From Bacteroidota bacterium (GTDB taxonomy: Bacteria; Bacteroidota; Bacteroidia; Bacteroidales; F082), in assembly GCA_013203805.1 (NCBI GenBank), contig JABMPH010000484.1:1-32849 (forward strand): a stretch of 32,849 nucleotides of DNA, given 5' to 3'. Below are positions 1 through 32,849 of the stretch, piece by piece; within the stretch, counting starts at the first letter, position 1, and each line of letters starts with the position of its first letter. The notes under the pieces were generated by a model. The model did no database searches. It saw nothing but the letters and a program-made list of their open reading frames with translations, and was not told the DNA's origin. The position numbers were made by a program, and so were the translations under genes.

Positions 1-77
1 AAGTATTTCTTACAATCTTCATCTGCTGTGAAACGTTCAGTAAACTCTATGAGGTTTTGACCCTTGAATATATTCAT
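1..77 (-). CDS. IS1595-family transposase, N-terminal fragment (cut by window edge)
   Basis: Only the first 25 codons are inside the window, read on the minus strand from the ATG at 75-77. The peptide begins MNIFKGQNLIEF and continues with TERFTADEDCKKY, which matches the N-terminus I know from IS1595 (ISXO2-like) transposases in Bacteroidota; there it is followed by a zinc-ribbon domain and then a DDE-type catalytic domain. These proteins move the insertion sequence by cut-and-paste or copy-paste transposition. A TATCTTTG box on the minus strand (101-108) fits the Bacteroidota -7 promoter element and would place the start of transcription about 20 bases before the ATG. I could not define the terminal inverted repeat. 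The call rests on recall of the family N-terminus and cannot be confirmed without the sequence to the left. Confidence 0.6.
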   Translation of the reverse strand, partial: MNIFKGQNLIEFTERFTADEDCKKY

Positions 78-100
78 AAATCTCTGTATTTATATGACTT

Positions 101-108
101 CAAAGATA
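101..108 (-). promoter_or_regulatory. -7 promoter element before the transposase
   Basis: TATCTTTG on the minus strand matches the Bacteroidota TAnnTTTG consensus about 24 bases upstream of the transposase ATG. No TTG is present at the expected -33 distance, so the match is partial. The same octamer is used in the integrase promoter candidate at 9884-9912. Confidence 0.35.
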
Positions 109-144
109 TGTAATTAAATGATGACCTCTAAAGAATTATTAAGG

Positions 145-570
145 TTAATATTTATTATAGTTTAATACTTCACACTCCATTAACAGAGTTGAGTTTTCTC
201 CAGCCCGCAAACTAATCATACGAAGATTAGGGTAGTCATCCACCTTGTATAGGTGAAAAACGATTATATCACCACTTTCTTGATCCTGAATAGTGTGTTG
301 CCATAATACCCCATTATCCATAGAATGAATGGTGCGTTTGTCAAGGAATTCGAATACTTCCCAATCCCCATCTTCATAGTAAATCTTAAATATTTGCCCA
401 TCTACCCATACCATGGGAGTTTGTTTCATCTCTGTAGAGATTCCATCATTACCGGTAAGTGACGTTTTGTACGCTTTAGCTAACAGAAAATGTGGAAGAT
501 TTGTACTCTGAGAATAGGCTGTAAGACTTATAATAAAAAAAGATATAAATAATAAGAAAAATTGTTTCAT
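145..570 (-). CDS. Small secreted protein of unknown function
   Basis: This encodes 141 residues. The N-terminus is a clear signal peptide: two early charged residues, a hydrophobic run to about residue 17, and a probable cleavage after AYS before QST. I chose the ATG at 568-570 because it starts exactly at this signal peptide; a start further upstream at 714 would add 48 residues that read through a palindromic spacer. The mature part is mixed alpha/beta with many aromatic and acidic residues (YYEDGDWEVFEF) and no cysteine pair, catalytic motif or domain that I recognise. It has no lipobox, so it is probably periplasmic or secreted. It lies between an insertion sequence fragment and the recombination block, in the same orientation, separated from the latter by the 11-bp palindrome at 626-680. 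Function is unknown. Confidence 0.7.
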   Translation of the reverse strand: MKQFFLLFISFFIISLTAYSQSTNLPHFLLAKAYKTSLTGNDGISTEMKQTPMVWVDGQIFKIYYEDGDWEVFEFLDKRTIHSMDNGVLWQHTIQDQESGDIIVFHLYKVDDYPNLRMISLRAGENSTLLMECEVLNYNKY

Positions 571-625
571 AAGAATTATTGTTTTGTTTCCTAAAAAGGA
601 TACAGTTATAGTAGAAAAATGAAAA

Positions 626-680
626 GCTCCTTTTTTCAGAGGTTTTTTGTTGAACAGGGAGACCATCTCAAAAAAGGAGC
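626..680 (-). terminator. 11-bp perfect inverted repeat, possible terminator of the leftward block
   Basis: GCTCCTTTTTT (626-636) and AAAAAAGGAGC (670-680) are perfect inverted copies separated by 33 bases. On the minus strand the right-hand arm of the hairpin is followed by TTTTCATTTTTC, so it could end transcription of the block that stops at 711. The long loop and the A/T-rich inner half of the stem make it atypical. Confidence 0.35.
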
Positions 681-710
681 AAAAAAATACAGCATAACCC
701 TGCAGCATGG

Positions 711-950
711 TCATAGCATCAAAAGGAAATGCTTGGCATTGTAAGCCAACCCGTTGATGATAAAGACAGTATGCGTATCGCGATCAATAACTACCCTTAT
801 AACCATGTAGACCTTTTTGACTTCGAGTAATGCAAAATCTTGAATGGGTGATACACGGAAAGGGCAGTATACTCTTGTTAGTTTATAAGGTGTGATTACG
901 AGTATTGAAAAATCACTTACATATCTGATTACTTCTTCAAACTCAGACAT
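711..950 (-). CDS. 79-aa protein of unknown function, last gene of the recombination block
   Basis: This encodes a 79-residue protein starting MSEFEEVIRYV, from the ATG at 948-950. That start lies 2 bases past the stop codon of the DUF3871 gene; an ATG six codons earlier (968) would overlap that gene. The spacing indicates translational coupling as the last member of a leftward operon. The sequence is rich in valine, isoleucine and tyrosine and looks like a small beta-sheet protein (LVITPYKLTRVYCPF, VYMVIRVVIDRDTHTVFII). There is no signal peptide, membrane segment or motif that I know. Small uncharacterised proteins in this position are common in Bacteroidota integrative elements, and I infer an accessory role in the element rather than a host function. 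The palindrome at 626-680 follows its stop codon. Confidence 0.55.
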   Translation of the reverse strand: MSEFEEVIRYVSDFSILVITPYKLTRVYCPFRVSPIQDFALLEVKKVYMVIRVVIDRDTHTVFIINGLAYNAKHFLLML

Positions 951-952
951 AA

Positions 953-1921
953 CTACTGAATATACCATGAACTGTTACGCTTGTTTAATCCACTTTTCAG
1001 CTCATTAGTTAAGGTTAGTTGACTTACATTTCTGTCTAAAAATGAGTCGATATATGAGGACTTATTCGCTCCTGTACATAAGTTATAGAAATTAAAGAGG
1101 TTGATATTTCCTCCTGGCGTTCCGCAAAATGATTCATCATTATAGTATGACTTAACCATAGCTGACAATTGTGAATCCCCAAGGTTTGCCGGGACTATTC
1201 CATTTTTCATTTCTTTGGATAGGAATGGATACATCTTCATTTTTCCTACTACATGAGCAAACTGAGTTTCGGTAAGTTTGTAGTTGAATAGATCACTGAG
1301 GTTATTCAATTCTTCTACAACATTAAAATCCGAAAGCAGGTTCACAACCTGTTCAATAAGCTCATGTGTTTTTGATATCCTGATATCCCCGAGGAATCCG
1401 TCAGTCGATATACAAAAGTTAGTGCAAACATGATTTTTAAACCCAACGAAAACCTTGAACCTTTCAAGAGATTTACGTGAATACAGATTCTCAAGATTGT
1501 AAGCACGTACACCCCCAACAGTTAAAGAAAGTTGATTTCCGTTGATAGTATTTCTTATAGTGGGGATCTCAATGGAGAATGCCATTCTTTCATAATATAG
1601 TGTTTTTTCAAAATCAGAAAGTAACTTAGCCGGCTTTCCCATTGCACTTGGAATCCGGCCTTTTATGGGATGTGAAACCCGGATTGCTGGTTTAAGAATC
1701 TCCTCTCCTGAAAAAATGTGCTCAACTGTTTCAGCTACAGCTTCAATGAACTCAGAATGACTTATAGTAGATTCGTTGTCTTTAGAGAAATTGGGAATTA
1801 TGCATTCATTCTTTAGTAAATCAAGAGAAACAGGGGTAGTATTGGATACAATGAAATTGTCATCCGATGACCTCTTAGCTTTTTCAGCTGTAAATGCGGG
1901 TAATACTTTAACTATTTCCAT
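953..1921 (-). CDS. DUF3871 family protein
   Basis: This encodes a 322-residue cytoplasmic protein that I recognise as DUF3871, a family of unknown function largely restricted to Bacteroidota mobile elements. The recognisable stretches are PVSLDLLKNECIIPNFSKDN, ISHSEFIEAV, IRVSHPIKGRIPSA, YYERMAFSIEIPTI, LSLTVGGVRAYNLENLYS, VCTNFCISTDGF and, near the end, NLCTGANKSSYIDSFLDRN. Length agrees with the family's usual 310-340 residues, so the gene appears intact. The ATG at 1921 overlaps the ATPase gene by 14 bases; an ATG at 1945 would give eight more residues and a 38-base overlap. No enzymatic motif is evident. The fixed position after a RecA-core ATPase suggests a role in DNA maintenance or recombination of the element, but this is inference from neighbours only. 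Confidence 0.85.
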   Translation of the reverse strand: MEIVKVLPAFTAEKAKRSSDDNFIVSNTTPVSLDLLKNECIIPNFSKDNESTISHSEFIEAVAETVEHIFSGEEILKPAIRVSHPIKGRIPSAMGKPAKLLSDFEKTLYYERMAFSIEIPTIRNTINGNQLSLTVGGVRAYNLENLYSRKSLERFKVFVGFKNHVCTNFCISTDGFLGDIRISKTHELIEQVVNLLSDFNVVEELNNLSDLFNYKLTETQFAHVVGKMKMYPFLSKEMKNGIVPANLGDSQLSAMVKSYYNDESFCGTPGGNINLFNFYNLCTGANKSSYIDSFLDRNVSQLTLTNELKSGLNKRNSSWYIQ

Positions 1922-2753
1922 TTTCAGAGAATTTGAAGTTTTCATTTAGTTGTTGATGATGAGAATCAGCAGAGTTCATTTTCCTATTGAATAGTATAGT
2001 ATCATTAACCTCATCTGAGTCAAGAGGTTTATGTTGATTAGTTTCAGGGAAAGGCTGCACCAGTATTAAAGGGTCTAATCCTTCTTCGCACCAGTTTTTT
2101 ATTAACCTTCCTGTGGATTGAGTTACTATGAATGAAGGCTGATCCATGAAGAGTTGAGTTCTGTCCTTGGAAGCCACAGCATTGTGTTTTATATTCAGAT
2201 CAAGAACTACAGTGAATTCATAATCCATATTCTCTCTTGTAACGCCTTTCAGACCAACTTTTTCAGGCACGTGTTTGCCATTCTTCTGAGTTAGTACATA
2301 GTCCTGTTTAGAACGTATAGTCCCAATCACATGACAACTACTGCTTAGTATCTTCTGGACGAATCCATTGTGTCGAGGGGTAAGTTTTGCCCAGTTAGTA
2401 AAACTATTACCCATCATCGAGCTATGCACATCAAGAATACCTCCTTGCCCTTCCCACTCATGAGAAATAGAATCGAGAATAATAACTTCCATACCTGATC
2501 TCTCAGCCAGTATTATAGCTTCAATAAACTTCTCAGGTGAGTATGGTGCAGTAATCTGTATCACATTGAATGCTCCTAAGTGTGCATATAGGTTTGATGA
2601 CCCATTTTCGGTGTCGATTACTACTGTCTTACTCCATGATCCACATAGACCATGAGCAAGCAATAAAGAACTAAAAGTTTTACCGGAACCACTTGGCCCT
2701 TGTAAAGCAATTTTCATTTTAGATTGTTTCCTTTCGGCTTTATTAATTTTCAT
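1908..2753 (-). CDS. RecA-core AAA ATPase, phage nucleotide-binding (Sak4-like) type
   Basis: This encodes a 281-residue P-loop ATPase. Walker A is GPSGSGKT at residues 19-26; IDTENG follows at 46-51, and Walker B is VIILDSISHEW with the acidic residue at 94. The layout (P-loop almost at the N-terminus, a D-x-E strand, then hhhhDSIS, then an arginine/lysine-containing GTIRSKQDY) is that of the phage nucleotide-binding family AAA_24, to which the Sak4 single-strand annealing proteins belong. Sak4 proteins are RecA relatives that promote annealing or strand exchange in phage recombination. I chose the ATG at 2753 because family members begin with a short MxIxKAxRK segment; a start at 2777 lies inside a hairpin. 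The C-terminal 60 residues are polar and probably disordered. The gene overlaps the DUF3871 gene. The enzyme class is clear; the recombination role is inferred. Confidence 0.8.
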   Translation of the reverse strand: MKINKAERKQSKMKIALQGPSGSGKTFSSLLLAHGLCGSWSKTVVIDTENGSSNLYAHLGAFNVIQITAPYSPEKFIEAIILAERSGMEVIILDSISHEWEGQGGILDVHSSMMGNSFTNWAKLTPRHNGFVQKILSSSCHVIGTIRSKQDYVLTQKNGKHVPEKVGLKGVTRENMDYEFTVVLDLNIKHNAVASKDRTQLFMDQPSFIVTQSTGRLIKNWCEEGLDPLILVQPFPETNQHKPLDSDEVNDTILFNRKMNSADSHHQQLNENFKFSENGNS

Positions 2754-2768
2754 AAGATGAGTTTTAAT

Positions 2769-2787
2769 GGGAGGCATGAAACCTCCC
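2769..2787 (-). promoter_or_regulatory. GC-rich hairpin just upstream of the ATPase start
   Basis: On the minus strand GGGAGG, a 7-base loop containing ATG, and CCTCCC form a 6-bp GC stem in the 47-base gap before the ATPase gene. The stem contains a GGGAGG that could serve as a ribosome binding site. No U-tract follows, so a terminator is unlikely. A related sequence lies in the leader of the upstream 117-aa gene (about 3187-3205). Confidence 0.4.
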
Positions 2788-2800
2788 GTTTCTGAATAAT

Positions 2801-3154
2801 TTAATTTTCTATAGGCTCTTGAACCGTACCTTCATACACTACTTGTTCTTCTGTTTTCACTTCAGGAAGGTAAATCCAGCGGTGATAAAGTGTTTTTATT
2901 TCACCAGTTTCAGGTATGGTATATTCATAGGGCTCACAAGCAAGTTTCTCTACTTTACCAGAGATTTCCCTACCGATAAGTCCCTTACATGTATTTCCAT
3001 CAAAAGTTGTTGTGATTGATGCATTCTTGGATGTAGCATAGAACAATCCTGTTTCCTGACTTTGTGCCATTACAATTTCTCCCTGAACAATCAGTGAATA
3101 GAATGGTAATCCATCTGAGTTTTTACACTCTTTGTAATCAATAATCTTGACCAT
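2801..3154 (-). CDS. 117-aa beta-rich protein of the recombination block, possible ssDNA-binding partner
   Basis: This encodes 117 residues starting MVKIIDYKECKNSDG from the ATG at 3152-3154. It is the first gene of the leftward block and is followed after 47 bases by the Sak4-like ATPase. The sequence is dominated by alternating hydrophobic/polar strands (FYSLIVQGEIVMAQ, ISGKVEKLACEPYEYTI, HRWIYLPEV) and ends in an acidic tail (EEQVVYEGTVQEPIEN). There is no signal peptide. I have the impression of related hypothetical proteins next to DUF3871 genes in other Bacteroidota, but I know no named family. A small beta-rich protein with an acidic tail beside a Sak4-like ATPase resembles the single-strand-binding partner such ATPases usually have, so an OB fold is a reasonable hypothesis, but the sequence alone does not prove it. 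Confidence 0.6.
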   Translation of the reverse strand: MVKIIDYKECKNSDGLPFYSLIVQGEIVMAQSQETGLFYATSKNASITTTFDGNTCKGLIGREISGKVEKLACEPYEYTIPETGEIKTLYHRWIYLPEVKTEEQVVYEGTVQEPIEN

Positions 3155-3257
3155 GACTAATAATTTTAAGTTAGAATTAAGTTAGTGGGGCCTTGAAGCC
3201 TCCGGAACTTAGGGGGGGAGTGTTGTGTAGGTGGTGGGTGAGTTTGAGAAGACGTGT

Positions 3258-3343
3258 AATTTTTTTAATTTTAATTATACAGACTGGTAGTTATATCCAA
3301 TAAAGAGAATGGAATCCCATTAATGGATATAATTTTTTTAATT
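3258..3343. repeat. Nested inverted repeat and 13-bp direct repeats
   Basis: The 13-base direct repeat AATTTTTTTAATT occurs at 3258-3270 and 3331-3343. The second copy abuts a 9-bp perfect inverted repeat (TTATATCCA at 3291-3299, TGGATATAA at 3324-3332). A divergent spacer between two transcription units is a natural place for a regulator binding site, but no regulator gene is next to it. Confidence 0.45.
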
Positions 3344-3398
3344 GTGTGGAATGACATGTCTGAACATCAGTCAGCTTAGGATTTATGGGAGGAACGGT

Positions 3399-3410
3399 AT
3401 GATATTTGCC
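3399..3410 (+). promoter_or_regulatory. Conserved ATGATATTTGCC box, first copy
   Basis: This 12-base box is repeated exactly at 4305-4316, 75 and 77 bases before the start codons of the two adjacent lipoprotein genes. GATATTTG is one base from the Bacteroidota -7 consensus TAnnTTTG, so it may be the promoter core, but no TTG sits at the -33 distance. Confidence 0.4.
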
Positions 3411-3484
3411 ATGCTTATGAGAGATTACACGAACAGTAGTTATAGTAAACACTTTAATTATAACCTTACCCTAATAGCATTTTA

Positions 3485-4249
3485 ATGAAATTATACTTAA
3501 CCCAAATCTCAGTAATAATTTTAATATCAATTTTATTGTTTTCCTGTCAAAAAGAAGACTCCCTCTCTCATTCGGGAACCAAACAGTATATGGCTCGCTC
3601 CGATTCTGCGGTAGACAACAATCGACCAGGTATTGACGGAGTATGGCGAACCACTAAACAGTGGACATCTGAGTCATTTATCCTTTGGTTTACTTGGGAT
3701 GTAAATATGTATCCAGCAGGATGTTATCTCCTTGATATGAATACTATGGATACTGCAGCCAGATGGGTATTTGAAGTAAATGATTTGGGTCAAATAACCA
3801 AGACAACTAACTCCGAAGATTACTACAAGGAGTATGGATATGATCCCATCACTCATAAACTTGTGTCCATGTCAACATCTGGAGGGAGTCCAATTGAATA
3901 CTTTTGGAACAACACTCTCGATACAGTATGGAGTGGATTAATCAGTGAAAATACCTGGTTGGAAGTGGATAGTAATAATAATATCCTAACTCAAGCTGGA
4001 AATGGGAATGTACAAACATTCACACAGTATGAACACCCTAATTCACATGTACATTACGCACCGACCTCATTCTTTGAAGGGCCTACAAGTAATTACAACA
4101 TATTGGATGAACAGTATAATTCAAGTGGAAACTTAATAAGATTCGCTACCGTTGACTCCGCTGTAGACGGGAGAGTATACCGATATACACTTGATGGAAC
4201 TCTCACTTTTCATTTTGAATGGACATTTCTAACCTATGATGCCCGATAA
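3485..4249 (+). CDS. Putative lipoprotein of unknown function (shares leader and signal peptide with next gene)
   Basis: This encodes 254 residues. The N-terminus is a type II signal peptide with lipobox LLFSC, cysteine 21, so the protein is predicted to be membrane anchored after lipidation; the following residues QKED lack an obvious surface-export signal beyond being acidic. The body has many aromatic/Asn/Gly strands and paired segments that resemble one another loosely (YYKEYGYDPITHKL, NILDEQYNSSGNLI, YRYTLDGTLTFHF), in the style of YD-type beta-hairpin repeats, although the repeats are too divergent for a firm call. The first 21 residues and about 80 bases upstream resemble those of the LruC gene that follows, as if the same 5' cassette were joined to different bodies. 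Function is unknown; it is probable cargo of the integrative element. Confidence 0.75.
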   Translation: MKLYLTQISVIILISILLFSCQKEDSLSHSGTKQYMARSDSAVDNNRPGIDGVWRTTKQWTSESFILWFTWDVNMYPAGCYLLDMNTMDTAARWVFEVNDLGQITKTTNSEDYYKEYGYDPITHKLVSMSTSGGSPIEYFWNNTLDTVWSGLISENTWLEVDSNNNILTQAGNGNVQTFTQYEHPNSHVHYAPTSFFEGPTSNYNILDEQYNSSGNLIRFATVDSAVDGRVYRYTLDGTLTFHFEWTFLTYDAR

Positions 4250-4304
4250 GTAAATAAAAACCGCCACCCTCTCCCATAGGATGACAGTCAATGGAGGAGA
4301 TGAA

Positions 4305-4316
4305 ATGATATTTGCC
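4305..4316 (+). promoter_or_regulatory. Conserved ATGATATTTGCC box, second copy
   Basis: This is identical to the box at 3399-3410 and lies 77 bases before the LruC gene. It is preceded by ATGGAGGAG, where the first copy is preceded by ATGGGAGGA, so the similarity extends beyond the box. Equal spacing to both start codons argues for a shared promoter or leader function. Confidence 0.4.
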
Positions 4317-4392
4317 CTTTTATTTATAGATTATCCAAAAAATAATTATTGAAATACACTGTGACTATTAACTTTAAATCTTTAGCTTACTT

Positions 4393-6735
4393 ATGAAAGT
4401 ATACTTGATCCAAATCCCGATAGTGTTTTTAATTACATTCTCATTCTTTTCCTGTACAAAGCATCAACAAAAAAGAGTAGAGCCCACATCATTTAACAAA
4501 TTAGAAGTCCCCAATGATTTTGACTGGGAGCTTAGCCAAACGATAGATTTGGAGGTTATTAGTTCTAAAACAGGTGTCATTAAAGTTACTTCTGAGGATG
4601 AGTCTGTTGTTTTTCATGTAGGGAAAAATAGTAATCAAGATGAAGCTTATAAATGTCAATTCTCCATTCCTACTTATGTTGAGAGCTTCAAAGTTAATGG
4701 AGTGTTGACAGAAACAAGTAATAATGTGAGTATGAACTTGGATAAATTCAAATCAGCCAATAATGATGATTGGTATATTGATTTAGGGGATGTTTATGAA
4801 TTTGAGTTTCCTGATACACCCATAGATGACTATTATAGTGAAGTTGTTGGTGAAAATAAAATTATAGTTGGCTATAATAATGGAATGAATCTATATGCAA
4901 CTCTCGCTACTGTAGATGGATTAAATATTATAAAGGATAGAAGAGTTATCGTTAGCCCAAATTGGGGGAGGCATTTTGAAATAGCTGCAGTTTCTGAGGA
5001 TAAAGTAATATTTTGTTACTCTGTTACGAATAATGATTTCACACAGGCATTTTTGAAAATTGGAACTATAAATGGAACAAGCATCGAATATTCTGATGGT
5101 ATTCTAATAACTGACCAGAACATAGACCAACTTTCAATTGAAGTATTGTCAGATGGAAAATTCATAGTTGGTTATAGCTATTCCACAAGTGGGGAGATAT
5201 TCATTAAAGTTGGAAGATTAGAAAGCAACGTTATTGTTTTTGAACAAGCACTACCTCTAAATCAAAATGTTACATCAGATTATATAGTAGAAAAAAAACT
5301 TCATTTAAATAAACTTAAAAGTAATAAAGCAATAATATGTTATTTAGATAGAGATGCTGGAAATGGTCTATCATGTATGATTTTTGATAATACAACAAAC
5401 TCTTCTTTAATAGGTCCCATTATAACCCTTACTGATGGGGATTTCAGTAATATTTCAATTGCTGTTATGAATGGGAACAAGGTAGTTCTTACTGACAATG
5501 GTGGTCCTACATCAAAAACATATTTACTTGGCCTTGATGGTAATGTTATCAGTCACTTAGGTGATGTTGTTACAGATGTATTTATATCACAGCGAAGTAG
5601 TGTTACAAAGTTAAATGATGATCAATTTGCAATAAGTTTTACTGAGCATCAAACAAATACTCCAATGATTGAGTGGTCAGTTGTTAAGGTTGGAACTATT
5701 CAGGGAAATAACATTACTTTTTCGAATAGAAAGAATCTGAATAATATGTATAGTTATAATCGGGACCTTGGAACAAATCATACTATTGGCCCAAATCACT
5801 TTTATTCAAGTTTTAGACAATGGACCCCAGGAAGACCAATTTCATTGGTTGTAGGAGAATATACGTATGGAGGTTCTAATCAAGACACAGATGGTGATGG
5901 AGTTAGTGATAATGATGATGCATTTCCAATTGATCCAAACAAAGCATTTATTAATTATTACCCAACAAGTAGCTATGGTACTTTAGCCTTTGAGGATCTA
6001 TATCCATATATGGGAGATTATGATTTTAATGATGTTGTTGTTGATTTTAGATTCGAAATGTATTCAAATTCTGATAATTTAGTAACTGATCTAAAAGTTA
6101 ACATAGTAGCAAGGGCAAGTGGTGCATCATTTGAAAATGGCTTTGGGTTTTCCTTTTATGATCAGCAAGGGATACTAAGTGGAAATATTAGTGTCACAGG
6201 ATGTGTTTTAAGTGAAGGAATAATAGAAACGGGCTCCAATGGTCTTGAACTGAATCAAAGCAAACCAACTATTATTGCATTTGATAACTTTTTTAATATT
6301 CTGTCAACTGCTGGGGGAATGGGAGTTAACACTACTCCTGGAGCACAATTTGTACCCTATGATACTATATGCTTATATTTTCAAATTAATACACCGGTTA
6401 GAATGTATGACGTTGCTCCTTGGAATTGGAACCCGTTCATATTTGTAAATGGTAATAGAGGTCATGAGATTCATCTCAAAAACAAACCGTCAACGAGTCT
6501 TGTTGATGAAAATATTTCAGGTACTGGTGAAAGCAGTGGATGGGGTTATTATACTACTAGTACCTATTTACCATGGGGGCTACAGGTTCCTGAGTCAATT
6601 GATTATCCAACAGAGGAGACTGATATTTTAAATGCTTTTAATCATTTTCGCGAATGGGCTGAAAGTGGAGGTCGAGAGAATAATTCATGGTATAAGGATT
6701 TTCCTGGCAATAGGAATAATGAACTATTATATTAA
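4393..6735 (+). CDS. LruC domain-containing lipoprotein with probable beta-propeller
   Basis: This encodes 780 residues. The signal peptide ends in lipobox FFSC with cysteine 21. Residues about 40-140 form the N-terminal segment typical of LruC lipoproteins (VPNDFDWELSQTIDLEV). Residues about 145-495 are six or seven repeats of about 50 residues, each with an exposed strand and an xKVGTIxGNxI-like turn (for example LKIGTINGTSIEYS and VKVGTIQGNNITFS), which I read as a beta-propeller. A calcium-binding thrombospondin type 3 style repeat follows at about 498-513 (DTDGDGVSDNDDAFPIDP), then the LruC/DUF4842 domain with YGTLAFEDLYPYMGDYDFND to the end. The C-terminus (WAESGG, WYKDFPGNRN) is the family's usual one, so the gene is complete. 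LruC proteins are outer-membrane lipoproteins of unknown function; the propeller suggests a binding role. Confidence 0.88.
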   Translation: MKVYLIQIPIVFLITFSFFSCTKHQQKRVEPTSFNKLEVPNDFDWELSQTIDLEVISSKTGVIKVTSEDESVVFHVGKNSNQDEAYKCQFSIPTYVESFKVNGVLTETSNNVSMNLDKFKSANNDDWYIDLGDVYEFEFPDTPIDDYYSEVVGENKIIVGYNNGMNLYATLATVDGLNIIKDRRVIVSPNWGRHFEIAAVSEDKVIFCYSVTNNDFTQAFLKIGTINGTSIEYSDGILITDQNIDQLSIEVLSDGKFIVGYSYSTSGEIFIKVGRLESNVIVFEQALPLNQNVTSDYIVEKKLHLNKLKSNKAIICYLDRDAGNGLSCMIFDNTTNSSLIGPIITLTDGDFSNISIAVMNGNKVVLTDNGGPTSKTYLLGLDGNVISHLGDVVTDVFISQRSSVTKLNDDQFAISFTEHQTNTPMIEWSVVKVGTIQGNNITFSNRKNLNNMYSYNRDLGTNHTIGPNHFYSSFRQWTPGRPISLVVGEYTYGGSNQDTDGDGVSDNDDAFPIDPNKAFINYYPTSSYGTLAFEDLYPYMGDYDFNDVVVDFRFEMYSNSDNLVTDLKVNIVARASGASFENGFGFSFYDQQGILSGNISVTGCVLSEGIIETGSNGLELNQSKPTIIAFDNFFNILSTAGGMGVNTTPGAQFVPYDTICLYFQINTPVRMYDVAPWNWNPFIFVNGNRGHEIHLKNKPSTSLVDENISGTGESSGWGYYTTSTYLPWGLQVPESIDYPTEETDILNAFNHFREWAESGGRENNSWYKDFPGNRNNELLY

Positions 6736-6766
6736 TCGAAATAACATCATTTTAAAATTTACATAT

Positions 6767-6907
6767 ATGCAATATTTTATTTTCCCGTTAATTATTTTTT
6801 TGATTCTTAAATTTGGACTGCACTCATACAGGCAAGGAGACAGACAGATACCCCCAATAACATTACTTATATCTATTGTCCTATTAATTATAATGTTTGT
6901 AATTTAA
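6767..6907 (+). CDS. Small two-helix membrane protein
   Basis: This is a 46-residue open frame from the ATG at 6767, starting 31 bases after the LruC stop codon. It has two hydrophobic segments, about residues 3-17 (YFIFPLIIFLILKFG) and 30-46 (ITLLISIVLLIIMFVI), joined by a polar, positively charged loop (HSYRQGDRQIPP). This is a plausible small inner-membrane protein with both termini on the same side. The frame stays open further upstream through the end of the LruC gene, but that part is a shadow. It ends 24 bases before the next small membrane protein and may be co-transcribed. I do not recognise a family; a chance frame in A/T-rich DNA is the main alternative. Confidence 0.4.
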   Translation: MQYFIFPLIIFLILKFGLHSYRQGDRQIPPITLLISIVLLIIMFVI

Positions 6908-6931
6908 TTATGAGAAAACACAGTTTGTATC

Positions 6932-7231
6932 ATGAGACAGCTACTGTTTATTTGTGCAGCAATTCTATTGTTAGGAATCTTGGAGCTACCAATATGGTAT
7001 TATTTTTTCCTAAGAGTTATTGTATCAGTTACATCGGTGATAGTTGTTATCATTGAATTAAGAAACGAAGGTATATCAGTTTGGTATATTATCTTCGGAT
7101 TTATCGGGATAATTTTTAATCCAATTATCCCGATATATCTAAATAATAAAGGAATTTGGGTTGTCCTTGATGTTATAGCAGCCATTATTTTTATATCAAA
7201 AGCAATGGCAGTAGTACCAAAAAAAAAATAA
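6932..7231 (+). CDS. Small membrane protein, DUF6804-like
   Basis: This encodes 99 residues with three or four hydrophobic helices: about 3-20, 24-42, 49-66 and 77-93. The motif FNPIIPIYL after the third helix, followed by a W and a D in the last helix (WVVLDVIAAIIF), agrees with my memory of the DUF6804 family of small bacterial membrane proteins. The length is typical and the C-terminus ends in PKKK, probably cytoplasmic. No function is known for the family. It lies between the LruC lipoprotein and another lipoprotein, all rightward, within the presumed cargo of the integrative element. A 261-base spacer with no gene follows. Confidence 0.7.
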   Translation: MRQLLFICAAILLLGILELPIWYYFFLRVIVSVTSVIVVIIELRNEGISVWYIIFGFIGIIFNPIIPIYLNNKGIWVVLDVIAAIIFISKAMAVVPKKK

Positions 7232-7492
7232 TGGAGTACTCATATTTGCATTTTTACTTACAATCTAAATTCTTTTATAAAAAAGCAATTACACACCATT
7301 TTACAATAGTTAAATATCAACAGTACTAAAAAAAGGCTATAGTATTAATAAGACTTAACAGAAAAAATGAAAATAAAGTAAAAATCATATCTATTTAGCA
7401 GGTTCGCGTATCAACAGATGTAATCACAAAAAATCCTAGAAAAGATCAGTAATATAATCTTACACAGATTCTAAAAATTAACCTTATTAATT

Positions 7493-8521
7493 ATGAGACA
7501 AACCATCTTTTTCATTATTATTTCCCTAATCACAATATCTTGTAATAGGGCTGAAAATAAAAGCATAACAGCTGACAATGTATTATCGTTAAAGAATAAA
7601 AATGCGACCTCTGTGTTGATGGATTTCAAGCAAATAGACACAGTAGGATTAAAAGGATTGCAGGTTATTAGTAAAAAGGAATTAATAATTGATGGTACAA
7701 TTGAGTTTTCTGATAGTATTATTAAAGTATACAAATCGGATGCTTTTGAGAAGTACATGATAGTGAAAGTAGTTACTCATGAAGATGGATACGAACTTCA
7801 CACTAATAACAATAGGAACGAGAGATGTATTTACAGTATAATATATAATTCAGAAGATATTGTTCAAGGACATTTCATCGATTTAGAAATGATGGCAATA
7901 TTCCACATCTCAAATGGATTTGCCACCCTGAAGACATTTTATAATGATCCAAAAGATAATGTTGAAGCTGATAATTCTTTAGGGTATATAAAGAATGATC
8001 CCATACTGAATACAAGTGTTACTGAGAAACTGAAAATAATTAACCTGAGCTTAACAATAGCTATAGACTCTTTGAATTATGAGATCGCAAATAGAGATGA
8101 ATTGCTTCAAGACAAGTTGGATAAGATTGAGTCGTTAAATAAGGAAATTAAGGATTTGAATTACTTATACACCAAAAAAACTCCACACGGTAAAGCTCTT
8201 GGTAATAATACTTATTTCGTTGAACATCCTATTATTGAAATAAATAGATTAACATGGACAAATTTTGATGGTGTCGGAAATGAGAAGTCTATTCAAAGAG
8301 TTGCTGTTAAAAATAATGGTGATGGTATTATTGATAATATATTCATCGAATATGTGGTTTTTGATGTTCAAGGGAGAGAAATTAACTCAGGTGAGGTTAG
8401 TTTGATGCAGAGTTATGAAAAGATAAAAGCAGGAAAAGCTGTTGAGTTTTTTAAAAATGGACCATACAAGAATAAGTCTGATAAGATGGTACTTAAAATA
8501 GCAAGAATCATGTATAGATAG
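7493..8521 (+). CDS. Putative lipoprotein with central coiled coil
   Basis: This encodes 342 residues. The signal peptide ends in lipobox ITISC with cysteine 17. An N-terminal part of about 170 residues of unknown fold is followed by a predicted coiled coil at about 180-228 (IDSLNYEIANRDELLQDKL, then DKIESLNKEIKDL). A C-terminal beta domain covers about 245-342 (RVAVKNNGDGIIDNIFIEYV, VSLMQSYEKIKAGKAVEF), which looks like an immunoglobulin-like or DUF-type extracellular domain with the usual alternation. I know no named family for the whole protein. It is the last rightward cargo gene and converges with the integrase remnant (124-base gap). Its location at the envelope is well supported; its function is unknown. 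Confidence 0.75.
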   Translation: MRQTIFFIIISLITISCNRAENKSITADNVLSLKNKNATSVLMDFKQIDTVGLKGLQVISKKELIIDGTIEFSDSIIKVYKSDAFEKYMIVKVVTHEDGYELHTNNNRNERCIYSIIYNSEDIVQGHFIDLEMMAIFHISNGFATLKTFYNDPKDNVEADNSLGYIKNDPILNTSVTEKLKIINLSLTIAIDSLNYEIANRDELLQDKLDKIESLNKEIKDLNYLYTKKTPHGKALGNNTYFVEHPIIEINRLTWTNFDGVGNEKSIQRVAVKNNGDGIIDNIFIEYVVFDVQGREINSGEVSLMQSYEKIKAGKAVEFFKNGPYKNKSDKMVLKIARIMYR

Positions 8522-8645
8522 GAATTGGAGCGTTTTTCTGTAGAATGAGAAGATGTACAAAAAAAGGGGTTGGCATATAACCTACTCTAATAAATACTAT
8601 AGGGGAATAAAGTTACAGACAAAATTCGTATTAAAACAAATAAAA

Positions 8646-9866
8646 TCAAACTGCATCACCATACTTTCCTTGTATCTTATTCATGTCTTTTGAAATAAGA
8701 TCATCAACAACACGAGCATATTTCTTGGTCATATTTATACTTGAATGGCCAAGCATTTTTGATACTACCTCAATAGATATATGATTTGATAATGTGACAG
8801 TAGTAGCGAAAGTATGACGTGCTGTGTGAGTGCTTAAATTCTTCTCAATTACACAAAGATCTGCGATTTCCTTTAGGTAGGAATTCATTTTTTGATTACT
8901 TGGAACTGGAAAGACAAGTCCTTTGCTCTGACAAACAGGATGTTCTTTATATTTATTTAGAAGAGCTACCGCTGGTTCCAGTAAGGGTATATTACACCAG
9001 TTTTTAGTTTTCTGTCTTTTCTTTTTTATCCAAAGCTTGTCAGCATTATTCACAATCTCGCTATATTTCAAGTTCTTTACATCAACGAAAGCAAGTCCAG
9101 TAAAGCAACAGAAGATATATATATCACGAACTTATTGTAGCCTCTGAATAATAAATTCCTTTGCCATTAATTTTAATAACTCAGACTCTGAGAGAAAATC
9201 AATATCAACCTCCTCAAGATGGAATTTAATACCTCTAAATGGATCTTTCATCATCCAACCATTATCGACTGACATTCGGGTTATTTTCTTAAGATTCCGT
9301 AGGTATTTCACAGTAGTATTATGAGCACACTTCTTTTTTATTTTAAGGTAGTATTCAAAATCTTTGATTACGGAGGGTGTAATTTCATTTAGTTTAAGGT
9401 CATCCTCCTTATACATGTACTCAATGAAATACTTTGTATGACTGTAACAGGTTTTATATCTCTCAACAGTACCAGGAGCAAAATCAATATCAATTAACTC
9501 TTCACATCGATCATTATGCTCCTTAAAAACTTCGAGAATTGTTCTTTGCTTTTCTTCAAGTCCAAGGTATGAGTTCTTTACTGAATCAGCAGTTATCTCT
9601 TTTCCTCCTTCTTCAAGGATTAACTTATGATCATAAATACTCCTTTTTATTTGATCCACTTGGTTATTTATTTGTTTCGCTATTTTCGAGCTTCCTTTGA
9701 CACGCCCATATATGCTCTCCCATTGATTGAGATCAATATCCCTTTGGATTCCAAAGTCTACTCTCTCTTTGTTTACAGTTATTCGAGCATAGATTGGTGC
9801 GTTTCCATTTTTTAACTTTTTTGTTCTCTTAATAAAGAACGACACTCTGAAAGTTGGTCTTTTCAT
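8646..9866 (-). pseudogene. Tyrosine recombinase (phage-type integrase) interrupted by one in-frame stop
   Basis: The frame has 407 codons and would give a normal-length Bacteroidota integrase of about 406 residues, but codon 245 is TAA (9132-9134). Both halves lie in the same frame, so this is a nonsense change and not a frameshift; the sequence reads IIQRLQ-stop-VRDIYIF, and a single C-to-T change from CAA would explain it. The N-terminal half holds the arm-binding domain (FRVSFFIKR) and the SAM-like core-binding domain. The C-terminal half has the catalytic HxxR (codons 347 and 350 in HTARHTF), LGH (374) and tyrosine 383 (KYARV). The first catalytic arginine position reads FTGLAFVDV, lacking Arg, as in several Bacteroidota recombinases such as IntDOT. 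Each half retains its domains, but a functional enzyme would need read-through. The gene starts next to the tRNA-Ser 3' end. Confidence 0.85.
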
Positions 9867-9883
9867 GCTTTATGATTTTAATA

Positions 9884-9912
9884 CAAAGATAAATTATGAG
9901 TTCCAGAAACAA
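9884..9912 (-). promoter_or_regulatory. Integrase promoter candidate
   Basis: On the minus strand TTG (9910-9912), 18 bases and TATCTTTG (9884-9891) match the Bacteroidota pattern TTG-N(17-23)-TAnnTTTG. Transcription would start about 10 bases before the integrase ATG at 9866. Confidence 0.5.
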
Positions 9913-9947
9913 AAGTGTAAAAAGCTGCATATCAGTGAATAATAACC

Positions 9948-9997
9948 AATCCTGGTGGACTAAAACAGTAAAAATCCTGGTCCACCAGGAAGTCCAC
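9948..9997. repeat. Overlapping direct and inverted repeats beside the tRNA, possible att/recombinase sites
   Basis: TCCTGGTGGAC (9950-9960) is repeated inverted as GTCCACCAGGA (9980-9990). The second copy belongs to its own palindrome, TCCTGGT-CC-ACCAGGA (9975-9990). AATCCTGGT occurs directly at 9948-9956 and 9973-9981, a 25-base period. GTGGACT (9955-9961) pairs with AGTCCAC (9991-9997). The cluster lies between the integrase promoter and the tRNA 3' end, where integrase-binding sites are expected. Confidence 0.5.
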
Positions 9998-10043
9998 TGA
10001 AATATGTGCATTTATATGAATTTATGTGCACTTCTAAAAACAC

Positions 10044-10081
10044 GAAAACCACCGCAATCCTTAGGATTTACAGTGGTTTTC
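10044..10081 (-). terminator. Hairpin downstream of tRNA-Ser, probable terminator
   Basis: GAAAACCAC (10044-10052) and GTGGTTTTC (10073-10081) form a perfect 9-bp stem, with a further inner pair AATCCT/AGGATT (10056-10061 and 10063-10068). On the minus strand it lies about 25 bases past the tRNA 3' end and is followed by GTGTTTTTAG. It fits a rho-independent terminator of the tRNA transcript and could also work in the other direction. Confidence 0.6.
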
Positions 10082-10102
10082 ATCATTTTTCCCTTTAATA
10101 GA

Positions 10103-10191
<89 letters not shown>

Positions 10192-10227
10192 TTCTATTAG
10201 ATATTACATATCTAAAATTTGGGATCG

Positions 10228-10235
10228 CAAAAGTA
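10228..10235 (-). promoter_or_regulatory. -7 promoter element of the tRNA-Ser gene
   Basis: TACTTTTG on the minus strand matches TAnnTTTG about 37 bases upstream of the mature tRNA 5' end. A TTG at -33 is not present, so only the -7 half is supported. Confidence 0.35.
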
Positions 10236-10357
10236 TAAAAATATTGTATATAACAGTATTGTAGATAAAGGAATGTAACTATTTTTGATTGTATTGGAAT
10301 ACTGAAACAACAAAAACTACCCTCCGGATAGCCTTTGTAAATATTTCAATGAAGTAA

Positions 10358-13090
10358 CTAGCTACATTTTGTGTCGCCGCAAGATTTGCAAATTAAACAG
10401 CCATCTTCATATACAACAGTTTCTTCTTTGCAGTTGGGACATAATTTCTCTGCAGCAATTGTCCCGTCTGGCACATATCTTTTTAAAGCTCTAACAACGC
10501 CATTTTTCCACGTGTTAATGTTATCTTCAGGAACAGTTAGGTTTGAAATTAAGTTAACAACATATGTTAATGGCATACCATGACGTAATACTCCTGATAT
10601 AAGTATTGCATAATTCCATAATTCTTGTTCAAATGAACGAGATAAGGCCGGCAGCACGATTCTATATCCTTGCTTATCATCAAATTCAAAGTCGTATCGA
10701 GTACGTTCTCCTTTTTTCTTAACTTTTGTTACCCAGCCTGTTTCAACATAGGGTGGCAAATAGAAATCTTCAGCTTTACCGGTAAATACTTCGTATGGTT
10801 TATCATTAATTTTACCGATTACGGCTAACCACTTTTCGTAATTATTTTGAAAACGGATAATATCTGCCTCGATGGTTTTAGGTCTTGATGGGGCGATTGA
10901 ATCACGGAAATCATCTTTATTTTCTTTCTTATCCCCTTTTACCAATACTCCTGAACGTGACCCTTCTCGATAAATTGTCATGCCTTTACATCCACTTTCC
11001 CAGGCTTTCAAATAAATCTGGCTAACAAGTTCTTCAGTAGCATTTTCTGGAATATTGACTGTTACGCTGATGGAATGATCTACCCATTTTTGAATATCAC
11101 CCTGCATCTGTACTTTGTTTACCCAATTTATATCATTGGATGTTGCATTATAGTAAGGTGATTGTTTGATGACTTCGTTTAATTCATCATCATTTTTTGA
11201 TTTTACATCTTTAATATCGTACCCATTTATTTTTAGCCATGTTTCAAATTTGGGATGAAATACATTGTACTCTTCCCATGAATCGCCAACCTCATCCACA
11301 AAACCGATAGTTACATTTTTATCATTGGGATTAACTTTACGACGTCGCTTGTATGAAACCATGAAAACCGGCTCAATACCTGATGTTGTTTGAGTACAGA
11401 TACTTATGCTGCCAGTTGGTGCAATGGTTAACATTGCTATGTTACGACGGCCTACCTTTTGCATTTTATCGTAAACGTGTGGAGCATGTTTTTTAATACG
11501 TTGGATGAAAGGATTATTAACTTCGCGGGTAGCATCAAATACCTCAAAACTCCCACGTTCTTCTGCTAAATCAACTGAAGCACGGTACACTTCAATTGCA
11601 AGTAACTTATGTACTTCTGTTGAAAAAGTGATTGCGTCATTCGATCCGTATTGTAAACCCAAGGCGGCTAACATATCTCCTTCAGCAGTTATCCCAATAC
11701 CTGTTCTTCTTCCCTGAATGGATTTCTCACGGATTTTTTCCCAAAGCTTACGTTCTGTTTGTTTTATTTCATGTGATTCGGGGTCGGCATCAATTTTGGA
11801 AATTATCATATCAACCTTTTCAATTTCAAGGTCGATAATATCATCCATTATTCGCTGTGCCATTCGAGCATGTTTGGTAAACAAATCACCATTAAAATAT
11901 GCATCTTTTGTAAATGGTTGTTCAACATAGCTATATAAATTCAACGCTATTAATCTACAACTATCATAAGGGCAAAGAGGAATTTCGCCACATGGATTTG
12001 TTGAAACAGTTTTGAAACCGTGTTCAGGATAAACATCCGGGATAGATTCCCTAATCACCGTATCCCAGAAAAGTATTCCTGGTTCGGCCGATGACCATGC
12101 ATTATGAACAATCTTGTTCCAAAGTTCACGCGAATTAATTTCTTTTTTGTATGTGGGATTTGCTGAATTAACGGGATATTGCTGAGTATATGTTGTTCCA
12201 TCTTTAACAGATTTCATAAACTCATCATCCAGTTTTACTGAAATATTTGCACCTGTAACTTTTCCCTGCTCCATTTTGGCATCAATAAAGTCTTCCGAAT
12301 CTGGATGCTTTATACCTATGCTTAACATTAAAGCACCTCTTCTGCCATCTTGTGCAACCTCACGTGTTGAGTTTGAATATCTATCCATAAAAGGGACAAC
12401 ACCTGTTGATGTTAATGCTGTATTCTTTACCGGGCTACCCTTTGGTCGAATGTGTGTTAGATCATGTCCAACTCCACCTCTTCGTTTCATCAATTGAACC
12501 TGTTCCTGATCAATTTTAAGTATACCACCATAGGAATCAGAGTCACCATCGTTACCTATTACGAAACAATTGGATAATGATGATATTTGATTGTCATTTC
12601 CAACACCTGCCATTGGACTTCCGGCAGGAATGATATATTTAAAATCTTTTAGTACTTCGAATACCGAATCAAAGGTCATTGGGTTCTTGTACTTGTTCTC
12701 AATCCTAATTATTTCATTAGCTAATCGCTTATGCATTTCATCAGGAGTTAATTCGTAAAACCTATTTTCACTATCTTTTAAGGCATACTTATTCATCCAA
12801 ACATTTGCAGCTAAAGTATCACCCCCAAAATATTTGGTTGCGGCTTCAAATACCTGCTCATGTTTATAGTGCTTCTTTTTTCCTGGCTCTCTATTCAGAT
12901 TCACCTGTTTTTCGGTAAATTTTAATTTGTTTTTAGCCAATGGTTCAATAGCTGTGTTTGTGTTTTCCAATCGCGTTCTTTCTTCTAAAACTTTGTCATA
13001 AAAACTTTTCTCTTCTTTCTTTTGTAACCCTTGCTGATCTGTGTTTTCATTGGTTTTTTCATCGAATTTTAAGTATAAATTGTTTTCCAT
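10358..13090 (-). CDS. nrdJ: Adenosylcobalamin-dependent (class II) ribonucleotide reductase
   Basis: This 910-residue enzyme reduces ribonucleotides to deoxyribonucleotides using a cobalamin-generated thiyl radical and needs no oxygen and no second subunit. Landmarks are SSLSNCF with Cys175, the active-site NPCGE with Cys367 and Glu369, and Cys378 eleven residues later; these correspond to Cys133, Cys322, Glu324 and Cys333 of the Thermotoga enzyme. GRRNIAMLTIAPTGSIS and the 690-710 segment AWESGCKGMTIYREGSR are also family signatures. A C-terminal TSCPD-type domain (about 740-875) ends in a cysteine-rich tail, CPNC then CLICKSCG, likely a zinc ribbon or redox-active tail. The first 70 residues are charged and probably flexible. 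It stands alone, with no nrdR neighbour, and I see no cobalamin riboswitch upstream. The ATG at 13090 is the only sensible start. Confidence 0.95.
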   Translation of the reverse strand: MENNLYLKFDEKTNENTDQQGLQKKEEKSFYDKVLEERTRLENTNTAIEPLAKNKLKFTEKQVNLNREPGKKKHYKHEQVFEAATKYFGGDTLAANVWMNKYALKDSENRFYELTPDEMHKRLANEIIRIENKYKNPMTFDSVFEVLKDFKYIIPAGSPMAGVGNDNQISSLSNCFVIGNDGDSDSYGGILKIDQEQVQLMKRRGGVGHDLTHIRPKGSPVKNTALTSTGVVPFMDRYSNSTREVAQDGRRGALMLSIGIKHPDSEDFIDAKMEQGKVTGANISVKLDDEFMKSVKDGTTYTQQYPVNSANPTYKKEINSRELWNKIVHNAWSSAEPGILFWDTVIRESIPDVYPEHGFKTVSTNPCGEIPLCPYDSCRLIALNLYSYVEQPFTKDAYFNGDLFTKHARMAQRIMDDIIDLEIEKVDMIISKIDADPESHEIKQTERKLWEKIREKSIQGRRTGIGITAEGDMLAALGLQYGSNDAITFSTEVHKLLAIEVYRASVDLAEERGSFEVFDATREVNNPFIQRIKKHAPHVYDKMQKVGRRNIAMLTIAPTGSISICTQTTSGIEPVFMVSYKRRRKVNPNDKNVTIGFVDEVGDSWEEYNVFHPKFETWLKINGYDIKDVKSKNDDELNEVIKQSPYYNATSNDINWVNKVQMQGDIQKWVDHSISVTVNIPENATEELVSQIYLKAWESGCKGMTIYREGSRSGVLVKGDKKENKDDFRDSIAPSRPKTIEADIIRFQNNYEKWLAVIGKINDKPYEVFTGKAEDFYLPPYVETGWVTKVKKKGERTRYDFEFDDKQGYRIVLPALSRSFEQELWNYAILISGVLRHGMPLTYVVNLISNLTVPEDNINTWKNGVVRALKRYVPDGTIAAEKLCPNCKEETVVYEDGCLICKSCGDTKCS

Positions 13091-13473
13091 TAGTTATACC
13101 TTGATTAAATTTTGTCTTGGTTATTCATCTGTAAACGAGTATTGTACAAAAAAGAAGAGATTATCTTTTAAGTGATGCAATATACAACACATACCCATGA
13201 GTAGGATTAATATTTATTAACATGGTATGTGGATAAAAAAATAATATACGGGTAATTAAGTTGTTATCGGTTAAAATCCCCTAAAATTTTTTTTTCTTGC
13301 ATTTTGGCATAGTTTTAAGGGAGAAAATTGTTTATGATAAATTTCATAATTATATCCATTATTACTGTTTCTACCTCAATTAAAATATCCATTGGGTTAA
13401 TGCTAGTTACCACTCGGCTTTGATCAAAAAGAGCGGTGCAAAACTACAAAAATTGAGTCGCAGGAAATAATAA
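13091..13473. other. 383-base intergenic region upstream of nrdJ
   Basis: No convincing gene is present. A 29-codon hydrophobic frame on the plus strand from about 13334 is probably chance. I saw neither a cobalamin riboswitch core nor a convincing NrdR box pair. On the minus strand CAAAACTA (13439-13446, reading TAGTTTTG) fits the -7 element, but it is about 350 bases from nrdJ and has no -33 partner. The region should hold the nrdJ promoter and the terminator of the large gene to the right. Confidence 0.5.
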
Positions 13474-16400
13474 TTAGAAATCAAGACTTAGTGATAAATA
13501 GTAAATAGGTTTACGTACTCGATAATCATCCACACCCCATGAAATATCACCACGTACAAAGTACCCCATTATTGTTGCTCTAGCTCCTAATCCAAAACCA
13601 CCAACTATTGGTTCCTTTTGTATTTCAACGGATATATGCATGGGACCGGTATCAATGTATTTTGTGTACAATGAGTTTTCTGGTGAGTATGGACTCAAAC
13701 CTGTCCACGCAGTTCCTATATCGCCAAATCCTACAAATTGAAAACTTCGCAAAAACCCTGAACTTATAGGGGTTTTAGAGAAATATTGAAATATTGGAAA
13801 ACGCAGTTCGGAATTAATTACAACAAAACTATTCCCATTTCTAATGTTTTGATTAAACCCTCTCATATTTGTAGCAAGAGTTTGGTATGCATAATTTTCA
13901 GAGTAATCGATTGGCGTATCCATGTTGAATTTTGGAAATAACCAGTTATCAACTCCACCCATGTAATAAATTAATGGACTTGCCCCGAATGAAGTGCTCA
14001 TTGCCAAACGATTTGCCCAGATGAAAGAACGGTGAATCCGTGTGTAATGCCTGAAATCGGCACCTATTACAAAAAGGTTATATTTTTGCTCAGGTTTTAA
14101 AACTTTATTATCCTGTAACAAAGCAAACATGATATTGTATTCAGCGAACAACTTGTATCGCGTTCCTGTCATTAAATTGATTCCCAGCGATCGGGTGTTG
14201 TCAAAAATAAGTTCAGCTTTTACTCCTCCCCAGTTGGCATATCCATTTGGGATTTCCAAATTAACCTGATCAGTTGCTAAGAAAACATACAAATCGTTTC
14301 TGTACTGAGCAGTTCCTCTGATGGATAGGGCCTCATTAAATGGCCATTTTAGGATGTAAAACACCTCATGCGAATGAATCCTGGTAAACGAATAACCATA
14401 GTTTTGCTCAAGAGTATTTCTATGAAATACAATTTCTTTATCAAGTCGTTTTGTAAGATTTGCGTAGCTGAATATATATTCGTTATTAGTTAAATTGAGA
14501 TTAAGGCGCACTCCCCCCACAAGACGATGATCTTCCATAAGGTCGTTCATTCCAATTTGGAAGAATAAATTAAAGCCTGGGTTTAGGTAAATGGGGCCAC
14601 CACCACCGGTAAATGGCTGATAACTGTAATTTATGTAGTTGAAATCAACTTGCGATATAAGATCATTAATAAAATAGCTCACATTATAGTTAAGTCTTTT
14701 TGGGATTGTTATTTCATCGTCTCCTTTAACTGTAATAAGCCCATTGCTATTTATAATATACTTATCAAGGATAGTTCCTTTTGATCCATTCCCAGCTCCT
14801 CCACCAAATACTTCTTCTCCCTTTTCATTTCTATAGACCATTACAAAATGTTTCAGCTTTTTTGCTTGCACAATTTCTGGAGCCACTTTTTTTGTTTCAT
14901 CACTAACAATCAAAGATTTATTTTTTTCTTCCCCACTTAGCTTTTTTTCATAATTCCTGTACAGTTGTTTCATATAATCCGTAGAGTCAAGAACTAAACC
15001 TGGAGCATCATTGTAACTAGGAGTGGCATCAATAAAAATTTTATAATAGTTATCTGTAAAAATAACAGATGCCTTTTTACCTGCTTTATAACTAATATTT
15101 TGACTGAGGATATCACGTGAAAAATTTGTAACCGGCTTGCTGTGAACCAAATATCTATAGTGGATAGCAGTATCAACCGAGCTCACTGAACTGTCGATAG
15201 TAGCAAGGTATGAATTGTAAATTCCAGTTGCATCACTCAAATAACTAATCGTATTAAAACCGTACGAATCGGGCTCTATTTCATTTGCAAGAGGAGTATT
15301 AGTGATCCGTTTTAGAATCGGCGTTCTATTCGCATAATCATACACGAACAAATCGAAATTATCAGGTACATCAACAATTGACTCGGGTTCTTTACCAATT
15401 GTATCATTTTCTCTATTTGAGCTAAAAACGATTTGACTTGAGTTGTTAATAAAACTGGGATTAAGTTCAGAATAAAGGTCATCGGTTATCTTATGAAATG
15501 AACTAGCTGCAATGTTAAAAACGAATAAATCAGATTGCCCGTTTTGAACTGCCGACATTACCAATAGTTGACCATTGTTAGAAAAACCAAAATCAGTAAC
15601 CTTTTGAACATTATATATAATCTGTTTTGTAAACTCTTTATCTTCAATATTATATCGGTATAACCAGGGCATCCCTTTATCCTCAATTATAAAGGCCAGT
15701 AATTTTCCTGTTGGATGCCAGGCCAATAGTGGATATGAATAATCAGTTTTTGTATCAATGGAAACACCACGTTTAAAGATTTTTTTCTTCTTACCAGTGA
15801 CGAAGTCATGAATGTAGATTTTGTACTTACCAAATTCATTTGTAGTGTAGGCCATGTATTTTCCATATGGGCTAATATGTGGTTGGCCATATCGAATGTC
15901 ATTTTTATATTTTATATCAAACAATCCTGTTGGAGAATTTTCATAATTGGCATAATCAGAATATTCATTCTGGTAATACTCAATCCATTCCATTGTTAAT
16001 TGTTTGAAAGGTAGTCCAATAACATACATAAATCCCTTCTCTATACTATTGCTCATATTCGTCATATGAATAATATTGCTAACGGTGGCTTTGCCATAAC
16101 GCTGGGCAATAAAACGCCATAAAGAATGGCCTGCATAAACAGCATCTTCGCCGGTAAGATTGTTAACTTTATCGTATCTGCCAGATAGTATTCCATCACG
16201 GACGCGATTATCGTATTCAACACTCCAATCGGTGCCAAGCCACGAAATTATACCAACTTTATACCAATCGGGTAAAGAGAAAAAAGTTGAAGTTTTAACC
16301 TGTTGACCCATGCTGCCACCAAACATCATTTGGTTAAATAATACCTCAGCAATTCCATCCCTGATTTGTTCTTCAAAATTTACATGATTTCCGTCAAAAT

Positions 16401-16806
16401 ATAGAAATACTTTTGAGCCAATTATATGCGTAATACCACCAACATTATAATCTTCATTGGTCATTAAGCCAATGTTGCTTTGTTTAAGATCAGTTAAGTT
16501 GTTAAAGATGATAAACTGAATCTTTTTATCAAGCCCACTTCCTAGTTTTGATGATATTATCGGAATTTGTTGGGTGGCATATCTGGCAGTATACTGGGCA
16601 AGTTCCTTTCCGTTGAGATAAAAATAAGTATCGATATCACGAAACTTATAATATGTCCAGTGAAAATCACTGAATTGAACTCTGTTTTTCCCAAAAGTTT
16701 GATTCGATCCATTATAAAACTGGGCAACTAAACCAATAGGCATTATTAGCAGTGCAAACACGAAAAGAGTAATTGCAAAAGAGTTGATATTTATTGCTTT
16801 TCTCAA
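13474..16806 (-). CDS. Large secreted protein: peptidase-MA-like domain, TolB-type propeller and C-terminal beta-barrel
   Basis: This encodes 1110 residues with an N-terminal signal anchor (about 10-29, ending GLVAQ). Residues about 45-290 resemble the gluzincin-like domains found before such propellers, but the HExxH zinc motif is not there: the equivalent region reads FEEQIRDGIAEVLFNQM. Residues about 295-560 contain PD40/TolB-like blades (YGQPHISPYGKYMAYTTNEF, SYPLLAWHPTGKLLAFI, LNPSFINNSSQIVFSSNREN). Residues about 690-1110 are long amphipathic strands ending in YYLSLSLDF, the pattern of a BamA/D15-type outer-membrane barrel. Proteins of this layout occur in Bacteroidales and are usually annotated as TolB-like; their function is unknown. 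It is monocistronic, divergent from the MBL-fold gene. Domain boundaries are estimated by eye. Confidence 0.75.
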   Translation of the reverse strand: MRKAININSFAITLFVFALLIMPIGLVAQFYNGSNQTFGKNRVQFSDFHWTYYKFRDIDTYFYLNGKELAQYTARYATQQIPIISSKLGSGLDKKIQFIIFNNLTDLKQSNIGLMTNEDYNVGGITHIIGSKVFLYFDGNHVNFEEQIRDGIAEVLFNQMMFGGSMGQQVKTSTFFSLPDWYKVGIISWLGTDWSVEYDNRVRDGILSGRYDKVNNLTGEDAVYAGHSLWRFIAQRYGKATVSNIIHMTNMSNSIEKGFMYVIGLPFKQLTMEWIEYYQNEYSDYANYENSPTGLFDIKYKNDIRYGQPHISPYGKYMAYTTNEFGKYKIYIHDFVTGKKKKIFKRGVSIDTKTDYSYPLLAWHPTGKLLAFIIEDKGMPWLYRYNIEDKEFTKQIIYNVQKVTDFGFSNNGQLLVMSAVQNGQSDLFVFNIAASSFHKITDDLYSELNPSFINNSSQIVFSSNRENDTIGKEPESIVDVPDNFDLFVYDYANRTPILKRITNTPLANEIEPDSYGFNTISYLSDATGIYNSYLATIDSSVSSVDTAIHYRYLVHSKPVTNFSRDILSQNISYKAGKKASVIFTDNYYKIFIDATPSYNDAPGLVLDSTDYMKQLYRNYEKKLSGEEKNKSLIVSDETKKVAPEIVQAKKLKHFVMVYRNEKGEEVFGGGAGNGSKGTILDKYIINSNGLITVKGDDEITIPKRLNYNVSYFINDLISQVDFNYINYSYQPFTGGGGPIYLNPGFNLFFQIGMNDLMEDHRLVGGVRLNLNLTNNEYIFSYANLTKRLDKEIVFHRNTLEQNYGYSFTRIHSHEVFYILKWPFNEALSIRGTAQYRNDLYVFLATDQVNLEIPNGYANWGGVKAELIFDNTRSLGINLMTGTRYKLFAEYNIMFALLQDNKVLKPEQKYNLFVIGADFRHYTRIHRSFIWANRLAMSTSFGASPLIYYMGGVDNWLFPKFNMDTPIDYSENYAYQTLATNMRGFNQNIRNGNSFVVINSELRFPIFQYFSKTPISSGFLRSFQFVGFGDIGTAWTGLSPYSPENSLYTKYIDTGPMHISVEIQKEPIVGGFGLGARATIMGYFVRGDISWGVDDYRVRKPIYYLSLSLDF

Positions 16807-16883
16807 ATTATATCCAAAAAATCAGCTTTGTTATAAAGTGCTAAATTATAACAAAATCCAAGCCATTTTATTATACAATGCTA

Positions 16884-16910
16884 TTGAAGATATATAATGT
16901 CTTATTTTTG
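16884..16910 (+). promoter_or_regulatory. Promoter candidate for the MBL-fold hydrolase
   Basis: TTG (16884-16886), 16 bases and TATTTTTG (16903-16910) fit the Bacteroidota consensus except for a spacer one base short. Transcription would start about 36 bases before the ATG at 16953. Confidence 0.4.
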
Positions 16911-16952
16911 GCATTTAGTTAATAATTAAAATCGAAATTATACATATCAACT

Positions 16953-17600
16953 ATGATAACATTGAAGAGATTTGCTTTTAATCCATTTCAGGTTAATACA
17001 TATATACTAAGCGACGAAACCGGTGAGTGCGTTATTATTGATGCTGGAATGCAGGGGCAAAGGGAGGAAGATGCTCTTGAGGAATACATTAATAATCATA
17101 ATCTTAAGCCAGTTATGCTAATTCTTACCCACGCTCATATTGATCATATAATCGGGAATAGCTTCGTTGCAGATAAGTATAAACTTAAGTTAACTGCTCA
17201 TAAAGATTGCGTCCCGTTTCTTAAAAATGCGAGTGCACATGCAGCAAATTTTGGGCTTACATTAGATAACGTTAAAGAAATAGATGACTTTGTTGATGAA
17301 GATAGTGAAATTAAATTTGGTAATTCAACTTTGAAAGTTCTCTTCACACCAGGGCATGCAAATGGAAGTGTTTGTTTCTATTCGCCAAAGGATAAATTTG
17401 TGATAACCGGTGATGTATTGTTTAATCAAAGTATTGGCCGTACTGATTTACCTACCGGAGATTACGACTTGTTGCAAAAAAGTATTTGGGAGAAATTGTT
17501 TACTCTTCCTGATGAAACAGTGGCTTATCCAGGTCATGGACCTGAAACTACTATTGGTTCCGAAAAGGTGAATAATCCATTTGTTGCTATTGGCAGATAA
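16953..17600 (+). CDS. MBL-fold metallo-hydrolase (glyoxalase II-like)
   Basis: This 215-residue cytoplasmic enzyme of the metallo-beta-lactamase fold has all metal ligands: THAHIDH (His60, His62, Asp64, His65), TPGHANGS with its histidine near 135, the bridging aspartate in TGDVLF (near 154) and the last histidine in YPGHGPET (near 197). The short length and the GRTDLPTGD segment fit the YcbL/GloB-like subgroup of small hydrolases, which act on thioesters such as S-lactoylglutathione or on related substrates. The true substrate cannot be told from the sequence. It is a single gene whose stop lies 6 bases from the convergent stop of the glycosyltransferase gene. Confidence 0.9.
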   Translation: MITLKRFAFNPFQVNTYILSDETGECVIIDAGMQGQREEDALEEYINNHNLKPVMLILTHAHIDHIIGNSFVADKYKLKLTAHKDCVPFLKNASAHAANFGLTLDNVKEIDDFVDEDSEIKFGNSTLKVLFTPGHANGSVCFYSPKDKFVITGDVLFNQSIGRTDLPTGDYDLLQKSIWEKLFTLPDETVAYPGHGPETTIGSEKVNNPFVAIGR

Positions 17601-17606
17601 CGGTAT

Positions 17607-18602
17607 TTAACCCTTACGTAATAAGTTATTTACACGATTAGCAATTACTTCCACATTCTGATCCATCATACACTTAAAATGTTTTTTAGGGCATTTTTGA
17701 TACCCAAGTTTACTGCACGGGCGGCATGAAAGTCCCTTAACTTCGGAAATGAAATAATTATTTTTTTCCTTAGGCATGTATGGATACATCCCAAATTCAG
17801 GAATTGTGTTACCCCAAATGCTGATTATAGGTTTGTTAAACGCGGCTGCAATATGCATTAATCCGGTATCGTTTGTAATAATGACTTCCGATAGATTCAC
17901 TAACGAAGCAGATTGATTTATATTTAATTCTCCACAAGTGTTAATTATTTCTGATTCTGGAGCAAGCTTGATAATTTCTTCACCTCGACTTCGGTCATCA
18001 GATCCTCCTATTAATACTACGGGTTTGCTTATTTTTGATATTATTGATGCTGCCTTTTCTGGCGGAAATATTTTTGTAATATGTTGTCCACCAATAACAA
18101 AACCTATATAACCTTCCTTAAGTCGGTAATCGATATTTTCGGGAGCAACTTCATCTTCTGCTGGGATAAAATAATCAAGACCCAGGCCATCATTAATAAT
18201 TCCAAGTGTACTAACCGCTTCAAAATATCTGTCAACAATATGCAAATGAGGTAATTTATTGATTTTGAAGTTTACCAATAACCATTTCTCAATATTTAGT
18301 TTTGGAAAGGTGAAACTCTTAACCTTTAATTCTTTTTTCAGTTTATGTGACCTTAAGTTTTTTTGAAGATCGATAATAACATCGAATTTTTCATTCTTCA
18401 GGTTCACTAAACATTCTTCAATTGACTTACTGAAAAAGTGAACTTTATCTACATTAGGGTTTGTTTCATAAATGCCTTTGTATGTTTGTTTTGTGAGAAC
18501 ATGAAGTTCAAAATCAGTGTGATTTTTAATTGCACGAACAATGGGTGTGGTGAGTACAATATCACCGATGGAACTAAAACGAATGAGAAGCAATTTTTTC
18601 AA
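17607..18602 (-). CDS. Glycosyltransferase family 9 (heptosyltransferase-like)
   Basis: This encodes 331 residues of the ADP-heptose:LPS heptosyltransferase family (GT9, GT-B fold). The N-terminus IRFSSIGDIVLTTPI with its acidic residue is the acceptor-side signature. The C-terminal half has the nucleotide-sugar part: VIGGQHITKIFPPEKA, VVLIGGSDDRSRGEEI and NDTGLMHIAAAFNKPIISIW. It ends with a cysteine cluster (CRPCSKLGYQKC, then HFKC) seen in many Bacteroidota members. It adds a sugar to lipopolysaccharide core or a related surface glycan at the inner-membrane face. I prefer the TTG start at 18602, giving MKKLLLIRFSS like its relatives; a TTG at 18611 adds three residues. A minus-strand TATATTTG at 18620-18627 could be its -7 element and would leave too little leader for the longer form. 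Confidence 0.9.
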   Translation of the reverse strand: MKKLLLIRFSSIGDIVLTTPIVRAIKNHTDFELHVLTKQTYKGIYETNPNVDKVHFFSKSIEECLVNLKNEKFDVIIDLQKNLRSHKLKKELKVKSFTFPKLNIEKWLLVNFKINKLPHLHIVDRYFEAVSTLGIINDGLGLDYFIPAEDEVAPENIDYRLKEGYIGFVIGGQHITKIFPPEKAASIISKISKPVVLIGGSDDRSRGEEIIKLAPESEIINTCGELNINQSASLVNLSEVIITNDTGLMHIAAAFNKPIISIWGNTIPEFGMYPYMPKEKNNYFISEVKGLSCRPCSKLGYQKCPKKHFKCMMDQNVEVIANRVNNLLRKG

Positions 18603-18619
18603 CCCTACCAATTTTATTG

Positions 18620-18627
18620 CAAATATA
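18620..18627 (-). promoter_or_regulatory. -7 element candidate of the glycosyltransferase gene
   Basis: TATATTTG on the minus strand lies 17 bases before the preferred TTG start at 18602. There is no TTG at the correct -33 distance. Confidence 0.3.
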
Positions 18628-18705
18628 GTAGTAATGTTATATTGTTCGATTATATGTCAAAAACCAGAACTCTAAACCCAAAACCCAAAACTCCAAAACA
18701 TTCAT

Positions 18706-18713
18706 TAATTTTG
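18706..18713 (+). promoter_or_regulatory. -7 element candidate of the thioredoxin-fold gene
   Basis: TAATTTTG matches TAnnTTTG 25 bases before the ATG at 18739. The stretch upstream is a C/A-rich simple repeat (AAACCCAAAACCC), with no -33 TTG. Confidence 0.35.
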
Positions 18714-18738
18714 CTGTAAAACAATTAAACTACAGAAT

Positions 18739-19296
18739 ATGTCGCTTACTCCAACAACTCAAATACCCCTTGGCTTTTCAATGCATCAGTTTATTTTACC
18801 CGATACAATAACAAATCAAATGGTATCATCATATGATGTGAAAGGTGAAAAAGGAACTCTTGTAATGTTCATTTGCAACCATTGTCCATTTGTACTACAC
18901 GTTATTCATGAGCTTGTGAAAATAGGTTATTATTATATGAATCACGGAATTGGCATTGTAGCAATAAGTTCAAATGATGTTGTAAGTCATCCTCAGGATC
19001 ATCCTGACAGAATGAAGGAGTTTGCATTATCGTTAAAATTTCCATTCCCTTATCTTTACGATGAAACCCAGGTTGTTGCCAAAGTTTACGATGCCGCATG
19101 CACTCCCGATATTAATTTGTTTGATGCAGATGGTAAATGTGTTTATCGAGGACAATTAGATGGATCCCGTCCAGGTAATGATATACCCATTGATGGAAAA
19201 GATTTACGATCAGCGCTTGATCTTGTGGTTGCAGGAAAAAAAGTACCTGAGGATCAAACCCCAAGTGTGGGCTGTAATATTAAGTGGAAGGAGTAG
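18739..19296 (+). CDS. Thioredoxin-fold (AhpC/TSA-like) protein with CNHC motif
   Basis: This encodes 185 residues with no signal peptide, so it is cytoplasmic. The motif FICNHCPFV places a CxxC pair at residues 46-49, and a third cysteine in YDAACTPDINLFD matches the cis-proline-side cysteine of this peroxiredoxin-like thioredoxin family. The RGQLDGSRPGND segment and the C-terminal PSVGCNIKWK are the family's usual ending; in these proteins GCxIKWK is well conserved. The length is standard. The proteins are thought to be thiol oxidoreductases or peroxidases, but the substrate is not known. The gene is alone between the glycosyltransferase (divergent) and a palindromic repeat. Confidence 0.92.
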   Translation: MSLTPTTQIPLGFSMHQFILPDTITNQMVSSYDVKGEKGTLVMFICNHCPFVLHVIHELVKIGYYYMNHGIGIVAISSNDVVSHPQDHPDRMKEFALSLKFPFPYLYDETQVVAKVYDAACTPDINLFDADGKCVYRGQLDGSRPGNDIPIDGKDLRSALDLVVAGKKVPEDQTPSVGCNIKWKE

Positions 19297-19338
19297 CTGG
19301 TTTCGGAAATATTTTGGATTCTTTTATTTGATAGAATT

Positions 19339-19417
19339 GTCATCCTGAGCGACAGCGAAGGATCTCTATTTGTTTAATTGTATAATTGATTAGATTCTTC
19401 ACTTCGTTCAGAATGAC
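19339..19417. repeat. Imperfect palindromic interspersed repeat (GTCATCCTGAGCG type)
   Basis: The left arm begins GTCATCCTGAGCGACAGCGA and ends GGATCT (19339-19365); the right arm (19392-19417) is its imperfect inverted copy, beginning AGATTCTTCACTTCGTTCAG. The arms are about 27 bases with a 26-base A/T loop. Sequences of this kind recur in many bacterial genomes between genes. It lies between two convergent genes and may act as a bidirectional terminator. Confidence 0.7.
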
Positions 19418-19447
19418 AAGCTTAAGTTATCTTACAAAAGAGCATTA

Positions 19448-20062
19448 CTATCTAAACTTGTAAAACATGGAAAGGACCAACGAATCATTATATCTTCCAT
19501 GATCAAAGAATCGTCTGAAATCACCACTTTGTTTCTGGGAATAAATGTTTAGTAGGGAGTTGTTTGTTCTAAAGTCTACACCAATTTTGGGAGTAAGTGC
19601 AAATTGAAAACCAAGGTTTATCTGTAGAGTTACTCTTGCGGGTTTAATATAATGTTGCTGATCACTAATAACCTCCTGATTAACTGATTCATAATACCCC
19701 ATTAAAAACCCTGCTGAAGGGCCGGCTTCGATTGTAAATCTTCCAGCTTTGTATTGATAAAGTATTGGCATCTCAATATAATTTAATCTTAATAAATAGG
19801 ATTGATATCCATTTTTTTCAGTTGGATTTTCACGACTTCCTTTTTGAAAGTAGGTTAGTTCGAATTGTATAGCCGATACTGTTCCAATATCCAGATTAAC
19901 ATATCCTCCTGCAAAAATTCCGGCTTTTTTATATCCCGACCATGTATCTCCAGCCACCTGCGACCCAACCAATCCAGCCATTACACCACCATGAAATTGC
20001 TGAGCAATGGAATTTATTCCTAGAAATAGTAATAGTATAATGAGAGTAAGATATTTTTTCAT
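19448..20062 (-). CDS. Outer-membrane beta-barrel protein, PorT-like
   Basis: This encodes 204 residues with a standard signal peptide ending SIAQ before QFHGG. The mature part starts with HGGVMAGLVGSQVAGD and continues with repeating amphipathic strands (IQFELTYFQKGS, LNYIEMPILYQY, FTIEAGPSAGFLMGY, GFQFALTPKIGVDFR), ending with an aromatic-rich strand (LSMFYKFR). This is the eight-strand layout of the PorT/OMP_b-brl family of Bacteroidota. PorT itself is required for type IX secretion, but most family members have no assigned role, and this one is not beside other secretion genes, so I do not use the gene name. It is a single gene, convergent with the thioredoxin-fold gene across the palindromic repeat. 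Confidence 0.85.
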   Translation of the reverse strand: MKKYLTLIILLLFLGINSIAQQFHGGVMAGLVGSQVAGDTWSGYKKAGIFAGGYVNLDIGTVSAIQFELTYFQKGSRENPTEKNGYQSYLLRLNYIEMPILYQYKAGRFTIEAGPSAGFLMGYYESVNQEVISDQQHYIKPARVTLQINLGFQFALTPKIGVDFRTNNSLLNIYSQKQSGDFRRFFDHGRYNDSLVLSMFYKFR

Positions 20063-20193
20063 CAGTTGTGTTTAAATTAATGTGGGTAAAGATATAAAAA
20101 GAACATACATATATTATTCGTATTCCGTAGCTAACCTCATATTGGACAAACTCTATATCGAATTAATGAGCATGCTTCGAATCATTTTTAAAG

Positions 20194-20201
20194 TATTTTT
20201 G
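20194..20201 (+). promoter_or_regulatory. -7 element candidate of the 232-aa outer-membrane protein gene
   Basis: TATTTTTG matches TAnnTTTG 33 bases before the ATG at 20234. No TTG occurs at -33. Confidence 0.35.
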
Positions 20202-20233
20202 TAAAAGCACATGAAAATGTTAACCTAGCGGCT

Positions 20234-20932
20234 ATGCAAAAATTACTCTTATTTGGTTTTTTAATAAGTGCTCTTTTATTTTATAATAATTCATACTCTC
20301 AAACAACAGATACATTAACTCTTAAAAACTATGTGGGTGTGGGAATTGCTTATCCATTTTTTAGGACATTTACTGTTGGATATGAAAGAATGATAACTAA
20401 AAAAGGGTTTATACGTGTCAATGCGTCTGGGCAACCACTTTCAAAAAAAAACTCGTATAAAAAAAATACTTTAGTTCTAATCTCATATGATGTTAACAAA
20501 CAAAAAGTTTTCACAAGCAGTTCTTTTTCTGTTGGATATGGGTATATGATTATACCAAGGGCTGGTTTATATATTGCCACTGACTTAACATACAGATATA
20601 ACTATTTTGAGGATAAGTATTATTATGAATGTGTGGGGACAGATAGTGATTCGAGAGTAAGCCTTGCGTCAGAATACCATAATGATTATGGATTGCAAGC
20701 TATGGTAGGTATTAAAGTGGTAATTAAAAAATATAAAGGGATCCGTTTTGTGTGTGATTTTAATGCAGGTAACGGGCTCTATTTAAGTAATCAAAAACAT
20801 GTGTTAATAGCCGAACGAAAAGGAAGATGTTCAATTAATGACCTTCAATATTTTCCTGAACCACAAGAAACTAATGTTGTTACTATATCCAGTTTAATAA
20901 TTTTGAGAGCAGGTTTGGGAATTATTTTTTAA
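20234..20932 (+). CDS. Probable outer-membrane beta-barrel protein of unknown family
   Basis: This encodes 232 residues with a signal peptide ending NNSYSQ before TTDTL. The mature sequence alternates hydrophobic and polar residues in short strands that often end in aromatic residues (GVGIAYPFFRTFTVGYERMI, SFSVGYGYMIIPRAGLYI, DYGLQAMVGIKVVI) and ends LRAGLGIIF, a terminal strand with a phenylalanine as outer-membrane barrels have. I do not recognise a family. Two cysteine-containing loops (YYECVG and KGRCSINDLQYF) may lie outside. It is a single gene placed just before the efflux operon, in the same orientation, 68 bases from the TetR start, with the TetR promoter in that gap. Confidence 0.7.
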   Translation: MQKLLLFGFLISALLFYNNSYSQTTDTLTLKNYVGVGIAYPFFRTFTVGYERMITKKGFIRVNASGQPLSKKNSYKKNTLVLISYDVNKQKVFTSSSFSVGYGYMIIPRAGLYIATDLTYRYNYFEDKYYYECVGTDSDSRVSLASEYHNDYGLQAMVGIKVVIKKYKGIRFVCDFNAGNGLYLSNQKHVLIAERKGRCSINDLQYFPEPQETNVVTISSLIILRAGLGIIF

Positions 20933-20936
20933 TGGT

Positions 20937-20969
20937 TGTTTAACAAATTAAAAATTAACATTACTTTTG
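20937..20969 (+). promoter_or_regulatory. Promoter candidate of the efflux operon
   Basis: TTG (20937-20939), 22 bases and TACTTTTG (20962-20969) match the Bacteroidota consensus. Transcription would start near 20975, about 25 bases before the TetR start codon and right next to the inverted repeat at 20979-20996. Confidence 0.5.
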
Positions 20970-20978
20970 ACCACACGA

Positions 20979-20996
20979 TTTAACCAAATAGTTAAA
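20979..20996 (+). promoter_or_regulatory. Candidate TetR operator overlapping the transcription start
   Basis: TTTAAC (20979-20984) and GTTAAA (20991-20996) form a perfect inverted repeat with a 6-base spacer. It lies between the -7 element and the TetR start codon, the usual place for a repressor to block its own operon. The half-sites are short and A/T-rich, so chance is possible. Confidence 0.4.
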
Positions 20997-21000
20997 GCAA

Positions 21001-21612
21001 TTGGTAAAAAAGACAGAAAATACTGAAGAAAAGATTATTGCTGCTGCGAGTGAAGTGTTTTTGAAAAAAGGCATGGATGGTGCTCGTATGCAGGAAATAG
21101 CTGATGAAGCAGGGATTAATAAATCATTATTGCATTATTACTTCAGATCGAAAGATAAATTATTTGATAGTGTTTTTACGGAAACCTTTAAAAATGTTAT
21201 TGATCTAATCAATGAAGTTTTTACATCATCAAGCACACTCGAATCCTTCATCGAAAATTTTGTAATAGGCTACTCATCAATACTTATCGAAAAACCACAT
21301 ATCGCAAACTTCGTGCTTCATGAATTGAGCAGAAATCCACAGCGTGTTGTTGAACATATTAATTCAACAAATTTTGATAAACTGAAATTAATATCTCTTA
21401 TGACTGCTGAAGATGAAACTAGGGTCAGGCAATTCAATCCCATTCAGATAATTGTTGATATACTTGCACTGTGTATTTTTCCTTTTGTGGCAAAACCAAT
21501 AATTAAGGGGTTTATGTTTGATGGAGATGTTGAAGAATATAATATCTTTATTGACCAAAGATCTCAACATATTATTAAGTTTGTGAAAACAGCAGTATTT
21601 ATTCAGAAATAA
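21001..21612 (+). CDS. TetR/AcrR-family transcriptional regulator
   Basis: This encodes 203 residues. The N-terminal helix-turn-helix covers about residues 8-55 (IIAAASEVFLKKG, MQEIADEAGINKSLLHYYF, RSKDKLF) and matches the TetR_N pattern closely. The rest is an all-helical ligand-binding and dimerisation domain without clear specificity. The start is TTG at 21001; the next in-frame ATG would remove part of the DNA-binding domain. It is the first gene of an operon with TolC, HlyD, two ABC ATPases and two permeases, and is followed by TolC after 10 bases. In E. coli the comparable YbhGFSR exporter is controlled by the TetR-type regulator CecR, so control of this operon by this gene is likely. 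A palindrome lies just before its start. Confidence 0.93.
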   Translation: MVKKTENTEEKIIAAASEVFLKKGMDGARMQEIADEAGINKSLLHYYFRSKDKLFDSVFTETFKNVIDLINEVFTSSSTLESFIENFVIGYSSILIEKPHIANFVLHELSRNPQRVVEHINSTNFDKLKLISLMTAEDETRVRQFNPIQIIVDILALCIFPFVAKPIIKGFMFDGDVEEYNIFIDQRSQHIIKFVKTAVFIQK

Positions 21613-21622
21613 ATAGATAAAT

Positions 21623-22897
21623 ATGAAAAAGATATCTCTAATTTTAATTATTGTATTTATCGGCCAAATATCATGGGCGCAGCAATCAAAAACAATAACA
21701 TTAAACGACTGCTATCAAAATGCATTTGAGAATTATCCAAATTTTAAGCAAACTGATCTTAATAATTCCATCTATGAATTAAATATTAAGAACACCAAAA
21801 CTAATTACTACCCAACTTTAAACCTTAACGGACAAATTAGCTGGCAGTCGGATGTTACCAAAATAAATATTCCTGCAGCAGCTGGATTTACAGCACCTGA
21901 AATAAGTAAGGATTGGTACAAAATTAATTTGGATGTTCAGCAAATAATATATGATGGGGGAGTTACTTCGGGACAGAAACAACTTGAAACCACCGAAAGA
22001 GAAATTTCCAATCAGGAAGTGCAAATTGAATTGTATCAACTAAAGGGAAAAGTTAATCACTTATTCTTCAATATTGTTTTCTTGAAGAAGAATATTGAGG
22101 TACTCGATATACTAACTCAAAATTTAAATGCAAGTATTGCAGATGCTGAATCAGCTTTCGATAATGGAATGGTACTAAAATCGGAGGTTGATAAAATTAA
22201 GGTAGAGATGATACAGGTTGAACAGCAAATTGTTGAGAAGGAGTCGGAAATAAAGTCTATTATTGGAGCATTAAATGAACTTACAAAACTAAATATTCAA
22301 TCTGCCGATGATCTTGAAACTCCGGAGCTAACAATCGAAAATTATAGTTTTATAAATAATCGTCCTGAATATCTAATGCTGGTAAAGCATCAGGAAAAAA
22401 TAACAGCAGCTAAAAATCTGACTTCATCAAAAAGACTTCCCAAATTTTTAGCATTCGGGCAAGCAGGTTATGGTAGGCCCGGATATGATATGCTAAACAA
22501 TAATTTCAAGGATTATTATATGATTGGTGCTAGATTGAATTGGAATATATGGGATTGGAATAAGGTGAAAAACGAGAAGCAAATACTTGATATCCAAAAT
22601 GAAATTATTGATACTAAGAAACAATCATTTAATCAAAGTTTGCGTGCCGACTTATTTGAGCGTATTGAGAATATTTCGAAATATGATAAGCTTCTTGAAA
22701 CAGATGAGACTATACTTGACCTACAAAGTAGTATTGTTAAAACCGCACTCAGTCAGTTTAATAACGGAACAATTACATCAACAACATACCTTATCGAATT
22801 AAATAAATTATCAAAAGCCAAATTGAATTTGGAAGCTCATAAACTTCAATTAATTTTCGCTAAGTATCAATATATAACAGCAATAGGTAACTTATAA
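21623..22897 (+). CDS. TolC-family outer-membrane efflux channel
   Basis: This encodes 424 residues with a signal peptide ending QISWAQ before QSKTI. The mature protein is built from two repeated halves of long helices and barrel strands (OEP repeats): ITLNDCYQNAFENYP opens the first, and YLMLVKHQEKITAAKNL with KFLAFGQAGYG opens the second. INLDVQQIIYDGG and ARLNWNIWDW are the characteristic barrel strands. Length is normal for the family. It forms a trimeric channel in the outer membrane with a periplasmic helical tunnel, docking to the HlyD-type adaptor encoded 19 bases downstream. The presence of an operon-encoded channel makes this a self-contained tripartite exporter. Confidence 0.93.
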   Translation: MKKISLILIIVFIGQISWAQQSKTITLNDCYQNAFENYPNFKQTDLNNSIYELNIKNTKTNYYPTLNLNGQISWQSDVTKINIPAAAGFTAPEISKDWYKINLDVQQIIYDGGVTSGQKQLETTEREISNQEVQIELYQLKGKVNHLFFNIVFLKKNIEVLDILTQNLNASIADAESAFDNGMVLKSEVDKIKVEMIQVEQQIVEKESEIKSIIGALNELTKLNIQSADDLETPELTIENYSFINNRPEYLMLVKHQEKITAAKNLTSSKRLPKFLAFGQAGYGRPGYDMLNNNFKDYYMIGARLNWNIWDWNKVKNEKQILDIQNEIIDTKKQSFNQSLRADLFERIENISKYDKLLETDETILDLQSSIVKTALSQFNNGTITSTTYLIELNKLSKAKLNLEAHKLQLIFAKYQYITAIGNL

Positions 22898-22916
22898 TAA
22901 TATCAAACCTGTCGAC

Positions 22917-23798
22917 ATGAATAAAATAATCTTACTTTCAATTTTAAGCTTCTTTGTGATCACAGCATGTGAAGATAAAGATAATAAATCGGATGCGTAC
23001 GGTAATTTTGAAGCTACCGAAGTTATCGTATCCGCACAGGCAAATGGCCAAATTATTCAATTTACTCCCGAAGAAGGAGTTGAATTAGCACTTGATGAAA
23101 CCGTTGGTTTAATTGATACTGTTGTTCTTCAACTCAACAAAAAACTAATGGAACAGCAAAAGATTACAATTGCATCTCAATATAAAAATTTAAGCTCGGA
23201 AATTGATGTGCTGAAGCAGCAACTGACCAACGCAAAAATTAATCAGGACAGGATACTTAATCTATTTAGTGCTGGTGCTGCAACACAAAAGCAAGTGGAT
23301 GATATTGTTGGTGTGATGGATCTGATAAAAAAGCAAATTAGTGCTGCAAATACAAAACGGAATAATATAAGCGATCAAATTGATGGCGTTGATGTGCAAA
23401 TTGAACAAATTAACGAGGCATTAGGCAAGTGCCACATAAGAAATCCTCAAAAAGGGACTGTACTTGTTAAATATGCTGAAACAGGAGAAGTTACAGGAAT
23501 TGGAAGGCCGTTGTACAAAATAGCCGACTTAAGCGAAATGAAACTAAAAGCATATATTAGCGGTACTCAATTGCCAAATGTTAAGTTAGGACAAAAGGTA
23601 GAAGTGTTGTTTGATAAGTCGGAAAAGGAAAATACCAGCGTTACCGGAACAATAAGTTGGATATCACAAACGGCAGAATTTACTCCTAAAACTATCCAAA
23701 CTAAACAAGAGCGGGTTAATTTGGTATATGCAATAAAAGTTGCAGTTAAAAATAATGGTGCAATAAAAATTGGTATGCCGGGAGAGGTTAATTTTTAA
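22917..23798 (+). CDS. HlyD/YbhG-type periplasmic adaptor, lipoprotein
   Basis: This encodes 293 residues. The signal peptide ends in lipobox VITAC with cysteine 18, so the adaptor is lipid-anchored rather than spanning the inner membrane. The order is: an N-terminal half of the lipoyl-like domain (ATEVIVSAQANGQIIQFTPE), a long alpha-helical hairpin (about 75-165, KLMEQQKITIASQYKNLSSE and on), the second half of the lipoyl domain (IRNPQKGTVLVKYAETGEV), and a beta-barrel domain (LKAYISGTQLPNVKLGQKVE). It links the ABC transporter in the inner membrane to the TolC channel. The missing C-terminal membrane-proximal extension and short length resemble E. coli YbhG. The stop codon is followed by a TAGATTTG box (23799-23806) that might promote the next gene. 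Confidence 0.92.
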   Translation: MNKIILLSILSFFVITACEDKDNKSDAYGNFEATEVIVSAQANGQIIQFTPEEGVELALDETVGLIDTVVLQLNKKLMEQQKITIASQYKNLSSEIDVLKQQLTNAKINQDRILNLFSAGAATQKQVDDIVGVMDLIKKQISAANTKRNNISDQIDGVDVQIEQINEALGKCHIRNPQKGTVLVKYAETGEVTGIGRPLYKIADLSEMKLKAYISGTQLPNVKLGQKVEVLFDKSEKENTSVTGTISWISQTAEFTPKTIQTKQERVNLVYAIKVAVKNNGAIKIGMPGEVNF

Positions 23799-23841
23799 TA
23801 GATTTGAATTAGTAAATAATTATAAATTTAAAACAAAGTTT

Positions 23842-24303
23842 ATGAAAAAAGTGAGCATGTTATTTGCCCTTATAGGCATGATGATTTTACCAATGATGCA
23901 GGTTCAGGCACAAGATGTTAACCCTGATGCGGTACTTGGAAAATGGAATACAATTGATGATGAAACTGGAAGAAAAAAGTCAGTAGTTGAAATTTATAAA
24001 GAAGGGGACAAACTCTATGGAAAGATTGTTGAACTCTTCAGATTACCTGACGAAGATCCCGATCCTATTTGTGATGACTGTGATGAAGATGATCCTCGTT
24101 ACAATCAAAAAGTATTAGGAATGGTAATCCTTGAAGGTTTAGAGTGGGATGAAGATGAGTGGGATGATGGTACTATTATGGATCCAAAAAATGGCAAGGT
24201 TTACAGTTGTAAGTTGTGGATTAAAGATGGCGATTTACAAGTGAGAGGTTATTTGGGCTTTTCATTAATCGGAAGATCTCAAACATGGATAAGAGATAAA
24301 TAG
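23842..24303 (+). CDS. DUF2147 domain protein, secreted
   Basis: This encodes 153 residues from the ATG at 23842, which opens a clear signal peptide (KKVSMLFALIGMM, cleaved after VQAQ). A start at 23770 would run through the end of the adaptor gene and is rejected. The mature part begins with VLGKWNTIDDETGRKKSVVE, continues with a cysteine pair in an acidic loop (CDDCDEDDPRYNQKVLGM) and ends with GFSLIGRSQTWIRD. This is the DUF2147 pattern, including the conserved CxxC before a K-x-x-GM turn. The family is periplasmic and of unknown function. Its place inside the exporter operon, between adaptor and ATPases, is unusual. A TAGATTTG box 36-43 bases upstream, with a TTG 26 bases before it, may be an internal promoter. 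Confidence 0.88.
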   Translation: MKKVSMLFALIGMMILPMMQVQAQDVNPDAVLGKWNTIDDETGRKKSVVEIYKEGDKLYGKIVELFRLPDEDPDPICDDCDEDDPRYNQKVLGMVILEGLEWDEDEWDDGTIMDPKNGKVYSCKLWIKDGDLQVRGYLGFSLIGRSQTWIRDK

Positions 24304-24365
24304 TTAGTAGTGAGAAGTGAGTGGTGAACAGTAAAATTCACCATTCACAGTTCACTATTCACCAT
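24304..24365 (+). repeat. Simple GTGAA/TTCAC inverted repeat spacer in the operon
   Basis: The spacer between the DUF2147 and ATPase genes is made of GTGAG/GTGAA-like words followed by their inverted forms, ending in CACCATTCACAGTTCACTAT. GGTGAA and TTCACC pair around an 8-base loop. Translated, it gives a meaningless HHSQFTIHH peptide. Confidence 0.5.
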
Positions 24366-25292
24366 ATGTCGGTAAATATCCAAATAGAAAATATTAGCAA
24401 GAAGTATGCTGATGTAATGGCTCTTAATAATATAAGTTTGAGCATTAAATCTGGTGAGCTTTTTGGCTGTATTGGTCCTGATGGGGCTGGTAAAACAAGC
24501 CTTTTCAGGATACTTACCAGTTTAATATTACCAACTTCCGGGTCGGCAAGTATTGGTGAGTTTGATGTTGTTAAAGATTATAAAAAGATACGCCAAAATA
24601 CCGGTTATATGCCAGGAAGGTTTTCGTTGTATCTTGATTTAACTGTTGAAGAGAATCTTGATTTCTACGCAAGTATTTTCAATACAACGGTTAAAGAAAA
24701 CTATGAATTAATAAAGGATATCTACGTCCAGATTGAGCCTTTTAAAAAACGTCGTGCTGGAGATTTATCGGGTGGGATGAAGCAAAAACTTGCCCTTTCT
24801 TGTGCATTAATTAATAGTCCGCGCTTAATTATACTCGACGAGCCAACCACAGGAGTGGATGCGGTTTCCCGGATGGAATTTTGGGAATTACTTAAAAAAA
24901 TGCAGAAGATGGGAATGACAATTATTGTTTCCACTCCATATATGGATGAAGCTGCATTATGCGATAGGGTTGCCCTTATGCAAAATGGAAATCTGTTGGC
25001 GGTGGACACACCCAATAATATTGTAAATTCATATAAAGGTGAGCTGTTTGCTGTTAAAGCTGACAACATGCATAAATTATTAGGTGAACTGGAAAGTCTG
25101 GGTGATACCAGTCAGGTTTTTCGTTTTGGTGAAACTATTCACATAACCTCAACAATTACCGATGATAAGGTTTATATGGAATCGGTAAATAAACAACTGA
25201 TCGATAAAGGATATAAAGATATCTCAATAAATAAGGTTGACCCTGTAATTGAAGATTGTTTTCTTGCATTAATGGACAAGGATGTTGAGTAG
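24366..25292 (+). CDS. ABC transporter ATPase, first of a split YbhF-like pair
   Basis: This encodes 308 residues from the ATG at 24366; starts further upstream lie in a repeat spacer. Walker A is GPDGAGKTS (37-45), signature LSGGMKQK (about 134-141) and Walker B LIILDEP with the catalytic glutamate at about 159, followed by the D-loop and an H-loop in which the histidine is replaced (VSTPYMDEA: proline-tyrosine where TTHY is usual). The 70-residue tail after the domain is typical of the YbhF/CcmA exporter group. It pairs with the next gene as the heterodimeric motor that powers the two permeases. The lost H-loop histidine suggests that this partner hydrolyses ATP poorly, with the second ATPase contributing its complementary site. 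It overlaps the next gene by 11 bases. Confidence 0.93.
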   Translation: MSVNIQIENISKKYADVMALNNISLSIKSGELFGCIGPDGAGKTSLFRILTSLILPTSGSASIGEFDVVKDYKKIRQNTGYMPGRFSLYLDLTVEENLDFYASIFNTTVKENYELIKDIYVQIEPFKKRRAGDLSGGMKQKLALSCALINSPRLIILDEPTTGVDAVSRMEFWELLKKMQKMGMTIIVSTPYMDEAALCDRVALMQNGNLLAVDTPNNIVNSYKGELFAVKADNMHKLLGELESLGDTSQVFRFGETIHITSTITDDKVYMESVNKQLIDKGYKDISINKVDPVIEDCFLALMDKDVE

Positions 25293-26013
25293 GGAGAAAA
25301 TAATAGAGGTTGAAAACCTGGTTAAAAAGTTTGGCTCTTTCACGGCCAACGATAACCTTACTTTCAATGTTTTCAAGGGTGAGATATTTGGATTCTTAGG
25401 TGCCAATGGCGCTGGTAAAACTACTGCTATCAGAATCTTATGCGGTCTTTCACCCCCAACTTCCGGTAAAGCAATTGTGGCAGGTTATGATGTGGCAAGA
25501 TATCCAAATAAGGTAAAATCGAATATCGGCTACATGAGCCAGAAGTTTTCACTGTATAATGATATGACAGTATATGAAAACTTCAGATTTTATGGCGGTA
25601 TATATGGATTATCGAAAAAACAGATAGTTGACAAAACCAATTACTTTCTCGAAAAGCTTGAAATGGAAAAAACCCGAAATGTAGTGCTAAGTGAAATCCC
25701 TCTGGGATGGAAGCAAAAATTAGCATTTTCTGTGGCCATAATTCATGATCCAAAGGTTGTTTTTTTGGATGAACCAACGGGTGGTGTTGACCCCATAACA
25801 AGACGTCAGTTTTGGGAAATGATTTACGAAAATGCTGATAAAGGAACCACCGTTTTTGTAACAACTCACTATATGGATGAAGCCGAATATTGCGAAAGGG
25901 TTTCAATAATGTCAGAAGGAAAAATAGAGGCACTGGATACCCCGGCAAACCTAAAAAGTACTTATGGGGTTAATTCAATGAACGACGTATTTATTAAAAT
26001 AGCGAGGGGATAA
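25282..26013 (+). CDS. ABC transporter ATPase, second of a split YbhF-like pair, non-canonical signature
   Basis: This encodes 243 residues. Walker A is GANGAGKTT (40-48) and Walker B VVFLDEPTGGVD with the catalytic glutamate at 164; the H-loop TTHYMDEAE retains its histidine. The signature motif is not LSGGQ but LSEIPLGWKQKL (136-147). The PLGWKQ form is what I remember from the second half of E. coli YbhF-type double ATPases, so the divergence is a family feature and not decay. It overlaps the previous ATPase by 11 bases, which implies translational coupling and 1:1 synthesis. Together the two genes make what is one fused protein in E. coli. The first permease follows after a repeat-filled 103-base gap. 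Confidence 0.93.
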   Translation: MLSREKIIEVENLVKKFGSFTANDNLTFNVFKGEIFGFLGANGAGKTTAIRILCGLSPPTSGKAIVAGYDVARYPNKVKSNIGYMSQKFSLYNDMTVYENFRFYGGIYGLSKKQIVDKTNYFLEKLEMEKTRNVVLSEIPLGWKQKLAFSVAIIHDPKVVFLDEPTGGVDPITRRQFWEMIYENADKGTTVFVTTHYMDEAEYCERVSIMSEGKIEALDTPANLKSTYGVNSMNDVFIKIARG

Positions 26014-26034
26014 ATAAGTTTAAAGATGTTATAA

Positions 26035-26111
26035 GTTATATGTTGAATCCCAACGTATAACAATTAACATATAACAATTAATGTATAACAAATAACATAT
26101 AACGTGTAACA
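26035..26111 (+). repeat. Hairpin plus four 14-bp tandem repeats between ATPase and permease genes
   Basis: GTTATATGTTG (26035-26045) and CAACGTATAAC (26051-26061) form an 11-bp stem with one G-U pair and a 5-base loop. Four 14-base units of the form TATAACAATTAACA follow directly at 26056-26069, 26070-26083, 26084-26097 and 26098-26111; the second and third arms could compete with the stem. The repeats end 5 bases before the permease ATG. Confidence 0.65.
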
Positions 26112-26116
26112 ACTAA

Positions 26117-27217
26117 ATGAAAGCATTTATTAAAAAGGAGTTTTTTCATATTTTCAGGGATTACCGATCGATGGTGATATTGTTTGGTATGCCCCTGGTA
26201 ATGGTTCTGCTTTTTGGGTTTGCTATCACTAATGATATTACGAATGTTCGTATTGCTATACTCGATAACTCCAAGGATGTTGTAACAAATCAAATCACAC
26301 AAAAATTAATCTCATCTGGTTATTTTATTCTTGAAGATAATATTGAAAGTCAGAATGATATTGAAAAGATATTTACCGAAGGGAGAGTTAAGGAAGTTGT
26401 TGTTTTTGAAGCTGATTTCGCCAGAAAGCTAAAAACCGAAGGCAAAGCGCATGTGCAGTTAATTCTTGATGCGTCCGACCCAAATACAGCTAATATAATA
26501 AGTTCATACACTACGGGTGTTATTAGCTCGTATTCTTTAGAATTAATGACTCAGGCTAGCATGATTCCGGTAAAGATTAATATTGAAAGCCGCATGTATT
26601 ATAATCCGGAACTTAAAAGTGTATATATGTTTGTTCCTGGAATAATTACAATTCTACTTATGTTGGTTTCGACAATGATGACCTCAATTTCCATTACTCG
26701 TGAAAAAGAGATGGGAACAATGGAAGCTCTGTTGGTATCACCATTAAAGCCGATTCAAATCATAATTGGCAAGGTAATGCCATATACGTTACTGTCCTTT
26801 ATTAATTTAATTGTAATACTACTTCTCGCACGGTTCGTATTTATGATGCCCGTGGCCGGAAATCTAGTATTATTAATTGTTGAGAGCCTGTTGTTTATTT
26901 TGATGTCGCTGGCTTTGGGAATACTAATCTCAACAATTAGCAAAACCCAGCAGCAGGCTATGTTATTGTCGATGTTTGCCTTAATGCTGCCTACAATACT
27001 TCTCTCAGGTTTTATTTTCCCGGTCGAAAATATGCCCATACCACTTCAGTATCTGAGTCATATAATGCCATCAAAATGGTTTATTATCATTGTAAAAAAT
27101 ATTATGCTAAAGGGAACTGGAATATTATATTTCTGGAAGGAAACACTTATTATTTTGGCAATGACATTGTTTTTTATTGGCATGAGTGTTAAAAAATTTA
27201 AAATACGTTTGGAATAA
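26117..27217 (+). CDS. ABC-2 type permease, first of a YbhS/YbhR-like pair
   Basis: This encodes 366 residues of the ABC2_membrane_3 family. MKAFIKKEFFHIFRDYRSM is the usual start, followed by a first transmembrane helix (about 22-38), a large periplasmic domain of about 130 residues (IAILDNSKDVV, VQLILDASDPNTAN) and five helices between about 175 and 360. EKEMGTMEALLVSP is the conserved cytoplasmic coupling segment before the second group of helices. It pairs with the next gene as the two non-identical membrane halves of the exporter, matching E. coli YbhS and YbhR. The substrate is likely a hydrophobic drug, a cation or a lipid-like molecule, but it cannot be named from sequence. Confidence 0.92.
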   Translation: MKAFIKKEFFHIFRDYRSMVILFGMPLVMVLLFGFAITNDITNVRIAILDNSKDVVTNQITQKLISSGYFILEDNIESQNDIEKIFTEGRVKEVVVFEADFARKLKTEGKAHVQLILDASDPNTANIISSYTTGVISSYSLELMTQASMIPVKINIESRMYYNPELKSVYMFVPGIITILLMLVSTMMTSISITREKEMGTMEALLVSPLKPIQIIIGKVMPYTLLSFINLIVILLLARFVFMMPVAGNLVLLIVESLLFILMSLALGILISTISKTQQQAMLLSMFALMLPTILLSGFIFPVENMPIPLQYLSHIMPSKWFIIIVKNIMLKGTGILYFWKETLIILAMTLFFIGMSVKKFKIRLE

Positions 27218-27218
27218 T

Positions 27219-28331
27219 TTGAAAACGCTACTTTACATATTACAAAAGGAATTTATTCAAATATTTAGGGATAAAACAATGCTTCCCATAATATTTATTA
27301 TTCCAGTTATGCAATTGCTAATATTGTCGTATACAGCTACATTCGAGATTAAGAATGTGGATTTGATAGCACTTGATAATGATAGAACAAGTACATCAAG
27401 GGAATTAATAAATAAATTTTCCGGCTCTCATTTTTATCATTTCAATGGTTATGCCGATGATTTCGAATCTGCTCAGCAGTTGATAAAAAGTGGTAAGGCA
27501 GATCAGCTTCTGGTAATTGAACCCTATTTTGAAAGGAAATTAATCGTTGATAAATCAGCTGAAATTCAAATTATTACAGATGCAATAAACGGAAGTGCTG
27601 CAAGTATGATGGTGGCATACGCACAATCGATAATTGGTGACTTTAACAAGAATATTATCATTGAACAAAATCCATCTCAACAACTGGGGATGCCAATCGA
27701 AATCGGATCGCTCTTTTGGTATAATCCTGAACTTGATTATATTACTTACATGGTCCCCGGCATATTAGTTCTTTTGGTAACCGTTATCGGGATGTTTTTG
27801 GGTAGCATGAATCTTGTTAAAGAAAAAGAAATAGGCACCATAGAGCAAATTAATGTTACTCCAATAAAAAAATATCAATTTATTGCTGGAAAGCTAATTC
27901 CATTTTGGTTTATTGCAAATGCTGATTTGGCAATAGGGTTATTATTAGCATATCTTGTTTTTAATATACCGGTTATGGGAAGTGTTGGCTTATTATTCTT
28001 TGTGGCTTCTGTTTATCTGGTTGGGATATTATCAATAGGATTAGTAATATCCACACTAACAAACACAATGCAGCAGGCAATGTTTATCTCATGGTTTTTC
28101 CTGGTCATTTTTATTCTGATGAGTGGCTTGTTTACTCCGATCGAAAGTATGCCCAATTGGGCACAGGTTATAAATCATGCAAATCCGGTTTCATATTTTA
28201 TAAAAATGAACAGGATGATAATGTTAAAGGGGTCTGATTTTATGGATATAAAAGAAGATTTAATAATACTTGGGGTTTTTGCAGTTGCGCTATTTAGTTT
28301 TTCAATAATGAGATACAGAAAAACTGTTTAA
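27219..28331 (+). CDS. ABC-2 type permease, second of a YbhS/YbhR-like pair
   Basis: This encodes 370 residues with the same layout as the previous permease: MKTLLYILQKEFIQIFRD, a helix, a periplasmic domain of about 130 residues (VDLIALDNDRTSTSREL, IQIITDAINGSAASMMV), then five helices with the coupling segment EKEIGTIEQINVTPI. I prefer the TTG start at 27219, one base after the stop of the previous gene, because it puts the family's KEF motif at the usual distance from the N-terminus; a GTG at 27186 would add eleven residues and overlap by 32 bases. It is the last gene of the operon. A 138-base gap with no clear terminator follows. Confidence 0.91.
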   Translation: MKTLLYILQKEFIQIFRDKTMLPIIFIIPVMQLLILSYTATFEIKNVDLIALDNDRTSTSRELINKFSGSHFYHFNGYADDFESAQQLIKSGKADQLLVIEPYFERKLIVDKSAEIQIITDAINGSAASMMVAYAQSIIGDFNKNIIIEQNPSQQLGMPIEIGSLFWYNPELDYITYMVPGILVLLVTVIGMFLGSMNLVKEKEIGTIEQINVTPIKKYQFIAGKLIPFWFIANADLAIGLLLAYLVFNIPVMGSVGLLFFVASVYLVGILSIGLVISTLTNTMQQAMFISWFFLVIFILMSGLFTPIESMPNWAQVINHANPVSYFIKMNRMIMLKGSDFMDIKEDLIILGVFAVALFSFSIMRYRKTV

Positions 28332-28469
28332 CCACATGTATGGTTGACTCATAAAAGTATTTTAGATAAGAAAGGTTTAATTTTTCGTAGTCCTCAATCT
28401 TTCGCCCTTTCTTCATAAAACTAATGTAGATTAGACAACTTGCGTAGGTGATCAATGGGAATATAAAGC

Positions 28470-28880
28470 CTATTTTTTCTTACCTTCTTTCTTTTGCTTT
28501 GCTTCTGCGGCTTTCTTTTTTGCTTCTTCGATAGCTATTATTTTCTTACAAGTTGATAGTTCAGGGGAAAGTGATATTATTAGGTTACTGAACTTTTGAT
28601 TTACCTCTTTTGGCTCATGATACCGGTCAAAAAATCGACTTGTTAATATGGTTACTTCTTCCCGTTTATTTTCTAGTTCAGCCTTTAGTTTTAAATCAGC
28701 TTTATTTTCTTTATACTTAAGCTGTAATAGTTGATATTCACATGTTGTATTTGCCATTGCATATGCGTCGGCTTTCATTATTTCCTCTTTGCTATGTCCA
28801 TTATCGTTTTTGTTAAGCATGCTGCAGGATGCCAACATGAAAGAAAAAAGTGCAATTATAATTAAAGATTGATTTTTCAT
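28470..28880 (-). CDS. Small lipoprotein of unknown function with lysine-rich tail
   Basis: This encodes 136 residues from the ATG at 28880; the longer frame would start from TTG at 28886. The signal peptide ends in lipobox LASC with cysteine 19. The mature protein is nearly all helical and charged, with three cysteine residues, a long helix (about 55-85, LKYKENKADLKLKAELENKR) and a C-terminal tail of lysine and alanine (EEAKKKAAEAKQKKEGKKK). It is probably periplasmic and helical, perhaps peptidoglycan-associated, but I know no family. A consensus promoter lies just upstream, so it is a single-gene unit convergent with the efflux operon. Confidence 0.7.
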   Translation of the reverse strand: MKNQSLIIIALFSFMLASCSMLNKNDNGHSKEEIMKADAYAMANTTCEYQLLQLKYKENKADLKLKAELENKREEVTILTSRFFDRYHEPKEVNQKFSNLIISLSPELSTCKKIIAIEEAKKKAAEAKQKKEGKKK

Positions 28881-29207
28881 TTTCAAAAATTTTCACAAAA
28901 ATAGTTCTTATACCAACTAAACATCAAAATGTACTGATAAATCTTCATCTTTATAGTTTTATCTTCTTGAAAAAATATTTCCGTAGCTTTGGCTATGCAA
29001 TTATTTTTTAAGTTTGCTAAAACTAAAAATCTATTGATTTACTAAGCTCATTCTGAAATTTAATTGGTATTACTGTTTTTTTTGTGATATAGGATTCAGA
29101 TCATAATTATCCAGTGAAGTGTTCAATGTAAAAGCATTCATAACTGGAAGTGCTTTGTTATTAAAATCATACCAATGCTATTAGTTCTTCACCCCAATGT
29201 AAACGGA
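28881..29207. other. 327-base intergenic region with one promoter
   Basis: No gene is seen. It contains the promoter of the small lipoprotein (28896-28927) and, further right, an 8-base inverted pair ATTGGTAT and ATACCAAT near 29063-29070 and 29169-29176. A run of eight T residues (about 29077-29085) lies in the middle, and no clean terminator hairpin for the gene at 29208 was found. Confidence 0.5.
28896..28927 (-). promoter_or_regulatory. Promoter of the lysine-rich lipoprotein gene
   Basis: On the minus strand TTG (28925-28927), 21 bases and TATTTTTG (28896-28903) match the Bacteroidota consensus in full. The start of transcription would be about 10 bases before the ATG at 28880, giving a very short leader. 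Confidence 0.5.
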
Positions 29208-29654
29208 TTAATTTTTGTAAAAAACACTTTCCCCAATTCCTGCAAATCTTAACGTTATACCTTCCTTTTTGGCATATTCTTCAAAAAAATTAAGATTATA
29301 AAATAATTTCTGTTGAACAATTGCGCGACAATCATCGTTATCGATTAACTGCAGGAGTAGGTTCGATTTAGGTGGCATTGATTCCATTACTTTGTTTGTG
29401 TAATACAAACTGAACTCGGAATCTCCGCATCCACCACTGTAGCTAATCCAGATATTAAGACAATTATTAACTACAAAAACGGTATCCAAACTATAATAAT
29501 CACTATGTATATTACTAAATTGTTGGTCAGTATAGGTCATAGATTCGCATACATCCAATGGAGCATCCTCTATTGAAGCTGTTTTTTTTACAGTGTGACA
29601 GGATGACATTAGGAGTAGGTTGGAGATGAAGATTAATATCAAAAATTGTTTCAT
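29208..29654 (-). CDS. Small lipoprotein of unknown function
   Basis: This encodes 148 residues from the ATG at 29654; a GTG at 29708 would add 18 residues ahead of a perfectly formed signal peptide and is rejected. The signal peptide ends in lipobox LMSSC with cysteine 19. The mature part has further cysteines (DVCESM, VNNCLNIW, GGCGDSEF, DDCRAI), two of which could form a disulfide, and a hydrophobic strand NIWISYSGGCGDSEFSLYY that looks like a conserved core. I recognise no family. A consensus promoter about 75 bases upstream separates it from dapB, so it is probably transcribed alone. Confidence 0.7.
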   Translation of the reverse strand: MKQFLILIFISNLLLMSSCHTVKKTASIEDAPLDVCESMTYTDQQFSNIHSDYYSLDTVFVVNNCLNIWISYSGGCGDSEFSLYYTNKVMESMPPKSNLLLQLIDNDDCRAIVQQKLFYNLNFFEEYAKKEGITLRFAGIGESVFYKN

Positions 29655-29727
29655 ATCATTCATTATTAGATCAGTTATTAGAAGTAAGAATGGGACTTTT
29701 TCTAACACCCGAATTATTCAAAAATTA

Positions 29728-29756
29728 CAAAATTAATTACGTCTCTTTCTTTACAA
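29728..29756 (-). promoter_or_regulatory. Promoter of the 148-aa lipoprotein gene
   Basis: On the minus strand TTG (29754-29756), 18 bases and TAATTTTG (29728-29735) match the Bacteroidota consensus. It sits just past the dapB stop codon (29774) and would give a leader of about 65 bases. Confidence 0.5.
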
Positions 29757-29773
29757 CAGGTGGAGTAGATAAC

Positions 29774-30493
29774 TCATATTAATTGATCCAACAAATCATT
29801 CATTGTAAAGAAGCCCTTTCTGTTATGGATAAATTCAGCCGCCAACACAGCACCCAAAGCAAATCCACCACGATTTTTAGCCTCATGTATAAGTGTAATA
29901 CTATCCACATCCGATTGGTAAATTACATCATGTTTACCCGTTACTTCCCCTTCTCGTATGGAGTAAATAGGTATGCTTTTTTCGGCTTCATCGTTTAATT
30001 TCCAATGAAGCAAATTATGGTTATTGCTAATTATTCCTTCTGCAGTTGCTATGGACGTTCCACTTGGTGCATCAATTTTATGTATATGATGAGTTTCATT
30101 AATATGAACCTTGTAATTATCAGCCCCCAACATTAGTTTTGCGAGATATTGATTTGTCCTAAAAAATATATTAACACCAATGCTAAAGTTTGGAGCATAT
30201 AAAAATGTGCCATTATTTTCGATACATAGTTTCTTAACTTTTTCCATTTCATCATACCAGCCCGTAGTTCCTGTAACTATTGGCAATCCCAATTTAAAGC
30301 ATACATTAAATATATTAATTGCTTCATAGGGTAAACTAAAATCAATAACCACTGTTTTTGAATAATCTATACCATTAAGCCTATGCCACTCATTATCATT
30401 ATCAATAATTGCAATTACCTTGTGATTTCTTTTCAAGCAGATTTTTTCAACTTCTTTGCCCATTCTGCCATAACCTGATATAATTATATTCAT
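29774..30493 (-). CDS. dapB: 4-hydroxy-tetrahydrodipicolinate reductase
   Basis: This 239-residue enzyme uses NAD(P)H to reduce hydroxytetrahydrodipicolinate in the diaminopimelate/lysine pathway, which also feeds peptidoglycan synthesis. The nucleotide-binding GYGRMGKE is at residues 7-14 and the GTTGW turn at 75-79. The catalytic signature ETHHIHKIDAPSGT is at 133-146, with the general acid His135 and Lys139. The C-terminal half ends with GGFALGAVLAAEF. The length is at the short end normal for Bacteroidota DapB. It follows the DUF5683 gene by 20 bases and closes the parA-parB-DUF5683-dapB string common in Bacteroidota; in many relatives lepB comes next, but here a lipoprotein with its own promoter does. 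Confidence 0.95.
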   Translation of the reverse strand: MNIIISGYGRMGKEVEKICLKRNHKVIAIIDNDNEWHRLNGIDYSKTVVIDFSLPYEAINIFNVCFKLGLPIVTGTTGWYDEMEKVKKLCIENNGTFLYAPNFSIGVNIFFRTNQYLAKLMLGADNYKVHINETHHIHKIDAPSGTSIATAEGIISNNHNLLHWKLNDEAEKSIPIYSIREGEVTGKHDVIYQSDVDSITLIHEAKNRGGFALGAVLAAEFIHNRKGFFTMNDLLDQLI

Positions 30494-30513
30494 GATAATA
30501 AATTAGTTAGGTG

Positions 30514-31161
30514 TTAGAAATTTACTGATATCTTTAGCCCATTATGATTAATTGCACTACCTGGAATTACAGATGGCATCGAGATATTGGGTTGCATTAT
30601 TACAGGTTCTATCTTCATTGAGATATTGTCATCTACATTCCAGTAATATAAATGGGCATCAACGGTTGCATCCAACAATTGTAGTACATACCATGCAGCC
30701 ATTAAGATGAATGAAAATTCCATATCACGACGAAACGAATCCCGATAATATTTTAGTTCCTCCTCACTATATTTTGTGGCAAGCTCATTTTTGCATACTG
30801 TTTCGTTAACATTGCTCATATAGGAATTTTGCTCGGCATTATATTCTACAACCAATAAATTATCCAATGAGTTAACTTTGCAGATATATGCCTCGTTATA
30901 TTTAAGATATTGACCTCTGGCATAAAAGGCAAAATATCCCGTTGCTCCAAACCCGGCATAAACTATTGGTAATTTCCAATATTTCTTATTGTAGATTTGA
31001 CCTGCTCCGGGTATAAGTGCAAGTAGAGTTGCCTTTTTTGGTGAATGCTTAAGTATAGTTGTTGAATCGCTATTACTTTGCCCGTGTACATTATTTGAAC
31101 AGCATACTGAAATAATCAGAATTACTACGGTAGTTAGTATACTGTTTAACAACTGTTTCAA
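30514..31161 (-). CDS. DUF5683 domain membrane protein
   Basis: This encodes 215 residues. The start is TTG at 31161, opening MKQLLNSILTTVVILI, a signal peptide ending VHGQ. The conserved segment HSPKKATLLALIPGAGQIYN, then KKYWKLPIVYAGFGATGYF, defines the DUF5683 family; a helix follows at about 70-85 and another at about 150-165 (FILMAAWYVLQLLDATVDAHL). The family is envelope-located and of unknown function. It lies 10 bases after the parB stop codon and 20 before dapB, so it is co-transcribed with both. This linkage is widespread in the phylum. Confidence 0.9.
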   Translation of the reverse strand: MKQLLNSILTTVVILIISVCCSNNVHGQSNSDSTTILKHSPKKATLLALIPGAGQIYNKKYWKLPIVYAGFGATGYFAFYARGQYLKYNEAYICKVNSLDNLLVVEYNAEQNSYMSNVNETVCKNELATKYSEEELKYYRDSFRRDMEFSFILMAAWYVLQLLDATVDAHLYYWNVDDNISMKIEPVIMQPNISMPSVIPGSAINHNGLKISVNF

Positions 31162-31171
31162 AATGTGTGTA

Positions 31172-32068
31172 TTATTTTTCCCCGATTAATGTTATAATAT
31201 TGTCGAGGTCGTCATCATTTTTAAAACTAATAACGATGGAGCCTTCTCCATTATTGTTCCTCCGTAGATTTACCTTTGTTCCAAGTTTTGTACTTAATAA
31301 TGCCGGGGCATCTTTAAATCTCTCAGGTATTTCTACGATTTTCCCTTTGGATTTTGATACAGGTTTTGTTGTTGTATTTCTAACGATCTCCTCTGTTTGA
31401 CGAACATTTAAACCTCTGTCAATAATTGTTTTAAGAATTTTTTCCTGTGTTCTTTTGTCAGGAATAGATATTAAGGCTCGAGCATGTCCCATGGAGATGA
31501 AACCATCGCGTAAAGCAACCTGAACATTTGGAGGTAGCTTAAGTAATCTTAAGAAATTAGCAATTGATGACCGACTTTTACCAAGTCTCTCGCTAAGTTT
31601 TTCCTGAGTAAGCTTAATTTCATCTATTAATCGTTGGTAACTAATGGCAATTTCAATTGCGTTAAGATCTTCGCGGTGTATGTTTTCGATAAGTGCTAAT
31701 TCGAGCATTTGCTCATCATTTGCAACACGAATAAACGCTGGTAATCTCTTAATACCAGCCATCTGTGAAGCTCTAAACCTTCTTTCTCCGGCTATAATCT
31801 GATATTTATCATAACCCATTTTGCGAACAGTAATAGGCTGAATAATTCCCTGAATTTTAATTGATTCAGATAATTCTCGAATCATCATCTCATCAAAATG
31901 TGTGCGAGGCTGGAATGGGTTAGTCTCAATTTTGTTTATATCAATTTCTGCTATAGCGCCTGCAACAAAACCTCCTGAGATATCCTCAGAAGTTATATCT
32001 GTATCCGGACTTGACAAAATTGAGTCCAGTCCTCTTCCCAATGCTTTCCTTTTACCAGTGTTACTCAT
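31172..32068 (-). CDS. parB: ParB/Spo0J-type chromosome partition protein
   Basis: This encodes 298 residues from the ATG at 32068. The N-terminus KALGRGLDSIL is the ParA-interacting segment of chromosomal ParB. The CTP-binding ParB/Srx domain follows with NPFQPRTHFD, GERRFRASQMAG and ENIHREDLN. The helix-turn-helix is at about 150-180 (LTQEKLSERLGKSRSSIANF), and GHARALIS lies behind it. The C-terminal dimerisation domain covers about 255-298. It binds parS sites near the origin and spreads as a clamp; ParA then segregates the complex. The start overlaps the parA stop by 8 bases (ATGAGTAA), a sign of coupled translation. Confidence 0.96.
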   Translation of the reverse strand: MSNTGKRKALGRGLDSILSSPDTDITSEDISGGFVAGAIAEIDINKIETNPFQPRTHFDEMMIRELSESIKIQGIIQPITVRKMGYDKYQIIAGERRFRASQMAGIKRLPAFIRVANDEQMLELALIENIHREDLNAIEIAISYQRLIDEIKLTQEKLSERLGKSRSSIANFLRLLKLPPNVQVALRDGFISMGHARALISIPDKRTQEKILKTIIDRGLNVRQTEEIVRNTTTKPVSKSKGKIVEIPERFKDAPALLSTKLGTKVNLRRNNNGEGSIVISFKNDDDLDNIITLIGEK

Positions 32069-32849
32069 CAATAATTTTATCAGCGTTATTCATTAAAGTC
32101 ATATCATTCTTTTGTAGAACTTCTCGTGCCAGGTTAAGGTAGTTAATAGCACCAGTGCTGTTGGCATCATGCATAATGATGGAATCACCAAAGCTAGGGG
32201 CTTCGCCAAGTTTTGTATTTCTACTTATAATGGTATTAAAAACCATCTGTTGAAAATGGGTTTTAACTTCTTCAACAACTTGTTTCGAAAGTCTTAATCT
32301 TGAATCAAACATAGTTAAAAGGATGCCTTCAATGTCAAGATTTTCGTTAAGTCGAGATTGTACAATTTTTATGGTATTTAATAATTTACCTAGTCCCTCA
32401 AGAGCAAAATATTCACATTGTACAGGTATAATTACTGAGTCGGCTGCAGCCAATGCATTAACCGTTATTAAGCCAAGGGATGGTGAACAATCGATTATTA
32501 TGAAATCATAATTAGGCTTTATTTTTTCAAGAACCTTATGCATAAGATGTTCTCTGTTGGGTAAATTGATAATTTCAATTTCAGCCCCAACAAGATCAAT
32601 ATGCGCAGGCAGTAGGTCGAGATTAGGTGTTTTTGTTTTCAGTATTACATTCTCAACATTGAGATCATCAATTATACATTCGTAAATACTTGCCTGAATT
32701 TGTTTAGGGTCGAAACCAATACCTGAGGTTGCGTTAGCTTGTGGGTCAGCATCAACTAAAAGTGTCTTATATTCAAGAATTGCAAGACTGGCAGCAAGAT
32801 TTATAGATGTGGTTGTTTTCCCAACACCTCCCTTTTGATTGGTTATGGC
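32061..32849 (-). CDS. parA: ParA/Soj-type chromosome partition ATPase (5' end outside window)
   Basis: 262 codons are inside the window and the frame is open to the edge, so only about five N-terminal residues are missing. The first visible residues AITNQKGGVGKTTTSINLAA hold the deviant Walker A with both lysines. LLVDADPQANATSGIG (Walker A' region) and IIIDCSPSLGLITVNAL (Walker B) follow, then IPVQCEYFALEGLGKLL. An ATG at 32541-32543 lies in the middle of the protein and is not the real start. ParA forms an ATP-dependent gradient on the nucleoid that moves ParB-parS complexes apart. It is the upstream gene of the parB-DUF5683-dapB unit. Confidence 0.96.
   Translation of the reverse strand, partial: AITNQKGGVGKTTTSINLAASLAILEYKTLLVDADPQANATSGIGFDPKQIQASIYECIIDDLNVENVILKTKTPNLDLLPAHIDLVGAEIEIINLPNREHLMHKVLEKIKPNYDFIIIDCSPSLGLITVNALAAADSVIIPVQCEYFALEGLGKLLNTIKIVQSRLNENLDIEGILLTMFDSRLRLSKQVVEEVKTHFQQMVFNTIISRNTKLGEAPSFGDSIIMHDANSTGAINYLNLAREVLQKNDMTLMNNADKIIDE

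Follow-up and report, generated by a model that had tools for sequence, protein, structure and literature searches.

A conserved cassette of a RecA-core ATPase, a predicted OB-fold protein and DUF3871 on tRNA-inserted elements of Bacteroidota: a candidate module for handling single-stranded DNA

The stretch of DNA analyzed here (the window: 32,849 nt of a Bacteroidota bacterium, contig JABMPH010000484.1) carries a block of four genes on the minus strand, read in the order 117-aa open reading frame (ORF), ATPase, DUF3871, and 85-aa ORF (Table 1). A first-pass annotation, made from the sequence alone, had described these genes as a possible Sak4-type recombination block, and the ORF list of the window confirmed that they are real and ordered as claimed. 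DUF3871 indeed follows the ATPase with an overlap (38 bp between the two ORFs), and the 85-aa ORF in turn overlaps the DUF3871 stop. The last gene had been read as encoding a 79-aa protein; a conserved ORF is present there, but its full length is 85 aa, and 79 aa is the length from the second ATG. For the ATPase, most aligned relatives begin at or near the second ATG (M9).

Table 1. Features of the gene block and of the element that carries it
Feature	Coordinates	Strand	Basis
p85 (85-aa ORF; 79 aa from second ATG), conserved small protein	711..968	-	Relatives at DUF3871 loci, alignment
DUF3871 protein, 330 aa, predicted DUF932-like fold	953..1945	-	PF12987, AF2, BFVD matches, hhalign
RecA-core ATPase, 289 aa, AAA_24/phrog_1366 branch	1908..2777	-	Pfam, PHROGs, hhalign
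117-aa protein (here SSB117), predicted OB fold, putative single-strand DNA-binding partner	2801..3154	-	ORF 3154-2801
Variable cargo slot, integrase to cassette (lipoprotein-like ORFs, DUF4842 protein)	3485..8521	+	ORFs, Pfam
Tyrosine integrase, disrupted here by one in-frame stop in an otherwise continuous frame	8646..9866	-	Pfam; frame read through stop
tRNA-Ser(GGA), probable insertion site	10103..10191	-	ARAGORN

The cassette sits on elements inserted at tRNA genes. In the window, the two ORFs of the integrase match Pfam Arm-DNA-bind_5, Phage_int_SAM_5, and Phage_integrase, and 236 bp separate the 3' end of tRNA-Ser(GGA) from the integrase start. We compared this arrangement with 95 DUF3871 loci, made up of the best 80 genome loci and 15 viral loci (437 further relatives lie outside this sample). 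Among the 27 relatives with an upstream tRNA, the integrase ORF lies 99 to 234 bp past the tRNA in 16, and in 8 a direct repeat measuring from 22 to at least 60 bp and matching the tRNA end was detected on the flanks (of up to 10 kb, without a shuffled control); the eight elements bounded in this way measure 12.7 to 19.7 kb. In the window, which ends on the left with the contig itself, only one copy of the tRNA-end sequence is present. A second tRNA-Ser end occurs on contig C69, and its tie to the element in the window is at most putative. Of the cargo ORFs compared, only the DUF4842 gene has a relative among the 95 loci, at one locus. A family named VapE-like from the one member scanned occurs near DUF3871 in 14 of the 95 loci (downstream in 12), a suggestive hint, and only that, of a phage satellite. 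Restriction-modification genes, also named from one scanned member per family, occur in the element neighborhoods.

Sequence comparison places the ATPase in the RecA core group rather than in another P-loop clade. It matched Pfam AAA_24 (PF13479) at 1.4e-18 and 67.9 bits (cut-off, 27), compared with 30 bits for Sak4_HK620, and the AAA_24 profile ranked the three cassette ATPases of the genome first, then RecA, and then RadA/Sms. Profile alignment with hhalign gave 91 to 95% for RecA, 82 to 93% for PA73-type Sak4, 46 to 64% for HK620-type Sak4, and 21 to 87% for Sms; when the ATPase profile (A3) was compared with the PDB, RecA chains were at the top (single-copy RecA, E of 0.014). The motif [IVL]D[TSA]E, at the aligned position of IDAE in RecA, is kept in 173 of 175 ATPases of this branch, and this Asp-x-Glu was seen in none of 83 HK620-type sequences. 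The C terminus of the 289-aa protein is a poorly conserved stretch of about 60 aa. PF13479 has been equated with Sak4 (PMC8093625, available text), and the ATPase had been assigned an AAA_24/Sak4 layout. That assignment stands as far as the RecA-core AAA_24 domain is concerned, but the protein appears to fall outside the Sak4 proteins tested biochemically, in a sister branch: its PHROGs match was 4.5e-78 for phrog_1366 and 5.5e-8 for the Sak4 family phrog_124, and BLASTP against tested Sak4 proteins (HK620, PA73, and phi11) gave E values of 1 or more, the profiles compared being those of the PA73 and HK620 types. Alignment against the single HK620 Sak4 sequence, which was too shallow, returned nothing, and deeper alignments were used instead.

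The same branch occurs in phages. The window ATPase and proteins of Acinetobacter phage TRS1, Erwinia phage 59, and Pseudomonas phage KLEP17-4 matched phrog_1366 at 4.5e-78 to 6.2e-102, and these three phage proteins, together with that of Bacillus phage phi105, share 37 to 50% identity with the window ATPase by BLASTP. Proteins of phrog_1366 are often annotated "RecA-like recombination and repair." On viral contigs with the ATPase, recurrent neighbors include SSB and Gp157 (family names resting on one scanned member each), which are also sak4 neighbors in the available text of PMC8093625. An SSB, a DUF3127 protein, or a member of a 96-aa family, mostly ending in LPF or IPF, is a neighbor on 32 of 80 such contigs, and the SSB tip was found at the ends of 34 of 1217 plus-strand and 2 of 918 minus-strand ORFs. 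DUF3871 is present on only 4 of the 80. A Gp157-type family adjoins the ATPase in 11 of the 80 viral loci, and this proximity, like the restriction-modification genes around the elements, would suit a role in counter-defense or phage interference, with the proteins binding host or phage recombination factors instead of element DNA. We consider such a role very improbable, given that what is conserved is a DNA-processing set (OB fold and RecA core) and that the cargo of the window has little counterpart at the 95 loci.

SSB117 is predicted to form a five-strand OB barrel. Its AF2 model (pLDDT of 86, pTM of 0.69) contains strands at residues 2-11, 17-31, 38-49, 67-79, and 86-96 and a helix at 53-59, with a low-confidence tail at 102-116. 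The first-pass description of the protein as beta-rich thus agrees with the prediction, and a fold other than OB, which would have spoken against the proposed role, is not what the model suggests. The structural likeness to SSBs is statistically weak. All of the top ten Foldseek matches in the PDB were SSBs (probability up to 0.98; best E, 0.043), but none reached an E of 0.001 or less. In VIA-align, PrgE of plasmid pCF10 was best (Z of 5.2, rmsd of 3.4, 75 aligned), and the next matches, at Z of 4 to 5, included PriB and SSBs. No SSB was found in a profile search against solved structures, no family (PF00436 included) was matched in Pfam, PHROGs, or NCBIfam at an E of 1 or less, and tblastn found no match in phages at an E of 10 or less. 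Alignment with the single HK620 SSB sequence (phrog_743, DUF669) gave 0.1% in hhalign, a comparison too shallow to exclude kinship. The partner had been called SSB-like with an acidic tail. An OB fold is predicted, but the C-terminal PF end of SSB_HK620 is missing: none of 70 aligned SSB117 proteins ends in the SSB-type PF. Of the 70, 57 carry a net negative charge over the last 15 residues, but the rest of the protein is acidic as well.

The place of PriB among the best folds for SSB117 would also fit a replication module, in which the ATPase and the OB protein serve initiation or elongation (helicase loading, primosome), DUF3871 binds an origin or fork, and recombination is secondary. The VapE-like family described above and the requirement for a phage Sak4 in phage replication (PMC5499656, available text) point the same way. 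We nevertheless regard this reading as rather unlikely: the AAA_24 and A3 profiles rank RecA above other P-loop proteins, RecA was best of the four profiles compared (no DnaC-type loader being among these), and no VapE is in view at most loci.

Relatives of SSB117 occur at 68 of the 95 DUF3871 loci and those of p85 at 52, so that both are conserved families. In Pfam, PHROGs, and NCBIfam, p85, like SSB117, had no family match at an E of 1 or less, except for a weak PHROGs match (0.045). At the best 80 genome loci, all of the cassette genes found are codirectional. The ATPase is the immediate upstream neighbor of DUF3871 at 67 of these loci, and at 54 the two ORFs, taken from the longest start, overlap; at 50, SSB117 is found no more than 2 kb upstream of DUF3871. 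p85 follows DUF3871 at a distance of at most 300 bp in 45 of the 95 loci. In a set of 395 Bacteroidota genomes, SSB117 was found in 12, all of them among the 16 with DUF3871, and 13 of its 14 matches were on the same contig as DUF3871, no more than 10 kb apart. The ATPase (E of 1e-20 or less) was found in 16 genomes, 12 of which also have DUF3871. Linkage is therefore conserved, which is what the proposal of a common block calls for. At these thresholds, SSB117 is missing from four of the 16 genomes with DUF3871, and the ATPase likewise from four.

Cassette composition varies. SSB117, DUF3871, and p85 occur with no ATPase in view at 5 of the best 80 genome loci and also at L014, L015, and L017, whose genomes (G081, G227, and G143) had no ATPase match at an E of 1e-20 or less. 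Given these cassettes without the ATPase, the functional core may consist of DUF3871 and the OB protein. DUF3871 stands without any of its three partners in view at 7 of the 15 viral and 3 of the 80 genome loci, and the large genes upstream of partnerless viral DUF3871 share no common theme (a DEAD helicase, a SIR2-like protein, an archaeal-type ATPase, or no family). Scans of viral contigs with the 117-aa alignment or a single DUF3871 sequence were null and are uninformative about absence, since viral loci carry both DUF3871 and SSB117. Where SSB117 was missing, replacement by a tipped SSB was considered and rejected (0 of 27 loci). All of the best 80 genome loci bear Bacteroidota names except one, L060, from an Ignavibacteriales metagenome-assembled genome.

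Distances among the cassette genes are correlated (Mantel r, 0.57 to 0.80), but those between cassette genes and the integrase are equally so (0.55 to 0.86); the correlations were therefore discarded as evidence of interaction within the cassette. Because integrase distances correlate as well, coinheritance alone is no proof of interaction, and formally DUF3871 could be an unrelated regulator that shares the operon. We think this improbable, as the overlap of the ATPase and DUF3871 ORFs is widespread and as reshuffled orders keep the set together: SSB117 has moved downstream in 7 of the best 80 genome loci, and p85 lies upstream of DUF3871 at L044, L052, and L101.

DUF3871 matched PF12987 at 1.1e-113, the only Pfam family listed at an E of 1 or less, so that DUF932 (PF06067) was not among its matches. 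Its AF2 model (pLDDT of 91, pTM of 0.87) suggests a fold shared with the DUF932 superfamily, whose members occur in phages and plasmids: Foldseek against BFVD, a comparison of a prediction with predictions, gave 20 matches at an E of 0.001 or less, and all six of those with a family label were DUF932, TIGR03299, or DUF945 (best overall, E of 4.8e-8 and TM of 0.59/0.67; best labeled DUF932, E of 1.0e-6). The sequence carries the superfamily signature faintly. Alignment with DUF932 in hhalign gave 52 and 49% (E of 1.4e-4 and 1.8e-4; 171 to 176 columns), compared with at most 2.1% for 13 control pairs, and 4% against a shallower DUF932 alignment; VC-N and LW-YN-T motifs are common to both families. 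Fold relatives in the PDB were sought and set aside as unrelated: Foldseek probability was at most 0.15 among the best 50 matches listed, and structural alignment yielded Mediator and capping proteins at Z of 6.8 or less. DUF3871 has a single passing mention, a table row, in the open-access literature searched. Annealing does not appear in the titles or abstract openings of papers naming DUF932 or TIGR03299, and a joint literature search had no DUF932, DUF945, or DUF3871 term among the matches listed.

In phages, the place next to a YqaJ-type exonuclease gene is often taken by an annealase gene, and two DUF932-family genes adjoin a YqaJ exonuclease. DUF3871 could thus itself be a DUF932-like single-strand annealing protein with the ATPase as an optional helper, and the cassettes without the ATPase, as well as the stricter tracking of DUF3871 by SSB117 than by the ATPase, favor this idea. 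We hold it to be possible but not likely. No Rad52, RecT, or Red-beta likeness was seen among the PDB matches listed, which cannot exclude it, and DUF932 neighbors are mixed. The notion that DUF932 always stands next to recombination genes had to be rejected, such genes being there only sometimes: 145 neighbors, picked by length from 300 ORFs in 29 loci, included, in the 25 families listed of 74, SSB (3), PDDEXK_1 (3), YqaJ (2), RadC (3), and PRTRC_E (3), and of six phage DUF932 regions, one has Gam and one has a single-stranded-DNA-binding gene about 2 kb away.

We propose, with a probability of about 0.5, that the four genes form a module with which a tRNA-inserted mobile element handles single-stranded DNA. 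The OB protein would coat element single-stranded DNA arising at excision, replication, or entry into a new cell; DUF3871, as a DUF932-like protein dedicated to the OB protein, would bind the coated DNA and recruit or position the core RecA-like ATPase; and the ATPase would pair complementary strands, spending ATP as Sak4 does. The available text of PMC5928155 reports that Sak4 of HK620 anneals single-stranded DNA with ATP and is stimulated by the neighboring SSB, whose last six residues are required for this stimulation.

On our best reading, the cassette is a variant of the phage Sak4-SSB module (HK620, PA73) with a DUF932-type partner. In both systems, a RecA-core ATPase with an AAA_24 domain adjoins a gene for an SSB-like protein, and the phage relatives of the cassette ATPase have the SSB and Gp157 neighbors of sak4. 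Unlike the 289-aa cassette ATPase with its Asp-x-Glu, Sak4 of HK620 is 226 aa long and HK620-type sequences lack this motif, and unlike SSB_HK620, SSB117 has no PF end; because the SSB of PA73 also lacks this end, we take its absence as a difference and not as a refutation. The cassette further differs in adding DUF3871 and p85 and in its carriage by tRNA-inserted elements. The phrog_1366 phage ATPases belong to the same family as the window ATPase, but their tipped neighbors and the rarity of DUF3871 beside them set them apart. DUF932/TIGR03299 proteins resemble DUF3871 in predicted fold and motifs, whereas DUF3871 lacks a Pfam DUF932 match, is almost wholly confined to Bacteroidota (best 80 loci), and is tied to SSB117. 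The Sak4-type interpretation is therefore partly supported: its anatomy (predicted OB fold, RecA-core ATPase, and linkage) holds, but as a whole it overreaches. It had included neither the likeness of DUF3871 to DUF932 nor the cassettes without an ATPase.

New here are the DUF3871-DUF932 likeness, an SSB117 family without the SSB tip, and the location of the cassette on tRNA-inserted elements. More speculatively, and doubtfully at present, the DUF932 superfamily might be an unrecognized class of SSB-dependent single-strand annealing proteins or recombination mediators, of which DUF3871 would be the branch carried by elements of Bacteroidota; the superfamily would be paired with a tipless SSB in these elements, with a regular SSB next to a PRTRC gene, and with nucleases of the YqaJ or PD-(D/E)XK type elsewhere. 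If the proposed role is true, two families without an assigned function would gain a single testable biochemical role, a class of small tRNA-inserted elements would gain a defined core, and Bacteroidota would gain a native annealing module of possible use in genome editing.

The cassette in the window comprises four genes, and the ORF overlap described in the first-pass annotation is present; the 79-aa protein listed there is the frame of the 85-aa ORF read from its second ATG. Searches that included Pfam and PHROGs returned no family match for the 117-aa protein, and the 85-aa protein gave a single weak PHROG match and no other.

Features of the cassette and of the integration region in the window
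Feature	Position	Strand	Basis or remark
117-aa ORF, putative OB-fold protein	3154-2801	-	ORF reading; first in transcription order
ATPase	2777-1908	-	Pfam AAA_24, 1.4e-18; second in transcription order
DUF3871	1945-953	-	Pfam DUF3871, 1.1e-113; third in transcription order
85-aa ORF	968-711	-	ORF reading; fourth in transcription order
Tyrosine integrase	9866-8646	- (cassette strand, upstream)	Starts 236 bp past the tRNA-Ser(GGA) end
tRNA-Ser(GGA)	10103-10191		ARAGORN

Conserved linkage of the ATPase, 117-aa and DUF3871 families, as had been proposed, was borne out in 395 Bacteroidota genomes, the only counts made without choosing on DUF3871. DUF3871 was found in 16 genomes, the 117-aa family in 12, and the ATPase (E <= 1e-20) in 16. 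The 117-aa family occurred only in genomes that also carried DUF3871 (12 of 12; hypergeometric 7e-20, uncorrected for phylogeny), and 13 of its 14 matches lay on a DUF3871 contig, at most 10 kb away; the 14th came from the same genome as the window, on a contig of 5.7 kb. ATPase and DUF3871 occurred together in 12 of the 16 ATPase genomes (1e-16, likewise uncorrected). Four genomes had DUF3871 without the 117-aa family, four had it without the ATPase at that threshold, and four had the ATPase without DUF3871.

Gene order was read in 95 loci, namely, the best 80 of 517 genome loci found and 15 viral loci (a 16th, a short fragment, was excluded); DUF3871 is present in all of them because they were picked by similarity to it. 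Among the 80 genome loci, the ATPase was found in 72, directly upstream of DUF3871 in 67 and with overlapping ORFs in 54 (longest start taken). The 117-aa family was found in 61 (50 within 2 kb upstream of DUF3871, 4 farther upstream, and 7 downstream) and the 85-aa family in 48, and every cassette gene found was on the DUF3871 strand. None of the three partners was present in 3 loci, some contigs being cut. The viral loci held the ATPase in 7 cases, the 117-aa family in 7, and the 85-aa family in 4, with no partner in 7. In five genome loci, DUF3871 was accompanied by the 117-aa and 85-aa genes, and no ATPase lay within view. Four smaller loci from another bacterial family (L014, L015, L017, and L018) had no ATPase between the cassette genes; in three of these genomes, the ATPase search gave no match at E <= 1e-20, and the fourth (G061) had a shorter relative farther downstream. 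In three loci (L053, L105, and L012), the ATPase gene was split or shortened and the adjoining DUF3871 was full length, as though the ATPase could be dispensed with. Other recurrent neighbors in the 95 loci were integrase (49), GIY-YIG (24), RadC (22), and VapE-like (14) families, each named from one member. One of the best 80 loci (L060) is labeled Ignavibacteriales; the other names are Bacteroidota.

The OB fold expected of the 117-aa protein was recovered in its AlphaFold2 model (pLDDT 86, pTM 0.69, 70 aligned sequences), in which five predicted strands, with a helix between strands 3 and 4, form an OB layout. Foldseek against the PDB returned SSBs as all 10 best matches and as 19 of the first 23, the best having an E value of only 0.043 at probability 0.98. 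The top VIA-align match was PrgE of pCF10, at a modest Z of 5.2; PriB, SSBs, and some other proteins followed at Z 4 to 5. The sequence profile matched no solved SSB. An acidic C terminus had also been noted: the tail, predicted with low confidence, is net negative in 57 of the 70 sequences, but none of the 70 has a PF end. In this respect the family differs from SSB_HK620, which ends in PPF, and resembles the annotated SSB of phage PA73, which has no PF end.

The best PHROG of the ATPase was 1366, labeled unknown function (4.5e-78), and the Sak4 PHROG was second (5.5e-8); several relatives in phages carry the annotation RecA-like recombination protein. Profile comparison gave 91 to 95% against RecA, 82 to 93% against PA73-type Sak4, 46 to 64% against HK620-type Sak4, and 21 to 87%, varying by direction, against Sms. 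P-loop, Asp-x-Glu, and Walker B were collinear with those of RecA. Asp-x-Glu occurred in 173 of 175 members, versus 0 of 83 HK620-type Sak4 proteins when the first 80 residues of the latter were scanned; the strict P-loop pattern held in 126 of the 175, with A or S replacing the first G in nearly all others. Sak4 is equated with PF13479 in PMC8093625, which reports gam, orf157, and SSB as sak4 neighbors. In 80 viral contigs with the ATPase (ORF recovered in 79), the recurrent neighbor families, with one member of each scanned, included DUF3127 (14 loci), Gp157 (11), and SSB (9), together with two exonuclease-like families (9 and 6). ORFs with an SSB tip were strand biased there (34/1,217 versus 2/918). 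The DUF3127 family, named from a Pfam scan of one member, and a 96-aa family look SSB-like because members end in LPF (12/14 and 9/9; e.g., L377 1870-2229 and L373 7329-7619). Taken together, the profile, motif, and viral-neighbor results indicate that the ATPase is Sak4 type in the broad Pfam sense, on a branch of its own. The earlier Sak4 assignment is partly supported, by the AAA_24 match and the profile kinship to RecA; BLASTP gave no convincing homology to the tested Sak4 proteins of phages HK620, PA73, and phi11.

The AlphaFold2 model of DUF3871 was confident (pLDDT 91, pTM 0.87), and no solved structure matched it convincingly. Twenty predicted viral protein models matched at E <= 0.001, of which the six with family labels were DUF932, TIGR03299, or DUF945. 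The DUF3871 profile gave only 4% against 7 DUF932 proteins and 52% and 49% (two directions, ~170 columns) against 29, in an alignment ending in a common LW-x-x-YN-x-x-T signature; 13 control pairs gave at most 2.1%. DUF932 corresponds to phrog_1221, which has no assigned function; in the loci read, DUF932 lay next to SSB and PRTRC genes or to nuclease genes, or had no informative neighbor. In one locus (L133 752-1162, 1228-2301, and 2419-3069), an SSB gene directly precedes the DUF932 gene, and a PRTRC_E gene follows. In two others, a 255-aa DUF932-family protein adjoins a YqaJ exonuclease (L138 1477-2244 and 339-1271 [= L162]; L139 1354-2121 and 2325-3260 [= L163]), the 255-aa proteins of the two genomes being 86% identical. 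In phages, an annealase is often placed beside a YqaJ exonuclease.

In the window, cargo ORFs separate the integrase from the cassette. The element is probably immobile on its own because the integrase frame holds one in-frame stop codon, and its other end is placed off the contig because the tRNA end is present in a single copy. A second exact 20-bp copy of that end lies on contig C69 (L406 10013-10032), which also carries restriction-modification-like ORFs; ARAGORN found no tRNA in the surrounding 3 kb, and the copy could mark the opposite boundary of this element or of a sister element. Elsewhere in the window's MAG, contigs C53 and C155 each bear an ATPase-DUF3871 pair, accompanied on C155 by the 117-aa gene; C72 has a fragment of DUF3871, and C237 has a relative of the 117-aa gene on its own. 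ARAGORN, run on 58 of the 80 genome loci, found a tRNA in 32, upstream on the cassette strand in 27. Of these 27, 11 had tRNA-Asn(GTT), 16 had an integrase ORF starting 99 to 234 bp past the tRNA, and 8 had an exact downstream copy of the tRNA end (at least 22 bp), bounding elements of 12.7 to 19.7 kb; the flanks searched reach 10 kb, and longer elements escape. The ATPase-DUF3871 pair is also present on a scaffold of fecal origin (L023 1-4253, MT839478.1); the deposit is named "Bacteriophage sp.," but the scaffold may represent part of an element of this kind instead of phage DNA.

We infer a scheme in which the OB protein would coat single-stranded DNA, the ATPase would pair strands, and DUF3871 would act between coating and pairing, in positioning. 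The Sak4-SSB pair described in PMC5928155 supports the coating and pairing steps. Because the OB protein has no SSB tip, we suggest, as a guess, that DUF3871 might provide the contact that the SSB tail provides in phage HK620.
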